Shown: positions 1 through 64,000 of the stretch, piece after piece
Position numbering within the stretch: position 1 is the stretch's first letter
Layout of the letters: every line of letters starts with the position of its first letter
Source of the DNA: an uncultured Cryomorphaceae bacterium
GTDB lineage: Bacteria; Bacteroidota; Bacteroidia; Flavobacteriales; Schleiferiaceae
DNA length: 64,000 bases
NCBI GenBank assembly: GCA_913031435.1
Contig: CAJWFD010000007.1
Coordinates: 1 to 64,000, forward strand
Direction: 5' to 3'
The notes under the pieces: generated by a model
Seen by the model: the letters and a program-made list of their open reading frames with translations, nothing else
Told to the model about the DNA's origin: nothing
The model's database searches: none
Translations under genes and position numbers: made by a program

Positions 1-609
1 AGCCAACCTTACACCTAGGTTTTCAGTATTATCGTACCACACCAAAGGACTGTCGGTGAAGCTTCCCGTAAGAATTGAATTTTTTATAAAAAATGGAATC
101 AAACCAATCAGCCATCCTTGATAAAATTTTCCCATCCAACGCACTTTTTCTATCCATGCGACATAGGTCACAGCAGCGGCTAATAAAAGAAAGGTTATAC
201 TCGTGTATGTCTTATCTAAATTCGTTAAACCCATGACCAAACTCAAGATGACTAAACCGTAGTTGAGCTTAACAGCAAGTGAAGCGGACACAATTCCCTT
301 CGGAAAAAAAAAGTGCATCACACGGTATAAAAAGACACAAGAAAAAGGGACCGTGATAAAGAATAAATATTCACCAAGCGGAAGTTCAAAAAGATAAAAT
401 CCAATACAGTAGTCCGGTGTAAAACCCCAAACCCCCATCTCCACGAACCAGATGTCCCAAAGAATAAAAAATCCACTCACCAGTAACATGCTTTTAAACA
501 GAGAAGGAAAGGATTTGTAATACGCTACTTTATGCTCGAAACTTCTAAGCAGAGGTACGCAGATCGTACCTAGGTTGAGTAACAAATACAGCCATTTCGT
601 CTCTAACAT
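1..609 (-). CDS. Lycopene cyclase domain protein (partial, C-terminus beyond window)
   Basis: The 203 visible codons start at ATG 609 and run off the window edge. The protein is a string of hydrophobic helices of the heterodimeric-type lycopene cyclase family (CrtYc/CrtYd, here a tandem fusion as usual in Bacteroidota), which converts lycopene to beta-carotene in the membrane. Supporting marks are the early helix ending in WDIWFVEMGVWGF, a PLGEYLFF motif where the family usually shows PLEE, and VWYDNTENLGVRL near the cut edge, which leads into the second half-domain. It follows crtZ with a 2-nt gap, so both are probably co-transcribed and together would give zeaxanthin. The missing C-terminus prevents judging completeness. 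Family assignment is by motif recall. Confidence 0.85.
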   Translation of the reverse strand, partial: MLETKWLYLLLNLGTICVPLLRSFEHKVAYYKSFPSLFKSMLLVSGFFILWDIWFVEMGVWGFTPDYCIGFYLFELPLGEYLFFITVPFSCVFLYRVMHFFFPKGIVSASLAVKLNYGLVILSLVMGLTNLDKTYTSITFLLLAAAVTYVAWIEKVRWMGKFYQGWLIGLIPFFIKNSILTGSFTDSPLVWYDNTENLGVRLA

Positions 610-611
610 GT

Positions 612-1082
612 TTAAGAGTTTGAAGCGCGTTGCTTACGCACAATATTAATATACTTCGGGTGTACGAATAACATACCAAAGTTTTCGCCCTCCTCTTTAC
701 CAAGATGACTGTGGTGCATTTTGTGCGCTAATCGGACTGCTTCCCAATAGATACTTTTTGACCTTCTTAAAAAAGGTAAACGTTGGTGAATGAACACCTC
801 ATGCACAATTGCATAGGCTAATCCATATAGCGCAATACCCGCTCCTACTGACACTGAAACACCGTTGTTGGCCATGAGTCCCATCATAATACACAACCAG
901 GATGGAATAGCGAATATTAAGAAAAAGGTATCGTTTTTCTCAAGAGCACCAGGAGTTTTGACATGGTGATCTTCATGTAAAAACCAAAGAAATCCGTGCA
1001 TTAGATGACGATGCGCAAGCCAAGCTACTAATTCCATCAAGCAGAAAATGGAAAGCGTAATTAATAGTTCAATCAGGGTCAT
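612..1082 (-). CDS. crtZ: Beta-carotene hydroxylase, fatty acid hydroxylase superfamily
   Basis: A 156-residue integral membrane di-iron hydroxylase. Its histidine boxes are HRHLMH (about residues 24-29), HEDHH (36-40) and HKMHHSHLGK (about 119-128), with a further His in FVHPKY; these are the metal ligands of the CrtZ family. It hydroxylates the rings of beta-carotene to give zeaxanthin. The length fits the family. The start is ATG 1082. It lies just upstream of the lycopene cyclase gene on the same strand, consistent with a carotenoid operon. The preceding peroxiredoxin gene ends 4 bp away on the same strand and may belong to the same transcript. Confidence 0.93.
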   Translation of the reverse strand: MTLIELLITLSIFCLMELVAWLAHRHLMHGFLWFLHEDHHVKTPGALEKNDTFFLIFAIPSWLCIMMGLMANNGVSVSVGAGIALYGLAYAIVHEVFIHQRLPFLRRSKSIYWEAVRLAHKMHHSHLGKEEGENFGMLFVHPKYINIVRKQRASNS

Positions 1083-1086
1083 GGTA

Positions 1087-1596
1087 CTACTTTAAACTTT
1101 TAATAAAGTTAAGACTTTCAGAAACGTGACTCGTAGCAAGTAATAAACTTTTAAAAATGTAAGCTACATTATGATCTTTATCGGTAACATAGGTAACACG
1201 GTCAGCAACTTGGGTGAAAAGCAGACCAGGAGATCCAAAGCTTTTTCTAACACTGTGATCAGGATCACTTAAAACAGGAAAGTTTAAATTGTATTTTTCC
1301 GAAAATCCACTGTGCTGATCGACAGAACCACTATTTACACCAACTACAAGTGCACCTGCGTCTGCGAATTCACTCTCATGATCTCTAAAGCTACAAGCCT
1401 GAGCTGTGCAGCCAGGCGTATGATCTTTGGGATAGAAAAAAATAACCAATGGAGTGCCTATGTGATCTGCTGACTTAAAGGTATTCCCTTGTTGATCAAA
1501 CAGTTCGAATGAAGGGATTGGATCACCTACTTTTAGTTGAGCTTTTGAAGACATAAATGTTAGCAGTAAGAAGAAAATAAGATTAATTTTATTCAT
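1087..1596 (-). CDS. Exported thioredoxin-fold peroxiredoxin (BCP/PrxQ type)
   Basis: The product has 169 residues from ATG 1596. Residues 1-20 look like a signal peptide (MNKINLIFFLLLTFMSSKAQ), so the enzyme probably works in the periplasm rather than the cytosol. The catalytic stretch DHTPGCTAQACSFRD holds a Cys pair five residues apart (C63, C68), the peroxidatic/resolving arrangement of BCP/PrxQ peroxiredoxins, which reduce hydroperoxides using thioredoxin. Longer reading to a GTG at 1728 is possible, but it would run into the divergent VWA gene and would bury the signal peptide, so the internal ATG was chosen. Next to carotenoid genes it may serve in protection against photo-oxidation (inference). 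Confidence 0.88.
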   Translation of the reverse strand: MNKINLIFFLLLTFMSSKAQLKVGDPIPSFELFDQQGNTFKSADHIGTPLVIFFYPKDHTPGCTAQACSFRDHESEFADAGALVVGVNSGSVDQHSGFSEKYNLNFPVLSDPDHSVRKSFGSPGLLFTQVADRVTYVTDKDHNVAYIFKSLLLATSHVSESLNFIKSLK

Positions 1597-1636
1597 AGTA
1601 GGTACAACATTGATACCGCTATTTTGTTTGGTATTT

Positions 1637-2731
1637 ATGAATGGTATTTTATTCTCCAAAACGGACCAGAACAAAGACAGTCCTTTCGAGACCCTCCTCA
1701 AGTTATTTAAGGAAGTCATTGTACACACCTCTGGTGATGTCGAAGAAGCTTTAGATTGGCTCCGACAACTAGACGAGCATTATAAAATTACCAATGAGGA
1801 CTACACTTTTGACGATTTCGTTCAAGAACTGAAAGATAAGGGCTTTTTAAGAGATAAAAATGACGGAAGCGGTGGTTCGATACTCACTGCAAAAGCAGAA
1901 AACGCTGTTCGTAAAGCAGCCATGTCACAGTTGTTTGGCACCATGAAAAAGGGTGATTCTGGCGAGCATCAATCCAATAAATTTGATGGCAAAGGAGATA
2001 GCACTGGTGATTTAAAAAATTATGTCTTTGGCGATTCGTTGGATAACATTGTCATGAATGAAAGTTTAAAAAACGCATTTATTCAAAATGGAATTGATAA
2101 GCTTACCATGACTGCTGAAAACATAGTAGTAGAAGACGCACATCAAAATACAAGTTTAAGTACCGTTTTAATGATTGACATCAGCCATTCTATGATCCTT
2201 TATGGTGAAGATCGTATAACACCAGCGAAAATGGTGGCTATGGCGATGTCAGAGTGGATTACTACCCAGTATCCAAAAGACAGTCTAGATATCATAGTTT
2301 ACGGAAATGAGAGCTGGCCTATCACAATGAAAGAGCTGCCATATCTTCAAGTGGGGCCATACCATACGAATTTTGTCGCAGGGCTAGATTTAGCAATGAA
2401 TATTTTAAAGAGGAAGCGTTCCGTAAACAAGCAAATCTTTAACATCACAGATGGCAAGCCAAGCTGTTTGATTGAACCAGACGGATCTTTTTACAAAAAC
2501 AGTTTTGGACTCGACCCCTATATAACTGGGAAATGTCTAGAAATGGCAGCAAAAACTAAACGAGCGAAGATTCCAGTTCACACCTTTATGATTGCAAAAG
2601 ACGCTTACCTACAGCACTTTATTAAGTCGTTTAGTGACATCAATGGAGGGCGCGCTTATTATACCGGGTTAAACAAACTCGGTGAATTAATATTTAGTGA
2701 TTACCAAAATCAGAAAAAGAAACATAGATAA
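1637..2731 (+). CDS. von Willebrand factor type A domain protein
   Basis: The product has 364 residues from ATG 1637. The N-terminal half is charged and helical without recognised motifs. The C-terminal half is a VWA domain beginning at STVLMIDISHSM, where DISHS is the metal-ion-dependent adhesion site (DxSxS). The downstream T and D positions of such a site lie in the YHTNFVAGLDLAM and NITDGKPS segments. It shares TAATG with the MoxR-like ATPase gene, so the two are translationally coupled. Such VWA/MoxR pairs act as ATPase-adaptor systems, in many cases in metal insertion or complex maturation; the client here is unknown. An upstream ATG at 1610 is in frame but adds only nine residues. Confidence 0.88.
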   Translation: MNGILFSKTDQNKDSPFETLLKLFKEVIVHTSGDVEEALDWLRQLDEHYKITNEDYTFDDFVQELKDKGFLRDKNDGSGGSILTAKAENAVRKAAMSQLFGTMKKGDSGEHQSNKFDGKGDSTGDLKNYVFGDSLDNIVMNESLKNAFIQNGIDKLTMTAENIVVEDAHQNTSLSTVLMIDISHSMILYGEDRITPAKMVAMAMSEWITTQYPKDSLDIIVYGNESWPITMKELPYLQVGPYHTNFVAGLDLAMNILKRKRSVNKQIFNITDGKPSCLIEPDGSFYKNSFGLDPYITGKCLEMAAKTKRAKIPVHTFMIAKDAYLQHFIKSFSDINGGRAYYTGLNKLGELIFSDYQNQKKKHR

Positions 2732-4203
2732 TGTCTAACAAACCAAATATATTGACGCTAGGAGCCCTTATTTCCAGTGGTTATAGCCCTAAAAGTATCA
2801 AAGAAGAGATTAGAGACAACTTAGTGCCTCTTCTTAAATCAGGTAAGCATCCGTTTCAGGGTATTTATGGTTATGAGCACTCCGTGATTCCAGCTATTGA
2901 ACGCGGGCTACTTGCTGCGCATGATATATTGTTTTTAGGCCTTCGAGGACAGGCAAAAACACGTCTAGCCCGTCAAATGGTTGGGCTTTTAGACGAATGG
3001 ATGCCTGTTTTAGCAAGTAGCGAGCTCCATGAAGACCCCATGGCTCCCCTCACCTCAGAAAGTAGGCGTCAGATTGCTTCATTAGGAGATCAAACACCTA
3101 TTAAATGGGTGCACCGTAATGATCGTTTTTTTGAAAAATTAGCCACTCCTGATACTACAGTAGCTGATCTTATTGGAGATATTGACCCCATTAAAGCGGC
3201 GAATGAAAAATTGAATTTTTCAGATGAAAGAGTGATTCACTACGGTATGATTCCTCGAGCGCATCGTTGTATTTTTGTAATTAACGAATTACCAGATCTT
3301 CAACCTAGACTACAAGTTGCCCTCTTTAATATCTTACAAGAAGGAGATATTCAGATCAGAGGCTTTCAAAAGCGACTGGAATTAGATGTTCAGTTTGTTT
3401 TTACAGCAAATCCGGAGGATTACACCAGTAGAGGCAGTATTGTTACGCCGTTAAAGGATAGAATTGGTTCTCAAATTCACACCCACTACCCTAAGTCTCT
3501 GGATGTTGCTTTGAAAATAACGGCACAAGAAACTAAAGATATTCAGAATAAATATCCACATATTACCGTGAACCCAATAGCGAAGCAACTTATTGAGCAG
3601 CTAGCCTTTAGTGCACGTGAGAGTTCATTTATAGATGCAACAAGTGGAGTAAGTGCAAGAATGACAATCAGCGCATTTGAAGCTTTACTAACCACAGTAG
3701 AGCGACGTCGACTTTTAGAGGGATCTGACAAAAATCAGGTTCGCTTAAGTGACTTCTATGGCACTATTCCAGCGATTGTTGGTAAAGTAGAGCTGGTTTA
3801 TGAAGGAGAGCAAGAAGGTGCAGAAGGTGTTGCAAATAGTTTGCTGGGAAGTGCCACAAAAACGGTCTATGAAAGCTATTTTCCTGTTTTCCGAAACTTA
3901 AAGCGCACAAATGACAGCAACCCATTCCTTCATATTCAAAACTGGTTTAGTGAAGGAGGTCGTATAGAATTGTTGGATGAATTCTCAACAAATGAATACG
4001 AAAAAGCCTTAGATATAGATCCACTGAATGATTTTATTAAGTCTCATTTTCCTAAAGGCACAACAGAATCTAAATCTTTTTTAAAGGAAATGGTACTCTG
4101 GGCATTGTGTGAATACAACCAGATTAATAAGTCCAGAACCGAATTAAGCACTGACTTTAACGATCTTTTTGGAAATCTTCTTGATGGAGATAGTGTTGAT
4201 TAA
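2731..4203 (+). CDS. MoxR/magnesium chelatase ChlI-like AAA+ ATPase
   Basis: A 490-residue AAA+ protein. The P-loop reads GLRGQAKTR (about residues 70-78), a variant of GxxGxGK[ST]. The Walker B region reads IFVINELPDL (181-190) with Asn before the Glu in place of the usual Asp. It is followed by an ILQEGDIQIRG pre-sensor insert motif typical of MoxR/ChlI/McrB-type ATPases, a sensor segment FVFTANPEDY, and an arginine stretch PLKDRIGSQI. The gene is coupled to the VWA gene by a 1-nt overlap. Together they probably form a chelatase-like ATPase/VWA machine of unknown target. Its stop overlaps by 4 bp with the convergent LysM gene. Confidence 0.88.
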   Translation: MSNKPNILTLGALISSGYSPKSIKEEIRDNLVPLLKSGKHPFQGIYGYEHSVIPAIERGLLAAHDILFLGLRGQAKTRLARQMVGLLDEWMPVLASSELHEDPMAPLTSESRRQIASLGDQTPIKWVHRNDRFFEKLATPDTTVADLIGDIDPIKAANEKLNFSDERVIHYGMIPRAHRCIFVINELPDLQPRLQVALFNILQEGDIQIRGFQKRLELDVQFVFTANPEDYTSRGSIVTPLKDRIGSQIHTHYPKSLDVALKITAQETKDIQNKYPHITVNPIAKQLIEQLAFSARESSFIDATSGVSARMTISAFEALLTTVERRRLLEGSDKNQVRLSDFYGTIPAIVGKVELVYEGEQEGAEGVANSLLGSATKTVYESYFPVFRNLKRTNDSNPFLHIQNWFSEGGRIELLDEFSTNEYEKALDIDPLNDFIKSHFPKGTTESKSFLKEMVLWALCEYNQINKSRTELSTDFNDLFGNLLDGDSVD

Positions 4204-5708
4204 AACCTAACCCAACGGAGACCTTCAAATTTACGAAGCTCAACAAACTTATTTTGACGTGAAGTAACATCAGAATAATCAAAGCCTTTTTTGATTCCTC
4301 TGTGATATCTCATATCACTCATCACCCTTTGTACATGGAATTTAGCATTGTCATAACCCTCTATGGCGTAGTTGTCAGGTTGTCTACCGTAATGCTCTCT
4401 GAACTTTTTGACAAAATGTTTAACCCGTATATCGTCGTAGTCTAAGTACGATGATGTAAACATGTATACATTTTCTCGCTCAAATACATTACTCACAAGT
4501 CCATTTTCAAAGACCTGATACTCATGAGTATACCAACGATATAACGCACTTCCTGAACGTAAGTTACGCAGGACGTCGAGAATGAACGCAGGATCATTTT
4601 CAGTGATTATAATATCATACGTGTTCTGCGCATTCAATGTACCTAGCTCTTCATTTTGGATCCAGCTTTTGTCATTTGAAACTAAGAGATAATCGGTCGG
4701 TACTATATTTTCAACCAGCATTCTGGAAATAGCCGCGGAGCTACCTGACTGTAGTCCAACAACAAGTAGTTTTCTGGAAATTTCATAAGACGTATCTGAT
4801 CTATTCTCATAGTGCTTAACAACCAGTTTATCTCTCATTGCATGCCAAAAATGTTCCTCCGCTACAATACTGTTCCAAACATCTAACGAATTTATAATAG
4901 GTTGTTTTGACATCAGACTCACCACATTCTCTTCCTGAACATCACCCTTAAATTGCAATACTCTAGGGGTATACATAGGACCTAAAATGAGATCAGGTGA
5001 AACGGAATCTAAACGAAATTTGATATTATCTAAAGAATCCAAAGAATTGTATGAATCATAAAACTTAAGATCTACGAGCAGGTTAGAATCCCTGAACTCG
5101 CTAATCGCCATCTCAATACCCTGCCTATAACTAAATGCTATTTTAGATCGTTTTGACCGCTGACCCTCATTAATGTAGTCACTAGTGAAAAATGGTAGAA
5201 TACCAATGATATCCAAAGTCTCTGAAGTATCTCGAGCTTTAGTATCGTCTTTAGAGTTTTGATTAATTGAAGTAAGCGAATCAGAAGACATCTCTGACTT
5301 TAGCCAAGAGTATGGGTCTCTGGGTATTCTCAGTATTTCATTTCTCTTGACAGTAGGTTTATTATTTAAGGTTGTGTTGTGCCAATAAATAGTACTGTCT
5401 TTTAATCCATACCTATTAGAGATGCTATAAACACTCTCAAAACTTCGCACTTTATGAAAATTATAACGGCTTGAATCCACTATTTCCTTTTGAGGAATTG
5501 GAATAACGACAGTATCCCCTATCGCCAGCCTATTTACTCCCAACATTGGATTGGCTTCGTAGATGCTATCAACTGAACTCCCATAGGTTATTGCAAGTCC
5601 ATAAATAGTATTTCCCTTAACAATAGTATGGAGCACCTCTGTCTGACCAAAAGCGAAGAAGCTTTGGAACATGAAGAAAATAGCTATAAAATACCGAGTT
5701 ATTCCCAT
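4200..5708 (-). CDS. LysM-repeat protein with type 1 periplasmic-binding-like domain
   Basis: A 502-residue exported protein. Residues 1-21 form a signal peptide. Two LysM repeats follow: the first starts near [16 protein letters not shown] and ends at GDTVVIPIP, the second runs from about residue 84 to 130 and ends at [11 protein letters not shown]. Residues about 165-500 resemble the ligand-binding region of branched-chain amino acid binding proteins (DIIGILPFF, then [13 protein letters not shown], then LILGPMYTP). LysM binds peptidoglycan; a binding-protein fold tied to peptidoglycan recalls the LpoA-type activators, so a cell-wall role is more likely than nutrient uptake (inference). It overlaps the end of guaA by 10 bp and is its downstream operon partner. 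Confidence 0.82.
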
Positions 5709-7225
5709 TCAATAGTTGCAGGAGGTTTTGAGCTTATATCATAAACCACGCGGTTTACACCCTTAACCTTATTGATAATCTGGTTGCTAATCTTGGCTAG
5801 AAAATCATAAGGAAGATGCACCCAATCCGCAGTCATACCGTCTGTACTTTCTACAGCTCTTAGCGCAACTACTTTTTCATAAGTTCGTTCATCTCCCATA
5901 ACCCCAACGGAGTTAACAGGTAACAAAATACTACCTGCTTGCCAGACTTTATCATACAAACCTTCATTTTTAAGACCTGAAATGAATATATGATCTACAT
6001 CCTGAAGGAGTTGGACTTTTTCTCTGGTGATATCTCCTAGTATTCTTATCGCTAGACCAGGACCTGGGAAGGGATGACGGCCTAATAGTTCTGGCGCCAT
6101 ATCCATAGATGCTCCTACCCTGCGCACTTCATCTTTAAAAAGCGTTTTAAGTGGCTCTACCACTTTTAACTTCATATAATCCGGTAAACCACCTACGTTG
6201 TGATGCGATTTTATAGTCGCTGAGGGACCATTAACACTTATGCTCTCAATTATATCAGGGTATATCGTGCCTTGAGCTAACCACGACACATCATTTATCA
6301 AGGTAGCTTCTTGGTCAAACACCTCTATAAATACACGGCCAATAGCTTTTCTTTTCGCTTCTGGTTCAGAGATTCCCGCCAGTGCGTCCATGAACTGGCC
6401 AGTAGCATCTACACCTTTTACATTCAGCCCCATGCCCTCGTATTGCTTGAGCACTTCTGTGTATTCATTTTTTCTAAGCAATCCGTTGTTCACGAAAATA
6501 CAATAGAGATTCGCCCCTATAGCCTTGTGCAAAAGCATGGCAGCGACTGAGCTATCCACACCACCTGAAAGACCTAAAACTACTTTATCGCTCCCTAATT
6601 GATGTTTCAGTGACGCGACTGATTCATCTACAAAATGAGATGGGGTCCAATCTCCATGGACGCCTGTTATATCATATAAAAAATTCCTGAGTAGTTGAGT
6701 ACCATCTTTACTATGGTATACCTCCGGGTGGAATTGGATACCATAGGTTGACTCTCCCTGAACTTTATATCCCGCAACTTTTACGTCATCCGTGGAGGCA
6801 ATTATGTCAAAGTTTTGTGGTAAATCCGTGATCGTATCACCGTGACTCATCCATACTTGAGATCCCTTGGTTACTCCTTGGAACAAAACATCCGTAGAAA
6901 CCTCACTAAGATTAGCCCTTCCATATTCTCTGATTAGACTCGGAGTCACATTACCACCTGCTTTTAACGCCATGTATTGCGCTCCATAACAAACACCTAA
7001 TAACGGTAGAATTCCTTTAATGCCTGATAAATCAAACTGAGGGGCATCGTCCTGAAGAGAGCTAAATGGAGACCCTGACAAGATCACACCTTTGATATCT
7101 TCTGTGATCTTAGGAGGGTTATTAAAGGGATGTATCTCACAATACACATTTAGTTCCCGCACACGACGAGCGATAAGCTGGGTGTATTGCGAACCAAAAT
7201 CGAGGATAAGGATAGTTTCTTGCAT
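5699..7225 (-). CDS. guaA: GMP synthase (glutamine-hydrolysing)
   Basis: A 508-residue two-domain enzyme converting XMP to GMP with ATP and glutamine. The N-terminal class I amidotransferase has the nucleophile in GVCYG (C79) and the His/Glu pair in FHPEVYHS. The ATP-pyrophosphatase domain has the PP-loop [10 protein letters not shown] near residue 220, and the C-terminal dimerisation domain ends in the family's typical TIEWE. The length is slightly short but complete. It starts at ATG 7225, 21 bp after bshC, and overlaps the LysM gene downstream. Confidence 0.98.
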
Positions 7226-7246
7226 TTAGCAAAAATACCACTAATT

Positions 7247-8773
7247 TTAACCTATTAGAATGTGGGTACCCGGGATAATTGTTGACATTTTTTCAACCAG
7301 TAAATTACGAGGGTCAAACCCTAAAATACCGATAGCGTCTAGATAAGAAGACTTTCGCTCCCAAAAAACCCCAGATGGATTCATGTGATCGTAAATTTCA
7401 CTTATTCTTTTTACGTCTTCTTCTGCTCTGCGTTTTGTGATTCTGAAGCGCTGTTCAATGGTCTTATCAGAGATTTTTTTAATCTTATGTTCCAACGCGG
7501 AAGCATGCTGTTGCATTTCAGGATAAAGTGCTATCAACGATCTATTCCATTCATCAATTGCAGACAATAGCGGCTTTGACAAGTCAGTGGTCTCCTGAGA
7601 AAGTGTGGAATAATAACCTAAATTATCTTTGAGCATGGACTCTTTCGAGGAATTCATAACCTCTGCCCAAGTCCGATTTTCCTGACGAACTTTTCTATCA
7701 ATTTTCAATGGTACACAAAGCAGAGAATCTCGCAGGTACAGTAACGGCATCGTGATCTCTAGCATCTCAAAAGTAGAAGATAATTGAAGCCAATAAGCCA
7801 ATTCCCCACCGCCACCGATATAAGCCAAGTTTGGCAATACATACTCTTGAAAAATAGGTCTTACTAAAGCGTTTGGGCTAGTATTTACCGGAGAGACTCT
7901 ATGATTTAGTGTTTCTATCCTAGTTCTTGTATCGTCTTCTAAGCTGAATAAATTCACCTCTCTTGGGAAAACTTGTGCCTTATAGCCGGCATCTTCGAGT
8001 TTTATGGTTTGTGATTTTATTTCTTTACCCAGCTCACCTAGAAGTTCTTTGTCCCACAAATGCGAAGCATACTCTTTCAGTTGAACATCATCTCCGTCCA
8101 ATACTAAAATACCTAAATCTTTGGCCCATTCTCTTACAATTCGACGGGTTGCACTCGATAAGTTAGGCTCCGACTTATAGGCTTCAACCCTACTTAATAG
8201 CATTACTCTTTGAGCGTCATTCAAATCTACCTCTGCGACAAACGCCTCAAGCTGCAAGGCCAAATCTTTCGTGAGCATCCGTCCGACGGGGCCTCCCACA
8301 GGCTCATGTTTCCATGTAAATATCTGCCCATTGATTTCAAAAGACGCGATCTCTTCAAAATCGTGATCCTCCGAAGCCATCCAGAAGACTGGAATTACGG
8401 GATGCTGTAAGTCTTCAGATAAAGTTTTTGCGAGCGCAATAGTTGAAGCTATTTTAACCTCAAAGAAAGCAGAGCCACCACAAACCATGAGTTGATGACC
8501 CGTTGTCACCGTAAAAGCTCCATTGGAAATCTTATCAAGATGATCCGACTCTTGCTTGGAACGTTTAGGATTCTGTCTCTTTAAGACTTCAACAAGTGTT
8601 TTTCGGGTAAGATCCGAGTAAGAAATTTCCTTTTCTTGCTTTACTCGGCTATATTTTTGAAGTGTTAAGCCTGACTTACCAAAAGGATTCACTTCCTTTC
8701 CATCCATGAGCAAGTCCTTCATTACTTTTGAAGGAACGTTACTTTCTAAATGAGAGACAAATTGATAATTCAT
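7247..8773 (-). CDS. bshC: Bacillithiol biosynthesis cysteine-adding enzyme
   Basis: A 508-residue protein recognised as BshC, which adds cysteine to glucosaminyl-malate in the last step of bacillithiol synthesis. Diagnostic stretches are FTVTTGHQLMVCGGSAFFE and PVFWMASEDHDFEEIASF, followed by a long coiled-coil-like C-terminal part. In the usual sequence the first motif continues with F/TGP; here it is CGGSAFF, a small departure from what I recall. The partners bshA and bshB are not in this window. The gene is divergent from the lipoprotein gene, with only 12 bp between starts, so its promoter must overlap the neighbouring gene. Confidence 0.92.
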   Translation of the reverse strand: MNYQFVSHLESNVPSKVMKDLLMDGKEVNPFGKSGLTLQKYSRVKQEKEISYSDLTRKTLVEVLKRQNPKRSKQESDHLDKISNGAFTVTTGHQLMVCGGSAFFEVKIASTIALAKTLSEDLQHPVIPVFWMASEDHDFEEIASFEINGQIFTWKHEPVGGPVGRMLTKDLALQLEAFVAEVDLNDAQRVMLLSRVEAYKSEPNLSSATRRIVREWAKDLGILVLDGDDVQLKEYASHLWDKELLGELGKEIKSQTIKLEDAGYKAQVFPREVNLFSLEDDTRTRIETLNHRVSPVNTSPNALVRPIFQEYVLPNLAYIGGGGELAYWLQLSSTFEMLEITMPLLYLRDSLLCVPLKIDRKVRQENRTWAEVMNSSKESMLKDNLGYYSTLSQETTDLSKPLLSAIDEWNRSLIALYPEMQQHASALEHKIKKISDKTIEQRFRITKRRAEEDVKRISEIYDHMNPSGVFWERKSSYLDAIGILGFDPRNLLVEKMSTIIPGTHILIG

Positions 8774-8785
8774 AGTACGATTAAC

Positions 8786-9367
8786 ATGAGAACTAAGATA
8801 AGTGCAATTCTGCTTTGTATAGCGTTAACCGCATGCCAAGATTCACAAGAATCTAAGTGCGATTTGTCAGCCAGATATAGCTTCAATTTTGAGCAAGCTC
8901 AATATTACGCATTACCTGTGATCGATTTTTCATTTAACCTTTCTTACGACTGGACCGTTCGCATGCCTAGTTTTGGGAAACAAAATTTCAATTACTACGA
9001 AGCTGCGCGAATTAATGACGACAGTACTGGCAGCGTATTACTACGTGTCTTGCCTTTTAAGCGACAGGGAAACTACATCACCATAAGTGAACAAGCAAAC
9101 GCTCAAATATATAGAGGTTTACAAACTGCTGTTTTAGACAGCTGGGTGACCGAGAGCACGGATACAATCGATGACTGGTGGATAAAGTATGGCCGCTATG
9201 AGCAAGAACCGTGGGATTACATCATAGCACATCGCCTTATTTTAAGGGATACCTTGCAAAATGGACTATTACTGGAATTGCAAATGCAATGTCCGGCAGA
9301 CTCCTTTGCTTTGGACAAAGAACGTTGCCTTAAAGAAATTGATGCGTCCTTTAAGATCTACTTGTAG
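8786..9367 (+). CDS. Uncharacterised lipoprotein
   Basis: I do not recognise the family. The product is 193 residues from ATG 8786, chosen because it gives a compact lipoprotein signal: a basic MRTK start, a hydrophobic stretch, then the lipobox LTAC with Cys at about residue 17. The mature part is acidic, rich in Trp and Tyr, and mostly predicted strand-like, ending in IDASFKIYL. I compared it in memory with GldD and other gliding lipoproteins and saw no match. It is divergent from bshC and is followed by a 210-bp gap holding a candidate small RNA. Envelope location is inferred from the lipobox. Confidence 0.75.
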   Translation: MRTKISAILLCIALTACQDSQESKCDLSARYSFNFEQAQYYALPVIDFSFNLSYDWTVRMPSFGKQNFNYYEAARINDDSTGSVLLRVLPFKRQGNYITISEQANAQIYRGLQTAVLDSWVTESTDTIDDWWIKYGRYEQEPWDYIIAHRLILRDTLQNGLLLELQMQCPADSFALDKERCLKEIDASFKIYL

Positions 9368-9476
9368 CACTAAATAACGCTAAGTTACTCAGAACCTAAC
9401 TTCGCGGGGAAAGTGAATTTTCCAATAAATCAATTACAATACCCTTCTTTTTTTATTATTCACCTATATTTAAACT

Positions 9477-9538
9477 ATTCAAAGGAAACTTTGAGTGTGA
9501 GTTAGGGGTACGGAGCCAAGAAATTGGCTCCTTTTTTT
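9477..9538 (+). ncRNA. Candidate small structured RNA with two GAAA-capped hairpins
   Basis: Between the lipoprotein gene and the photolyase operon are two hairpins, both with a GAAA loop. Hairpin 1 pairs 9477-9484 with 9489-9496 (core TCAAAG/CTTTGA). Hairpin 2 pairs GGAGCCAA (9512-9519) with TTGGCTCC (9524-9531) and is followed by seven T. A TATATTTA box at 9465-9472, one base off the Bacteroidota -7 box, would place a transcript start right at hairpin 1, giving a transcript of about 62 nt. This could also be the 3' end of the lipoprotein mRNA or an attenuator before the photolyase gene. No Rfam family was assigned. Confidence 0.4.
9512..9538 (+). terminator. Rho-independent terminator
   Basis: A perfect 8-bp stem GGAGCCAA/TTGGCTCC with GAAA loop, then TTTTTTT. 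It ends 39 bp before the photolyase start, so it closes the transcript coming from the lipoprotein side or a short RNA of its own. Confidence 0.85.
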
Positions 9539-9577
9539 ATTATAAACTTTCATTCGTTCTACATTGTTTAAACCTGT

Positions 9578-11107
9578 ATGAACCCAACAATACGACTAGT
9601 CTTAGGAGATCAATTAAACCCACTACATTCGTGGTATACCACAACTTCTAAAAACATTACCTATGTATTTATAGAATGTAAGGAAGAAGCCTCATATGCT
9701 CCCCACCACATCCAAAAAGTGGTAGGTATTTTCACTTCGATGCGCGACTTTGCGCAAAGACTAAGGGATCAAGGACATCAAGTTTGGTACCATCATATCC
9801 TCGATTCAACTGCCGCTGAATTATCCAGTATTTTATATTCCGCATGTCAGGAAATAGGGAGTTCTTCCGTTGTTTGTCAGGAGCCAGATGAATATAGGGT
9901 AAAGCAATATTTGCAGAAGTTAAATAGTACTACGCTTCATCTTAGTTTCGAATCAAGTGAACATTTTATCAGCAGTCCTTCAGAGTTTCAGGAGATGTTC
10001 AAGGGTAAGAAAAGTTTCCTTATGGAGACTTTTTATAGAAAGCTACGTAAGCGAACAGGGTTGCTGATGGATGGAAAGGAGCCTCACGGTGGCAAATGGA
10101 ACCTTGACCATCAAAACAGGAAAAAACTTCCTAAAAACCACCTGCTACCACCAGTGTACCTTCCTATAACAGATGTGACAGAGGTCTACCGTGATGTCCA
10201 ACAAGCGGGATTAAGAACCATTGGAACTCTTCAAGATCCCAAGCAATTTTATTGGCCCACAAATACGGATCAAGCCTGGGAAGTTTTTGACCATTGGCTT
10301 AATCATAAGTTTGGTTTGTTTGGAGATTTTCAAGATGCCATGACGGTAAAGGACTGGGCACTTTATCACAGTCGAATTTCATTCGCTCTAAATACTAAAA
10401 TGATAGATCCATTGGAGGTCTGCCGCCGAGCTGAGAATAAATACAGATCTGATCCTTCTATTGCGTTGAATGCAGCAGAAGGATTTATTCGACAAATTTT
10501 AGGCTGGCGCGAATTTATGAGAAGCGTTTATTGGACGAGCATGCCAGATTTCGCAAGTGTAAACTACTTCAACCACAAGAGCGATTTACCAGATTGGTTT
10601 TGGACAGGAAAGACGAAGATGAAATGCCAAGAACACACCATCACCCAGAGTCTTCAATATGGATACGCCCATCATATTCAACGCCTTATGGTTACTGGAA
10701 ACTTCGCATTACTGGCAGGCATTGATCCAGACCAAGTAGATCAGTGGTATTTAGGAATTTACGTTGACGCATTTGAATGGGTAGAAATCACAAATACCCG
10801 GGGAATGAGTCAGTATGCTGATGGAGGGAAAATCGCTACAAAGCCCTATGTGGCTTCAGCCAATTACATGAATAAAATGGGTGACTACTGCACCAACTGC
10901 AGTTACGACCACAAAACTAAAACCGAAACCAACAGTTGTCCTTTAAATACCCTCTATTGGGATTTCTTTGATCGTAACAGATCAAAATTAGATACGAATT
11001 TTCGTTTGGGAATGGTATACCGAACCTATGATAAAATGGGACCAGAACTCAAAGATCAGATTCGTAAACGAGCTCACTATGTACATGAACACTTGAATGA
11101 ATTATAA
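9578..11107 (+). CDS. Iron-sulfur bacterial cryptochrome/photolyase (FeS-BCP, PhrB-like)
   Basis: A 509-residue member of the deoxyribodipyrimidine photolyase-related (FeS-BCP/CryPro) family. The start RLVLGDQLNP is typical of the family. The four cysteines expected to hold a [4Fe-4S] cluster are present: C350 in TKMKC, C438 and C441 in DYCTNC, and C454 in NSCPLN. As I recall, these match the cluster ligands of Agrobacterium PhrB, a (6-4) photolyase. FAD-binding region features include EGFIRQILGWREFMR and GNFALLAGIDP. It is expected to repair (6-4) photoproducts with blue light. It shares TAATG with the next gene, a DASH cryptochrome. Confidence 0.95.
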   Translation: MNPTIRLVLGDQLNPLHSWYTTTSKNITYVFIECKEEASYAPHHIQKVVGIFTSMRDFAQRLRDQGHQVWYHHILDSTAAELSSILYSACQEIGSSSVVCQEPDEYRVKQYLQKLNSTTLHLSFESSEHFISSPSEFQEMFKGKKSFLMETFYRKLRKRTGLLMDGKEPHGGKWNLDHQNRKKLPKNHLLPPVYLPITDVTEVYRDVQQAGLRTIGTLQDPKQFYWPTNTDQAWEVFDHWLNHKFGLFGDFQDAMTVKDWALYHSRISFALNTKMIDPLEVCRRAENKYRSDPSIALNAAEGFIRQILGWREFMRSVYWTSMPDFASVNYFNHKSDLPDWFWTGKTKMKCQEHTITQSLQYGYAHHIQRLMVTGNFALLAGIDPDQVDQWYLGIYVDAFEWVEITNTRGMSQYADGGKIATKPYVASANYMNKMGDYCTNCSYDHKTKTETNSCPLNTLYWDFFDRNRSKLDTNFRLGMVYRTYDKMGPELKDQIRKRAHYVHEHLNEL

Positions 11108-12384
11108 TGAAGACCTGTCTACTCTGGTTTAGAAATAACCTTAGAATCCACGATAACAGCCCCGTTTCTTATGCCTACGAGCAGTATGACAGAGTTATCC
11201 CCGTCTATCTATATCCTAAGCCAACAACGACAGGTGATTGGAATGAAGCGGGCTTTGGAGATTCTCGAAAAGCATTTCTTGATCAATCGATACTAGATCT
11301 GCAAGTCACCCTTGAATCCTATGGGTCTAGATTGTATGTACTCCGAAATCTTGAGGCAGTAGATCTGATACAAATTGCTTTAGACCACAATGCTGAGGCT
11401 ATTATTGGAGGTGTCGAAATGGCGTATAATGAGACGGTAGATCAAAAGAACATCAAAGCAGAAGGAAAATCCTCAGGAATATTCGTCAAGTTCTTAGAAG
11501 AACGCACTTTATTCAACGAACGACAGCTTCCTTTCGTTTTACAAAAATTACCAGAGGTCTTTACAAAATTCAGAAAACTAGTAGAGAAAAATAGTACTGT
11601 TTTACCAACAATTCCAGCTGCTACCCTCTCCTCCTTGGACAGTTCAACTATAACGCTGCCTTATGAAAAAATCAAACTGACCGCGCTCACAAAAGATGAT
11701 CGCAGTGCCGTGCCTTTTGAAGGCGGAGAGAGACAGGGTTTAAAAGAAGTGGCGTACTATTTTAAACAGACGGGACATATCCTAAAGTACAAGGAGACAC
11801 GTAACGAACTACTGGGACGAGATTATAGCTCTAAATTTTCTCCTTTTCTAGCTCTAGGATGCATTTCGGTGCGTCAAGTATATGAGGATTTAAAACAATT
11901 TGAACAGGAATTTGAATCGAACGAAAGTACTTATTGGTTATTTTTTGAACTACTCTGGAGAGAATACTTTCAGTGGGTCGCGTTAAAACATGGCAAGGAC
12001 TTGTTTCTACCTCAAGGTCTGAGACCTGATAAACCAATCACAGAAGGTTTTAATCAAAAAGCATTTGAACGTTGGAAAAATGGAACTACCACAGACGAAT
12101 TCGTTAATAGTAACATGAGGGAATTGTCTGAAACGGGGTTTATGAGTAATAGAGGAAGGCAGAATGTTGCTTCTTATTTAATTCATGACATGGGAATCGA
12201 TTGGCGCGCTGGTGCAGCCCACTTTGAAAACCAATTGATCGATTATGATCCCGCATCAAATTACGGGAACTGGTTATACCTCGCAGGAAAGGGAAATGAC
12301 CCTAGGCCCTTTAGGAAATTTGACACTGTATTTCAGGCTAATCGATATGATCCTGAGAAGACATTTACCTCAACTTGGTCATAA
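11107..12384 (+). CDS. DASH-family cryptochrome / photolyase
   Basis: A 425-residue photolyase-family flavoprotein. The N-terminal antenna domain starts CLLWFRNNLRIHDN. The C-terminal FAD-binding domain carries NSNMRELSETGFMSNRGRQ, ASYLIHDMGIDWRAGA and NYGNWLYLAGKGNDPR, which are typical of the DASH clade rather than class I CPD photolyases. DASH proteins bind FAD and an antenna folate and repair cyclobutane dimers, at least in single-stranded DNA. It is translationally coupled to the upstream Fe-S photolyase, so one transcript would supply repair enzymes for both main UV lesions (inference). Confidence 0.93.
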   Translation: MKTCLLWFRNNLRIHDNSPVSYAYEQYDRVIPVYLYPKPTTTGDWNEAGFGDSRKAFLDQSILDLQVTLESYGSRLYVLRNLEAVDLIQIALDHNAEAIIGGVEMAYNETVDQKNIKAEGKSSGIFVKFLEERTLFNERQLPFVLQKLPEVFTKFRKLVEKNSTVLPTIPAATLSSLDSSTITLPYEKIKLTALTKDDRSAVPFEGGERQGLKEVAYYFKQTGHILKYKETRNELLGRDYSSKFSPFLALGCISVRQVYEDLKQFEQEFESNESTYWLFFELLWREYFQWVALKHGKDLFLPQGLRPDKPITEGFNQKAFERWKNGTTTDEFVNSNMRELSETGFMSNRGRQNVASYLIHDMGIDWRAGAAHFENQLIDYDPASNYGNWLYLAGKGNDPRPFRKFDTVFQANRYDPEKTFTSTWS

Positions 12385-12400
12385 CACCTACCTTTAATAC

Positions 12401-13669
12401 ATGGATTGGACGTTTTTAAAAACATTAAAATTTGAGGAATTAAACCTCGACAAGGAAGATCAGGACATATTACATTCCTTAGCGGAACGACTCCAAGACA
12501 ATTATCCGTACCACGCCCAGCACTATGCAGGACAAATGATAAAACCACCCCACCCACTGGCTCAGGCGGCACAGTGGATGGCTTCTTTTGTAAATCCAAA
12601 CAACCATGCACTTGACGGAGGGCGAGCCACCTCAGCTTTAGAGCTAGAAGTGATTTCGCAGCTTGGTCAGATGATGGGCTTTACCCCAGTATTAGGTCAC
12701 CTGACCGCTGGTGGAACCATGGCAAATCTAGAAGCGCTTTGGATTAGCCGAAAAATTGATGCGAATACTACAGTGCTTGCCAACGAACTGGCCCATTACA
12801 CGCACAGCAGGATGACGGAAGTATTAGGCATCCCATTTAAGGCGATGCCAGCAGATGCAGAAGGTCGTATGTGTTTATCTGATCTCAAACTTGTTTTAAC
12901 AGCACTTAAATCTAAAGGACAACGCGCCACAATTGTCGCTACATTAGGGACTACAGGCACTGGAAGTATTGATCCTTTAGAAGATATCATAGACTTAGCT
13001 AAGCAATTCGATGCCCGGATACACGTAGATGCTGCTTATGGAGGGTATTTTAAACTAGCAGATGTACAACACGGCTCTAAACGCCACTTCGAAGCTGTTC
13101 AATACGCCGATTCCATAGTTATTGATCCACACAAGCATGGGCTCCAACCCTACGGATGTGGGGCCGTCTTATTCAAGGACCCCACTGTTGGACGTTTTTA
13201 CAAACACGACAGTCCATACACTTACTTCACATCAACCGATTTACACCTTGGTGAAATCACCCTTGAATGCTCAAGATCAGGCGCTGCTGCAGCCGGCGTT
13301 TGGGCTACGTTAAAGAAATTCCCATTAGTACCTAGAGGAGTATTCGCAAAACGCTTAAACCATAGCTTACAGGCTGCGAATGGACTACACCGCCAAGCAT
13401 TGGATTTCGGATATCATTCTTTACCTCCAGCATTAGACATTTGTGTCTTTAGCACACCAGGTAAAAAGGCCTCACTTTTAAGTGCTCAGAATAGAGATTT
13501 TTTCGAACGAAAGGCAGCTGAAGGAATTCATCTAGCTTTGCTTAAACTCAAGCCATCACAGTGTCCATGGGCTATTGAATGGGACATAGAAGAACTTGTC
13601 GTGATACGCAGTGTGCTCATGAAACCTGAACATAATGATCCTCATTTCTGGAAGGCTGTACTAGGATAA
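12401..13669 (+). CDS. Group II pyridoxal-phosphate-dependent decarboxylase
   Basis: A 422-residue fold-type I PLP enzyme of the aromatic-amino-acid/glutamate decarboxylase group. The cofactor lysine lies in VIDPHKHGLQPYG; the aspartate binding the pyridine nitrogen is in IHVDAAYGG; substrate and phosphate segments include HLTAGGTMANLEAL and ATLGTTGTGS. The substrate cannot be told from sequence by eye. Start ATG 12401 is 16 bp after the cryptochrome stop, so it probably belongs to the photolyase operon, though a functional tie to light repair is unclear. It overlaps the convergent hisS by 9 bp. Confidence 0.88.
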   Translation: MDWTFLKTLKFEELNLDKEDQDILHSLAERLQDNYPYHAQHYAGQMIKPPHPLAQAAQWMASFVNPNNHALDGGRATSALELEVISQLGQMMGFTPVLGHLTAGGTMANLEALWISRKIDANTTVLANELAHYTHSRMTEVLGIPFKAMPADAEGRMCLSDLKLVLTALKSKGQRATIVATLGTTGTGSIDPLEDIIDLAKQFDARIHVDAAYGGYFKLADVQHGSKRHFEAVQYADSIVIDPHKHGLQPYGCGAVLFKDPTVGRFYKHDSPYTYFTSTDLHLGEITLECSRSGAAAAGVWATLKKFPLVPRGVFAKRLNHSLQAANGLHRQALDFGYHSLPPALDICVFSTPGKKASLLSAQNRDFFERKAAEGIHLALLKLKPSQCPWAIEWDIEELVVIRSVLMKPEHNDPHFWKAVLG

Positions 13670-15004
13670 AAGTGCTTTGATGCCCTGTGCATCGTATAGT
13701 TCTTGTACACCTGTGGCTAAATTTTTCACGGGTATTTTATCTGAAGTCATTTCTTGCGTACCGATCAATGCAAGAAAGGGAATTCCCTTTTTATCTGCAA
13801 AATCGAACTGTTTTTTCAATTTACTAGAATCTGGATAGAGCTCTGCACGAACCCCTATAGATGTCAATTGTTGAATCCAACGGTAGGCGGCAGCACTTTC
13901 TTCCCTACCGAAATTTGCGAAAAGAATCGCTTTTTGATCCGCCACGGCAACTGGAAACAAACCCAATTCTTCCAAGCACATATAAATTCTGTCTAGCCCA
14001 AAGCTTATACCAACTCCCGAAGTGTCTTTCATTCCGAAAATACTGGTCAAGTCTGCATAGCGTCCGCCTCCACCTATACTTCCGATGGCCACACCATCCG
14101 CAGTTACCTCAAAAATAGTCCCTGTATAATAGTTTAAACCTCGCGCTAAGGTAAAGTCAAACTCTAATTTCGCTGACCTCATACCTAGGCTGGATTGTTG
14201 GAAAACAAAGTTCATTTCCTCAAGACCTAGTTTACCCTCTTCGCTGTCTTGGAGCAAGTGACTTAATGCATCAAGTGTCAGTCCGTTGTTAAGCCAGCCC
14301 TGAAATGTCGTTGTTGCATGCTCGGAAATGTTTTGACTAAGCATCTCTTTAACGACGCCTTCAATACCGACCTTATCTAACTTATCTATGGCAACAGTAA
14401 AGGCAATGAAATGCTCAGAAATACCAAGTACCTCGGCCATTCCTGCTAATATTTTTCTATTGTTTAATTTAACGGTGGTCTTCAGCCCTAATGAGGTAAA
14501 TGCCGCATCGTATATATGAATCAACTCTACCTCTTGCCAAAGACTGTCAGACCCTACTACATCCGCATCGCACTGATAAAACTCTCTGAAACGGCCTTTT
14601 TGCGGGCGGTCTGCACGCCAAACCGGTTGCATCTGGTACCGCTTAAAAGGAAAGGCTAATTCGTTTTGGTGTTGAACAACATAACGGGCAAAAGGAACTG
14701 TCAAGTCATATCTCAACGCCTTGTCAGCAACCTTAGTGGCTAACGTTTTCGGATTCTTTTCATCCCATAATTCCTGTGGAATTTTAGAAGAGAAATCTCC
14801 CGATCTAAGAATCTTAAAGATCAATCGGTCCCCTTCTTCACCATACTTTCCAGTGAGGGTTTCTATATTCTCGAAAGAGGGCGTTTCAATAGGATCATAA
14901 CCACGTAATTCAAACGCATCTCGAAGTACATTCATAATGTACTGGCGTTTTTGAACGTCTGCAGAAGAAAAGTCTCTGGTTCCCTTGGCTAAAGATGGTT
15001 TCAT
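13661..15004 (-). CDS. hisS: Histidine--tRNA ligase
   Basis: A 447-residue class II aminoacyl-tRNA synthetase. Motif 2 lies around RYQMQPVWRADRPQKGRFREF, the His-binding loop in RGLNYYTGTIFE, and the glycine-rich GSIGGGGRYADL plus GVGISFGLDRIYM near motif 3. The C-terminal anticodon-binding domain begins near ILFANFGRE. Family length is normal for Bacteroidota. Start ATG 15004. The J-domain gene ends 57 bp upstream on the same strand, so they may be co-transcribed. Confidence 0.98.
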   Translation of the reverse strand: MKPSLAKGTRDFSSADVQKRQYIMNVLRDAFELRGYDPIETPSFENIETLTGKYGEEGDRLIFKILRSGDFSSKIPQELWDEKNPKTLATKVADKALRYDLTVPFARYVVQHQNELAFPFKRYQMQPVWRADRPQKGRFREFYQCDADVVGSDSLWQEVELIHIYDAAFTSLGLKTTVKLNNRKILAGMAEVLGISEHFIAFTVAIDKLDKVGIEGVVKEMLSQNISEHATTTFQGWLNNGLTLDALSHLLQDSEEGKLGLEEMNFVFQQSSLGMRSAKLEFDFTLARGLNYYTGTIFEVTADGVAIGSIGGGGRYADLTSIFGMKDTSGVGISFGLDRIYMCLEELGLFPVAVADQKAILFANFGREESAAAYRWIQQLTSIGVRAELYPDSSKLKKQFDFADKKGIPFLALIGTQEMTSDKIPVKNLATGVQELYDAQGIKALLS

Positions 15005-15061
15005 ATGGTGAGCGTTGGCCTGTTTATGGTAAAGGTATTGTCCATAGCTGTATCCGCGCTC

Positions 15062-15940
15062 TTAGGGCGAACAACTTCTATACAATTTGATAAAGTCCTG
15101 ACTTTCATGAAGTGCCCTGAATGTTCTCTCGTTGTGCGACCAATTTTTACGCAAAGGCGTTTGACTAAACAATACATGTGCTAAGCCATCCACACCAAAT
15201 TCATCGAGAATAGCCCAATACAAGCACACAACCTCACTATCATCGCTAGAAACATCTAAAATTTCAGCTAAAGGGTACTTTAGAACATGGAAATATACCT
15301 CGGCAGTTTGTGGAGAGATGAAGTGGTCTTTCAACAAGAAATAATCTGGATTGCTTGCATTAAAAACAACTATAAATTCAGAGCCTTTTAAAATTGGCAT
15401 CCCCGCATCCCCCAGCAGCCAACGACCCTCTACAAAACGACCATTAACCGTTTTAATAACTTTTTCATTATTGTACTCCCATTGAATAATGAATTGATTT
15501 ACTTGATCACTATGTACCACGGTAGCCATTTGCTCTACAGGGCTTCTTGAAACCATCCACTGTATAAATGAGGGACGCATTGCCGCAGCGAGAACAATCA
15601 GAACCACTACAAAAGTTATTACCCCTATCCCCCAAGTTCCCTGCAAATTTCTTTTATGATCTTCTTTCGACCGTCTCTTTAGCATTTCAGCTTTTAAGGC
15701 CTCCCTTTTCTTCTTGAGAAGTTCATCTTCCGCAGAGATTGGTTTTTTGGCATAATTGACGACAATCATTGCCTTTTTCACATAATCACGCGCTTCTTGA
15801 AGTTCCTTGAATTCCTTCTCTGAACCTCCAACATCAGGATGCTTAATTTTGGCCAAATCTCTATAGGCGAGATTCAGGTCTTCCTCAGTAGCAGGAAGTT
15901 GCGTAAGTCCTAAAATGGAAAGTGCAAATGTTATTTTCAC
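15062..15940 (-). CDS. Membrane-anchored J-domain protein
   Basis: A 292-residue protein. Residues 1-60 form a short J domain with the HPD tripeptide at 34-36 (KIKHPDVGGS), which stimulates Hsp70 (DnaK) ATPase. A basic stretch (about 75-97) precedes one membrane segment GVITFVVVLIVLAAAM at about 107-122. The remaining C-terminal region of about 170 residues is not recognised. With this topology the J domain would be cytosolic and the C-terminus periplasmic (inference). The start is GTG 15940: it is the first start after an in-frame stop, and the next ATG would cut the J domain. Confidence 0.82.
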   Translation of the reverse strand: MKITFALSILGLTQLPATEEDLNLAYRDLAKIKHPDVGGSEKEFKELQEARDYVKKAMIVVNYAKKPISAEDELLKKKREALKAEMLKRRSKEDHKRNLQGTWGIGVITFVVVLIVLAAAMRPSFIQWMVSRSPVEQMATVVHSDQVNQFIIQWEYNNEKVIKTVNGRFVEGRWLLGDAGMPILKGSEFIVVFNASNPDYFLLKDHFISPQTAEVYFHVLKYPLAEILDVSSDDSEVVCLYWAILDEFGVDGLAHVLFSQTPLRKNWSHNERTFRALHESQDFIKLYRSCSP

Positions 15941-16000
15941 TTTGATGTCTCGTATCTAAAAATCCTTTTTGCAAGTTAATGAACATAAAGTATTGATGTA

Positions 16001-16008
16001 TATTTTTG
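16001..16008 (+). promoter_or_regulatory. Possible -7 box for the Kdo operon
   Basis: The 162-bp gap between the divergent J-domain gene and kdsB contains TATTTTTG, fitting the Bacteroidota consensus TAnnTTTG. No clear -33 TTG sits at the right spacing. The predicted leader would be about 90 nt. Nothing else in the gap stands out apart from an AGGAGG string at 16055-16061 that is not positioned before a usable start. Confidence 0.35.
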
Positions 16009-16102
16009 TTTCTGCTGTGATAAGTAAACCCGATATTGCAACAATAAAAGCAGGAAGGAGGTTGAAATAGAGTTCCCAACCCGTTAACGCATTAAGAGTT
16101 AA

Positions 16103-16831
16103 TTGATCAAAAATTTGTCCAGAAATTTAAACATACTCGTCATACTACCAGCTCGTTTAGGATCGACTAGGCTCCCTCGTAAACCATTGCTTATGCTAGC
16201 CGGGAAACCACTTATAGCGCATACTTATGGGCGAGTTTCAAAAAGTTTCAGTGACGTTTTAGTGGCCACAGATTCAACCGAAATAGGACTTGCTTGTAAG
16301 TCACTCGATATCCCCTATGTAATTACTTCGCCTAAACATGAAAACGGTACCCTTCGTACCCTTGAAGCATACCAACTCTTAGGTAAAGAATACGACTACA
16401 TCATCAATGTTCAGGGAGACGAAGCATTCATTACAGATGATGTTCTTGCGCCATTAACAAGATTACTAGAACAGGAACAACCTATGGCTGCTACACTTAA
16501 GGCACCTATTCCAAACTATGACAGCAACAGTAATGTATTCGTGACCACCAACCTGAATAATCAAGCGCTATATTTCTCGAGAAACCCTATACCAAACTCT
16601 CGAGAAGGACAAGCTAAGCGTTTTCAACATGTAGGGGTATATGCCTTCACACCAGAGGCTCTTGAAACCTATTGTGCTTTAGCGCCTACTCCGCTCGAAC
16701 AAACAGAAATGCTCGAACAACTCCGCTGGATGGAACATGGATATACATGGTCTGTTGCCACCGCGCCTAGTAAACCGCTCTCTATCGATACACCTGAGGA
16801 CTTCGAGCGTGCTAAATCCTTTATAAAGTAG
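16103..16831 (+). CDS. kdsB: 3-deoxy-manno-octulosonate cytidylyltransferase
   Basis: A 242-residue nucleotidyltransferase that activates Kdo with CTP to CMP-Kdo for lipid A-core assembly. The signature nucleotide loop LPARLGSTRLPRKPL is near the N-terminus, with INVQGDEAFI and YFSRNPIPNSR further on. The length fits KdsB. There is no ATG before the nucleotide loop: an in-frame TAA lies directly upstream of TTG 16103, so TTG 16103, or TTG 16115, must be the start. It opens a four-gene operon with kdsA, the transaldolase-CBS fusion and kdsC. Confidence 0.93.
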   Translation: MIKNLSRNLNILVILPARLGSTRLPRKPLLMLAGKPLIAHTYGRVSKSFSDVLVATDSTEIGLACKSLDIPYVITSPKHENGTLRTLEAYQLLGKEYDYIINVQGDEAFITDDVLAPLTRLLEQEQPMAATLKAPIPNYDSNSNVFVTTNLNNQALYFSRNPIPNSREGQAKRFQHVGVYAFTPEALETYCALAPTPLEQTEMLEQLRWMEHGYTWSVATAPSKPLSIDTPEDFERAKSFIK

Positions 16832-16883
16832 ATACATAGGTCTTTAAAAATCGGTACATTCGCGTACCTAAGAATTGCAAGGA

Positions 16884-17717
16884 ATGTCTGATTATAAAGT
16901 ACCTGTAGGCAACCATCTCATCGGTGGAGACACGTTCACGCTAATAAGCGGTCCCTGTGTTATAGAAGAGGAATCTATCATGATGAAGGTGGCGGAGCAA
17001 TTGGCTCAATACCAGTCTAAACATCCAGAGGTTCATGTTATTTACAAGAGTTCATTTCAAAAAGACAACAGATCTTCTATAGATTTCTATAGTGGGCCAG
17101 GTCTGGAGGAAGGACTAAGAATACTGCAGAAAGTCAAAGATGAGTTCGGATTTTCGTTAATTACTGACATTCATTACCCTGATCAAGCAGCGCCCGCAGG
17201 TGAAGTTGTTGATATTATACAAATTCCTGCTTATTTATGCATGCAAACGGAGTTGGTACTCGCAGCGGCACGTACAGGTAAAGCAGTCAACTTAAAGCAT
17301 GGCCAATTTCTTGCACCTCAAAACATGGTGAAACCTGTGGCTAAGATTGAAAGTACCGGTAATAAAAACATCATTCTTACGGAACGCGGTTTTACTTTTG
17401 GTTATAATGACCTTATTGTTGACCCACGAGCATTTTACGATCTCAGACAGTCTGGCTACCCAGTGATTTTTGACATTACCCACAGCATTCGGAAATATGG
17501 AATTCCTTCCTCCGATCCAAATGGAGGCTTACGTGAATATTTACCAACTTTAGCACGTGCTGGTGTTGCCGCAGGAGTAGATGGTGTATTTATTGAAACG
17601 CACCCTTGTCCTTCGGAAGCATTGTGCGATGCCGCGAGCCAGTTAGATATTACCCAGTTAGAATCATTTATGGAACCTCTACTGGCTATTCATAACATTG
17701 AAAAACAATACCGCTAA
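16884..17717 (+). CDS. kdsA: 3-deoxy-8-phosphooctulonate synthase
   Basis: A 277-residue TIM-barrel enzyme condensing D-arabinose 5-phosphate with phosphoenolpyruvate to Kdo 8-phosphate. Motifs: ISGPCVIEEES (PEP site), VIYKSSFQKDNRSS, KHGQFLAPQNM, FDITHSIRKYG and IETHPCPSEALCD. The loop after THS (IRKYGIPSSDPNGGLREY) differs from the QxPGG...GGQ form I recall for most KdsA, so the protein is a divergent member. ATG 16884 was chosen over an upstream TTG at 16875. Its last base overlaps the next ATG, a tight coupling to the transaldolase-CBS gene that fits a shared pathway. Confidence 0.93.
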   Translation: MSDYKVPVGNHLIGGDTFTLISGPCVIEEESIMMKVAEQLAQYQSKHPEVHVIYKSSFQKDNRSSIDFYSGPGLEEGLRILQKVKDEFGFSLITDIHYPDQAAPAGEVVDIIQIPAYLCMQTELVLAAARTGKAVNLKHGQFLAPQNMVKPVAKIESTGNKNIILTERGFTFGYNDLIVDPRAFYDLRQSGYPVIFDITHSIRKYGIPSSDPNGGLREYLPTLARAGVAAGVDGVFIETHPCPSEALCDAASQLDITQLESFMEPLLAIHNIEKQYR

Positions 17718-18721
17718 TGGAATTGTACTTAGATTCTGCTGATGTCAACGAGATTGACCAAGCCTTTGAATTAGGCTACCTTACTGGACTTACTACTACT
17801 CCTACTTTCATGCATCGACATGGCATTACGGATATAGATGGTGCTATTATCGCCCTGAGCAAAAAGGTGCCCATCCTTCAAATAGAAGCGTTAGGAACTA
17901 CTTCCGATGAAATCATCGCTGAGGCTAAACGTCAAGATGCACTGGGTTTAGATAAGAAAAGTACAGTCTATAAAATTCCAATGAGCCTTGAAGGGACTAA
18001 GGCCTGTAAGGCCCTTACGAATGAAGGTTTCAAAGTAAATCTCCACCTTGTTTATACCTTACAACAAGCCTACATGGCCATGGCGGCAGGAGCGACATAC
18101 ATCTGTCCTTTAGTCGGTAGACTACAGGACCAGGGAACGGATGCGCTTGCACTAGTGGCAGACTGTGTAGAAGCGGTAGAGCACTATGGGTATGATAGTA
18201 AAATCATGTTCAGTTCTGTTCGTAATGCACAGCACGTAAGAGACGCACTAGAAGTCGGTGCACATGCTGTTACCGTGCCTTGGTCAATCATGAAAAACTT
18301 GACCAATAATCACCTTACTACAATGGGTACAGATCAATTCGTTCAACATACGAATCTACTCACCCATTACGTAGGGCAGGCTATGCGCAAAGACAATCCA
18401 ACTGCCTTAGCTTCAGATACTATAACTACCGCCTTGGTCCAAATGACTACATCAGGATTAGGAGCCTGTAGTATTATTGATGAGAACGGACGGGCTATTG
18501 GGATATTTACGGATGGTGATCTTCGAAGATTTGTGACCAAAGGCGGCAATGCAGCTGCTTCCAATTTATCCTCTTTCGTTTCTAATAATCCAAAGACAAT
18601 AGCCTCCTCTTCACTATTAATCGATGCAGAACAAATGTTTAAAGACTGTAATGTGGATACGATCATTGTTGAAGAAAGCGGAGTAGTCGTGGGCATGATT
18701 GACATACAAGACTTGCACTAA
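17717..18721 (+). CDS. Transaldolase/F6P aldolase-like domain fused to KdsD-type CBS pair
   Basis: A 334-residue fusion. Residues 1-215 form a transaldolase/FSA barrel: MELYLDSADV (Asp6), Schiff-base Lys86 in VYKIPMS, and SSVRN (Ser167). Two usual active-site positions differ: TTNPS reads TTTPT (Asn28 to Thr), and the Phe/Tyr of PFIGR/PYVNR is Leu132 in PLVGR. Residues 225-334 are two CBS domains ending GVVVGMIDIQDL, with GIFTDGDLRR at 262-271, a string typical of KdsD/KpsF isomerases. KdsD makes arabinose 5-phosphate, the KdsA substrate, and no SIS-domain isomerase is present here. I infer that this protein supplies or senses arabinose 5-phosphate; FSA-type addition of glycolaldehyde to glyceraldehyde 3-phosphate has the right stereochemistry. 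It overlaps kdsA and kdsC by 1 nt each. Confidence 0.9.
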   Translation: MELYLDSADVNEIDQAFELGYLTGLTTTPTFMHRHGITDIDGAIIALSKKVPILQIEALGTTSDEIIAEAKRQDALGLDKKSTVYKIPMSLEGTKACKALTNEGFKVNLHLVYTLQQAYMAMAAGATYICPLVGRLQDQGTDALALVADCVEAVEHYGYDSKIMFSSVRNAQHVRDALEVGAHAVTVPWSIMKNLTNNHLTTMGTDQFVQHTNLLTHYVGQAMRKDNPTALASDTITTALVQMTTSGLGACSIIDENGRAIGIFTDGDLRRFVTKGGNAAASNLSSFVSNNPKTIASSSLLIDAEQMFKDCNVDTIIVEESGVVVGMIDIQDLH

Positions 18722-19428
18722 TGGAGGCAGCATTCTCAGGAGAATTTTTAAATGATGAGATCACCATTGCTGAGCGATTGGCTCACATCAAAATGTGGTT
18801 GTTTGATTGGGATGGGGTATTTCATCCAGGAACAAAAAATGACCGTGGCGAAAGTTCTTTTAATGAGATCGATGCAATGGGATTAAACCTGCTGCGCTTC
18901 TCAAGCTATTTGAATCTTGAGCATACCTTACCAGCTTTTGCTATTGTAACTGGAGTTAATAATCCAACCGGGGCTTATTTTGCGCAGCGTGAACACTTTG
19001 ACGCCATCTATATGGGTGCTAAAGACAAGACTGTGGTACTGGACTATATCTGCTCAAAGCACAACCTTACCCCAGATCAAATTGGGTTTTGCTTTGATGA
19101 CGTTCTCGACATAAATGTCGCTGAGAAGGTTGGTGTTCGGTTTTTAATTAGCCATGGATCTAACCCTATCACTAGGGATTTTATGAGGTCAAAGTCTTGT
19201 TTCGACTACGCTACGGCTTTTGGTGGTGGTTTCGGTGCACTTCGCGAGGTATCAGAATTGTGCATGACCTTAATGGGCAATGCAGACGAAGTACTTGAGC
19301 ATAGAACTTCTTTTGACGATACCTACAATACCTACTGGAATAGTCGTCAGAAAACGGATACCAAAGTCTTTACGGTTGATCTCTCTGGAGTTCATCCGCA
19401 TGAGCAGGAATCAAGGCACCAGAAATAA
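18721..19428 (+). CDS. kdsC: HAD-family phosphatase, probable Kdo-8-phosphate phosphatase
   Basis: A 235-residue HAD hydrolase. Motif I is LFDWDGVFHPG (nucleophile Asp in DWD), motif II lies in AIVTGVNN, the motif III Lys in MGAKDKTVV, and motif IV in FCFDDVLDINV. The order and spacing fit the small C-type HAD enzymes around KdsC, which dephosphorylate Kdo 8-phosphate. It is longer than a typical KdsC (about 170-190 residues), with extra sequence at both ends, so the symbol rests largely on operon position. The last 59 bp overlap the convergent DUF4294 gene. Confidence 0.8.
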   Translation: MEAAFSGEFLNDEITIAERLAHIKMWLFDWDGVFHPGTKNDRGESSFNEIDAMGLNLLRFSSYLNLEHTLPAFAIVTGVNNPTGAYFAQREHFDAIYMGAKDKTVVLDYICSKHNLTPDQIGFCFDDVLDINVAEKVGVRFLISHGSNPITRDFMRSKSCFDYATAFGGGFGALREVSELCMTLMGNADEVLEHRTSFDDTYNTYWNSRQKTDTKVFTVDLSGVHPHEQESRHQK

Positions 19429-20056
19429 ACTTTCTCACCAATATATTCTCTATCAATTTATCCTCTGGGTCTATACTAGGTTCATAGGCACGTCTGAGAT
19501 CTATGTCATACCACCACGCTGTTAAGGACCAAATACGCGCAGAAAATCCATTGCGATAGGTCTTGATGATTTCAAACACACTAGTGCCTGTTTCCCTATA
19601 AATGAGCTTGCTTAAGATTTGACCTTCACTTCTGGTTAATTTCCTAAGTTCTGGCTCAAAACGTTCTTCTAAGAACTTTTGATAACCCTTGATGTACTTC
19701 TTTTTTTGATATCGTTTATTGATACCGTCAAGCTGCATGTTCAATGTATCCATTCTAAGTGCTGCTTCTCTCACGTAAGGATAAACACGGTTGACCTTCT
19801 TTGTTAAATTGTAATAATTTCTTCTTGCCTGATCGTCAGTCAACGTTGGTTTTGGCACAAATAGTACTTCATCCAAAACAGACCATGGTATGGTGTCACC
19901 ATGCACAATAAGCTGACCAGTTAGAATTCCAGTACCCTCATTTGATACACTCAAAGTATCCGTTGTTATTTGGCTCCAAAGGGAGTTCCCAAAAAGAACG
20001 AAGAGCAATAGAACACCATTACCCCCTATTCGACTTCCATCTACTTGGCTTTTCAT
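19370..20056 (-). CDS. DUF4294 domain protein, exported
   Basis: A 228-residue protein of a Bacteroidota-specific family. It has an N-terminal hydrophobic segment (about residues 12-27, GNGVLLLFVLFGNSLW) that is probably a signal peptide. The core runs from WSVLDEVLFVPKP through RNYYNLTKKVNRVYPYVREAALRM to LTRSEGQILSKLIYRETG and GFSARIWSLTAWWYDIDLR, as in DUF4294 proteins. Function is unknown. It overlaps the biotin carboxylase gene upstream by 38 bp and kdsC downstream by 59 bp. Confidence 0.85.
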   Translation of the reverse strand: MKSQVDGSRIGGNGVLLLFVLFGNSLWSQITTDTLSVSNEGTGILTGQLIVHGDTIPWSVLDEVLFVPKPTLTDDQARRNYYNLTKKVNRVYPYVREAALRMDTLNMQLDGINKRYQKKKYIKGYQKFLEERFEPELRKLTRSEGQILSKLIYRETGTSVFEIIKTYRNGFSARIWSLTAWWYDIDLRRAYEPSIDPEDKLIENILVRKFISGALIPAHADELQRDQP

Positions 20057-21506
20057 TGATTACTGTTTTTTGGCTTGCTTTATTTTCTTGAAGCATACTT
20101 ACTAAAGCTGCAGCGCCTAGGGCCTCCAAAGACTCGTTTTCAGGGATTAATGATTCAGGTGTGAAATAATTCTGTACAAAGTGTGTATCAAATTTACCTG
20201 AAACAAAGGCATCATGATTCATGACATATTGAGCGAAATCCAGCGTAGTTTGAACGCCTGAAATTCGGTACTCACTAATAGCTCGCTTCATCCGTGCTAT
20301 AGCCTCATCGCGAGTCGGAGCGAACGTAATTAGTTTAGCGATCATTGGATCATAATATATACTTACTTCCATTCCTTGTTCCAATCCATCATCTACCCTA
20401 ACTCCTAATCCTTGAGGACGTCTGTATTCTTTTAAAACTCCAGTACCAGGCATGAAATTAGCTACCGCGTCCTCTGCATAAACCCTAACCTCTATGGAGT
20501 GACCTTGAATACTGAGTTCTTCCTGAGTGAAGGACAAGACTTTACCCTTCGCTATATTAATCTGCTCCTTTACTAAATCTTTACCCGTAATCTGCTCAGT
20601 TACAGGATGTTCTACCTGTAACCTTGTGTTCATTTCCAAAAAATAAAACTTACCTCCTGGCTCAAATATAAACTCTACTGTACCTGCCCCTCTATAGTTA
20701 CATGCCTTCGCAACACTCACTGCTGCTGCTCCCATTGCTGCTCTTAGCTCAGGGGTTAAGATAACAGACGGTGCTTCTTCTATAACTTTCTGGTGCCTAC
20801 GCTGGATCGAACATTCACGTTCAAAAAGGTGAACTACGTTTCCATATTCATCTGCCAATACTTGAATTTCAATGTGACGAGGGTTCTGAATGTACTTTTC
20901 TACAAATACAGCGCCGTTGCCGAAACTATTAGTTGCTTCGCTCACTGCGCGTTGCATTTGAGAGGCAAATTCTTCAGGGTTATGCACTATTCTCATACCC
21001 TTACCACCACCACCTGCACTGGCTTTTATCATCACAGGGAATCCAATGTCATGCGCCAATAATAATGCTTCGCTTACATCTTTCACCTCTCCCTCAGTGC
21101 CTGGCACTAATGGAACATCAAAATTCTCAACTGCAGCCTTTGCGCTTAGTTTGTCTCCCATGATCTCTATAGCATGAGGGCGAGGTCCAATGAATATAAT
21201 CCCTGCAGCCTCCACGTTTCTTGCGAAATCAGCATTTTCACTAAGGAACCCATATCCCGGATGTATGGCATCAACTCCTAGTGAGGCAGAAATACGAATG
21301 ATTTCGTCCCCCTTTAAATAACTATTTGCTGAGGGCGCTGGACCAATACATACTGCTTGATCGGCGAACATTACATGAGGAGCTCTTCGGTCTGCTTCAG
21401 AATATATGGCGACAGTTTTAATGCCCATCTCTCGGGCTGTTCTCATTACGCGTAACGCAATTTCTCCACGATTAGCAACTAAAATCTTGGTGATTGTATG
21501 TTCCAT
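20019..21506 (-). CDS. accC: Biotin carboxylase subunit (acetyl-/propionyl-CoA carboxylase)
   Basis: A 495-residue ATP-grasp enzyme that carboxylates the biotin of a carrier protein. Motifs: KILVANRGEIALRVMRTA at the N-terminus, HPGYGFLSENADFA, the glycine-rich KASAGGGGKGMR, ERECSIQRRHQKVIEEAPS and FLEMNTRLQVEHPVTE. The length, near 500, is more like the subunits of propionyl-CoA or general acyl-CoA carboxylases than the 450-residue fatty-acid-synthesis AccC, and no carrier gene lies nearby, so the substrate is uncertain. ATG 21506 was preferred over TTG 21539 because the latter lies inside a promoter box. Confidence 0.92.
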   Translation of the reverse strand: MEHTITKILVANRGEIALRVMRTAREMGIKTVAIYSEADRRAPHVMFADQAVCIGPAPSANSYLKGDEIIRISASLGVDAIHPGYGFLSENADFARNVEAAGIIFIGPRPHAIEIMGDKLSAKAAVENFDVPLVPGTEGEVKDVSEALLLAHDIGFPVMIKASAGGGGKGMRIVHNPEEFASQMQRAVSEATNSFGNGAVFVEKYIQNPRHIEIQVLADEYGNVVHLFERECSIQRRHQKVIEEAPSVILTPELRAAMGAAAVSVAKACNYRGAGTVEFIFEPGGKFYFLEMNTRLQVEHPVTEQITGKDLVKEQINIAKGKVLSFTQEELSIQGHSIEVRVYAEDAVANFMPGTGVLKEYRRPQGLGVRVDDGLEQGMEVSIYYDPMIAKLITFAPTRDEAIARMKRAISEYRISGVQTTLDFAQYVMNHDAFVSGKFDTHFVQNYFTPESLIPENESLEALGAAALVSMLQENKASQKTVINEKPSRWKSNRG

Positions 21507-21536
21507 TGTGATTGAAGGTTTTTTGTAGGCCTTTGA

Positions 21537-21544
21537 CAAATATA
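21537..21544 (-). promoter_or_regulatory. Promoter -7 box TATATTTG for accC
   Basis: On the minus strand TATATTTG matches the Bacteroidota consensus TAnnTTTG exactly and lies about 30 nt before ATG 21506. No convincing -33 box was seen. The rest of the 298-bp gap to the DUF4159 gene shows no gene, hairpin or repeat. Confidence 0.6.
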
Positions 21545-21790
21545 AGTCAGGTTAGAGCTACCTAAATCTTAACTAGTGGATAATAATGCCATTGGTCATT
21601 TATCAGTACACGGAGCGCATAAGTTTATGATGGAAAATCAGACAAATCAATATCTATCCACGAACTGTCTTTAGTTGTAATGTCATGAACAATGGCTCAA
21701 ATTGATGAGTAACAAATTAACATGATAATCGGAATAACAAGCACCAAATGAGTGATTGAATGGCATCGCGTATTGATCAGTTTTTCCTAG

Positions 21791-21798
21791 TATATTTG
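21791..21798 (+). promoter_or_regulatory. Promoter -7 box TATATTTG for the DUF4159 operon
   Basis: TATATTTG lies only 6 nt before ATG 21805. If it is used, transcription would begin at or next to the start codon, giving an almost leaderless mRNA. A TTG at 21773-21775 is a weak -33 candidate at rather short spacing. Confidence 0.45.
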
Positions 21799-21804
21799 AA
21801 TACT

Positions 21805-22458
21805 ATGCGTGCAGTATCTATACTCCTCTTTTCGCTCCTGATAAGTACTTCTAGCGCCCAAGTATTGGGACTACTAAAATATGATGGCGGTGGAGATTGG
21901 TATGCTAATCCAACAGCCTTAGATAACTTAAGCACGTTCTATAACGAAGCTACAGGAGCACGAACCGTTGTTATGGCAAAAGAGGTATCGGTGAATTCCT
22001 TATTATCCTCTGGTATATCCTTCCTTCATGCCACTGGCCATGGTAGAATAGTTTTCTCCAAAGAAGAAGCTGAAATACTGAGACAATTTGTTCACAGAGG
22101 CGGCTTCTTACATATCGATGATAATTATGGAATGAAAGATTTCGCGTTGGAGGAATTGGCAAAAGTATTTAATGACGCTACCATTGAGTCTATTTCTATT
22201 AAACATCCCATTTTTCAAATACCCTTTCAAATGCCAACTGGATTACCGAAAATTCATGAGCATGACGGGCTTCCTCAGGAAGCTGTAGGATATTTCCTTC
22301 ATGGTGAATTGGTGGCCATATTAACTTATGAAACTGATTTAAGTGATGGCTGGGAAGATGCGGAGGTCCATCAAGATTCAAAAGAGAAAAGATCCTTGGC
22401 GTTGAAAATGGGGGCAAACTTGGTACATTGGTCCTTAGTAAGAAATTCATTCCCATGA
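21805..22458 (+). CDS. DUF4159 domain protein, exported
   Basis: A 217-residue protein with signal peptide MRAVSILLFSLLISTSSAQ. The body matches DUF4159: LLKYDGGGDWYANPTALDNL, FLHATGHGRIVFSKEEAE, FVHRGGFLHIDDNYGM and LTYETDLSDGWED. The fold is thought to resemble a glutamine-amidotransferase-like domain; the function is unknown, and homologues are often found near MoxR/VWA systems. An in-frame ATG at 21760 would add 15 residues and bury the signal peptide, so 21805 was chosen. It overlaps the AI-2E transporter gene by 4 bp (ATGA). Confidence 0.87.
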   Translation: MRAVSILLFSLLISTSSAQVLGLLKYDGGGDWYANPTALDNLSTFYNEATGARTVVMAKEVSVNSLLSSGISFLHATGHGRIVFSKEEAEILRQFVHRGGFLHIDDNYGMKDFALEELAKVFNDATIESISIKHPIFQIPFQMPTGLPKIHEHDGLPQEAVGYFLHGELVAILTYETDLSDGWEDAEVHQDSKEKRSLALKMGANLVHWSLVRNSFP

Positions 22459-23549
22459 AATCCATCAAAATCCAACCTTTGGCAATCGGTGTTTTACAAC
22501 TTGCCGTGATCGTAGCTAGCTGTTATGCTCTTTATTTGATAAAATCTGTTCTAGTTTACGCCGTTATAGCGCTATACATTAGCGTTTTAGGAAGACCTAT
22601 TGTTACCTTCATAGGGAAGATTCCGAAAATTGGTTTACGAATAGGAAACACTGGAGCCGCGGCACTTACATTATCCATTATCGTGACTGTTTTCGCAGGC
22701 ATAGTAACCTGGTTCCTACCTGTACTTGCGCAAGAGTTTAATTTCATTAAAACCATTCCTTATGATGAACTCATCGCAAGTTTGCAACTAGAATGGAACC
22801 AACTTGATGCCATTCTTACTTCTTTTGGCATGAACTCAAAGGAGGAATTGACAAATATTAATGAGACATTACAATCTTTTGCAAGTGTTGATGCCATTAG
22901 CAACGTTTTCTTTTCACTTTTAGGTGGTATTGGCCAAATTATTATTGGGTTATTCTCTGTCGCTTTCATTTCTTTCTTCCTCATCAGGGAACGGGATTTA
23001 GCACACAAGTTTGTTGATTTAATAACCCCTGAATCTTATCACGATAAGGTGGATGTCATGACACCTCAAATCAAACAGGTTGTAACTCGTTATAGCTTTG
23101 GTGTTTTGTTTCAAATCACCGCTGTTTTCATCTTATTAGCGCTGGGCATGACATTTATAGGTGTCAAAGGTGCTGTTGTATTGGCACTTTGCGCCGCTGT
23201 CTTTAACCTCATCCCTTATGTTGGGCCGCTGATTGGCGCATCCCTTGGAATACTGTTGAGTCTAGGACAGCTTTATGCTATGGGAGTGTCAGATCCTAGT
23301 CTAGATATTGATCTCGTACAAAGCCTTTACTGGTTACTCCTTCTTTTTGGCGGAGTACAACTATTGGACAACATAGTTTTTCAACCCATCATATTTTCGA
23401 ACAGTGTAGGTGCACATCCACTCGAGATCTTTTTAGTCATTTCAATCGCGGGTACGTTTTTGGGAATTGGGGGAATGATCATTGCCGTTCCGTTCTATAG
23501 TGTTGCTCGAATTGTCTTTAATACTGCCATGAAGTCTATCGATGAATAG
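22455..23549 (+). CDS. AI-2E family transporter (PerM-like permease)
   Basis: A 364-residue polytopic membrane protein with about eight hydrophobic segments, of the AI-2E/PerM family. Typical pieces are LYISVLGRPIVTF near the N-terminus, the large loop with EFNFIKTIPYDELIASL, the FISFFLIRERD segment, and the C-terminal FNLIPYVGPLIGASLG and NIVFQPIIFSNSVGAHPLEIF. Family members export varied small solutes; the cargo cannot be inferred. Start ATG 22455 overlaps the DUF4159 stop (ATGA); TTG 22428 is less likely. It overlaps the next gene by 8 bp. Confidence 0.92.
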   Translation: MKSIKIQPLAIGVLQLAVIVASCYALYLIKSVLVYAVIALYISVLGRPIVTFIGKIPKIGLRIGNTGAAALTLSIIVTVFAGIVTWFLPVLAQEFNFIKTIPYDELIASLQLEWNQLDAILTSFGMNSKEELTNINETLQSFASVDAISNVFFSLLGGIGQIIIGLFSVAFISFFLIRERDLAHKFVDLITPESYHDKVDVMTPQIKQVVTRYSFGVLFQITAVFILLALGMTFIGVKGAVVLALCAAVFNLIPYVGPLIGASLGILLSLGQLYAMGVSDPSLDIDLVQSLYWLLLLFGGVQLLDNIVFQPIIFSNSVGAHPLEIFLVISIAGTFLGIGGMIIAVPFYSVARIVFNTAMKSIDE

Positions 23550-24729
23550 TCAAACTGAGCACCCCCATCAACAAGTCAATCCACATTGTCTTGGAGAAGA
23601 ACAATGGCAATGGATCCTGAAGCACCAGAAGGACAACACCTCTAAACTTCGTTTAAAGTTTGGGTTGAAAGATCCTTTTTTCTCTGCCATAGCTCAAATA
23701 GAGGCACGTCAAAAAAAAAGAAAAAAGTTTGAAACACTTGGTGAGCGATGGATTTTTCCTAGTGGATTAGCGTTAGAGCAAAGTAGTTCGACTGCAACGG
23801 CTCAATACAAAGGTTCCCATGTGCATACCCCCTACACGATAGATCTTTGTGCAGGTTTGGGGATTGATACCTGGGCACTATCTAAGCGTAATGATTGCGC
23901 AGCACATTTATGTTTTGAGCAAAACGAAGACCTTGCCATTTTGTTACGGCATAATCTTCCAAATATCACCGTGCTCTCAAAACCTGCTGGACTAGAAGAT
24001 ATAGACCATTGGATCTGTGATCATGCGATCACTAAAGACAAACTGACTTTTTACCTTGATCCGGATCGCAGAGCCAGAGACAACAGAACATTTTCCATGG
24101 CGGAAGGCACCCCAAACCTCATCGAAATACAGCACGAGTTGCTCAAGAGAGCATCTAATGTTGTTGCTAAACATAGCCCAATGGTAGATCTGAATTCTAC
24201 GTCAGAATTAACCGGGTTAGTCTCCGTAGTAGTAATACAGTTTCAGGGAGAATGTAAAGAAGTTCTAACACTACAATCCTCTGAATTACCATCCAATTCC
24301 TCTATTCAAGTTGTTGACCTTGACTCTGGCTACTCTTATTCAGGTAGGCTTGGTATTAAAGAAATCGTCACGACCGAGGAATTTCAAAATTATATTATCC
24401 AACCATCGCCAGGGTTATCTAAGAGTACTCTACACATAGAATTGGCTAAAGAACTAGGATTGGAAAAGACTATTTACGGACATCTATATACCTGTAGAAA
24501 CAAACCTATTTACTCTCCATTTTATAAGGTTTTTAGGATTGATGAAATTGCGAAACCTTATCGACTTAAGCACAATCCTAATGCAGCAGCGATTGAATGC
24601 ATTGGCTTTCCAGAGTCCCCGACCCAAGTGAGAAAGAAAATTAAATTCAAGGAAGGACGCGAAAATAAAGTTTTTGCACTACAGATTGGGAAAACAAAAC
24701 TAATGGTACTCACCACTTTGATAGAATAG
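23542..24729 (+). CDS. Class I SAM-dependent methyltransferase with THUMP-like domain
   Basis: A 395-residue protein. The methyltransferase domain is marked by the SAM-binding IDLCAGLGIDTWALSK (near residue 95) and the YLDPDRRARDNRTF motif (near 170), which serves as the catalytic DPPY-like element. The C-terminal part (KPYRLKHNPNAAAIECIGFPESP) corresponds to the THUMP-like domain in Bacteroidota homologues, suggesting RNA as substrate. The actual target is not known. It is the last gene of the DUF4159 operon, overlapping the transporter gene by 8 bp. Confidence 0.85.
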   Translation: MNSQTEHPHQQVNPHCLGEEQWQWILKHQKDNTSKLRLKFGLKDPFFSAIAQIEARQKKRKKFETLGERWIFPSGLALEQSSSTATAQYKGSHVHTPYTIDLCAGLGIDTWALSKRNDCAAHLCFEQNEDLAILLRHNLPNITVLSKPAGLEDIDHWICDHAITKDKLTFYLDPDRRARDNRTFSMAEGTPNLIEIQHELLKRASNVVAKHSPMVDLNSTSELTGLVSVVVIQFQGECKEVLTLQSSELPSNSSIQVVDLDSGYSYSGRLGIKEIVTTEEFQNYIIQPSPGLSKSTLHIELAKELGLEKTIYGHLYTCRNKPIYSPFYKVFRIDEIAKPYRLKHNPNAAAIECIGFPESPTQVRKKIKFKEGRENKVFALQIGKTKLMVLTTLIE

Positions 24730-24758
24730 GCCCCATTTTTGTATTACTTTTATTCTGT

Positions 24759-27700
24759 ATGCGAAATACCGGTTCTCTTTTAGTCATATTATGGTTATCT
24801 ACCCTTAGTCTCTTGGGTCAGGAGGTGCTTTTTGTACCTAACGAAGGGCAATGGGAGGGTGATTTTGCCTACCAGATGCGATTAAAAAGTGGGGCATTAT
24901 TTTTTGAAGAAAGTGCCGTACAGTTCGTCTTAAAAAACGCTGTCCAAGGAGAAGATCATAAGGGACATCACATTCATGAAGCCGGATTAAGCGCACCAGA
25001 GGAAGGGTTGAAATTTCACGCTCTAAGATTAAAGTTCTTGAATGGTCAAACCATAAATCCGTACGGGACTCATCCCGTTTCTTACGTTCAAAATTATTTT
25101 CTAGGCAGTGATAGCTCAACGTGGCGTTCTGGTGTCAAACCTCAAACTTCCTTGACATACGAAGGAATATATGATGGTTCGCGCCTTGAGTTTCACCAAG
25201 GTGGTCATCATTTAAAATACGATTGGCATCTCACAAATACCTCTGTATTCAAGGACATCGAATGGACCTATGACGGAGCTACGACGATCTCTTTAGACCC
25301 CGAGGGATTTATAGAAGTCGAAACATCTGTAGGTTCTTTTATAGAAAGTATACCTGTTGCTTGGGGATGGAGAAATGGTGAGCGCATAGATTTTGGCGTT
25401 TGGTACAAAAATGATCGAGGTCACCTGTCTTTTGAAAGCGAGATAGATGTGAATACCCTAGACTCATTGGTCATAGATCCACAACTAATTTTTACTTCAT
25501 TTAGTGGATCATTGACAGACAACTGGGGATTTACCGCAACGTATGATGATCTAGGTAGACTATATGGCGGAGGAGTTTCTTTTGCGACAGGCTATGTATC
25601 TACAGTAGGCGCCTATCAAGTAGGATACAATGACCCACCAGGACCTAACATTGGTTTTATTCCAGATGTTACGATTTCAGTATTTGAGCCATCTGGCGCA
25701 ACCTTGCTGTACGCTACTTATTTAGGCGGAACAAAATCAGAGCACCCGCACAGCTTAGTGGTGAATTCTAATGGACAGCTGATCGTTATGGGAACGACAG
25801 GAAGCAGTAATTTCCCTACCCAAAACCCAATACAGAGTTCAAACGCAGGTGGTGCATCGGTGCAGATTAACGGGTATGAGTTTGACAAACCGGACCTATT
25901 TTTAACTCGTTTTAATCAAGCGGGATCCGCTATACTAAGCTCTACTTATCTGGGAGGTAATGGCACTGACGGACTCAATCTAGGCATAGCAAAAAATTAT
26001 GGTGATGCGTCCCGCGGTGAAGTCTTAGTGGATGGTTCAAATAACATTTACCTCACGGCATCCACTACGAGCACAAATTTCCCAACTACGAACTGTTCTT
26101 CCTGTAATATTGCAGGAGGTCAAGACGCAGTGGTCATGAAAATAAACCCAGCGGGGACTACCATACTTTGGAGTAATTATTACGGGAGTACCAGTGATGA
26201 CTCCGGTTATAGCGTCAGAGAGTCTAACGGTTTCGTCTACATATGTGGAGGTACTGAGGGTGGAAATTTGCCATCAACCTTAGGTGCTTATAAGGCGACT
26301 CGTCTAGGAACGGAAGACGACGGTTATGTGGCGCGTTTTAACGGTGCTACTGGCGCGTTAATACGGAGTAGCTATGTTGGAACAGCGGCTTATGACCAAA
26401 CCTTTCTAATGGACATTGATAAACTAGGTAATATTTTTGTTTTTGGACAAACGCTAGGTAATTACCCTATTAGTTCCGGAGCCTGGGGCACACCACAATA
26501 CCGGAAACAGTTCATTCATAAAATTAGTCTAGACCTTTCCACCAGTATGGGTTCTACTGCATTTGGATCGCCACAAGGAAGTTTAAACCTAGTCCCTACG
26601 GCATTTAATGTTGATGATTGTTTAAATATTTTATTATCTGGATGGGGCGGTGTAACCAACAGTTCCTTCGTGCCCACCACAGTAAGCCTATTACCTGTGA
26701 GTAGCGATGCTATGGATTCCACTACGGATGGATCAGATTTCTATTTCATGGTGCTGGCTAAAAACTTTACGTCATTTAAATATGGAAGCTACTTTGGAGG
26801 ACCGAACAGCGCAGAACATGTAGATGGTGGAACTTCAAGATTTGATGATCGGGGACGTATTTATCAAGCCGTGTGTGCAGGTTGTGGTGGGAATGATGAT
26901 TTACCAACGACACCAGGAGCTTTTTCCATGCTGAACAATAGTAGTAATTGCAATCTGGGCGTCATAAAATTAGATTTCGAAACGGGTATTGAAGCGAGCG
27001 CGGAAGTTGACCTTGATTATCTAATTGACACCAACTGCTATGAACTCACCTTAAGGTTGAATAATAACAGTGTCAATGCGAATGCCTATTACTGGGATTT
27101 CGACCAAGGGGATACCAGTAATATCGAGAATCCCATTGCCACCTTCCCTGCTCTAGGCACCTATAACGTAATGCTCGTAGCGATTGATACCATTTGCGAT
27201 AGTTACGATACCACTTTTATTGAAATCAAGCATGACACTGCTAATTTCCCAGTAACGGATTGGACTGAAGATTACGTAAGCTGTGATCTATTTAGAGAGG
27301 TTAACTGGATTGAAAACCTGGGTGATGCCGACTATTTTGAATGGAATTTTGGAGATGGGTCTACGCTGACTACCACAAATCGTAATGTGAACCACACGTA
27401 CCCTTCTTTTGCTACATATTCAGCATCAGTGGTTGCTCGAGATTCTTTTTGCGATGTGTTCGCTACGCAACTTTTCGAGATCGTGTTTGATAACGACGCA
27501 AATACGCCTACCGTAGATGTTACCACTGACAGCTGCCGCTATGGTGGTGTTGACGTTTTTTATAACAACGTTGATAGCACCATGATCTTTTTATGGGATT
27601 TTAGTGGTTTTGCAGACACGGGGATGATACCATCTTTTAGATATCCAGAATCCGGATTAGAAAGCGTAACACTTACCATAAGTGACACCATTTGTAACAG

Positions 27701-28007
27701 AGATTACAAATTTGACTTCTTAGCTGAAATTATTAGAATTGACGGCAGGGTATTCATACCAAGTGCTTTTACACCAAATGGCGATATCCATAATGAGGTA
27801 TTTAAAATATCAGGAAATAGCTGTTTAGAAGATCCACTTTTCGTTATTTTCGACAGTTGGGGAAACGAAGTATTTCGCAGTGACAATCCCTTTGAAGAAT
27901 TCTGGGACGGCACTACTCAAGGAAAAAGTACCGACCAAGACGTGTATACTTATCGTTTCACTGGAGGCGATGAAGTGCGCATGGGATCAGTCACCATCAT
28001 AAGGTAG
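24759..28007 (+). CDS. Large secreted T9SS type B cargo protein (SBBP and PKD repeats)
   Basis: A 1082-residue exported protein. A signal peptide covers residues 1-20. The N-terminal 220 residues begin FVPNEGQWEGDFAYQ, as in DUF7948 proteins. Beta-propeller-type SBBP repeats follow (YATYLGGT, SSTYLGGN, WSNYYGST, each leading into an FPT element). PKD-like domains include YYWDFDQGDTSNIENPIATF and FEWNFGDGSTLTT. The C-terminal 85 residues, VFIPSAFTPNGDIHNEVF through EEFWDGTTQG to YTYRF, are the gliding-motility-associated type B sorting domain, directing secretion through the type IX system. It is probably a cell-surface adhesin; no catalytic domain was seen. Confidence 0.93.
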   Translation: MRNTGSLLVILWLSTLSLLGQEVLFVPNEGQWEGDFAYQMRLKSGALFFEESAVQFVLKNAVQGEDHKGHHIHEAGLSAPEEGLKFHALRLKFLNGQTINPYGTHPVSYVQNYFLGSDSSTWRSGVKPQTSLTYEGIYDGSRLEFHQGGHHLKYDWHLTNTSVFKDIEWTYDGATTISLDPEGFIEVETSVGSFIESIPVAWGWRNGERIDFGVWYKNDRGHLSFESEIDVNTLDSLVIDPQLIFTSFSGSLTDNWGFTATYDDLGRLYGGGVSFATGYVSTVGAYQVGYNDPPGPNIGFIPDVTISVFEPSGATLLYATYLGGTKSEHPHSLVVNSNGQLIVMGTTGSSNFPTQNPIQSSNAGGASVQINGYEFDKPDLFLTRFNQAGSAILSSTYLGGNGTDGLNLGIAKNYGDASRGEVLVDGSNNIYLTASTTSTNFPTTNCSSCNIAGGQDAVVMKINPAGTTILWSNYYGSTSDDSGYSVRESNGFVYICGGTEGGNLPSTLGAYKATRLGTEDDGYVARFNGATGALIRSSYVGTAAYDQTFLMDIDKLGNIFVFGQTLGNYPISSGAWGTPQYRKQFIHKISLDLSTSMGSTAFGSPQGSLNLVPTAFNVDDCLNILLSGWGGVTNSSFVPTTVSLLPVSSDAMDSTTDGSDFYFMVLAKNFTSFKYGSYFGGPNSAEHVDGGTSRFDDRGRIYQAVCAGCGGNDDLPTTPGAFSMLNNSSNCNLGVIKLDFETGIEASAEVDLDYLIDTNCYELTLRLNNNSVNANAYYWDFDQGDTSNIENPIATFPALGTYNVMLVAIDTICDSYDTTFIEIKHDTANFPVTDWTEDYVSCDLFREVNWIENLGDADYFEWNFGDGSTLTTTNRNVNHTYPSFATYSASVVARDSFCDVFATQLFEIVFDNDANTPTVDVTTDSCRYGGVDVFYNNVDSTMIFLWDFSGFADTGMIPSFRYPESGLESVTLTISDTICNRDYKFDFLAEIIRIDGRVFIPSAFTPNGDIHNEVFKISGNSCLEDPLFVIFDSWGNEVFRSDNPFEEFWDGTTQGKSTDQDVYTYRFTGGDEVRMGSVTIIR

Positions 28008-28013
28008 GATGAA

Positions 28014-29159
28014 CTATTTCGCCGGAGTAATGGCATAGATTTCTTCCAGTGCTTGAATAAAACCAGTCACACAATCTTGTGTATTAAACTTACTAAAAGA
28101 TACTCTAACCGGCTGATAATCTTCAGTCCAGGCTCCTAAACCTCTTAATACATGAGAACCTTGATTAGATCCAGAAGTACAAGCTGATCCACCTGAAACA
28201 CTAATTCCTTTCATGTCGAAACTAAAGGTGAGCATGTCATTACCTGTTTTAGGGAATGCGATACTTAGCACCGTGTATAAACTCTTATCTAACTCCGCGC
28301 TTCTACCAAAAAACTTGACACCAGGCACTATGCGCTGAACTTCTTGAATCACACGTGTTTTGAGTGCCTCAACTTTTTTTTGATCCTGGGCCATTTCATT
28401 CGTTGCAATTTCAAATGCTTTTCCAAGTGCACAAATACCAATCGTATTTTCTGTTCCTGCCCTTAAGTTTCTTTCTTGACCGCCACCCTGAATAAACGGC
28501 TTTACTTTCAAACCGCTCTTAACGTATACAAAACCAATACCCTTGGGTCCATGTATCTTGTGAGCACTACAGGTAAGAAAGTCATAATGAACATCCTTTA
28601 CATTTATGGGAAGATGACCCATGGCTTGAACGGTATCCGAATGAAATAACGCAGCATATTTTTGACATAAGGTCGAAATCTGTGCGACTGGATATAAATT
28701 TCCTATTTCATTATTGGAGAACATTAAAGAAACAAGGGTTTTCGGACCATTTTTAAGTAAATTTTCTAGCTCAATAAGATCAATATCACCGTACTCATTT
28801 AAGGTCAGGTATTGTACCTGAACTTCTCCTCTTTCAACCATGAATTCTATAGGATGTCCTACAGCATGATGCTCAATTGTAGTGGTTATTATGCGCTTAA
28901 CACCTAAGTCTCTGACGCTGCAAAACAAAGCCATGTTATCAGCCTCTGTACCTCCTGAGGTGAAGAAAATCTCACCCGATTCGGCTCCAAGGATTTTAGA
29001 AATTCTTTTGCGTACCACCTCTACCTCTACCTTCGCACCTCTACCGCTGAGGTGGGTACTTGATGGATTACCGAAGTTGTCCATCATTCTGATCATCTCC
29101 TCCCTAACCCTAGGCTCTAGAGGAGTCGTTGCTGCATTGTCTAGGAAAATAACGCCCAT
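28014..29159 (-). CDS. Cysteine desulfurase
   Basis: A 381-residue class V aminotransferase-fold PLP enzyme that takes sulfur from cysteine for Fe-S cluster or tRNA thiolation. Motifs: IFLDNAATTPLEPRV, FTSGGTEADNMALF, TIEHHAVGHP, the PLP lysine in SAHKIHGPKGIGF, and the active-site cysteine loop SGGSACTSGSNQGSHVLRG. It is of the IscS/NifS class (short loop). The partners iscU or sufBCD are not adjacent. ATG 29159 was chosen; a TTG at 29186 lies within a promoter box. It ends 7 bp from the convergent T9SS gene. Confidence 0.94.
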   Translation of the reverse strand: MGVIFLDNAATTPLEPRVREEMIRMMDNFGNPSSTHLSGRGAKVEVEVVRKRISKILGAESGEIFFTSGGTEADNMALFCSVRDLGVKRIITTTIEHHAVGHPIEFMVERGEVQVQYLTLNEYGDIDLIELENLLKNGPKTLVSLMFSNNEIGNLYPVAQISTLCQKYAALFHSDTVQAMGHLPINVKDVHYDFLTCSAHKIHGPKGIGFVYVKSGLKVKPFIQGGGQERNLRAGTENTIGICALGKAFEIATNEMAQDQKKVEALKTRVIQEVQRIVPGVKFFGRSAELDKSLYTVLSIAFPKTGNDMLTFSFDMKGISVSGGSACTSGSNQGSHVLRGLGAWTEDYQPVRVSFSKFNTQDCVTGFIQALEEIYAITPAK

Positions 29160-29183
29160 GTATGTTCTCTTTTGAAATCTATT

Positions 29184-29191
29184 CAAATATA
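29184..29191 (-). promoter_or_regulatory. Promoter -7 box TATATTTG for cysteine desulfurase gene
   Basis: An exact TAnnTTTG match on the minus strand in the 56-bp gap after glmM, about 24 nt before ATG 29159. It suggests that the desulfurase gene has its own promoter although it follows glmM on the same strand. Confidence 0.55.
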
Positions 29192-29215
29192 ACTCTTGTA
29201 CTCAAGAAAATTAAA

Positions 29216-30595
29216 CTACTTCGCTAGTGCTTGCAGTTCTTTAATAAATCTTTCACCCAATTCCATGGCTTCTTTGGAACTAGGAGCCTCAGTATAGATC
29301 CGGATGATAGGTTCCGTGTTTGACTTCCGCATATGAACCCAACGATCTGACCAGGTGATTTTCACGCCATCTATGGTGCTTAATTCGTCGTTTTGATACG
29401 CTGATGCGATGGACGCCAACAAGACATCAACATCTAAACCTTGTGTCAATTCTATTTTTTGTTTGCCCATGAAATACTGTGGATAAGACGCTTTTAGTGC
29501 GCTCATCGTTTTCCCAGTTTTAGCAAGGTGCGTCAATCCCAGAGCAATTCCTACTAATGCATCTCTACCATAGTGAAGCTCAGGTAAAATAATTCCTCCG
29601 TTACCTTCACCACCTAAGACACTATTCGTTGCTTTCATCTCATCCACAACATTCACCTCTCCAACAGCTGACGAAGAATAACTAGATCCTTTAGATTCTG
29701 CTAAATCTCTTAATGCTTTTGAAGAACTCATGTTACTTACCACATGGCCTGATTGCAGACCTAACAGATAATCTGCTACTAAAACCAAGGTATATTCTTC
29801 CCCAAACATTTTACCGTTTTCATCGATAAAAGCAAGACGATCCACATCTGGATCTACTACTATACCCATGTCATAATCACCGTTTTTAGACGCTTCTATG
29901 ATTGCTGACAAATGCTTCTCTAAAGGCTCAGGATTATGAGGAAACTGCCCTGTAGGCTCCGGGTATAAATTATTATACGTCACTCCTAGCTTATCTAAAA
30001 GCATAGGTATCGCTATGGAACCCGAACTGTGAACCGCGTCAATTACTACAGAAAATTCTTTGGATGCAATTAATTCCGCGTCTACAGTTGGTAGCTTTAG
30101 AATTTCTTCAATATGCCATGCCAAACCATCCTCACAAGTCGTTAAAGTTCCTAAGTCGTCTACATCAGCGAATTGGATAGTACCACCCTCTGCCAATTCA
30201 AGAATAGTGGTTCCATCCTGACCTGAAACGAACTCACCCTTTTCATTAAGTAGCTTAAGAGCGTTCCATTGTTTGGGATTGTGAGAAGCAGTCAGTATTA
30301 TTCCACCCTCTGCTTTGTATCGAGTTACTAACATTTCTACAGTAGGTGTTGTACTCAGCCCTGTATTGATGACATTAATACCCAATCCTTGTAGGGTAGA
30401 AATGACCAAGTTTTCAATCATCAGCCCCGAAGGTCTTGCATCACGACCAATGACTACCGTACACTTGTCATTCTTAGATTTTAACCAAGCTCCGTAACCT
30501 GCTGCGAACTTTACAGCGTCTACAGGGGTTAAGTTTTCACCTATCGATCCGCCAATGGTTCCTCTAATTCCTGAAATAGATTTAATTAAGGTCAT
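29216..30595 (-). CDS. glmM: Phosphoglucosamine mutase (alpha-D-phosphohexomutase family)
   Basis: A 459-residue phosphohexomutase converting glucosamine 6-phosphate to the 1-phosphate for UDP-GlcNAc. Motifs: SGIRGTIGG at the N-terminus, the phosphoserine loop ILTASHNPKQWNALK, the metal loop VVDPDVDRLAF, the sugar-binding GGEGNGG, and phosphate-binding RKSNTEPIIRIYTEA. The Bacteroidota GlmM/ManB group is hard to split by eye, so the substrate may be glucosamine- or hexose-phosphate. Start ATG 30595. Confidence 0.88.
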   Translation of the reverse strand: MTLIKSISGIRGTIGGSIGENLTPVDAVKFAAGYGAWLKSKNDKCTVVIGRDARPSGLMIENLVISTLQGLGINVINTGLSTTPTVEMLVTRYKAEGGIILTASHNPKQWNALKLLNEKGEFVSGQDGTTILELAEGGTIQFADVDDLGTLTTCEDGLAWHIEEILKLPTVDAELIASKEFSVVIDAVHSSGSIAIPMLLDKLGVTYNNLYPEPTGQFPHNPEPLEKHLSAIIEASKNGDYDMGIVVDPDVDRLAFIDENGKMFGEEYTLVLVADYLLGLQSGHVVSNMSSSKALRDLAESKGSSYSSSAVGEVNVVDEMKATNSVLGGEGNGGIILPELHYGRDALVGIALGLTHLAKTGKTMSALKASYPQYFMGKQKIELTQGLDVDVLLASIASAYQNDELSTIDGVKITWSDRWVHMRKSNTEPIIRIYTEAPSSKEAMELGERFIKELQALAK

Positions 30596-30616
30596 GGTCT
30601 AATTGGTTTTATGTAG

Positions 30617-30624
30617 CGAAGATA
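30617..30624 (-). promoter_or_regulatory. Possible -7 box TATCTTCG for glmM
   Basis: On the minus strand TATCTTCG (TAnnTTTG with one change) lies 22 nt before the glmM ATG. The 160-bp divergent gap also holds TAAATTTC at 30743-30750 just before the TPR gene. Both are weaker than the TATATTTG boxes elsewhere. Confidence 0.3.
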
Positions 30625-30755
30625 AAGTCATCAGGGGACCTAGTCTAAAATTGTGGAACTGAATTTGCTATATGTTAATAACAGTGTTGAAAGGCGAAAC
30701 TAATTATTTTTACAGGTTCGACTTTTTCCATGAATAAGGCCGTAAATTTCGACAT

Positions 30756-32048
30756 ATGAGTTTCGAAGACCAAGAAGTAATCACCTTAGTTAAATCTTAC
30801 GAATCATCTCTCGAAGATGGGCGCTTGCCTTACTTTGATGTTGAGGATTTAGAGACTATCGTGAACTATTACCTTGACACCGGTTCTTACGAAAAAATGA
30901 AAGTGAGTTTAACAGATGCTCTTGAGGTTCATCCCCACTCTTTAGTCTTTAAAGTCAAGGAAATTCAACTGTTCATCGCATTGAAAGATTTTAGACAAGC
31001 ACAAATTAAACTTCATCTCTTAGAAGGTCTTGCCGACCAGCATGTTGAAGTACTTATTGCCCAAGCGACTGTAATGTTACACAAAGGGGACAAGGAAAAA
31101 GCTCTGGCATTGCTTGATAATGCGCTTGATATCGCTGATGATCCGGTGGAGATTCTACAACAAATTGTTGACGCACATCTCAGTCAAGGTGAATACGGCT
31201 ATGCAGCTGCAGCTTTGGAAAGACTTTGTGATATGGAAGATGACCTAGATGACACCTCCTTGTACCAACTTGCGCTTTGTCTGGATTTTACGCATGACTT
31301 CGAAAAGGGTATAAGCATCTTTAATAGACTCATTGAAAAGGAACCTTACAATGCTTTACTGTGGTATCAAAAGGGGACTTTTTGGCTTAGAAAAAATAAT
31401 GAATCGAAAGCAATTGAAGCCTTTACTTGGGCGACAACTGCAGATGATACCTTTCATGCAGCTTATTTCGAATTAGGTCGAATCCACGAAGAGAAAAACA
31501 GACTTATTGAGGCACTAACCGCCTACAGATTGAGTATCAGTGAAGACGTTCCTTCCGGTTATGTTCACTTTAGAATAGGCATGATAGAGCAAGAATTGGG
31601 TAGCCTCAGTGAGGCATTGCGTGAATTCAATATTGCCATCAAAATTGAACCTGATCTAGATGATGTCTTTTTAGAACGGGCTAATGTGCTCAATGCACTC
31701 GACAGGCACATGGAAGCCATAGAGGATTACAAAAGAGTTTGGCTTGATGAAAGTTTTACCGTCGAAGATGTAATCGACTATGTGGAATGTTTAATCGAGA
31801 CGGAGCAATTGAACAATGCTATCAAGATACTTCATAATGCTGTTAGTAGATTTGAGGGAAGTGTACAGTTAAAATTAGTCTTAGCGGGATATCTATTTGC
31901 TACAGATGAATATTTAGAAGCTTCTCAAATACTCGGTGAGTCCCTTAAAATAGATCCATCTGCAGTGGTACTGTTTCAAGAATACTTCCCAGAACTTATC
32001 TCAAATAAGGAGATTACAAGTATTTTAGAGCTCCTTCAAACCAACTAA
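30756..32048 (+). CDS. Tetratricopeptide-repeat protein
   Basis: A 430-residue cytosolic protein made almost entirely of TPR-like helical pairs. Clear repeats include ALALLDNALDIADDPVEIL, GISIFNRLIEKEPYNALLW, AIEAFTWATTADDTFHAAY, ALREFNIAIKIEPDLDDVF and AIEDYKRVWLDESFTVEDV. There is no signal peptide or catalytic domain, so it is probably a protein-protein scaffold. It opens a six-gene operon with a DUF368 transporter, aroE, DUF349, uvrB and a DUF3784 protein; a 1-nt gap precedes the DUF368 gene. Confidence 0.9.
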   Translation: MSFEDQEVITLVKSYESSLEDGRLPYFDVEDLETIVNYYLDTGSYEKMKVSLTDALEVHPHSLVFKVKEIQLFIALKDFRQAQIKLHLLEGLADQHVEVLIAQATVMLHKGDKEKALALLDNALDIADDPVEILQQIVDAHLSQGEYGYAAAALERLCDMEDDLDDTSLYQLALCLDFTHDFEKGISIFNRLIEKEPYNALLWYQKGTFWLRKNNESKAIEAFTWATTADDTFHAAYFELGRIHEEKNRLIEALTAYRLSISEDVPSGYVHFRIGMIEQELGSLSEALREFNIAIKIEPDLDDVFLERANVLNALDRHMEAIEDYKRVWLDESFTVEDVIDYVECLIETEQLNNAIKILHNAVSRFEGSVQLKLVLAGYLFATDEYLEASQILGESLKIDPSAVVLFQEYFPELISNKEITSILELLQTN

Positions 32049-32049
32049 A

Positions 32050-32961
32050 ATGCTTAAAAGTTATTTACGCCTTTTCCTCAAGGGTGTGGCCATGGGCGCT
32101 GCAGATGTAGTGCCCGGAGTAAGTGGTGGTACCATCGCTTTTATCACAGGTATCTATGAAGAGCTCATCAGCTCTATCAGTGCTATAAATATTCATGCTG
32201 TAAAGCTTCTATTTAGTGGCCAATTCAAAAATGCTTGGACCTACATAAACGGAAAATTTCTTGCAGTGTTGTTCGCGGGAGTTTTCACGAGCATAATGAC
32301 ATTGGCTTCTCTATTGACCTATTTACTCGAGCATTTCCCCATTGTGGTATGGAGTTTTTTCTTCGGACTAGTGACTGCCAGTATATGGTTAGTTGGACGT
32401 ACTGTAAGGGAATGGAATGTAATTACAATTCTGAGTCTCACGATTGGCGCAATCATCGCTTATGTGATTACTATTCTTCCTGCATCTGATGGAGCAAGTG
32501 AACCCTGGTACTTAATCCTGTGCGGGGCCTTGGCCATATGTGCTATGATTCTACCGGGAATTAGTGGAAGCTTCATTTTACTTTTGCTAGGCGCTTACAG
32601 TACAGTACTTGCAGCAGTTTCAGATCGAGAACTCAGTACCATTATGTACGTTGGTATCGGTGCTGTTTTAGGACTTGTGTTCTTTACAAAGGCCTTAAAG
32701 TGGATATTTTTGAATTATTACAACACGACCATAGCAATGCTTAGTGGATTTCTTCTGGGGTCATTAAACAAACTTTGGCCTTGGAAAGAAATTATAACAT
32801 TCTTCACGAAGCATGAAGGAACTCCAAAAGAGGAAATAGTTGCAATTACTTCCACAAACCTATCACCGGGTCCTGAATGGCCTGTAGCATTGTTATGTGC
32901 ATGTGCTGGTGGATTATTGGTTCTTTTACTTGAGCGTTTTGGAAAAAGAGAACGGGAATGA
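32050..32961 (+). CDS. DUF368 family undecaprenyl-phosphate transporter (PopT-like)
   Basis: A 303-residue membrane protein with about eight hydrophobic segments. The N-terminal GVAMGAADVVPGVSGGTIAF and the internal repeat AICAMILPGISGSFILLLLG are the hallmark of DUF368. Family members were shown to return undecaprenyl phosphate across the membrane (PopT), recycling the lipid carrier of peptidoglycan and LPS sugars. I know this from the family, not from this sequence. It overlaps aroE by 4 bp (ATGA). Confidence 0.92.
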   Translation: MLKSYLRLFLKGVAMGAADVVPGVSGGTIAFITGIYEELISSISAINIHAVKLLFSGQFKNAWTYINGKFLAVLFAGVFTSIMTLASLLTYLLEHFPIVVWSFFFGLVTASIWLVGRTVREWNVITILSLTIGAIIAYVITILPASDGASEPWYLILCGALAICAMILPGISGSFILLLLGAYSTVLAAVSDRELSTIMYVGIGAVLGLVFFTKALKWIFLNYYNTTIAMLSGFLLGSLNKLWPWKEIITFFTKHEGTPKEEIVAITSTNLSPGPEWPVALLCACAGGLLVLLLERFGKRERE

Positions 32962-33695
32962 TGAAATTGGGATTACTTGGCAATAGCGTGGCCAACAGTT
33001 TAAGTCCTTCTATTTTTGAACGGTTGTTCAACCTACATCAAATTCAAGGTTCTTATACACTGTTTGAACGAAACGAATTCCACGCAGAGGCATTGTTAGA
33101 CTTTTTTCACCTCCACCAGCTTTGTGGACTCAATGTAACGATGCCATTCAAATCTGATTTTATACACTCCTTAAACAAGGTTGACGATAGTGCACAGCTG
33201 ATTGGTGCCATAAATACCATTGTCTTGGAGCATGGTGAACTGGTTGGATACAATACCGATTATCATGGCATACAAAAGAGTTTATCTGTTTTGGGAAGCC
33301 CACAATCTGCTTTGATCTTTGGTACTGGTGGTGCTTCAAAAGCAGTCCAAAAAGTACTGAAGGACATGGATGTCTCTTTTCTAGTAGTAGGAAGATCCGG
33401 AGGCGATTACACCTTTAAATCATTACCCGATGATATTGCGGCGCAGTCTAAATGGTGGATAAATTGTACACCAGTTGGTTTTGAGGGGCATTCTGAGGAT
33501 CTTTTACCCCTACCCTTTGGCATTTTAAACAAGGAATTCGCCATCTTTGACCTAGTTTATAAACCAACGATCACTCCGCTCATGAAAAAAGGACTTAATG
33601 CAGGTGCAGCAGTCCTTGGCGGGGAGTTAATGTTAACCGAGCAAGCGAATAAAGCATGGGACTATTTCCATGCCGCTTACTACAACAAAATGTAG
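32958..33695 (+). CDS. aroE: Shikimate dehydrogenase
   Basis: A 245-residue NADP-dependent dehydrogenase of the aromatic amino acid/chorismate pathway. Motifs: GLLGNSVANSLSPSIFERLF (shikimate-binding SLSPS), GLNVTMPFKSDF with catalytic Lys, GAINTIV, GYNTDYHGI, and the dinucleotide-binding IFGTGGASKAV. It is slightly short for the family (about 270) but complete. Two adjacent ATG codons at 32958 and 32961 could start it. DUF349 begins right after its stop. Confidence 0.95.
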   Translation: MMKLGLLGNSVANSLSPSIFERLFNLHQIQGSYTLFERNEFHAEALLDFFHLHQLCGLNVTMPFKSDFIHSLNKVDDSAQLIGAINTIVLEHGELVGYNTDYHGIQKSLSVLGSPQSALIFGTGGASKAVQKVLKDMDVSFLVVGRSGGDYTFKSLPDDIAAQSKWWINCTPVGFEGHSEDLLPLPFGILNKEFAIFDLVYKPTITPLMKKGLNAGAAVLGGELMLTEQANKAWDYFHAAYYNKM

Positions 33696-35636
33696 ATGAT
33701 GAATCAGGAAGAAATGGATCCTAAAGCTGACAACCAAGAGGTGCAGACTACACCGATAACGGCGGAGTTCGAAACGAGTAATACTGAAGAAACTGCTTCT
33801 ATTAATGTCCAGGCTGAAGAATTACTAGTTGAAGAGGTAAAACCGGTGGAAACTAAACCTGAAGAAATTTCCGAAGAAAACGCTAAAGAGAGTGTTAAGA
33901 CTATCGAAGCTGAGGAAGACCATGAGGAGCCAAAGGAGCAAAAATTATCTATTCCCGATTTTGATCAATTAAGCGTTGAAGATTCAATCGCAGTGATTAA
34001 ATCGCATGTCAATGAATTCACTCCCGTTCGTATTAAAGGAATTGTGGAAAGTGGCCGATCAAAAATCCTTCACGAACTCAATAAAGAACAGGCATCTGTC
34101 AAGGAGGTTTATCTTGCTGAGGGAGGTAACATCATTGACTTCCATTTCGACCAGCCATTGCGTAAAGAACTAGGAGTCATCTATGGTTCTTATAGAGATG
34201 GATTGCGTAATTACTACGCTGAACTGGAAGCGCAGTTGGTCAAAAATCTTAAGATCAAGGAGCTCATCGTTGAAGAAATTAAGGCACTCCCGTTAATGAC
34301 AGGAAGTGCAAAAGAAAAATATGACGCTTTCAAAGGACTACGCGAAAAATGGAACAACACGGGATTAGTCCCTAAGTCTGACGCGCGTACTATTTGGGCA
34401 AATTATAACCACCATGTAGATAGTTTCTTTAATTTTCTTCGACTGGCATACGACCTGATAGACAAAGATTATCAGAACAATCTCAATGAGAAAATCTTAT
34501 TAATCGAGGAGCTCGAAGCACATTCCACCGGTGCTGTAAATCCTGAGTTATTTCGTCTACTTCAGAAGTCACACAGTCGTTGGAAAAGAATTGGTCCTGT
34601 ACCAAGAGAACAAAAAGAGCAAATCTGGGACCGATTCAAAGCTGTCACAGCGGTGATTCATGAAAAACGTGATACGTACAACGACACCCTAAAGGAAGTT
34701 AACGCGCTTAAGATTCAGGCGAAGAGAAATGTTGTAGATCATATCACTGCATTAAACGATGCAACGCCATCCAAGCATAGCGATTGGCAAAAGGCCAGTA
34801 AAGCTCTTGACGTACTTCGTGAGGAGTTTAAAACTATTGGTTTTGTAAAGAGTGAAGAAAACGAAGTTGTTTGGGAGGATTATAAAGTGGCACAGCGTGA
34901 GTTTAATCGTTTAAAGAATGCTTTCTACAAAGAAGAGAAAACAGTCCAACGCGAAAATCTCAGTAAGAAAGAAGCGCTGGTAAAATTGGCTCAAAATCTT
35001 AAGGATAGTGACAATTTTGCGGAAACGGCGTCTGCACTCAAAAAAGCACAAGCAGATTGGAAAATTTCTGGATATGTTCCTAAAAAAGAAGGCGACCGAT
35101 TATGGGAATTATTCCGTTCGGCGTGTAACGACTTCTTTGATAAAATGAATGGTGAACGCAAGGCTAAATCCGAAAATTTCTCTGCAGCAATTAAAGCTAA
35201 GGAAGAGAAATTAATAGACCTAAAAACTCGTGAGATCACTTCTGTAGAAGAAGCGGTAGGTCTTAGCGAAGAATGGTCTGAATTAGGTGCAGGAAATAGA
35301 AAACTTGACGCTGCATTTGACAAGATGCTAGAGGAAAAGCTCAAAGGACTAGGACTCAGTAAAGAAGATCTTGAGAGTACCTTGTTCACAGCCAAAGTGA
35401 AAGCACTCGTTGAAGCGGATAACCAAGAAGGGCTCTTATACCAGCGCAATTGGTTAAGAGATCAAATGGAAAACACAAAAAAAGAATTGAACCAGCTAGA
35501 AAATAATCTTTTATTCTTCTCTAATTCTAAGGGTAACCCGCTCTTAGCAGCTGCTGAAGCTAGTATTCAGACTCAAAAAACAAGAGTGGCACACTTAACG
35601 TCGTTACGTAAACGGTTCAACAGCTTATTGAAGTAA
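33696..35636 (+). CDS. DUF349 repeat protein
   Basis: A 646-residue protein. The first 85 residues are acidic and low in complexity (many Glu). The rest is alpha-helical with repeated DUF349 units, visible as recurring W-x-x-x-G-x-V-P/x-W-x-x-F patterns (KWNNTGLVPKSDARTIW, RWKRIGPVPREQKEQIW, DWKISGYVPKKEGDRLW). It ends in a coiled coil. DUF349 proteins are widespread in Bacteroidota and of unknown role; some are linked to competence or nucleic-acid binding elsewhere. It has no signal peptide. The gene begins directly after the aroE stop and is 4 bp from uvrB. Confidence 0.92.
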   Translation: MMNQEEMDPKADNQEVQTTPITAEFETSNTEETASINVQAEELLVEEVKPVETKPEEISEENAKESVKTIEAEEDHEEPKEQKLSIPDFDQLSVEDSIAVIKSHVNEFTPVRIKGIVESGRSKILHELNKEQASVKEVYLAEGGNIIDFHFDQPLRKELGVIYGSYRDGLRNYYAELEAQLVKNLKIKELIVEEIKALPLMTGSAKEKYDAFKGLREKWNNTGLVPKSDARTIWANYNHHVDSFFNFLRLAYDLIDKDYQNNLNEKILLIEELEAHSTGAVNPELFRLLQKSHSRWKRIGPVPREQKEQIWDRFKAVTAVIHEKRDTYNDTLKEVNALKIQAKRNVVDHITALNDATPSKHSDWQKASKALDVLREEFKTIGFVKSEENEVVWEDYKVAQREFNRLKNAFYKEEKTVQRENLSKKEALVKLAQNLKDSDNFAETASALKKAQADWKISGYVPKKEGDRLWELFRSACNDFFDKMNGERKAKSENFSAAIKAKEEKLIDLKTREITSVEEAVGLSEEWSELGAGNRKLDAAFDKMLEEKLKGLGLSKEDLESTLFTAKVKALVEADNQEGLLYQRNWLRDQMENTKKELNQLENNLLFFSNSKGNPLLAAAEASIQTQKTRVAHLTSLRKRFNSLLK

Positions 35637-35640
35637 TCCT

Positions 35641-37650
35641 ATGGAATTTAAACTTCAAGCCCCGTTCTCGCCAATGGGTGATCAACCTACGGCGATAAAC
35701 GATCTGGTAGAAGGGTTAAATAGTGGTATTCGCGACCAAGTACTGCTTGGGGTTACAGGCTCCGGTAAGACCTTTACAGTAGCCAATGTGATCGAACGCA
35801 CACAACGTCCGGCGCTTATACTTTGCCATAATAAGACCTTAGCTGCCCAGCTTTATGGGGAGATGAAGGAGTTTTTCCCTGAGAACGCTGTAGAATATTT
35901 CGTCAGTTATTACGACTACTACCAACCTGAAGCTTACGTACCAAGCTCAGGTTTATACATAGAGAAAGACCTGAGCATAAACGATGAGATTGAAAAACTT
36001 AGGCTGAGTACAACCTCTTCCCTACTCTCCGGTCGCAGAGATGTTATCGTAGTTGCGTCGGTTAGTTGTTTATACGGGATGGGTAATCCCGAAGCGTTTA
36101 ACAATTCTATCGTCGACCTTAAAGTGGGCGATCAAATATCAAGGCAAGCATTACTGCATCAATTTGTTAATGCGCTATACTCTAGAACAACAGGAGAATT
36201 TAAACGTGGTTCTTTTCGTGTAAAAGGAGATACGATTGATATTTTTCCAGCCTATGCAGAATCATTTTTTCGTATTAGCTTCTGGGGTGATGAAGTGGAA
36301 ACCATTGAGCATATGGATCCAGTTAGTGGGCAACGAATGGAGCAGATGACTGAGATACGGTTGTTTCCCGCAAATCTATTTGTAACTGAAAAAGACCAAC
36401 TGCAGCGGGCTATACATCATATACAGGATGATTTAATGTCTCAGGTTGATCACTTCCGAGGAGTGGACAGACCACTGGAAGCAAAAAGACTAGAAGAAAG
36501 AACAAATTTTGATCTAGAGATGATTCGCGAGCTTGGGTATTGCTCTGGAATTGAAAACTACAGTCGTTACTTAGATGGAAGGGAACCGGGTATTCGTCCT
36601 TTCTGTCTTTTGGATTATTTCCCAGATGATTTCTTAATGATCGTAGACGAAAGTCACGTCACCCTCCCCCAAGTAAAAGCAATGTATGGTGGGGACAGAT
36701 CCCGTAAAGAAAACCTTGTTGAATACGGATTCAGACTTCCTGCAGCGATGGACAACCGACCGTTAAAGTTTGATGAGTTTGAAAAACTAAGAGGTCAATC
36801 TATGTTTGTTAGTGCAACCCCTTCTGAATATGAATTGGAATTAAGTGGCGGAGTATATGCTGAGCAACTCATACGGCCGACAGGGTTACTAGACCCCATA
36901 ATAGAGGTCAGACCAAGTGAAAATCAAGTTGATGATCTTATTGAAGAAATCAATAAGCGCGTAGCCTTAGACGAACGGGTACTCATTACCACCCTAACCA
37001 AAAGGATGGCAGAAGAACTTACCAAATATTTTACGCGCTACGATATACGCTGTCGTTATATACACAGTGACGTAGATACACTAGAGCGAGTTGAAATCAT
37101 GAGAGATCTGCGCCTAGGTGTCTTTGATGCACTTATCGGAGTAAATTTATTAAGGGAAGGGCTTGATTTCCCGGAAGTAAGCCTAGTAGCCATATTAGAT
37201 GCCGATAAAGAAGGGTTTCTAAGGAGTGAACGATCCTTAGTCCAAACTATAGGAAGAGCAGCTAGAAATGTCAACGGTTTAGCTATACTCTATGCTGATA
37301 AAATAACCAACAGTATGCAGCGCACTATGGATGAGACAGGGCGTAGAAGAATAAAACAAGATTTGTACAACAAAACCAATGGCATCGTACCTACGGCATT
37401 GATTAGAAGTAAGGAGTCCATCCTAGCCAAGGCCAGCGCAGTCCAACGCAATGTTGAGTATGAAGTCAGTCAAGTAAACCTCAAGGCTGCTGAAAAAGCT
37501 ATGAATTACGCTACTCCAGAGGACCTAGAAACTAGTATACGGAAGGTCCGTAAGGATATGGAGGTATCGGCAAAGAGTATGGATTTCATTGAAGCTGCAA
37601 GACTTCGAGATGTACTTATTGAGTTAGAAAGTAAACGCGAAAAGCGATAA
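35641..37650 (+). CDS. uvrB: Excinuclease ABC subunit B
   Basis: A 669-residue helicase-like subunit of nucleotide excision repair. Motifs: Walker A GVTGSGKTFTVANV, the beta-hairpin YYDYYQPEAYVPSSG that locks onto DNA damage, IVDESHVTLPQ (DEXH-like), IGVNLLREGLDFPEVSLVAI, TIGRAARN, and a C-terminal UVR motif (MDFIEAARLRD) for UvrA/UvrC contact. Full length. Another UV-repair gene in the window besides the two photolyases, though in a different operon. Confidence 0.98.
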   Translation: MEFKLQAPFSPMGDQPTAINDLVEGLNSGIRDQVLLGVTGSGKTFTVANVIERTQRPALILCHNKTLAAQLYGEMKEFFPENAVEYFVSYYDYYQPEAYVPSSGLYIEKDLSINDEIEKLRLSTTSSLLSGRRDVIVVASVSCLYGMGNPEAFNNSIVDLKVGDQISRQALLHQFVNALYSRTTGEFKRGSFRVKGDTIDIFPAYAESFFRISFWGDEVETIEHMDPVSGQRMEQMTEIRLFPANLFVTEKDQLQRAIHHIQDDLMSQVDHFRGVDRPLEAKRLEERTNFDLEMIRELGYCSGIENYSRYLDGREPGIRPFCLLDYFPDDFLMIVDESHVTLPQVKAMYGGDRSRKENLVEYGFRLPAAMDNRPLKFDEFEKLRGQSMFVSATPSEYELELSGGVYAEQLIRPTGLLDPIIEVRPSENQVDDLIEEINKRVALDERVLITTLTKRMAEELTKYFTRYDIRCRYIHSDVDTLERVEIMRDLRLGVFDALIGVNLLREGLDFPEVSLVAILDADKEGFLRSERSLVQTIGRAARNVNGLAILYADKITNSMQRTMDETGRRRIKQDLYNKTNGIVPTALIRSKESILAKASAVQRNVEYEVSQVNLKAAEKAMNYATPEDLETSIRKVRKDMEVSAKSMDFIEAARLRDVLIELESKREKR

Positions 37651-37670
37651 TATCATTAATCTAGTAGGAT

Positions 37671-38402
37671 ATGATCTTTTTCAACTTAGGGCTCGGTGTT
37701 CTTTTCATTTCTCTAGGGTACATCGTAACAGAAACTAACGCAAGTACCTTACTCAGCGGATACAACACCATGTCTCGAAAAGAGCAAGCTCAGTTTCCAT
37801 TAAAGGAATATCTGAGTAAATTCCGACAATTCCACCTTTATTTCGGCTTAATCTTCATGACCATAGGTACACTAATTGGTCTATTTTGGGATAAGGACGT
37901 GCTCGGCTATCATATTGGAATTACTCCCATTATAGCCTACTTGTGTTTTTTTATAAAAACAAAAAATCTCAATAAGTCTGCAAGCACTTCAACTAAGGTT
38001 CAAGCAAAAATTGGTGCGGGGGTTTTGATCGCTATTTTGATTTTTGTTATCGGCCTATTTGTATGGTCTGAGCGGGAATCAAGCTTGCAGATCTATGAAG
38101 ATGAAATTTCTATTTCGGGACCTTACGGATTAACTATTCCCTTTGCTGAAATGGATTCTATCGTATTACTTGATGAAATTCCTAAGATAAGAATACGTCT
38201 ACACGGGGTATCCACGAGCAGCGTCTCGAAGGGCAAATTCAAAGGAGTGGGTCAAACCAGATACCATTTATTGCTGGACAAACCATACCAACGGGCTCTA
38301 ATCATATACAGATCTAAGGATATCCCCGTAATTATTTCGATTGATCAGGTGGAAGAACAAAAACTCTATAGAACGTTGAAAGAGAGCATAGCGTCGTTAT
38401 AG
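37671..38402 (+). CDS. Membrane protein, DUF3784-like with PH-type domain
   Basis: A 243-residue membrane protein. Residues 1-75 have two hydrophobic segments around SGYNTMSRKEQAQF, the hallmark of DUF3784. Two more hydrophobic segments follow (ITPIIAYLCFFI and AGVLIAILIFVIGLFV). The C-terminal 100 residues (LQIYEDEISISGPYGLTIPFAEMDSI) look like a bacterial PH-like strand domain. Function is unknown. It ends the TPR-uvrB operon and overlaps the convergent glycosyltransferase gene by 6 bp. Confidence 0.78.
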   Translation: MIFFNLGLGVLFISLGYIVTETNASTLLSGYNTMSRKEQAQFPLKEYLSKFRQFHLYFGLIFMTIGTLIGLFWDKDVLGYHIGITPIIAYLCFFIKTKNLNKSASTSTKVQAKIGAGVLIAILIFVIGLFVWSERESSLQIYEDEISISGPYGLTIPFAEMDSIVLLDEIPKIRIRLHGVSTSSVSKGKFKGVGQTRYHLLLDKPYQRALIIYRSKDIPVIISIDQVEEQKLYRTLKESIASL

Positions 38403-39410
38403 TTGTATTCCCTTGGAGTTACCTCGCACGAATACCTCCCAGAAATTCCTAGCAAAACCCCAGCCATATCCAGCGTTCATAGTCGTTGTAGTCTTCATCA
38501 CAAGGAGGGCGACAGAAAGATTTTCTTTGAGTAAAGCCGCGATGAATACCGTCGACATATAAGCTATATATCCTACAAAAGGGAGCAGAGTCCAAAGGAG
38601 TCCACTGTATAAATAAGATACGACCAGTAGTAAACTCATCCATCTATACATGGTAAAGAGTACTGGAAAAAGATGGGTGATTTTCAAATTACCTGCGTGC
38701 GCTTGAGCTAAAAGAGGACGTGCGGCACCAAACCTAAATACTTGACGCCTGAACTGGCTGATAGAAGTTCTTCTTTTGTGATATACATGGGCAGGCTCAA
38801 TGAAAGCACTTTTGGCACCTTGAGCAATCAGCCTTATACTCAGCTCTACATCCTCACCACAGATGAAATTCTCATCGTATCCTCCAACACTCTTGAATAA
38901 TTCCGAATGTATACCCATATTAAAACCACGTGGATGGTATACCGTGAGCGCACTCTTTCCTCCCCTTATTCCTCCAGTAGTGAGAAATGAGGTCATAGAG
39001 AAGCTAATCGCTTTTTGTAGGTCCGTAAAATCCTCTGAAGCAGCATCAGGTCCGCCAAACAAGGTGACTTCTTTGTGGGTATCTAAAAAACTTTCTATAG
39101 ATTTTAAATATCCGCTGGGAATAATACAATCTGAATCTAAAAAGATAAAGAAATCAGCACTTGACAACTCTGCAGCTCTATTTCGTGCATCTGACACAGG
39201 TAAAAATTCCTGGTAATAGATTTCTAAAGGTAGTTTTGATAAGAAAGGAACTAATAATGGTCTCAACTCATCACCCGGAGTACCATCACCTAAAATAATC
39301 TCGAATTTTTCTTGTGGAAAATCCAATTCGACAAGACTTTGCAAGAATTCAGTGACCTCCTCAGGTCTTTTGAAAGTTGGAGAAATCAGAGCAAACCTGG
39401 GACTTGACAT
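38397..39410 (-). CDS. Family 2 glycosyltransferase with C-terminal membrane segments
   Basis: A 337-residue GT-A type glycosyltransferase. The nucleotide-sugar region starts ALISPTFKRPEEV and has IILGDGTPGDE and the DxD-like FIFLDSDCIIP. An acceptor-side ED motif lies in CGEDVELSIRLIAQGA, and RRTSISQFRRQVFRFG precedes two or three C-terminal membrane helices. It probably makes a cell-surface polysaccharide or glycolipid; donor and acceptor cannot be told. It is coupled by TAATG to the upstream GT2 gene. Confidence 0.9.
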   Translation of the reverse strand: MSSPRFALISPTFKRPEEVTEFLQSLVELDFPQEKFEIILGDGTPGDELRPLLVPFLSKLPLEIYYQEFLPVSDARNRAAELSSADFFIFLDSDCIIPSGYLKSIESFLDTHKEVTLFGGPDAASEDFTDLQKAISFSMTSFLTTGGIRGGKSALTVYHPRGFNMGIHSELFKSVGGYDENFICGEDVELSIRLIAQGAKSAFIEPAHVYHKRRTSISQFRRQVFRFGAARPLLAQAHAGNLKITHLFPVLFTMYRWMSLLLVVSYLYSGLLWTLLPFVGYIAYMSTVFIAALLKENLSVALLVMKTTTTMNAGYGWGFARNFWEVFVRGNSKGIQL

Positions 39411-40381
39411 TAGTCTAAACCAATTTTAGCATCAACGGTATAATCATGCTTTTTTGTACTTACTCGCAATAATAATTCTGCCATAAAACCAACAGCAAAA
39501 AGCTGAACCCCCAAAATAGTTAAGGTTAATAAGATATAAAACAAGGGGTTTTCCGTGATCAATCTCACTTCCATACCCTGACTTAGCAAATACAACTTAA
39601 AGCCTCCTAAGTAGGCTAACAATGCTACTGACAGCAAAAACATCAATGAACCTGCAGCACCAAAAAAGTGCATCGGTCTTCTTCCGAACTTGCCCATAAC
39701 TGCAAGAGTACCGAGGTCAAGAAAACCATTAACGAATCTGTCTAAACCAAATTTCGTTGTACCGTACTTACGAGCTTGGTGCTGAACGACCTTCTCTCCT
39801 ATCTTGTCAAAGCCCTTATTTTTGGCCAGGAATGGAATATAACGATGCATCTCACCATAAATTTCCACATTCTGAACGACCTCTAACCGATAGGCTTTCA
39901 AACCGCAGTTAAAGTCATTCAATTTTATTTTCGAGATTCTGCGTGTCGCAGCGTTGAATAGCTTTGTAGGTAAAGTTTTTGTGATAGGATCGTAGCGCTT
40001 TTGCTTCCAACCAGAAACTAAGTCATAATGATCTTCTAGGATCATTCTCCTTAATTCCGGTAACTCCTCCGGGCTGTCCTGCAAGTCAGCATCCATTGTT
40101 ACGACCACTTCGCCCGTACATGCCTTAAAACCTTGATTTAAACCAGCGCTTTTTCCCTGGTTCTTTCGAAAAGAAATAGCCTTGACATTGGGATTTCGTT
40201 GACGCAAGCCTTCAATAACAGACCAACTGTCGTCCGTAGAACCATCATTAACAAAAATGATCTCGTAGCTAAACGACTCACGCTCCATTACTCGTGCAAT
40301 CCAATCCGTTAATTCCGGTAGACTTTCCTCCTCATTAAAAAGGGGGATGACAATACTTAGGTCGAGTTTAAACATCAACAT
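39410..40381 (-). CDS. Family 2 glycosyltransferase, polyprenyl-phosphate sugar synthase type
   Basis: A 323-residue GT2 enzyme similar to DPM1/ArnC-like polyprenyl-phosphate glycosyltransferases. Motifs: DLSIVIPLFNEEESLPEL, IIFVNDGSTDDSW, AISFRKNQGKSAGLNQGF, VVTMDADLQDSPEELP (DxD metal site) and NDFNCGLKAYR. Two C-terminal membrane helices follow (MFLLSVALLAYLGGF and FYILLTLTILGVQLFAVGF). It probably loads a sugar onto undecaprenyl phosphate. Start ATG 40381; a second ATG lies two codons on. Confidence 0.92.
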   Translation of the reverse strand: MLMFKLDLSIVIPLFNEEESLPELTDWIARVMERESFSYEIIFVNDGSTDDSWSVIEGLRQRNPNVKAISFRKNQGKSAGLNQGFKACTGEVVVTMDADLQDSPEELPELRRMILEDHYDLVSGWKQKRYDPITKTLPTKLFNAATRRISKIKLNDFNCGLKAYRLEVVQNVEIYGEMHRYIPFLAKNKGFDKIGEKVVQHQARKYGTTKFGLDRFVNGFLDLGTLAVMGKFGRRPMHFFGAAGSLMFLLSVALLAYLGGFKLYLLSQGMEVRLITENPLFYILLTLTILGVQLFAVGFMAELLLRVSTKKHDYTVDAKIGLD

Positions 40382-40388
40382 TTAATTC

Positions 40389-40922
40389 TTAAACAAATTC
40401 ATCAGGGTTGTTCTTCTTCATTGCCGCAGCAACGATTAAACCTACCACAGCATTAAACATGATACTAAAAGCAGCACTTTTAAGCTGGCCCAAAATACCA
40501 AAAGGCTCACTGCCCTGTACTTTGTCTATAATTCCGGTTATCTGTTCATCAGACATTCCGCTACCTTCAAGTTTATCAAGTGTTGTGTCAATAATCAACT
40601 CCATAATTTCTGAAGCAAATTCTGGATCAATTACACCGAATAAAAGTATAGTAAAACCACTTCCGATAGCAGTCGCAACTACTCCACTTATGATGTAAGT
40701 GCTAAAAACATCTTTAAAAGTAGCGTATCCATCCTGACTCTCTTTGACTTTAGCGATAGCAAAAACGTAAATACCTATACCGACAAAGAATATTAATATC
40801 CCCGGACCTGCCATGGTAAAAATTGTCTTATCAATGATATAGGCATAAAGAATGTACAATACGTTTAAGGCACCAAAGATGCTTCCGTATTTAATGGCGA
40901 TACTTTTAATAGTCGGGTTCAT
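40389..40922 (-). CDS. DUF4199 family membrane protein
   Basis: A 177-residue membrane protein with four hydrophobic segments, typical of the DUF4199 family common in Bacteroidota: YGSIFGALNVLYILYAYII, GILIFFVGIGIYVFAIAKV, the loop YATFKDVFSTYIISGVV, and a C-terminal helix before KKNNPDEFV. Function unknown. ATG 40922 was chosen; upstream in-frame sequence contains the promoter box. It is 7 bp from the polyprenyl GT2 gene, which it probably leads in an operon. Confidence 0.88.
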   Translation of the reverse strand: MNPTIKSIAIKYGSIFGALNVLYILYAYIIDKTIFTMAGPGILIFFVGIGIYVFAIAKVKESQDGYATFKDVFSTYIISGVVATAIGSGFTILLFGVIDPEFASEIMELIIDTTLDKLEGSGMSDEQITGIIDKVQGSEPFGILGQLKSAAFSIMFNAVVGLIVAAAMKKNNPDEFV

Positions 40923-40943
40923 AGTTGTCAATTTAGGTTTACC

Positions 40944-40951
40944 ACAAATAT
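40944..40951 (-). promoter_or_regulatory. Promoter -7 box TATATTTG for DUF4199-GT2 operon
   Basis: An exact TAnnTTTG match on the minus strand, 21 nt before ATG 40922. Same octamer as before accC, the desulfurase gene and DUF4159. Confidence 0.55.
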
Positions 40952-40985
40952 AATTGAACATAATGATTAAATTTCACGAAATATG

Positions 40986-41017
40986 TTGCTATCTCACAAT
41001 CGCAGGCCTTAACTTCG
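40986..41017 (+). promoter_or_regulatory. Probable promoter of the SRP RNA gene
   Basis: TTG at 40986-40988 and TAACTTCG at 41010-41017 (one change from TAnnTTTG) with a 21-nt spacer stand right before the SRP RNA 5' end, as expected for a Bacteroidota promoter. Confidence 0.5.
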
Positions 41018-41124
41018 CAGTGGGCAAGTCTTACACAACCAGCTCCTGATGAATCCCCCAGGGTGGGAACGCAGCAAGGGTAATTAGTCGTAGCGGTGTG
41101 ATGTGAGTAGCTTGCCCACTTTTT
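41018..41124 (+). ncRNA. ffs: Small signal recognition particle RNA (4.5S type)
   Basis: The RNA folds as one long hairpin: GTGGGCAAG (41020-41028) pairs with CTTGCCCAC (41111-41119), and CACAACC pairs with GGTGTG further in. The apical Ffh-binding domain reads CCAGGGTGGGAACGCAGCA, with the GGAA-type tetraloop and asymmetric loop typical of bacterial small SRP RNA. A T-run follows at 41120-41124, so the closing stem doubles as a terminator. It pairs with Ffh for co-translational protein targeting. Confidence 0.93.
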
Positions 41125-41185
41125 GTGCCCTAATGTTTCGAAATAATGTACTTTTACTTCCGATAACAATCTCAACAACAGCAAC

Positions 41186-41842
41186 ATGAAGTTTTTTATT
41201 GACACGGCAAATCTTGCCCAAATTAAAGAAGCTCAAGACCTTGGAGTTCTTGATGGCGTAACCACCAATCCATCACTGATGGCGAAAGAAGGCATCACAG
41301 GGGAGGCTAACGTTTTAGATCATTACAGAGCAATCTGCGATATTGTTGATGGCGATGTTAGTGCAGAAGTTATCTCTACAGATTTTGAAGGAATGGTAAG
41401 AGAAGGAGAAATTCTCGCTGCCTTAGATGAAAAAATCGTAGTTAAGATTCCCATGATTAAAGACGGTGTAAAAGCCTTAAAGTACTTTTCTAACAAGGGT
41501 GTAAAAACGAATTGTACATTAATTTTCTCTGCAGGTCAAGCATTAATGGCAGCGAAAGCAGGTGCAAGTTATGTAAGCCCTTTCATAGGTCGATTAGATG
41601 ACATCAGTACTGACGGCCTTGGATTGATAGAAAGTATACGTTTGATATTTGATAACTACGCCTTTGATACTGAAATACTTGCGGCTTCAGTGCGCCATCC
41701 AATGCACATTATTGAATGTGCACAAATTGGTGCAGATGTGATTACAGGCCCTTTAAGCGCCATGGAAGCTTTAATGAAGCATCCCTTAACGGATATCGGG
41801 TTGGCTACGTTCTTAGCTGATCACGCTAAAGCTAACTCTTAA
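41186..41842 (+). CDS. tal: Transaldolase (fructose-6-phosphate aldolase-like clade)
   Basis: A 218-residue short-type transaldolase of the pentose phosphate pathway. Motifs are canonical: [13 protein letters not shown] (Asp6), [13 protein letters not shown], Schiff-base Lys in [33 protein letters not shown] (Phe where fructose-6-phosphate aldolases have Tyr, so transaldolase activity is favoured) and AASVRHPMH. It stands alone between the SRP RNA and a strong terminator. It contrasts with the divergent transaldolase-CBS fusion in the Kdo operon at 17.7 kb. Confidence 0.95.
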
Positions 41843-41866
41843 TCAATCTCTCATAAAGTCCTAAAG

Positions 41867-41895
41867 AGCTCCGCCTATTGCGGGGCTTTTTTTTT
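41867..41895 (+). terminator. Rho-independent terminator after transaldolase gene
   Basis: Stem AGCTCCGC/GCGGGGCT (one G-T pair) with loop CTATT, then nine T. It lies 25 bp after the stop. Confidence 0.9.
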
Positions 41896-41914
41896 ATCTT
41901 AAACTTGAGATAAA
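41893..41914. repeat. Perfect 7-bp inverted repeat before Sua5/YciO gene
   Basis: TTTATCT and AGATAAA are separated by 8 bp, 10 bp before ATG 41925. It may be a chance hairpin or an operator; the spacer plus arm includes TAAACTTG, a one-off -7 box. Confidence 0.3.
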
Positions 41915-41924
41915 TTCAATACTC

Positions 41925-42545
41925 ATGGTCTATACCATTTATCCAGAAAGCATCAATGACAAAGTTATTTCAGACTGTGTGGAACGATTGTTAAAGGGAG
42001 AAACAGCCATTATTCCAACAGACAGTGTATATGCTGTTGTAGGGGATTTTCAACATCCAAAAGCACTGAAAAAATTAGCCGAAATAAAAAAGGAAACTGT
42101 TAAAGAGTCGGAATTTTCATTCCTTTTCACCAACCTCAGTCAAGTTTCTGAATACACGCAAAGTGTAAATGGTGCGGTTTTTAAGTTTATGAAACGTTGC
42201 CTACCGGGTCCTTATACCCTTGTTCTAGAGGCAAATATCAATCTAGCTAAAAAGCTAGGGCAAAAGCGAAAAACTATAGGTATTAGAATTCCAGATAATA
42301 CGATTGTTCAGGCGTTGGCAGAGAAGTTAGGACGTCCATTGGCCTCCGCATCCTTACACCATGATGATGATATACTGCAATACCTAACTGATCCAGACGA
42401 AATCATCGCTGCCTATTCAGATAAAGCGAATTTTATAATTAATGGTGGCTGGGGAGATAACGTACCTTCCACAGTAATTGACCTTAGTGAAGGAGTACCC
42501 ATCCTTATCAGAGCTGGAAAAGGAGATCCTGATGTGATAGGATAA
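41925..42545 (+). CDS. Sua5/YciO/YrdC family protein (threonylcarbamoyl-AMP synthase-like)
   Basis: A 206-residue protein with the YrdC fold. Motifs: LLKGETAIIPTDSVYAVVGDF, KKLAEIKKE (basic patch), CLPGPYTLVLEA, TIGIRIPDN, RPLASASLH and PSTVIDLSEG. Sua5/YrdC enzymes make threonylcarbamoyl-AMP for the t6A modification of tRNA; the sequence looks closer to the YciO branch, whose activity is less certain, so no symbol is given. Start ATG 41925. Its end overlaps the convergent menE by 38 bp. Confidence 0.85.
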   Translation: MVYTIYPESINDKVISDCVERLLKGETAIIPTDSVYAVVGDFQHPKALKKLAEIKKETVKESEFSFLFTNLSQVSEYTQSVNGAVFKFMKRCLPGPYTLVLEANINLAKKLGQKRKTIGIRIPDNTIVQALAEKLGRPLASASLHHDDDILQYLTDPDEIIAAYSDKANFIINGGWGDNVPSTVIDLSEGVPILIRAGKGDPDVIG

Positions 42546-43551
42546 ATTCTTTAATGCCTATTCTATCGGGCTTTCCAGCGAAATTTAAAGGCAAATTATC
42601 AAGTATCACAGCTTTTTTAGGACGTACTATTTTAGGCAAGAATGACAATGCCTCTTGAGTTGGTGTGACTTGATCCGTTGAAGTTAATACTAGAACCGTT
42701 TGCTCACCGAACTTAGGATCGGCATTACTACTGATGAGCGCTTCTATTCCATGTTCAGATAATATACGCTCCCATTCCTCAGGATGAATTTTTATACCTC
42801 CAGAATTGATTACGAAATCTGCTCTACCTATAAACTGAAAAGAACGTGGTCCCATTAATTGAACGATATCATTCGTCTCCAAATCTGTAATACTCAAATG
42901 CGGTGCTGAAATCGCTAGGCAACCTTGATCCGTAATGCGAAAAGAAGTTTCACCGACAGATTCATAAACTTTATCACCTAAACGTCTCACTGCCACATGA
43001 GAAGCAGTCTCCGTCATTCCGTATCCAATAAACACCTCTTGTTCAGTAGGCACATCATAAACTGCCGAGATGGGACTTCCTCCCAACAATACAACACCCT
43101 TGAAACCCTCAAGTGTTCCTTTTTCTATTGATGTAATGTATTGCGCAGGGGTTAAGGGCAGGAAATCAATATGATTTAAACCTGATGGAGCAAGATTAGG
43201 TTCCTCTAAGACCAGTTGAATTCCACCTAAACATGCCCTAATAATCATCATAGCTCCGCCAGTAAACTTTGCGGGTAAACATAATAACGCAGTGTTTCCT
43301 GGTTTTAAATCAAAATAGTCAATGGTGGCTTGCGCAGAGGCAAATAATGTAGATCTGCTGTGCTCTAGAACTTTCGATTTACCAGTGGATCCGCTGGTCG
43401 AAAAGGCAAAATGTTTTTCATTATATAAACAAAAACGCACGATCTTTTGGACATCACTAATCCAAAGTGGAATCCCTTCTAAATCAATTAATTCAGACGC
43501 ACTATGCCACTGATTCAAACAAAAGAACTTTGTTTTTCGATGAACAGTCAT
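42508..43551 (-). CDS. menE: o-Succinylbenzoate--CoA ligase (AMP-binding enzyme)
   Basis: A 347-residue, short adenylate-forming enzyme. Core motifs: FSTSGSTGKSKVLEHSR (P-loop), PAKFTGGAMMIIRA, VVLLGGSPIS, FIGYGMTETASHVAVR, RADFVINSGGIKIHPEEWE and a C-terminal LPLNFAGKPDR with the catalytic Lys. These and the nearby men genes identify MenE, which activates o-succinylbenzoate in menaquinone synthesis. ATG 43551 was chosen because the open frame upstream encodes sequence antisense to the TonB-receptor start. It is separated from menC by a receptor gene on the other strand. Confidence 0.9.
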   Translation of the reverse strand: MTVHRKTKFFCLNQWHSASELIDLEGIPLWISDVQKIVRFCLYNEKHFAFSTSGSTGKSKVLEHSRSTLFASAQATIDYFDLKPGNTALLCLPAKFTGGAMMIIRACLGGIQLVLEEPNLAPSGLNHIDFLPLTPAQYITSIEKGTLEGFKGVVLLGGSPISAVYDVPTEQEVFIGYGMTETASHVAVRRLGDKVYESVGETSFRITDQGCLAISAPHLSITDLETNDIVQLMGPRSFQFIGRADFVINSGGIKIHPEEWERILSEHGIEALISSNADPKFGEQTVLVLTSTDQVTPTQEALSFLPKIVRPKKAVILDNLPLNFAGKPDRIGIKEFILSHQDLLFQL

Positions 43552-43585
43552 TTTGGGTATAGTTTTTGTTTCTTGCTGAGCAATT

Positions 43586-46048
43586 ATGATAACAATTAGA
43601 ACGCTGTTAATATACGCCATCATCTGCTTCTCTAGTAGTGCGCTGTACGGAAGTATTGATGAAGAATTCGTATGGGTTATCGTAAAGAACGCAAATACAG
43701 AGAAACCGGTAGAAGGAGTTACTGTTACCATAGACAAGGTATTTATCGGGGAGACAGGTCCTCTGGGAAAGTTGCGTATTCCTCTGGGGGAAACAGATGA
43801 TATTCTCGCGTTTTATCACACCAGTTATGCTGCAAGGACATTTCAACGAGGTCAGTTGATACAGATGAACTATCAGGTTAGCCTTAGAGAAAGTGTATTG
43901 AACATTCAAGAAGTGGTCATTAAGGCGAATCGCGTTGAACAAGATAACAGAAAATCCGCCCAGGAGATTAGAACTATTGATGCGAAGAGAATGTCCTCTC
44001 AATTTCAAGGTAATACAGCAGATGCACTGGCGTTAGACCCAAACGTCTTTATTCAAAAAAGTCAAAGCGGCGGTGGTTCACCCATGATTAGAGGCATGAG
44101 TACTTCACGCATTCTACTTCTAGTAGATGGGATACGCATGAACAATGCTATTTTCAGATCGGGCAATGTTCACAATGTAATCAGCCTAGATGGTACCACC
44201 ATTTCAAACATGGAAATCACCCTGGGCCCGGGAAGTGTACTTCATGGATCCGATGCCATGGGTGGTGTTATGCATATCAACACTTATGATGCACATTACG
44301 GGGATTCAACTGAAATTCTACAAAGTTTAGTTTTTGACCTGAGTACTCATAGTTCTCAACTCACCAGGCGACCTAACTTTAGGTTAAATTATGGAGGTTC
44401 AAACTGGGCCGGAATGACCAGTATGACTTACTCTCAATTTCGAGATTTAAGGATGGGATCTAATATACTTTCATGGACTCCAAAGCACCACTTGTCGAAT
44501 ACAAGAATTCCTGCGATCCCCGTCAGTTTTGGTGGTTTAGACACTACCGTTAGAATAACGGCTAACAGAGGTCAAGACACACTAATTCAGCCAAATACAA
44601 GCTATGAGCAAAGAAATTTAACACATAAATTAAAATTCAGAATAAACGACAGAACAGAGTTGAAATCGGGGTTTTACGCAAGTTTTATGAGTCCTGTTAA
44701 TAGATATGACCGTTTTGTTCAAACCGATTCGAATGGACACCCTAAGTATGCTGTATGGAATTATGGTCCTCAACTTTGGGCAATGTCTTTTTTAGCTGTA
44801 GAAAACCGATCAAAAACAAAGTATACCGACTGGTTTAAAATAACCGCCTCAGCGCAATGGTTTGAAGAAAGTCGAATTGTACGGAAATACAAAAACATGG
44901 TAGGGCGTATTCAAACTGAAAACATGAATATTGGCCAACTAAATATGGATGCTTCTAAGAAGATATCGGAGAAATTTGAGATTATATACGGTTCAGAAAT
45001 CATCGGTAACTCGCTCCGCAGTAATGGAGAAGGTTATCATACATTAAATCCTGACTCTACCTGGAAAGCTCAAAACAGATATGCAGATGGCTCCACATGG
45101 AACAGTGCCTCAGTATTTTTGAGCACGAATTACGACATCTCACCTTCCATGGCTCTGTCCTCTGGAGTCCGCGTGAATAAAATAGCGATGTTCACCCCTA
45201 TCGAATTCAATAGTTTTCCAGAAGTTAACGAGGATGTTTATCTGAATTTTCTCGCTCCTAGTGGTTCCTTAGGGCTCACTTACTATAAATCTAATTTTAA
45301 ATACTTTATTAACTTCAGTACGGGCTTCAGAGCTCCAAATATAGATGATGCAAGTAAGGTGTTCAACTCTCAACCAGGGTGTTTGATTGTACCCAATACT
45401 GATTTGAGAGAAGAACGTCTTTATAGTTCTGAGGTCGGGATGAAACAAAAACTAAACCATTGGATAGCTTTAGATGCGAGCTTCTATTACAGCTATTTAA
45501 ACAATGCAATGCTCCGGGCGCCGTTTGAATTTCGGGGAAGCGACAGTATTTTTTATGATGGTGAGCTTTCTCAAGTATTAGCAATTCAAAACCTAGATTA
45601 CGCCTGGATTTGGGGCTACCAATTTGGCTTACGTAGTGAGCTTAGTAAACGACTGTTTTGGACCGTTCATTGGTCTCATCCTTTTGGACGTGATAGCCAA
45701 GGAGAAACCCTAAGGCACATCAACCCATTCAATGCCACATCTCAAATAGTCTATCGAAGAAAGAAATGGTCTTGTAATATGACCTTCCGATATAATGGTG
45801 AGGTCGCTCCTGAAGACATGCCACTTAGTGAGCGATCTAAGATTCAAAGGTATGCCATTAATGACTTGGGACAAACGTATAGCCCGGCTTGGTATACTAT
45901 TAATATTCAGAGTACTTACGAGGTAAACAAAAATATAGTTCTTCGTATTGGGATGGAAAACTTAATGAATATCAAGTACAGGCCATATTCAAGCGGGATC
46001 GCTGCACCGGGAAGGTCTGTGTTTATTGCTTTAAGATGTTCGATCTAA
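43586..46048 (+). CDS. TonB-dependent outer-membrane receptor (heme/hemoglobin-receptor-like)
   Basis: An 820-residue outer-membrane receptor. A signal peptide covers about residues 1-22. A carboxypeptidase-regulatory-like domain follows (ANTEKPVEGVTVTID to SLRESVLNIQEVVIKA). The plug domain carries QSGGGSPMIRGMSTSRILL, VDGIRMNNAIFRSGN and LGPGSVLHGSDAMGGVM, very like hemin/hemoglobin-type receptors of Bacteroidota. The barrel ends in GIAAPGRSVFIALRCSI rather than the usual terminal Phe. Iron or heme uptake is likely but not proven. It sits between menE and menC, divergent from menE, and overlaps menC by 26 bp. Confidence 0.93.
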   Translation: MITIRTLLIYAIICFSSSALYGSIDEEFVWVIVKNANTEKPVEGVTVTIDKVFIGETGPLGKLRIPLGETDDILAFYHTSYAARTFQRGQLIQMNYQVSLRESVLNIQEVVIKANRVEQDNRKSAQEIRTIDAKRMSSQFQGNTADALALDPNVFIQKSQSGGGSPMIRGMSTSRILLLVDGIRMNNAIFRSGNVHNVISLDGTTISNMEITLGPGSVLHGSDAMGGVMHINTYDAHYGDSTEILQSLVFDLSTHSSQLTRRPNFRLNYGGSNWAGMTSMTYSQFRDLRMGSNILSWTPKHHLSNTRIPAIPVSFGGLDTTVRITANRGQDTLIQPNTSYEQRNLTHKLKFRINDRTELKSGFYASFMSPVNRYDRFVQTDSNGHPKYAVWNYGPQLWAMSFLAVENRSKTKYTDWFKITASAQWFEESRIVRKYKNMVGRIQTENMNIGQLNMDASKKISEKFEIIYGSEIIGNSLRSNGEGYHTLNPDSTWKAQNRYADGSTWNSASVFLSTNYDISPSMALSSGVRVNKIAMFTPIEFNSFPEVNEDVYLNFLAPSGSLGLTYYKSNFKYFINFSTGFRAPNIDDASKVFNSQPGCLIVPNTDLREERLYSSEVGMKQKLNHWIALDASFYYSYLNNAMLRAPFEFRGSDSIFYDGELSQVLAIQNLDYAWIWGYQFGLRSELSKRLFWTVHWSHPFGRDSQGETLRHINPFNATSQIVYRRKKWSCNMTFRYNGEVAPEDMPLSERSKIQRYAINDLGQTYSPAWYTINIQSTYEVNKNIVLRIGMENLMNIKYRPYSSGIAAPGRSVFIALRCSI

Positions 46049-47084
46049 GCACGGATAAATCCCAACCTTGATTTGCGTCATTACGCATCTTTATCTCTCC
46101 GTTCAACACTTGCAGTGGTCCAGGTATATTGTTTGTGTAAAGACTTCCAGTACCTAAACCTTGAGGGATCTTGTTTTTCTTTGTAAAAACCCATTGTGCA
46201 ATCGCGTTTAACCCCACGTTACTCTCTAGAGCAGAGGTCGCCCACCATTGTATCCCTCTCTCTTCAGCTAAGGTTACCCAATCATTACTTCCACCCCATC
46301 CGCCTATAAAACTTGGTTTCAAAATGATAAATGGCGGATTAATATCGTCCAATAATTGGCACTTTTTCTCTAATGAGAATAATCCAATTAAACTTTCATC
46401 CAATGCTATAGGAATCTGCATTAAACGAACGGCCTTAGCTAAAGCCGCATTATTACCTGCAGGTATTGGCTGTTCTATACTGTGCACTTGAATATCTGAT
46501 AAATAGCCACTAACCTTCACGGCGTTATCTAATTCAAAAGATCCATTAGCATCAACCCGTATCTCTAACTCAGTAGCGGAAAAACGCTCCCTTATACCTT
46601 TTAATAATATTTTTTCAGCATTCCATGATATCGCGCCTATCTTCATTTTCAAGGTCTTAAAACCCTCTGCTAGGCGTTGCTCTATCTGGTCCATCATAAA
46701 ACTTTGATCGCCCATCCATATTAAACCATTTATAGCCTGACTAGCCCTGCCTAAAGTGAAATCGGAAGGAAAATGACAGAATCCATTCTTTAAATGACTA
46801 AAGGCTTGTTCTAGAGCAAACTGTATACTTGGAAACATTTGATTCGCCGCGAATAATTCCTCTAGTCCTAAATGAATGTTCTTTGCAGTCCACGAGAGCT
46901 GAGTCTCTAAAGCTGGTGTATCATCTGCGGAGAGACCTCTCAAAATACCAACTTCGCCCCAACCTTCCTGGCCGTCTTCAATGATCTGAAGGAAAAAGCT
47001 TTCCTTTTGTCTCAAGACACCTCTTGAGGTACCGCTCGGCTCTTTGAAATCCAATCTATAGGAAAAAAACGTAGCATGTATCAT
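46023..47084 (-). CDS. menC: o-Succinylbenzoate synthase
   Basis: A 353-residue enolase-superfamily enzyme that dehydrates SHCHC to o-succinylbenzoate. Catalytic features: KxK motif in TLKMKIG, metal ligands in RVDANGS, SIEQPIP and ALDESLI, and the second lysine in FIILKPSFIGG. ATG 47084 overlaps the menA stop by 4 bp (ATGA), which supports this start over TTG 47114. It is the last gene of the men operon. Confidence 0.95.
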   Translation of the reverse strand: MIHATFFSYRLDFKEPSGTSRGVLRQKESFFLQIIEDGQEGWGEVGILRGLSADDTPALETQLSWTAKNIHLGLEELFAANQMFPSIQFALEQAFSHLKNGFCHFPSDFTLGRASQAINGLIWMGDQSFMMDQIEQRLAEGFKTLKMKIGAISWNAEKILLKGIRERFSATELEIRVDANGSFELDNAVKVSGYLSDIQVHSIEQPIPAGNNAALAKAVRLMQIPIALDESLIGLFSLEKKCQLLDDINPPFIILKPSFIGGWGGSNDWVTLAEERGIQWWATSALESNVGLNAIAQWVFTKKNKIPQGLGTGSLYTNNIPGPLQVLNGEIKMRNDANQGWDLSVLRSNILKQ

Positions 47085-48058
47085 AGCACCATACTTAATG
47101 CAGTGAAAACGCAATACAGCAGCGTGACGAGAGCTGTTGGTTTCAATAGGGCATCTAATTTCTTTGACGAGTCTGCCGCAATAAACTTTTTATATATGAA
47201 ACGAAGTAACAATTGGAAGAGAATGTGTGCTACAAGAGGGTAGTAATGAAGTGATTCGATGGTTGCTATAATCGCAAAGATTAAATTGAGCATCATGGAC
47301 AACATCAATAATACCTTAAAATAGCCTCTACCCCATAGATAACCAAAGCGCACTACTAAAGTTATTTTACCATGCAGCTTATCTCCTTCAATATCTCTCA
47401 AATTATTTAAAGTAAGTACCGCCGCACTCATAGCTCCAGCGACAGATGCTGGCAACAAGTCCAAGATATAGAACGCATTCGTATGTATGGCAACCGACCC
47501 CAAAACACCAACATACCCGAAAAAGATAAATACAAAAATATCACCTCCTCCCCAGTATGCATAAGGATTCTTCCCTAGAGTATAAGATCTCGCTGACCAA
47601 ACCGCAAGGATATTAAGTGATTGGAAAAGGACATTCAACCTTACGTTTTCGAAGGCCAAATAAGACAAAAATGCCCCGGAAGAAAGTGCAAGTAGAGTAA
47701 AGAACTGTACCGCATTTCGCATTTGTTTTTCAGAAATAACACCTGAAGCAACCGCACGCTGTTCACCCTGCTTGTCGGCATCAGTTCCCTTGATACCATC
47801 GCCTAAATCATTGGCATAGTTAGATAACACTTGGTAACAAAAACTCGTTAATACAGCCAGGAGAAAGATGGACCATTTGAATGATGATTTATCATGGTAA
47901 TACGCAAGACCCGACCCCAGTGCTATCACAGCAAAAGCCAAGGGCAACGTACGCATACGAGCCGCGTGAAACCAAGTTCTAAGTCGAAATGGAGGTCCTA
48001 TTTCTTGCACTGCATTTTTCATGTAATAGGGCGCCTTCAAAAGCTCTTTTAACGTCAT
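47081..48058 (-). CDS. menA: 1,4-dihydroxy-2-naphthoate polyprenyltransferase
   Basis: A 325-residue UbiA-family membrane prenyltransferase. Motifs: AARMRTLPLAFAVIALGSG, the first Asp-rich NYANDLGDGIKGTDAD, and NNLRDIEGDKLHGK as the second. It attaches the polyprenyl tail to dihydroxynaphthoate. About eight membrane segments. The start is uncertain: GTG 48073, ATG 48058 or ATG 48022 are all in frame; 48058 was taken as a compromise, and 48022 would give the family's usual N-terminus. Confidence 0.95.
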   Translation of the reverse strand: MTLKELLKAPYYMKNAVQEIGPPFRLRTWFHAARMRTLPLAFAVIALGSGLAYYHDKSSFKWSIFLLAVLTSFCYQVLSNYANDLGDGIKGTDADKQGEQRAVASGVISEKQMRNAVQFFTLLALSSGAFLSYLAFENVRLNVLFQSLNILAVWSARSYTLGKNPYAYWGGGDIFVFIFFGYVGVLGSVAIHTNAFYILDLLPASVAGAMSAAVLTLNNLRDIEGDKLHGKITLVVRFGYLWGRGYFKVLLMLSMMLNLIFAIIATIESLHYYPLVAHILFQLLLRFIYKKFIAADSSKKLDALLKPTALVTLLYCVFTALSMVL

Positions 48059-48099
48059 GTGAAATGAATTCACTTTTTCAAAAAAGGGCTAGATTTTAA

Positions 48100-48921
48100 T
48101 TATGGGAACATCGGATATTTTCCAAAGTCAGGATCTCTTTTTTCTAAAAACGCCCTCTTCCCTTCCTGAGCTTCGTCAGTAAGGTAATAGAGTAAGGTCG
48201 CGTCTCCTGCGAATTCCATCAGACCTCTTTGACCATCTAGCTCAGCGTTTAGGCCTCGTTTAATCATGCGCAGAGCTAATGGAGATCTCAAAATGATGGT
48301 CTTACACCACTCTACTACCTCATCCTCAAGTTTTTCTAGGGGCACTACCTTATTTACCATCCCCATATTAAAGGCTTCTTCCGCGCTGTACTGGTTACAA
48401 GTAAACCAAATTTCACGTGCACGTTTTTGACCCACATGTCTGGCAAGGTAAGACGAGCCAAATCCGGCATCAAATGAACCCACTTTAGGGCCTGTTTGAC
48501 CAAATATCGCATTATCAGAGGCTATGGTAAGATCACAAACAACATGCAGGACATGTCCCCCACCTATGGCATAACCATTTACCATCGCAATTACCGGCTT
48601 TGGCAGTGAACGAATTTTGTGATGAAGATCAAGTACATTAAGCCTTGGTACGCCATCGCCTCCTATATATCCACCGGTACCTTTGACATTTTGATCTCCA
48701 CCAGAGCAAAACGCTTTTTCACCCTCGCCAGTGAATACTACAACGCGAACGTCTTGACGCTCTCTGGCAATTTCCATAGCGTCTAGCATATCCATATTGG
48801 TTTCAGGACGGAATGCATTATAAACATGAGGTCGAGTGATCGTGATTTTGGCAATACCGTTGTATAATTCAAATCGGATGTCACCGTATTCTTTTATTGT
48901 GGTCCAATTTCTTTGTGCCAT
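48100..48921 (-). CDS. menB: 1,4-dihydroxy-2-naphthoyl-CoA synthase
   Basis: A 273-residue crotonase-fold enzyme closing the second ring of the naphthoquinone. Motifs: [27 protein letters not shown] (oxyanion loop), [37 protein letters not shown] and the C-terminal [14 protein letters not shown]. Full length. It lies 2 bp after menD and 41 bp before menA on the minus strand. Confidence 0.97.
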
Positions 48922-48923
48922 TT

Positions 48924-50495
48924 TTAAGTTCTTTTAAGTAATTCGTAGGCTGCAGTATTGTCTGCATCCATAGTGCGGGCTTCTATAACAAGCGTACCAG
49001 ATACTTGTTCTGCCATAGCGTTAGTCAATTCTTGCTGGTCGGTCACACAAATATAAGACACTCCAAAACTGGAGCAAAGTGATTCAAAATTGACTTTTTG
49101 CTCGTTTGCAAACAACCGTTGTGTTTCGCTCGACAAAGCACGATTTCCTGGTAACCAATCGAATATGGCACCAATGCTGTTATTTAAAATAATGATGGTT
49201 AGGTTTGACGGTAGAGAAGATAGATTTAATGCATTAGAATCATAGATAAAGCTTTGATCTCCAATGATACAAAAGTGTCTTTCTTTTTGGCGCGCCAGCG
49301 ATGCACCAATAGCTGTGCTTAGACTTCCATCTATGCCCGAGATGCCACGATTGGCATAGAGGTTAACTGGTCTATTAAAAAAAGAGAAATACCGTACAGC
49401 TGTGCTGTTAGCGAGGTGTAAATGACTCCAGTCAGAAATATGATGTAGTGCTGTTTTAAACACTAAAGCATCTGACCACTGAAGTTCTACGCGATTGTAA
49501 CCCTTCTTTACAGAGGAGGTCTTGATCAATTGTTCTTTAAGTCTAAGCTCAAATTCTTCAGGGAATTGATTCAAAGCAATGTGAATAAAATCTGACGCGT
49601 CCGTTACATCCCAGGACTGATAAAAATCAAGATGAACGTGTACTTTTAGATGCAATGCTCTCAGGTGAAATTTCGGAGCCTTATCTATCCACTGTCCACC
49701 TATACTAATAATTCCTTGCGGAGTAAAAGACAGGAGATCAGAGATAGGTCTGGTATCAGGTAAATCTAGTAAGCCTGACAACGGGTCCACAAAACATGTA
49801 AAAGTATACTTACCTGAACTGATGTCTTCACGCATTTTGAGAGACTGCTCATGTGACAGTTGACCAAAAATTACGGCGATTGAATCACACTGGGACAATC
49901 CATACAATGCACCGGTTAAATCTATCTCATGTAGTGCACGCTCGACCGTGAAGTTCATGGTCGTTTTTTTAGGCATCAAATCATAAAGAGGTTCTTGAAA
50001 GCCAACATTAATATGTACTGGTGCTCTTTTATCGAGGACTTGCTGAGAAAGGAAAGAGAGGGATTCCTCTAAAGCCAATTTGAGTATATCTTCTTGAACA
50101 GAAATGGATGCTCCTATATGCGGATTAAAAAAATCCATTTGACGACATGATTGACCTTCCCCCTTATCTATTCTTGATGCTGGCCTATCCGCAGAAATGA
50201 CAATGAGCGGCAGTTTGCTATAAAAAGCTTCCAATACCGCTGGATGGTAATTTGCGATCGCACTTCCTGATGTACAGCAAACTGCTACCGGTTTACCTAA
50301 TGCCTCAATTTCGCCAAGCGCTTGAAAAGCGGCGGAGCGTTCGTCTAAAACAACCCTCAACTTAAAATCGATCCTTGCGGATGCCGCTATAATAAATGGT
50401 GCATTTCGAGATCCAGGGGAAAATATAATGGAATCAACCCCCATTATTTTTAGGCCATCTAATATCCAATCTGCGATGGGCTTACTTGAGGTCAT
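48924..50495 (-). CDS. menD: SEPHCHC synthase (MenD)
   Basis: A 523-residue thiamine-diphosphate enzyme joining isochorismate and 2-oxoglutarate. Motifs: [14 protein letters not shown] and [15 protein letters not shown] at the N-terminus, [42 protein letters not shown], and the ThDP-binding [17 protein letters not shown] 50495 makes an ATGA overlap with menF; an upstream ATG at 50549 would add 18 residues and a 58-bp overlap, which is less likely. Confidence 0.96.
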
Positions 50496-51451
50496 TTGGG
50501 AATTATCGAGTCTTTTAGAGCCGAGATTTTGTGTTCGGTTTCCTTCCATTCATTCAAAGGTACGCTGTCTTTAGTTATTCCACCACCAGCGAAGAATCGA
50601 ATCCCGTTTGAGTGCCATTTCATGGATCTCAAAAGAACTATGGCATGCAACTGCGTGCTCATTAGCGCGAGATATCCGGTGTACATCTCTCGATCATATT
50701 GCTCCAACTCTTCAATCATTTGTTTCGCTTTTTTCGTTGGAGTACCGCAGATGGCTGGTGTGGGGTGCAACGATTCTAAAGCTTCAATCTCATTAAGGGA
50801 TGTATTATCTGAAGATACCCATGTCAGTAAATGTTCTACAGGACCTGCCTTTTGAGTGTGCTGCGAACTCGTGGTTATATTTCCTCCAAATTCTTTTAGC
50901 TTATTTATAATTTCTTTCGTGACAAAATTTTGCTCTTCCTGTTCTTTACTTCCCCAAGAGATATTTTGTGCTGACCTTAACCTTGTTCCTGCCAAAGACA
51001 TACTTTGATATCCATGATCGGTTTTTTGAAGAAGAACCTCTGGACTTGCACCCATCCAATCACCTAAAACCGGATGTTTAAACGCGAAAACAGTGCCGTC
51101 ACTATATCTCTCTGAGAGTTCCTTAAAGGTTTGCTCTGCACTGGCCTGGGCACCTTCCCAAAAATGATCTCTACTCAGTACGACTTTATTTAAAATATGA
51201 CGCTGAATAGCGTCAATAGCCTTGCTTACCTTCTCTTGATACGACGCTGCGTTTGTTTTTACAATAGATTGAAATTTGTCACGGCCGAACCCTGTCCAAA
51301 AAGTGGATTGCGGAATAATTTCAGGTTGGTTGAACGCAAATATTTGTCCTTTAAATCCCCTAAGTAGCACGGTGGATTGCTCTAATTCACACGCGATCAA
51401 TCGTGTTGCGGAAATCTCTTCTCCCGGCAATCGGATAATAAGATCTAGCAT
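50492..51451 (-). CDS. menF: Isochorismate synthase
   Basis: A 319-residue chorismate-binding enzyme, shorter than typical MenF (about 400) because the N-terminal region is reduced. The catalytic half is intact: HILNKVVLSRDHFW, FKHPVLGDWMGASPEVLL, MSLAGTRLRS, LHPTPAICGTPTKKA, MYTGYLALM and GIRFFAGGGITKDS. It converts chorismate to isochorismate, the entry to the menaquinone pathway. It starts at ATG 51451 with a 1-nt overlap after the thioesterase gene. Confidence 0.93.
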   Translation of the reverse strand: MLDLIIRLPGEEISATRLIACELEQSTVLLRGFKGQIFAFNQPEIIPQSTFWTGFGRDKFQSIVKTNAASYQEKVSKAIDAIQRHILNKVVLSRDHFWEGAQASAEQTFKELSERYSDGTVFAFKHPVLGDWMGASPEVLLQKTDHGYQSMSLAGTRLRSAQNISWGSKEQEEQNFVTKEIINKLKEFGGNITTSSQHTQKAGPVEHLLTWVSSDNTSLNEIEALESLHPTPAICGTPTKKAKQMIEELEQYDREMYTGYLALMSTQLHAIVLLRSMKWHSNGIRFFAGGGITKDSVPLNEWKETEHKISALKDSIIPK

Positions 51452-51885
51452 TATTTACGTTGCTTAATAAAATTGAGCAATTTTACCATGGAAATTAATT
51501 CCTTCTGTTCATTTTCTACACGAATATGAAATAAATGCGAACTTTTCCCTTGATGAACACAAGTAGCGGTAGCTGTTAGCTGACCAGTTCTTGCACTTTT
51601 TACATGGTTAGCAGATATCTCCGCACCTACGGCAAGTTCAGTATCCGGGTCGATCAACATTAAAGAAGCGGCGGAGCCTACACTCTCTGCTAATGCCACC
51701 GTTGCTCCACCATGTAGGATTTGCATAGGCTGATACACCCTGCTATTAACAGGCATTGTAGCAACAAGTGTTCCAATGACGGGGTTAGCATCTACATAGA
51801 CAATTCCAAGCGTTTCCATGAGGGTATTAGAGCACGCTTTATTGAAACGAGCTAGTATTTCTTCCTTTGTTAAGACTGTTTTCAT
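51451..51885 (-). CDS. PaaI-type hotdog thioesterase, probable DHNA-CoA hydrolase
   Basis: A 144-residue hotdog-fold protein. The core motif YQPMQILHGGATVALAES, with HGG before the central helix, plus GAEISANHVKSARTGQL fits PaaI/YbgC-like acyl-CoA thioesterases. As the first gene of the men operon it is a good candidate for the enzyme that hydrolyses DHNA-CoA before MenA (MenI role); this is from position, not from a specific motif. ATG 51885 was preferred over TTG 51894, which lies in the promoter box. Confidence 0.88.
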   Translation of the reverse strand: MKTVLTKEEILARFNKACSNTLMETLGIVYVDANPVIGTLVATMPVNSRVYQPMQILHGGATVALAESVGSAASLMLIDPDTELAVGAEISANHVKSARTGQLTATATCVHQGKSSHLFHIRVENEQKELISMVKLLNFIKQRK

Positions 51886-51891
51886 CGAGAG

Positions 51892-51899
51892 CAAAAGTA
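51892..51899 (-). promoter_or_regulatory. Promoter -7 box TACTTTTG for the men operon
   Basis: TACTTTTG on the minus strand fits TAnnTTTG and lies 6 nt before ATG 51885, so the men mRNA would have almost no leader. Confidence 0.5.
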
Positions 51900-51960
51900 A
51901 TATCTAAAGCTAGTGTTATAAAATCATCACGAAAAAAAGCTAAAATGCTCCTGTAGCTAT

Positions 51961-51968
51961 TAAATTTG
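51961..51968 (+). promoter_or_regulatory. Promoter -7 box TAAATTTG for thrS
   Basis: TAAATTTG fits TAnnTTTG and lies 30 nt before the thrS ATG. No clear -33 TTG was seen. Confidence 0.5.
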
Positions 51969-51998
51969 CACCTCTGATATAACCGAAAAACAGGTAAA

Positions 51999-53927
51999 AT
52001 GATCACGGTAACGTTTCCCGACGGCAATCAAAAAAGTTATGACAAAGGCATAACTGCTATGAATGTTGCAAAAAGCATCTCTAATGGTTTAGCTAGAAAT
52101 ATACTTTCTGGCAGTTATGATGGTCAAACTATTGAATTAAATGACCCTCTAACCTCAGATGGTCTGTTAAAATTTTTCACCTGGTCCGATACTCAGGGAA
52201 AGGAAGCCTTTTGGCATAGTTCAGCTCACCTTTTGGCTCAAGCAATCGTTCACTTTTACCCCAATGCGCAACTAACCATAGGACCTGCTATAGAAAAGGG
52301 ATTCTATTATGATGTGGATTTTGGCGGTGATATGATTTTTGAAAAGGATTTCGAACGCATTGAGAAACAAATGCTCGAATTCGCAAGGTTAAAATCTGAA
52401 TTCAAGCTTCGCGCAGTAACGAAGCAAGAAGCATTGAACGCCTACAAAAACAATCCGTATAAAACAGAATTAATTTCAAATCTGGAAGATGGGACCATTA
52501 CTTTTTGCGACCATGCGGATTTTACTGATCTCTGTCGAGGCGGTCACATACCTCATACGGGATATATTAAGGCGGTAAAAATCATGAATGTTGCTGGTGC
52601 ATACTGGCGCGGTGATGAAAACAATCCGCAACTGACCCGTATCTATGGAGTATCCTTTCAAAAACAAGGAGAACTCAAAGACTATCTAGAACTCCTGGAA
52701 GAAGCTAAAAAGCGTGACCATAGAAAACTGGGAAAAGAGCTGGAATTATTTACTTTCAGTAAAAGAGTTGGACAAGGACTGCCGATGTGGTTACCTAAGG
52801 GTGCTGCACTGCGCGAACGACTCGAGGATTTCTTGAAAAAAGCACAAAAAAAAGCGGGATATAGTTCCGTAATTACGCCACACATTGGCAATAAGGAACT
52901 ATATGTTTGTTCCGGTCACTATGCCAAATACGGTAAGGATAGCTTTCAGCCCATAGGCACTCCAGAAGATGGAGAAGAGTATTTATTAAAACCCATGAAT
53001 TGCCCTCACCACTGTGAATTATACAAAGCAATTCCAAAATCATATAAAGACCTCCCCGTTCGATTCGCTGAATTTGGTACGGTATATCGTTATGAACAGA
53101 GTGGAGAGCTTCACGGACTTACACGAGTTAGAGGGTTTACACAAGATGACGCACACATATTCTGTACTCCGGATCAATTAAAATCCGAGTTCAAGAGTGT
53201 CATTGATTTAGTGCTTTACATTTTTAAGACCTTAGATTTTACGGATTACGTGGCGCAAGTCAGCTTGAGAGATCCAAATAAACCTGAGAAATATATTGGT
53301 TCCGATGAAAATTGGGCCAAAGCAGAGAGTGCTATAATAGAGGCCGCAGCTGAGAAAGAACTCAATACGATAGTAGAATATGGCGAAGCCGCTTTCTATG
53401 GACCGAAACTAGACTTCATGGTCAAAGACGCCCTAGGAAGAAACTGGCAATTAGGTACAATACAAGTAGATTATAATTTACCTGAACGTTTTGAATTGGA
53501 GTACAAAGGCAGTGATAACGAGACACATCGACCCGTGATGATTCACCGAGCACCTTTCGGATCAATGGAAAGATTTGTCGCCGTATTGTTGGAACATTGT
53601 GGTGGTAATTTCCCTTTATGGCTGACCCCTGAACAAGTGAAAATTCTACCTGTTAGTGATAAATTCAACGAGTACGCTCAAGAGATAGCAAAATTCCTAG
53701 AAATTTCCGATATTCGCGCCCTCGTAGATGATCGAAACGAAAAGATAGGAAGAAAGATACGTGATGCAGAAGTCACCAAAATACCTTTCATGCTTATCGT
53801 TGGTGAAAAAGAAGCTACAAGCGGTGAATTGAGTGTTAGACGTCATGGAAAAGGCGATCTAGGTACCATGACACGACAAGAATTTGTACAAAATATAGAG
53901 AACGAAATTTCTCAATTGATTAATTAA
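51999..53927 (+). CDS. thrS: Threonine--tRNA ligase
   Basis: A 642-residue class II synthetase. N-terminal TGS domain ([20 protein letters not shown]), the editing domain with [11 protein letters not shown] and [10 protein letters not shown], catalytic motifs 2 and 3 ([16 protein letters not shown] and [21 protein letters not shown]), and an anticodon-binding domain near [19 protein letters not shown]. Full length. It leads the infC-rpmI-rplT genes on the same strand. Confidence 0.98.
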
Positions 53928-53954
53928 TAGACGTTTAACTAAACACTACGAACC

Positions 53955-54497
53955 CTGAGAAGAGGTAAAAGAAAGCAGCCAAAAGAGAAGTTGGCAGCAA
54001 ACCACAGAATAAACGATCGCATCCGTGTCACATCAGTCCGATTAGTTGGAGACAATGTTGAACCTGCCGTTTATGAAACCCGCGATGCCAAAAAAATGGC
54101 AGAAGATTTAGACTTGGATTTGGTTGAAATTTCACCAAATGCAGATCCGCCGGTGTGTAAAATCATTGATTACAGCAAATTCATGTATGACCAACGTAAA
54201 AAGCAGAAGGAGCTCGCTTCGAAAGCTGTAAAAGTGGTTATCAAGGAAGTGCGCTTTGGCCCTAATACGTCTGACCATGATTATGATTTCAAGAAGAAGC
54301 ATGCTATTGAGTTCCTGCAAGCAGGGAATAAGGTAAAAGCGTTTGTTTTCTTTAGAGGTCGCGCCATTGTATTTAAAGAAAAGGGAGAAATCCTACTACT
54401 TCGCCTCGCCCAAGATTTAGAGGGTTTCGGTAAAGTAGAACACATGCCGTCCATGGATGGTAAAAAAATGAGCATCACACTAGCTCCAAAAAAATAG
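53955..54497 (+). CDS. infC: Translation initiation factor IF-3 with non-ATG start
   Basis: Recognised by [55 protein letters not shown] and [15 protein letters not shown]. No ATG lies before the RIND motif. A TTG at 53991 gives 168 residues. The open frame continues upstream to CTG 53955, encoding [12 protein letters not shown], which closely resembles the N-terminus of E. coli IF-3 (MKGGKRVQ), itself started from AUU. I therefore chose CTG 53955 (180 residues). Rare start codons in infC allow IF-3 to control its own synthesis. It is followed by rpmI and rplT. Confidence 0.9.
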
Positions 54498-54527
54498 AAG
54501 TCACTCCATTAATAATAAAGTTGAATC

Positions 54528-54725
54528 ATGCCAAAGATGAAAACAAAATCCAGTGCTAAGAAGCGTTTCAAGCTGACTGGCTCTGGTAAGATTAAAAGAA
54601 AGCACGCTTTTAAGTCGCACATCTTGACTAAAAAAGCAACAGATCAGAAACGTCGTTTGACAAAATCTGGTCTGGTCAGCGATGCTGATGCTCCAAACAT
54701 CAAAAAGCAATTGGGACTGAAATAA
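54528..54725 (+). CDS. rpmI: 50S ribosomal protein L35
   Basis: A 65-residue basic protein with [20 protein letters not shown] and [14 protein letters not shown], the L35 signature. It lies 30 bp after infC in the standard infC-rpmI-rplT order. Confidence 0.98.
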
Positions 54726-54756
54726 ATTCCCCTGAGTTAATTAATAACCCTGTGAT

Positions 54757-54792
54757 CGGTAACCAAACCATCTTGAGATAGTAGATGTACCG
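54757..54792 (+). promoter_or_regulatory. Bulged hairpin before rplT, possible L20 control site
   Basis: In the 87-bp gap between rpmI and rplT, CGGTA (54757-54761) pairs with TACCG (54788-54792) and CATCT (54769-54773) with AGATG (54783-54787). The 3' strands are contiguous, leaving a 7-nt one-sided bulge ACCAAAC. L20 is known to regulate this operon in other bacteria through RNA that mimics its 23S site; that this hairpin does so is a guess. Confidence 0.35.
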
Positions 54793-54812
54793 CTCGCAAA
54801 AAATTAAAAATT

Positions 54813-55157
54813 ATGCCACGTTCAGTAAATGCTGTTGCTTCTAGAGAGCGCAGAAAAAAATTAATGAAGCATGCCAAAGGATACTTTGGCCGCAGAAAGA
54901 ATGTTTGGTCAGTTGCAAAGAATGCTGTTGAGAAAGGTCTTCAGTATGCTTACCGCGATCGTAAGAACAAAAAACGTACGTTTCGTGCACTATGGATTCA
55001 GCGTATCAATGCTGGAGCTCGTTTACACGGTATGTCTTATTCTCAGTTTATAGGTAAGGCTAAAATTGCGAACATTGAATTGAACCGTAAGGTATTGGCA
55101 GATTTGGCCATGAACCACCCGGAAGCGTTCAAAGCGATCGTTGATAAGGTGAAGTAA
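54813..55157 (+). CDS. rplT: 50S ribosomal protein L20
   Basis: A 114-residue basic protein with [47 protein letters not shown] and the C-terminal [17 protein letters not shown]. It is needed for early 50S assembly and ends the infC operon before a terminator. Confidence 0.98.
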
Positions 55158-55178
55158 TAATTCTTTTGGAGTACTTAG

Positions 55179-55213
55179 AAAACGCCTCGTTCCCTTTGGG
55201 ATCGGGGCGTTTT
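55179..55213. terminator. Bidirectional terminator between rplT and the ABC ATPase gene
   Basis: AAAACGCCTCG (55179-55189) pairs with CGGGGCGTTTT (55203-55213), one G-T pair, with a smaller TCCC/GGGA helix inside. T-runs on both strands allow it to serve both convergent genes. Confidence 0.8.
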
Positions 55214-56114
55214 ACTTTTGAATCAACCTGTAACCCTCAAATTTATATATAGTTATACTACCGCTAGGCGTATCCATAACATCTATGACCTCAGCATCTA
55301 ATTTTGGTAAATCGTGAGCGAAAAGCCATTTATCTGTACCTTCTATAATCCAAGGCCCTGGAATATCTAATTCTGCAGGAACAACATTCACATAATCGAA
55401 CAACGCTGCTATCTCATGATTCATTGGATTTGATATAATGTCAGTTGGAGCACCTTGCTGAACCAGTTTACCGTCTTGAATTACCCATAACCTATCGGCT
55501 ACAAGCAACGCGTCTGCCGGGTCATGTAATACCAGCAATGCTGAAAATTGATCCCGCTTTACCATGTCCTTTAGGTCTAGGAGAATGGACGACTTAGTCC
55601 TTAAATCTAACTGGGCCAGACTCTCATCCATCAATAATACAGGAGGATTACCTGCCATTGCCTTAGCAATACTTACCCTTTGTCGTTGACCTCCGCTTAG
55701 GGTTCTTACTTTCTGTTTAGAAAAGGCAGATAAATGCATGGCTTCTTTTAACGATTCAATGCGAAGGGCTCTCTTACTGTCATCAAGTCTTAAAATATTA
55801 TGAGCTATATTTTCTTCTAATGTCAACATAGACTGAAGATCATCGAGTTGAGGTACCCAGCCTGCTTTATTTTCATCTAGAACCAATCTTCTTTTTTTCG
55901 TCTCAACCAATGCTCCAGAAATATACACCTCTCCTTTTGACGGCTCTATCTCGCCTCTTAAAAGACTCATGAGTGTACTTTTCCCAGCTCCGGAAGGTCC
56001 CACCAACACCACAATTTCTCCTGGCTGAATTTGGGCATTTCCAAAGTCAAACAACAGATCTTGATAGGCAAAGCCCAAATCTTTAAATTTTACAAGCGGC
56101 TGGTTCATATGCAT
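55212..56114 (-). CDS. Orphan ABC transporter ATP-binding protein with extra C-terminal domain
   Basis: A 300-residue ABC ATPase: Walker A VGPSGAGKST, Q-loop region GWVPQLDDLQSM, signature TLSGGQRQRVSIAKAMAG, Walker B PVLLMDESLAQLD and the H-loop VLHDPADAL. The first 220 residues resemble amino-acid/molybdate-type importer ATPases. About 80 more residues (WIIEGTDKWLFAHDLPKLDAEV to the end) form a TOBE-like or unknown domain. No permease gene is nearby. In-frame ATG codons at 56114 and 56108 are both possible. Confidence 0.9.
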   Translation of the reverse strand: MHMNQPLVKFKDLGFAYQDLLFDFGNAQIQPGEIVVLVGPSGAGKSTLMSLLRGEIEPSKGEVYISGALVETKKRRLVLDENKAGWVPQLDDLQSMLTLEENIAHNILRLDDSKRALRIESLKEAMHLSAFSKQKVRTLSGGQRQRVSIAKAMAGNPPVLLMDESLAQLDLRTKSSILLDLKDMVKRDQFSALLVLHDPADALLVADRLWVIQDGKLVQQGAPTDIISNPMNHEIAALFDYVNVVPAELDIPGPWIIEGTDKWLFAHDLPKLDAEVIDVMDTPSGSITIYKFEGYRLIQK

Positions 56115-56119
56115 TGACA

Positions 56120-56150
56120 AAAAAAAACCGCCCCAATTTTGGGGCGGTTT
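56120..56150 (-). terminator. Rho-independent terminator of lpd
   Basis: On the minus strand a 12-bp stem of AAACCGCCCCAA and TTGGGGCGGTTT with a short loop is followed by a T-run of about eight, 17 bp after the lpd stop. Confidence 0.9.
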
Positions 56151-56166
56151 AATAATCTTAAAAAAT

Positions 56167-57555
56167 CTACAAATGTATTACCTCACCATATGCCGCTGCA
56201 GTTGCCTCCATAAAGGCTTCGCTTAACGTTGGATGAGGGTGCACTGTTTTTAATATTTCATATCCTGTGGTTTCCAATTTACGAGCAATAACAGCTTCCG
56301 CTATCATTTCAGTAACGTTAGAACCTATCATATGTGTACCAAGTAACTCTCCGTACTTCGCATCAAAAATAACTTTAACAAATCCGTCTTTGTGGCCTGA
56401 GGCTGAAGCCTTACCAGATGCTGAAAAAGGAAACTTACCGATTTTAAGCTCATATCCAGCATCCTTAGCAGCTTTCTCAGTCATTCCTACAGATGCTATC
56501 TCCGGGAAAGAATACGTACACCCCGGGATATTGCCATAGTCTAATGGCTCTACGTTATGACCCGCTATTTTCTCCACACATAGTATTCCTTCAGCAGAAG
56601 CAACATGAGCAAGAGCTGGCCCTTTAACAATATCACCGATAGCATAATATCCAGGAACATTCGTCTGATAAAAATCATTTACCAACAGTCGCCCCTTATC
56701 TGTGGCTATACCTACGTCTTCTAGACCTATACCTTCAATGTTAGGTGTAATACCCACGGCAGATAGTACAACATCAGCTTCAAGAACTTCTTCGCCTTTT
56801 TTAGTCTTTACGTGTACTTTACAACCATTGCCCGAAGTATCTACAGAAGTAACCTCTGCATTGGTCATGATTTTAACTCCCGATTTTTTGAATGAACGCT
56901 CGAGTTGTTTGCTGACTTCTTCATCTTCGAGCGGAACTATGTTTGGTAGGTATTCTACTACCGTAACATCTGTTCCCATACTGTTGTAGAAATAAGCAAA
57001 CTCAATTCCAATAGCTCCTGAGCCTACAACAACCAATTTCTTTGGCTGAGTCTCTAGTGTCATTGCCTTACGGTATCCAATGATTTTCTTACCATCTTGT
57101 GGAAGACTAGGTAGCTCTCTAGAACGTGCGCCAGTGGCAATGATGATATTCGTTGCACTGTAAATCGTTTCCTTTCCATCTTCACCAGTAACAGCGACCT
57201 TTTTACCAGGCTTTACCTTTCCGAAACCACTTATAACGGTGATTTTATTTTTCTTCATCAAAAACTGAACACCGCCGCTCATACCATTAGCTACTTGACG
57301 CGATCTATTAACTACTGCGTTAAAATCTTTATCGTATTTGCTGATTTTAATGCCAAAATCTTCAGCATGCTTTACGTATTCGAATACTTGAGCACTTTTT
57401 AACAAGGCCTTTGTTGGAATACAACCCCAATTTAAGCAAACGCCACCAAGGCTTTCTTTCTCTACGATGGCTGTCTTCAAGCCTAGCTGGGATGCTCTTA
57501 TTGCGGTTACATAACCACCTGGTCCGGAACCAACTACAATTACGTCAAAATCCAT
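56167..57555 (-). CDS. lpdA: Dihydrolipoyl dehydrogenase
   Basis: A 462-residue FAD disulfide oxidoreductase, the E3 part of 2-oxoacid dehydrogenase complexes. N-terminal FAD motif VVGSGPGGYVTAIRA, redox disulfide C40/C45 in GGVCLNWGCIPTK, NAD motif VVGSGAIGIEFA, and the C-terminal His-Glu of VHPHPTLSEAF. Full length, start ATG 57555. It follows ridA by 43 bp and ends at a strong terminator. Confidence 0.97.
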   Translation of the reverse strand: MDFDVIVVGSGPGGYVTAIRASQLGLKTAIVEKESLGGVCLNWGCIPTKALLKSAQVFEYVKHAEDFGIKISKYDKDFNAVVNRSRQVANGMSGGVQFLMKKNKITVISGFGKVKPGKKVAVTGEDGKETIYSATNIIIATGARSRELPSLPQDGKKIIGYRKAMTLETQPKKLVVVGSGAIGIEFAYFYNSMGTDVTVVEYLPNIVPLEDEEVSKQLERSFKKSGVKIMTNAEVTSVDTSGNGCKVHVKTKKGEEVLEADVVLSAVGITPNIEGIGLEDVGIATDKGRLLVNDFYQTNVPGYYAIGDIVKGPALAHVASAEGILCVEKIAGHNVEPLDYGNIPGCTYSFPEIASVGMTEKAAKDAGYELKIGKFPFSASGKASASGHKDGFVKVIFDAKYGELLGTHMIGSNVTEMIAEAVIARKLETTGYEILKTVHPHPTLSEAFMEATAAAYGEVIHL

Positions 57556-57598
57556 TTCTGAAGTGTTTAAAAATAAGTGTGCAATTTAATACCTAAAC

Positions 57599-57988
57599 TT
57601 AACCCTTCCGCATTGCAATGCAGGATATCTCCACATTCACGTTTTTTGGAAGAGTTTTTACTGCAACAGTCTCTCTTGCAGGGTATGGCGCCATAAAATA
57701 TTGTGCGTATATCTCGTTAACTCTAGGATAATGGTCCATGCTACTCAAGAAAATAGTTGTTTTAACCACACTCTTAAAATCTGAACCGGCAGCAAGTAAT
57801 ACTGCTTGCAAATTTCGCAAGACCCGATCCGTCTCATAGTTAATATCCTCCCCTTGATCTAATTCTCCAGTATGCGGATCGACAGCTATTTGACCAGAGG
57901 TATAAATCATATCTCCCACACTAACACCGGCACTATAAGGACCTATTGCTGGCGCCAAGCCCTTTCCTTCTATCGCTTTCTTTTCCAT
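57599..57988 (-). CDS. ridA: RidA family enamine/imine deaminase
   Basis: A 129-residue YjgF/RidA protein. Motifs: APAIGPYSAGVSVGDMIYTSGQ, LRNLQAVLLAAGSDFKSVVKT, and PARETVAVKTLPKNVNVEI with the conserved Arg. It hydrolyses reactive enamines formed by PLP enzymes. Divergent from the pabA/trpG gene with 45 bp between. Confidence 0.95.
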   Translation of the reverse strand: MEKKAIEGKGLAPAIGPYSAGVSVGDMIYTSGQIAVDPHTGELDQGEDINYETDRVLRNLQAVLLAAGSDFKSVVKTTIFLSSMDHYPRVNEIYAQYFMAPYPARETVAVKTLPKNVNVEISCIAMRKG

Positions 57989-58033
57989 AGTTTTATTAAT
58001 GTTCTAAGATCAATTTAACTCATATTTGCTATA

Positions 58034-58627
58034 ATGAAGGTACTCCTAATAGATAATTACGACAGTTTTACTTATAACTTGGTTCATTACCTGGAGGAGC
58101 TCGACTGTGAGGTTACTGTTTTGCGCAATGACTCAAGCGCTCTGAATGAATTAGATCTTAGTATGTTTCACGGACTAGTTCTAAGCCCTGGCCCAGGACT
58201 CCCAGAGAACAATGGTATTCTAATGGATATTGCATCTAAAGCCTTAGGTACTATTCCCCTTCTAGGAGTTTGTTTAGGAATGCAAGCTCTAGGTATTTTA
58301 GCAGGCTCCTCGCTTTACAATAGGAATGGCGTGATGCACGGAAGAACAGCGAAGCTTCAAAAAGTAGCAAACGATGGCATTCTTTTAAACGGCGTAAAGT
58401 CATTGACGGTTGGGTTATATCACAGTTGGGCGGTAAAAACGGAAGGACTGGGACCTCAATGGAAGGTATGTGCAGTCGCCTTAGATGATGATGCACCTAT
58501 GGTCATTGAAAATATTGCTGACCATGCATTTGGTGTCCAATTCCATCCGGAAAGTATCCTGACAAACCAAGGAAAACTCATGATGAAAAATTGGGTAGAC
58601 TACGTTAGGAATATCAAAGCGTACTAG
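58034..58627 (+). CDS. Glutamine amidotransferase of anthranilate/aminodeoxychorismate synthase
   Basis: A 197-residue class I amidotransferase. Motifs: LLIDNYDSFTYNLVHYLEEL, LVLSPGPGLPENNG, nucleophile Cys in GVCLGMQALG, and FGVQFHPESILT with the His-Glu pair. It supplies ammonia to a chorismate-using partner: TrpE (tryptophan) or PabB (folate). Neither partner is adjacent, so TrpG and PabA cannot be separated. A near-consensus -7 box CATATTTG lies at 58021-58028, 5 nt before the start. Confidence 0.93.
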   Translation: MKVLLIDNYDSFTYNLVHYLEELDCEVTVLRNDSSALNELDLSMFHGLVLSPGPGLPENNGILMDIASKALGTIPLLGVCLGMQALGILAGSSLYNRNGVMHGRTAKLQKVANDGILLNGVKSLTVGLYHSWAVKTEGLGPQWKVCAVALDDDAPMVIENIADHAFGVQFHPESILTNQGKLMMKNWVDYVRNIKAY

Positions 58628-58641
58628 ACAAATTGTTAATA

Positions 58642-61191
58642 TTAGTAATCTACAGCCGTTCTCCTTCTTTGCGCCTTGACTTGGCTAAATTTTTGATTCT
58701 TCATATTGATCCCGATCATATAAGATCTTGTCGATCCAAAGGGTACCCATGAAAATTTCATTTCCCAACAGTGTAAATCACGAACGGCATTGATGGTGGT
58801 AAATCCAACAGATTTTTGAGCAATATCTATACCTGTTCTATAGTTTAAACTCCAATTATCCGTTGGTCTGTAGGATCCGGAAATACTAAGAGAGTGAGAA
58901 GAAAATTCATTAATAAACATAGGTGATGCTTCTCCCTCTAATCCTGGCTCGACATCTGTTAGAAAACGCAGATCATAATTGAATCTAATATCCCAGTCAT
59001 TTCTCAGAGGGACCAAGTCTTGATAATTGTAAAAGTCTATATCACCATTAGTGAATGCCCCTCCACGCTGATCATAGGCAACCGCATTTCTTGAATTTTT
59101 CTTATTACTACTGAGCTTTGTACTTGCTGAAAATTGAGAAGTGCGATGAACCAGTAGATTTTGACCCAAATTAAGGGCTAAAACTGGCGTTCGATCTCCC
59201 TCGGGGGTATAGCCATAGGGATCAAACTGACCCTGGTAGGTCAACCTAAGCCTCTTGTTAAACAAAGAACTTGCCGCCGTTAACCTCACTATATTCCAGT
59301 GATACCCATCCTCAGCAGCCAGACGATAATTGGTATTAAAGTTAAAACGCTCCAGAAGTTTTACTTTTCGAACTTGTCCGGTGGTATCTCCTCTAACGGC
59401 CATTTTAGCTTCAACGGTGTTGTCTAGTGCAAACGTTATTGAACCATTACTCCCTCTACCTGGCGAACCATACAAAAAGCCTGAATACCTGTTATAGTAC
59501 AATGAATTATCTAAGGTGTCCGTGAAGTTTTGATAATAATCCCAATAGGCTGTTCCAAAATCAGGTCGATAATTGAACGACACCCTTGGTGTCATCATAT
59601 GCCTAACAGCTTTAATAGGACCTTTAGAAAGTAAAAATGTTCCATATACCTTGGTATTCATTGAAGCATTTAAACCAAAATCTCGTACCGCAGAAAAACC
59701 ACTTAAAGTGTCTACAACAGTGGCTTTATTTAAAGTTGAATCAAAAGCGTAGTCGTATTGCTGGAAGTACCAACGTTCAGTAAAATTAGCACTTGGATTA
59801 AATGTAAAATACTTCAACAACTTTGCATTTGTAGATACACTCCCAGAATGTTTTATTCCATATTGTCCATACTCCTTGAGTACGTCAGAGAAATCGTAGC
59901 CTGGTACACTGTCTAAAAGGGTTCCTATAGTATTTAAATTTCCTTTCAATCTTCCCTCCGCCACTGAGCTATAATTCACCCCTACCTTCTCATACCATTG
60001 TCCCCTTCCATCATTCGATTTAAACGGGAAAAATCTTGGCACATTAAAAGATGCTTTAGGGAGATTCGTAGTGAAATTTTGGGTACCATTATTCTGTGTG
60101 TGGTTTCCACTAACTGTTAAATTAGCTCTTCCTAGTTTTTGATTATAGGTGATGCTAGAGTTCATGGTATTGTTGGTCGTAGACATTGTACCATTTAACA
60201 AGTCTTCAGGATTCGCACTGTTTTTGAAAAAATTGGGATTTTGTAAATTTACGTTCGCGTTGAACTTTCGAGTGGGATGCGCCTTTTGATCCTGACTGTG
60301 TGACCACCTAATGCTGAAATTCTTTGTTAAGCTATAACCACCAAAAGGCTCATACAATTTCAAACCACGTTTCTGGTATCTATAATTGTACGCAAAGCTC
60401 CCATTGTATTTATAACGCTTTTTATATTTAGTTGTGGCTTGAATTGCCCAAGATCCTCTTAAGTATAAATCTCCACGTAGTTCTAGATTCATGAATTCAT
60501 TAATGGGAAAATACCAACCTCCATTTACTATTCCTAAACCTTGAGATGGTGAATTTTGAAAACTAGGCATCAATAACCCGGTGATATCTGGTTTCTCCAA
60601 GTTGGTGGGGAAATATCCGTAAGGGATTACTAAGGGCGTGGGTATGCCGAAAAACTCAAAATGAGCCGGCCCGGTAATGATACGTTCTCCAAGCACCACC
60701 TTACTTTTACCTGTTTTAATTTGAAAATGTGGTTCTGCATGTGAACAGGTCGTGAATCCTGTTCCTGCCATATAGAGCGTATTAGAATCAACTTTTTTAA
60801 CAGCATCACCATTGACAAAATTTTCTCCTTCCTGGGTGAGAACACCTTGGATTTTAGCTTTTTCAGTTGACCAATTATATTTTATTTCTGTCAGGTAAAA
60901 TATCTTACCACCATCCTCAAATACAGGTAGTTGAACCATTTTACCTGCTGCATTTTCGAGGCCTTTAGCCATCACTAATTGCTCTTTCCAAAAGATTTTT
61001 GCATATCCTGCTTGAAGACGAGTTTCTCCAAAATTTATTACAACATTTTTGAAGAGTTCCACGGTTCCATCGGCTACATTTGAACAGATAGAATCTGTCG
61101 CAGAATAGTCAATAGGTTGCTCCTGTGCGCGCGCTGAAAACGATGCACAAAATGTGAGCAAAAAAAGAAAGACTTTAAGCCTCCAAGCCAC
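58642..61191 (-). CDS. lptD: LptD-like LPS-assembly outer-membrane protein
   Basis: An approximately 849-residue exported outer-membrane protein. A signal peptide (VFLFLLTFCASFSARAQ) is followed by an OstA/LptA-like strand region (VELFKNVVINFGETRLQAGYAKI) and a large beta barrel ending in the HCWEMKFSWVPFGSTRSY motif of Bacteroidota LptD homologues. It inserts LPS into the outer leaflet. No ATG precedes the signal peptide: TTG 61221 lies inside a TACCTTTG promoter box, so GTG 61191 was chosen. The Kdo genes at 16 kb would supply its LPS substrate. Confidence 0.9.
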   Translation of the reverse strand: MAWRLKVFLFLLTFCASFSARAQEQPIDYSATDSICSNVADGTVELFKNVVINFGETRLQAGYAKIFWKEQLVMAKGLENAAGKMVQLPVFEDGGKIFYLTEIKYNWSTEKAKIQGVLTQEGENFVNGDAVKKVDSNTLYMAGTGFTTCSHAEPHFQIKTGKSKVVLGERIITGPAHFEFFGIPTPLVIPYGYFPTNLEKPDITGLLMPSFQNSPSQGLGIVNGGWYFPINEFMNLELRGDLYLRGSWAIQATTKYKKRYKYNGSFAYNYRYQKRGLKLYEPFGGYSLTKNFSIRWSHSQDQKAHPTRKFNANVNLQNPNFFKNSANPEDLLNGTMSTTNNTMNSSITYNQKLGRANLTVSGNHTQNNGTQNFTTNLPKASFNVPRFFPFKSNDGRGQWYEKVGVNYSSVAEGRLKGNLNTIGTLLDSVPGYDFSDVLKEYGQYGIKHSGSVSTNAKLLKYFTFNPSANFTERWYFQQYDYAFDSTLNKATVVDTLSGFSAVRDFGLNASMNTKVYGTFLLSKGPIKAVRHMMTPRVSFNYRPDFGTAYWDYYQNFTDTLDNSLYYNRYSGFLYGSPGRGSNGSITFALDNTVEAKMAVRGDTTGQVRKVKLLERFNFNTNYRLAAEDGYHWNIVRLTAASSLFNKRLRLTYQGQFDPYGYTPEGDRTPVLALNLGQNLLVHRTSQFSASTKLSSNKKNSRNAVAYDQRGGAFTNGDIDFYNYQDLVPLRNDWDIRFNYDLRFLTDVEPGLEGEASPMFINEFSSHSLSISGSYRPTDNWSLNYRTGIDIAQKSVGFTTINAVRDLHCWEMKFSWVPFGSTRSYMIGINMKNQKFSQVKAQRRRTAVDY

Positions 61192-61218
61192 TCGGGTACG
61201 TATTTTGCAAGTAAGTTT

Positions 61219-61226
61219 CAAAGGTA
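61219..61226 (-). promoter_or_regulatory. Promoter -7 box TACCTTTG for lptD
   Basis: An exact TAnnTTTG match on the minus strand, 27 nt before GTG 61191. It overlaps the alternative TTG start at 61221, which would then lie upstream of transcription start. Confidence 0.5.
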
Positions 61227-61232
61227 TAACGA

Positions 61233-62459
61233 ATGAACGTCCTACTTGGTATGAATAGCCGAAGTTATAAAGGTTTTAAAATTGGGATCATGGCAGCGCT
61301 TTTTAGCGTGCTGGCTGCATTCAATCCAAAGCCGTTTGAAACAGAAAACGAAGAGGTTAATATTATTGTTATTGACGCTGGTCATGGTGGACATGATCCA
61401 GGGAATCTTGGCACCGGTCGGTATCGTAAAAAAGAGAAAGATGTCAGTTATGATGTCAGTCTCCTACTCAAGAAGTACATTGAGGAAAATCTTCCAGGCA
61501 CCAAAGCGGTTCTTACTAGGAATGACGACAGATTTATTGAGCTCTACCAAAGGACTGTGATTGCCAACAGAGCAAATGCGGATCTCTTCATATCTATCCA
61601 TTGCAACGCCAACGAAAACAAGACTGCTTATGGAACAGAGAGTTTCGTTCTTGGTATGGGCGAACGAGACCAAAGTTTAAACAAAACGGCCCAACTAGAA
61701 AATGCATCTAGACTATTAGAAGATAACTGGGAAAGTAATTACGAAAGCTTTGATGCCTCTAACCCTGCTGCTGTGATTGCACTGCGTGCGTATCAAGATG
61801 CTTTCCTTCAGCAAAGCATCAGTATTGCTGATGAAATACAACACCAATTTGAAGGTCGTGTTAAACGAAGAAACCGAGGGGTTAAACAACAACCGCTCGC
61901 GGTACTTAGAGGTTCTACGATGCCCGCTGTTTTAGTGGAACTAGGGTTTTTAACCAATCCCGGAGAAGAAGATTTTTTACAAAGTGAGCGAGGCAAAGAG
62001 TTACTTGCAAGTGCTATTTTCAGGGCAATTAAGGCCTACAAGCTTAAACGTGAAATACGTGATGCTAGCCTTCAAAGTGAGTCAATGATTAATGATATGC
62101 TAGACCCTATTGAAATAGCTAATGATCAGGCTCAAAAAGTCATAGAGTCTTCTACGCTTGAGAAACAATCGACAATTAAGCCAGAGATCGTACCTCAGAG
62201 TGGACTGTACTTTAGTGTTCAGATAGCTGTTTCAAGGAACGACCTCCCCTGTCAGCCGCAAAATTTCATGGGCCTAACGTCCGTATATAAAACCGAGCAA
62301 TATGGATTGTTTAAATATTACTTCGGTACAGTGACTACCTTTAGGCAGGCGGAAGCATTAAAGGATAGTGCCACACAATATTATCCGGATGCATATATTG
62401 TAGCATTCGATGACGACCATAAAATTGATCTAAAGGATGCGATAAAGCGCGCACCTTAG
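61233..62459 (+). CDS. N-acetylmuramoyl-L-alanine amidase
   Basis: A 408-residue cell-wall hydrolase. After an N-terminal membrane/signal segment (KIGIMAALFSVLAAF), the Amidase_3 domain has the zinc site IDAGHGGHDPGN, LFISIHCNANEN, and the catalytic-region VLVELGFLTNPGEEDFL. It cuts the bond between MurNAc and the peptide. The C-terminal 100 residues (YFSVQIAVSRNDL, then YKYYFGTVTTFRQAEALK-like) form a SPOR-type domain that usually binds denuded septal glycan. It is divergent from lptD and leads the MCE and Fe-S genes. Confidence 0.92.
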   Translation: MNVLLGMNSRSYKGFKIGIMAALFSVLAAFNPKPFETENEEVNIIVIDAGHGGHDPGNLGTGRYRKKEKDVSYDVSLLLKKYIEENLPGTKAVLTRNDDRFIELYQRTVIANRANADLFISIHCNANENKTAYGTESFVLGMGERDQSLNKTAQLENASRLLEDNWESNYESFDASNPAAVIALRAYQDAFLQQSISIADEIQHQFEGRVKRRNRGVKQQPLAVLRGSTMPAVLVELGFLTNPGEEDFLQSERGKELLASAIFRAIKAYKLKREIRDASLQSESMINDMLDPIEIANDQAQKVIESSTLEKQSTIKPEIVPQSGLYFSVQIAVSRNDLPCQPQNFMGLTSVYKTEQYGLFKYYFGTVTTFRQAEALKDSATQYYPDAYIVAFDDDHKIDLKDAIKRAP

Positions 62460-62484
62460 TGTAAATTAGCTATTAAACCACGAC

Positions 62485-63501
62485 ATGTTGAAAACAGAAT
62501 TTAAAATAGGTCTCTCCTTAGTTCTTGGAATTTTTCTATTGTATTGGGGTATTAGTTATCTCAAGGGCGCAGATGTTTTCTCCGCCGAAAGAAAATACTA
62601 TGTTATTTATGAGAATACTGAAGGTCTCACCACTACTAGACCTGTTACGATTAACGGATTTCAAATTGGTCAGGTAAGTTCTATAGATTTCGTTCCTGAT
62701 GGAAGTGGGAGTTTGATCGTAGGCCTTCAAATCTCTCATGACTTCCCAATAACCAAAGGAGCCGTTGCTAAAATATATTCCTCCAGTATTATGGGTGAAA
62801 AAAGTATATCACTACATACAAAACCAGGAGAACCTCTATCATTATCAGGAGATACACTAAGTGGATCCACGGAAAGAGACTTGACTGAAGAGGTAAATAT
62901 GCAATTGGCTCCAATCAAAGCAAGAACGGAACAGTTACTTGGAACTTTGGATACGGTCATTGGTCTAGCATCGGGGTTCTTGGACGAACGTACCTCCGAA
63001 AACTTTAAATCAACTTTTGAGAGTATCAATAACACATTCAAAAGTGTCGAAGAAAGTGCCGCCGAAATGAGTGCTTACCTCTCCGCTAATAAAGAAAATT
63101 TCGATGCCATTAGCGAAAACTTCAGATCGATCAGTGATGATTTAGCTGCTAATGGAGATGACATCAGTGCTACGATATCGAACATCCAAGCCATTTCAGA
63201 TTCGCTTGCAGGTGCAAAGCTATCAGAGACTATTAACAACTTAGAAAGTATTACCTCCAGGTTCGACGGATTATTAGCTGAGTTGCAGACAGGTGATGGC
63301 TCAGCAGCGAAATTAATTTCAGACAAAGAGGTTTATAATAATTTAATTCAAGCGACAGAGAACCTCAATAGGTTACTGCTAGATGTTAAATATAATCCTA
63401 ACAAATACCTCCATGTTAGCGTATTTGGAAGTAGGACTCGATATACAGAAGCTGAAATACAGGCGATCGAAAGAGAGATGGATGAAATAAAAAACCAATA
63501 A
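62485..63501 (+). CDS. MlaD/MCE family lipid-transport protein
   Basis: A 338-residue protein with one N-terminal membrane anchor (SLVLGIFLLYWGISYL) and an MCE domain (YYVIYENTEGLTTTRPVTING, GQVSSIDFV, ISHDFPITKGAVAKIYSSS). The remainder is a long helical region with repeated SISDDLAANGDDIS-like units, as in MCE proteins that form channels. MCE proteins carry phospholipids between membranes with an MlaE/F transporter, which is not in this window. Confidence 0.93.
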   Translation: MLKTEFKIGLSLVLGIFLLYWGISYLKGADVFSAERKYYVIYENTEGLTTTRPVTINGFQIGQVSSIDFVPDGSGSLIVGLQISHDFPITKGAVAKIYSSSIMGEKSISLHTKPGEPLSLSGDTLSGSTERDLTEEVNMQLAPIKARTEQLLGTLDTVIGLASGFLDERTSENFKSTFESINNTFKSVEESAAEMSAYLSANKENFDAISENFRSISDDLAANGDDISATISNIQAISDSLAGAKLSETINNLESITSRFDGLLAELQTGDGSAAKLISDKEVYNNLIQATENLNRLLLDVKYNPNKYLHVSVFGSRTRYTEAEIQAIEREMDEIKNQ

Positions 63502-63505
63502 CTAA

Positions 63506-64000
63506 ATGAATTACATCTCGAATTTTATATTCGCGATAGCCTTGGCAATCGCCGTTTGGTTTTTTACCAAAAATGTTGTGCAGATTCGTAAAAATATCAA
63601 TCTAGGCCGTGACTTAAATCGTACTGATCGCAAAAAAGATAGGCTACGGAACATGCTAAGAGTCGCTTTTGGCCAAAGTAAAATGCAAGCTCGTCCTGTT
63701 GCAGGAATTCTTCATTTTATCGTTTATGTCAGTTTCTTAATCATTAATATAGAAGTTCTTGAGATTGTTATTGATGGTTTGTTTGGAACCCACCGGTTTT
63801 TCGCTCAATTCATGGGTAATGCGTATGGTGGGATTATATCCTTTTTCGAGATTTTAGCGGTCCTCACCATCATCACAGTGGTTATTTTTTGGTGGAGACG
63901 CAATGTTAAAAAGATTGATAGGTTTCATAAACCTGAAATGCAAGGATGGCCATTCAAGGATGCCAATACCATTCTTTACATAGAAGTGATTTTAATGACT
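63506..64000 (+). CDS. (Fe-S)-binding oxidoreductase, membrane part (partial)
   Basis: The first 165 codons of a gene running off the right edge. The visible part has membrane segments (FAIALAIAVWFFT, GILHFIVYVSFLIINIEVLEIVI, FFEILAVLTIITVVIFWW) and the LGRDLNRTDRKKDRLRNM and AFGQSKMQARPVAG stretches typical of Bacteroidota GlpC/HdrD-like (Fe-S)-binding proteins. The cysteine motifs lie beyond the window. Four bp separate it from the MCE gene. Confidence 0.8.
   Translation, partial: MNYISNFIFAIALAIAVWFFTKNVVQIRKNINLGRDLNRTDRKKDRLRNMLRVAFGQSKMQARPVAGILHFIVYVSFLIINIEVLEIVIDGLFGTHRFFAQFMGNAYGGIISFFEILAVLTIITVVIFWWRRNVKKIDRFHKPEMQGWPFKDANTILYIEVILMT

Follow-up and report, generated by a model that had tools for sequence, protein, structure and literature searches.

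GibS is an intergenic small RNA of Bacteroides thetaiotaomicron of about 145 nt with an unstructured 5' seed, for which direct mRNA targets have been shown, and it affects a neighbouring metabolic operon (PMC7366714). Rfp18, a small RNA of Flavobacterium psychrophilum, affects protease mRNAs (PMC9723704). The element described here lies before a photolyase operon within a stretch of 64,000 nt (the whole of which is called the window), and it resembles both of these RNAs in kind. Like GibS (PMC7366714), it comes from the phylum Bacteroidetes and is a candidate intergenic, genus-conserved small RNA with its own predicted start, an intrinsic terminator and a conserved single-stranded segment. Unlike GibS, it is only about 62 nt long, its 5' end is folded, its linker is central and no target was found. 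Like Rfp18 (PMC9723704), it is a structured flavobacterial RNA conserved throughout a genus, although the genus is a different one. Terminator attenuators and riboswitches are similar in that a hairpin, a conserved single-stranded core and a terminator stand ahead of an operon, but the RNA here has no antiterminator, leader peptide or Rfam match, and a promoter-like element follows its terminator.

The reading we favour, with a probability of roughly 0.55, is that the element is a free intergenic small RNA gene whose product acts in trans through its linker, and that the photolyase operon has a promoter of its own. With TATATT as the -7 box, RNA polymerase would begin at about 9477 and produce a transcript of about 62 nt, consisting of a 5' hairpin, a 15-nt open linker and a terminator hairpin. 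Transcription would halt at 9532-9541, before the photolyase gene, and the photolyase operon would be started independently by a promoter, AAACTTT...GTTTA, situated past the terminator and ahead of the ATG. The features are listed in Table 1. The two photolyase-type genes probably share one operon.

Table 1. Features of the small RNA locus and the photolyase genes that follow it (positions in the window).
Feature	Position	Strand	Evidence
-7-like box TATATTTA	9465..9472	+	putative promoter box, -12 to -5 from inferred start
Candidate small RNA gene, inferred transcript ~62-65 nt	9477..9541	+	covariance model R1; no conserved frame
Hairpin 1, 8 bp	9477..9496	+	GNRA-type loop in most relatives
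Single-stranded linker	9497..9511	+	consensus UUAGGUUAGGGGUACG among relatives
Hairpin 2 and T-run, intrinsic terminator	9512..9538	+	terminator call; 8/8 pairs invariant
AAACTTT, -35-like element of putative second promoter	9544..9550	+	AACTTT in 19/19 tabulated loci
GTTTA, -10-like element	9566..9570	+	GTTTA, GTTTG or GTTA in 19/19 loci
DPRP photolyase-related protein gene	9578..11107	+	PF04244, E 1.1e-65
DASH-type cryptochrome/photolyase gene	11107..12384	+	TIGR02765, 467.9 bits, cut-off 317

A sequence-only reading of the window had proposed a compact unit of two GAAA-tetraloop hairpins, and its coordinates for the box, hairpins, TACCC (9440-9444) and GGGTA (9506-9510, inside the linker) were exact on recheck; the GAAA loops lie at 9485-9488 and 9520-9523 and the T-run at 9532-9538. 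The region folds more stably than all of 200 shuffles (z = -4.3), a value obtained with a fold that took in pairing of TACCC, which is accidental judging by relatives. The alternative fold that this TACCC:GGGTA pairing had suggested was given up, because relatives do not keep TACCC and the inferred start is downstream of it. The two-hairpin RNA alone gave -20.5 to -22.0 kcal/mol and took the described fold in the window and all six relatives folded, with the linker open and unpaired over 14-15 nt. Hairpin 2, with 8 bp, five G-C pairs and seven T, qualifies as a Rho-independent terminator. The two tetraloops are present in the window, but in relatives the loop of hairpin 1 varies (GAAA, GCAA, or TTAT in genome G003). 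No reading frame stays open across relatives, since stops close the frames in nearly all genomes, and the RNA consensus contains no ATG from which a leader peptide could begin. The comparison gave conserved RNA structure without coding capacity, as expected of an intergenic small RNA gene.

Conservation sets the element apart from its surroundings. A blastn search covering 100 genomes detected it in 19 others of this genus at 82-91% DNA identity, and the matches mostly ran from the -7 box to the terminator inclusive and left out the flanks; only the closest relative, G020, aligned over the whole region, at 77% identity. Across 19 loci the mean pairwise identity of the RNA was 97% (minimum 90%), compared with 33% at four-fold degenerate sites, which are saturated, 69% for the photolyase protein and 57%, after pairwise alignment, for the 50 nt that precede the promoter box. 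When genomes G000 and G011 were compared, the RNA ranked with tmRNA, SRP RNA and tRNAs among the most conserved stretches outside shared ORFs. We take this conservation to be the decisive evidence against a chance origin. Constraint this strong on about 60 nt, in a genus whose synonymous sites are saturated, implies that the function is important.

The pattern of substitutions indicates the strand. All 8 pairs of stem 1 are paired in 100% of cells; four of them vary, always to a G-U wobble, so that pairing is kept in the + strand RNA only and lost on the opposite strand. This favours an RNA and disfavours a DNA palindrome. All 8 pairs of the terminator stem are unchanged in relatives, an invariance that would seem to exceed the need of a plain terminator. 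In the covariation analysis that had been proposed, the stem 1 wobbles preserve pairing on the + strand, and no compensatory double change was found in either stem, because there is too little variation. As judged from sequence comparison, the structural case is one of conservation and wobble pattern, not of covariation. Conservation of hairpin 1 in relatives, on which the proposal had been staked, was confirmed.

A covariance model (R1) built from 14 copies recovered the RNA in 20 of the 25 genus genomes examined, with E values of about 1e-16 to 1e-20 for whole copies. There is usually one copy per genome; G022 has two copies with two photolyase genes, and in G008 a second copy is cut by the contig end. 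The proposed comparison with Rfam covariance models matched no known family, even at E up to 5. Model searches found no credible copy in the other 63 genomes of the family, and a 395-genome sample of the phylum returned, apart from the window itself, only gene-end terminators. A pattern scan of GTDB r220 (about 85,000 species) turned up 20 loci on Flavobacteriales metagenome contigs and two chance matches, and those loci that were checked are contigs already in the genus set. The same kind of scan found no match in IMG/VR. For other genera of the family and order, the stretches ahead of DPRP that were read did not contain the RNA. Weak model matches at L058, L156 and L157 resemble ordinary terminators (L156 and L157 lie at gene ends), whereas those at L059 and L076 were rejected as chance matches to the pattern. 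The element thus looks like a genus-specific small RNA gene without counterpart in Rfam or the other genera examined, and represents a near-invariant, usually single-copy non-coding RNA in uncultured marine Flavobacteriales.

In the genus loci read, the RNA lies in a syntenic block of bshC, a lipoprotein gene, the RNA, DPRP, cryDASH, a PLP-dependent decarboxylase gene and hisS. The terminator lies 145 nt past the lipoprotein stop in the window, and most species are alike, an arrangement that would suit an element serving the upstream lipoprotein gene merely as terminator and 3' UTR. This explanation is extremely improbable. First, the adjacent upstream gene is a different and divergent one in G011, G009 and G007 (loci L006, L016 and L018), where a response regulator replaces the lipoprotein gene and the RNA still stands beside the photolyase; a lipoprotein 3' UTR is excluded there. 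Secondly, the near-invariance of the RNA contrasts with the lack of conservation in the stretch ahead of the -7 box. Past the lipoprotein stop, imperfect inverted repeats (AAGTTA...TAACTT, GGGGAAAGTGAATTTTCC) were also seen at 9378-9425 of the window; no conservation of them was seen in relatives.

On the photolyase side, the RNA lies 36-49 nt ahead of the DPRP gene in all 20 genomes that carry it. Both the RNA and the photolyase are missing in five genomes, which is partly an effect of assembly: in G006 and G014 the contigs end within bshC, and G012 and G018 yielded no match to bshC. A joint deletion was demonstrated in G001 only, where the promoter box is fused to the end of a gene that by its motif, read by eye, resembles beta-carotene hydroxylase (contig C42, L134 at about 3700-3860). 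In several other genera (L102-L127) the gene preceding DPRP resembles, by eye, a DUF2256 zinc-ribbon or a DUF2805/TIGR03643-type protein, small families that may travel with photolyases.

The putative promoter of the RNA was assigned by its spacing. TATATT stands exactly 6 nt ahead of ATTC in 17 of the 19 tabulated loci, the exceptions being TATCTT in G003 and a one-base shift in G015. The flavobacterial sigma-A consensus is TAnnTTTG, with the box at -12 to -5 (PMC9723704), and the constant spacing places TATATTTA at this position. From this box we infer a start near 9477. Several relatives have TATATTGC at the box, which also fits the SM5 motif TAnnTTGY (PMC9723704). No conserved -33 box was seen across the loci. 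The constant box spacing, the intrinsic terminator and the near-invariance of the RNA support the earlier proposal of a compact small RNA.

The second putative promoter follows directly. AACTTT begins only a few nt past the T-run, and GTTTA is 7 nt before the photolyase ATG; the distance from AACTTT to GTTTA or GTTA is 13-18 nt, with the ATG thereafter. Judged by the CGT/TGT -10 box (PMC9723704), the promoter may be of the ECF type. A wider regulon for AAACTTT...GTTTA was not found. One other orthologous match to this type of promoter lies ahead of a gene that by eye looks like DUF2805/TIGR03643, and it was discounted since it seemingly falls inside an oppositely oriented DUF2256-like coding sequence.

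These features bear on the possibility, also raised in the sequence-only reading, that the RNA is a cis-acting attenuator, that is, the leader of the photolyase mRNA in which a ligand, a protein or a processive antitermination factor governs passage of hairpin 2. The strict co-residence of the RNA with the photolyase gene suits a role in cis. For example, wherever the contig extends far enough, the RNA is present in every genome of the genus with DPRP, no more than 50 nt from the ATG of that gene, and G001 lost the RNA and the photolyase in a single deletion while the box was kept. The invariance of the terminator stem also agrees with it. However, the position is weak evidence by itself, because the whole block is syntenic and the fixed place may be partly inheritance. 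In addition, no rival pairing to the terminator was found, either within the RNA or with the downstream mRNA: both hairpins persisted in all seven genomes in folds extended to include the photolyase leader plus 60 coding nt. A conserved AAACTTT...GTTTA past the terminator would be superfluous if the leader were read through. Positive evidence for attenuation was not obtained, and we consider it unlikely; the separate promoter-like element and the lack of antiterminator pairing favour a free small RNA.

An invariant open segment such as the linker is naturally read as the part through which a free RNA would act in trans. Within the linker, GTTAGGGGTACG is invariant at every locus, and UUAGGUUAGGGGUACG would make the contacts, most probably as base pairs with mRNAs. 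Conserved targets were sought by pairing the linker with 714 orthologue pairs (-80 to +50), covering 1.20 Mb of G000 and 1.18 Mb of G011, or about two thirds and half of the respective genomes. The real linker did not stand out from 40 shuffled ones. Its best weaker-of-two energy was -17.8 kcal/mol, where the best values of the shuffles averaged -17.65, and -12 was reached by 156 pairs with the real linker and by 157 with shuffles. The perfect complement 10-mer TACCCCTAAC was conserved at no gene start examined. Pairing of the linker with the photolyase mRNA was rejected, as the energies generally do not improve on those of shuffles; an 8-bp linker match at the start of DPRP is confined to the sub-group around G017, G019, G021 and G022b. 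Targets beyond the 1.2 Mb examined, short seeds or protein partners are possible.

The empty target search would also be expected if the RNA chiefly bound a protein, as a sponge or structural RNA, in place of pairing with mRNA. Neither the linker nor the two arms of hairpin 2 vary, and there is no compensatory change, which agrees with protein binding. Sponge RNAs of the CsrB kind carry a repeated binding motif, whereas a single short copy per genome without such repeats is found here, and we regard this explanation as quite unlikely. Very unlikely, in our estimate, is a sensor or contact element specific to the photolyase system, bound for instance by the photolyase/cryptochrome proteins, or by a factor of light stress that takes polymerase past the terminator; if true, light-driven DNA repair would be regulated via an RNA confined to one genus. 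Owing to the fixed place before the photolyase/cryptochrome operon, a link to light-driven repair can be tested, and the invariant linker and terminator stem offer precise bases for tests.

Other known or possible RNAs were noticed during the analysis. A conserved stretch at L173 15716-15899 (G000:C17) gave a sub-threshold match to Bacteroidales-1, a 6S-like family, at 27.9 bits (gathering 60), and is possibly the unrecognised 6S RNA of the genus. Because of this match elsewhere in the genome, the RNA before the photolyase operon is probably not the 6S RNA of the organism. A stretch of 187 nt at L174 10391-10577 (G000:C18), with 85% identity between G000 and G011, a longest frame of 42 codons and no Rfam match, is possibly another unknown RNA. 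At L159 316-403 (G000:C2), 88 nt with 90% identity to G011 and no good Rfam match look riboswitch-like by eye. A TPP riboswitch at L158 16371-16477 (G000:C1) scored 41.8 bits against an Rfam gathering cut-off of 54.3, so that default annotation would miss it. Lastly, the window itself contains a Bacteroidales small SRP RNA at 41015-41121 on the + strand (RF04183, 106.6 bits).
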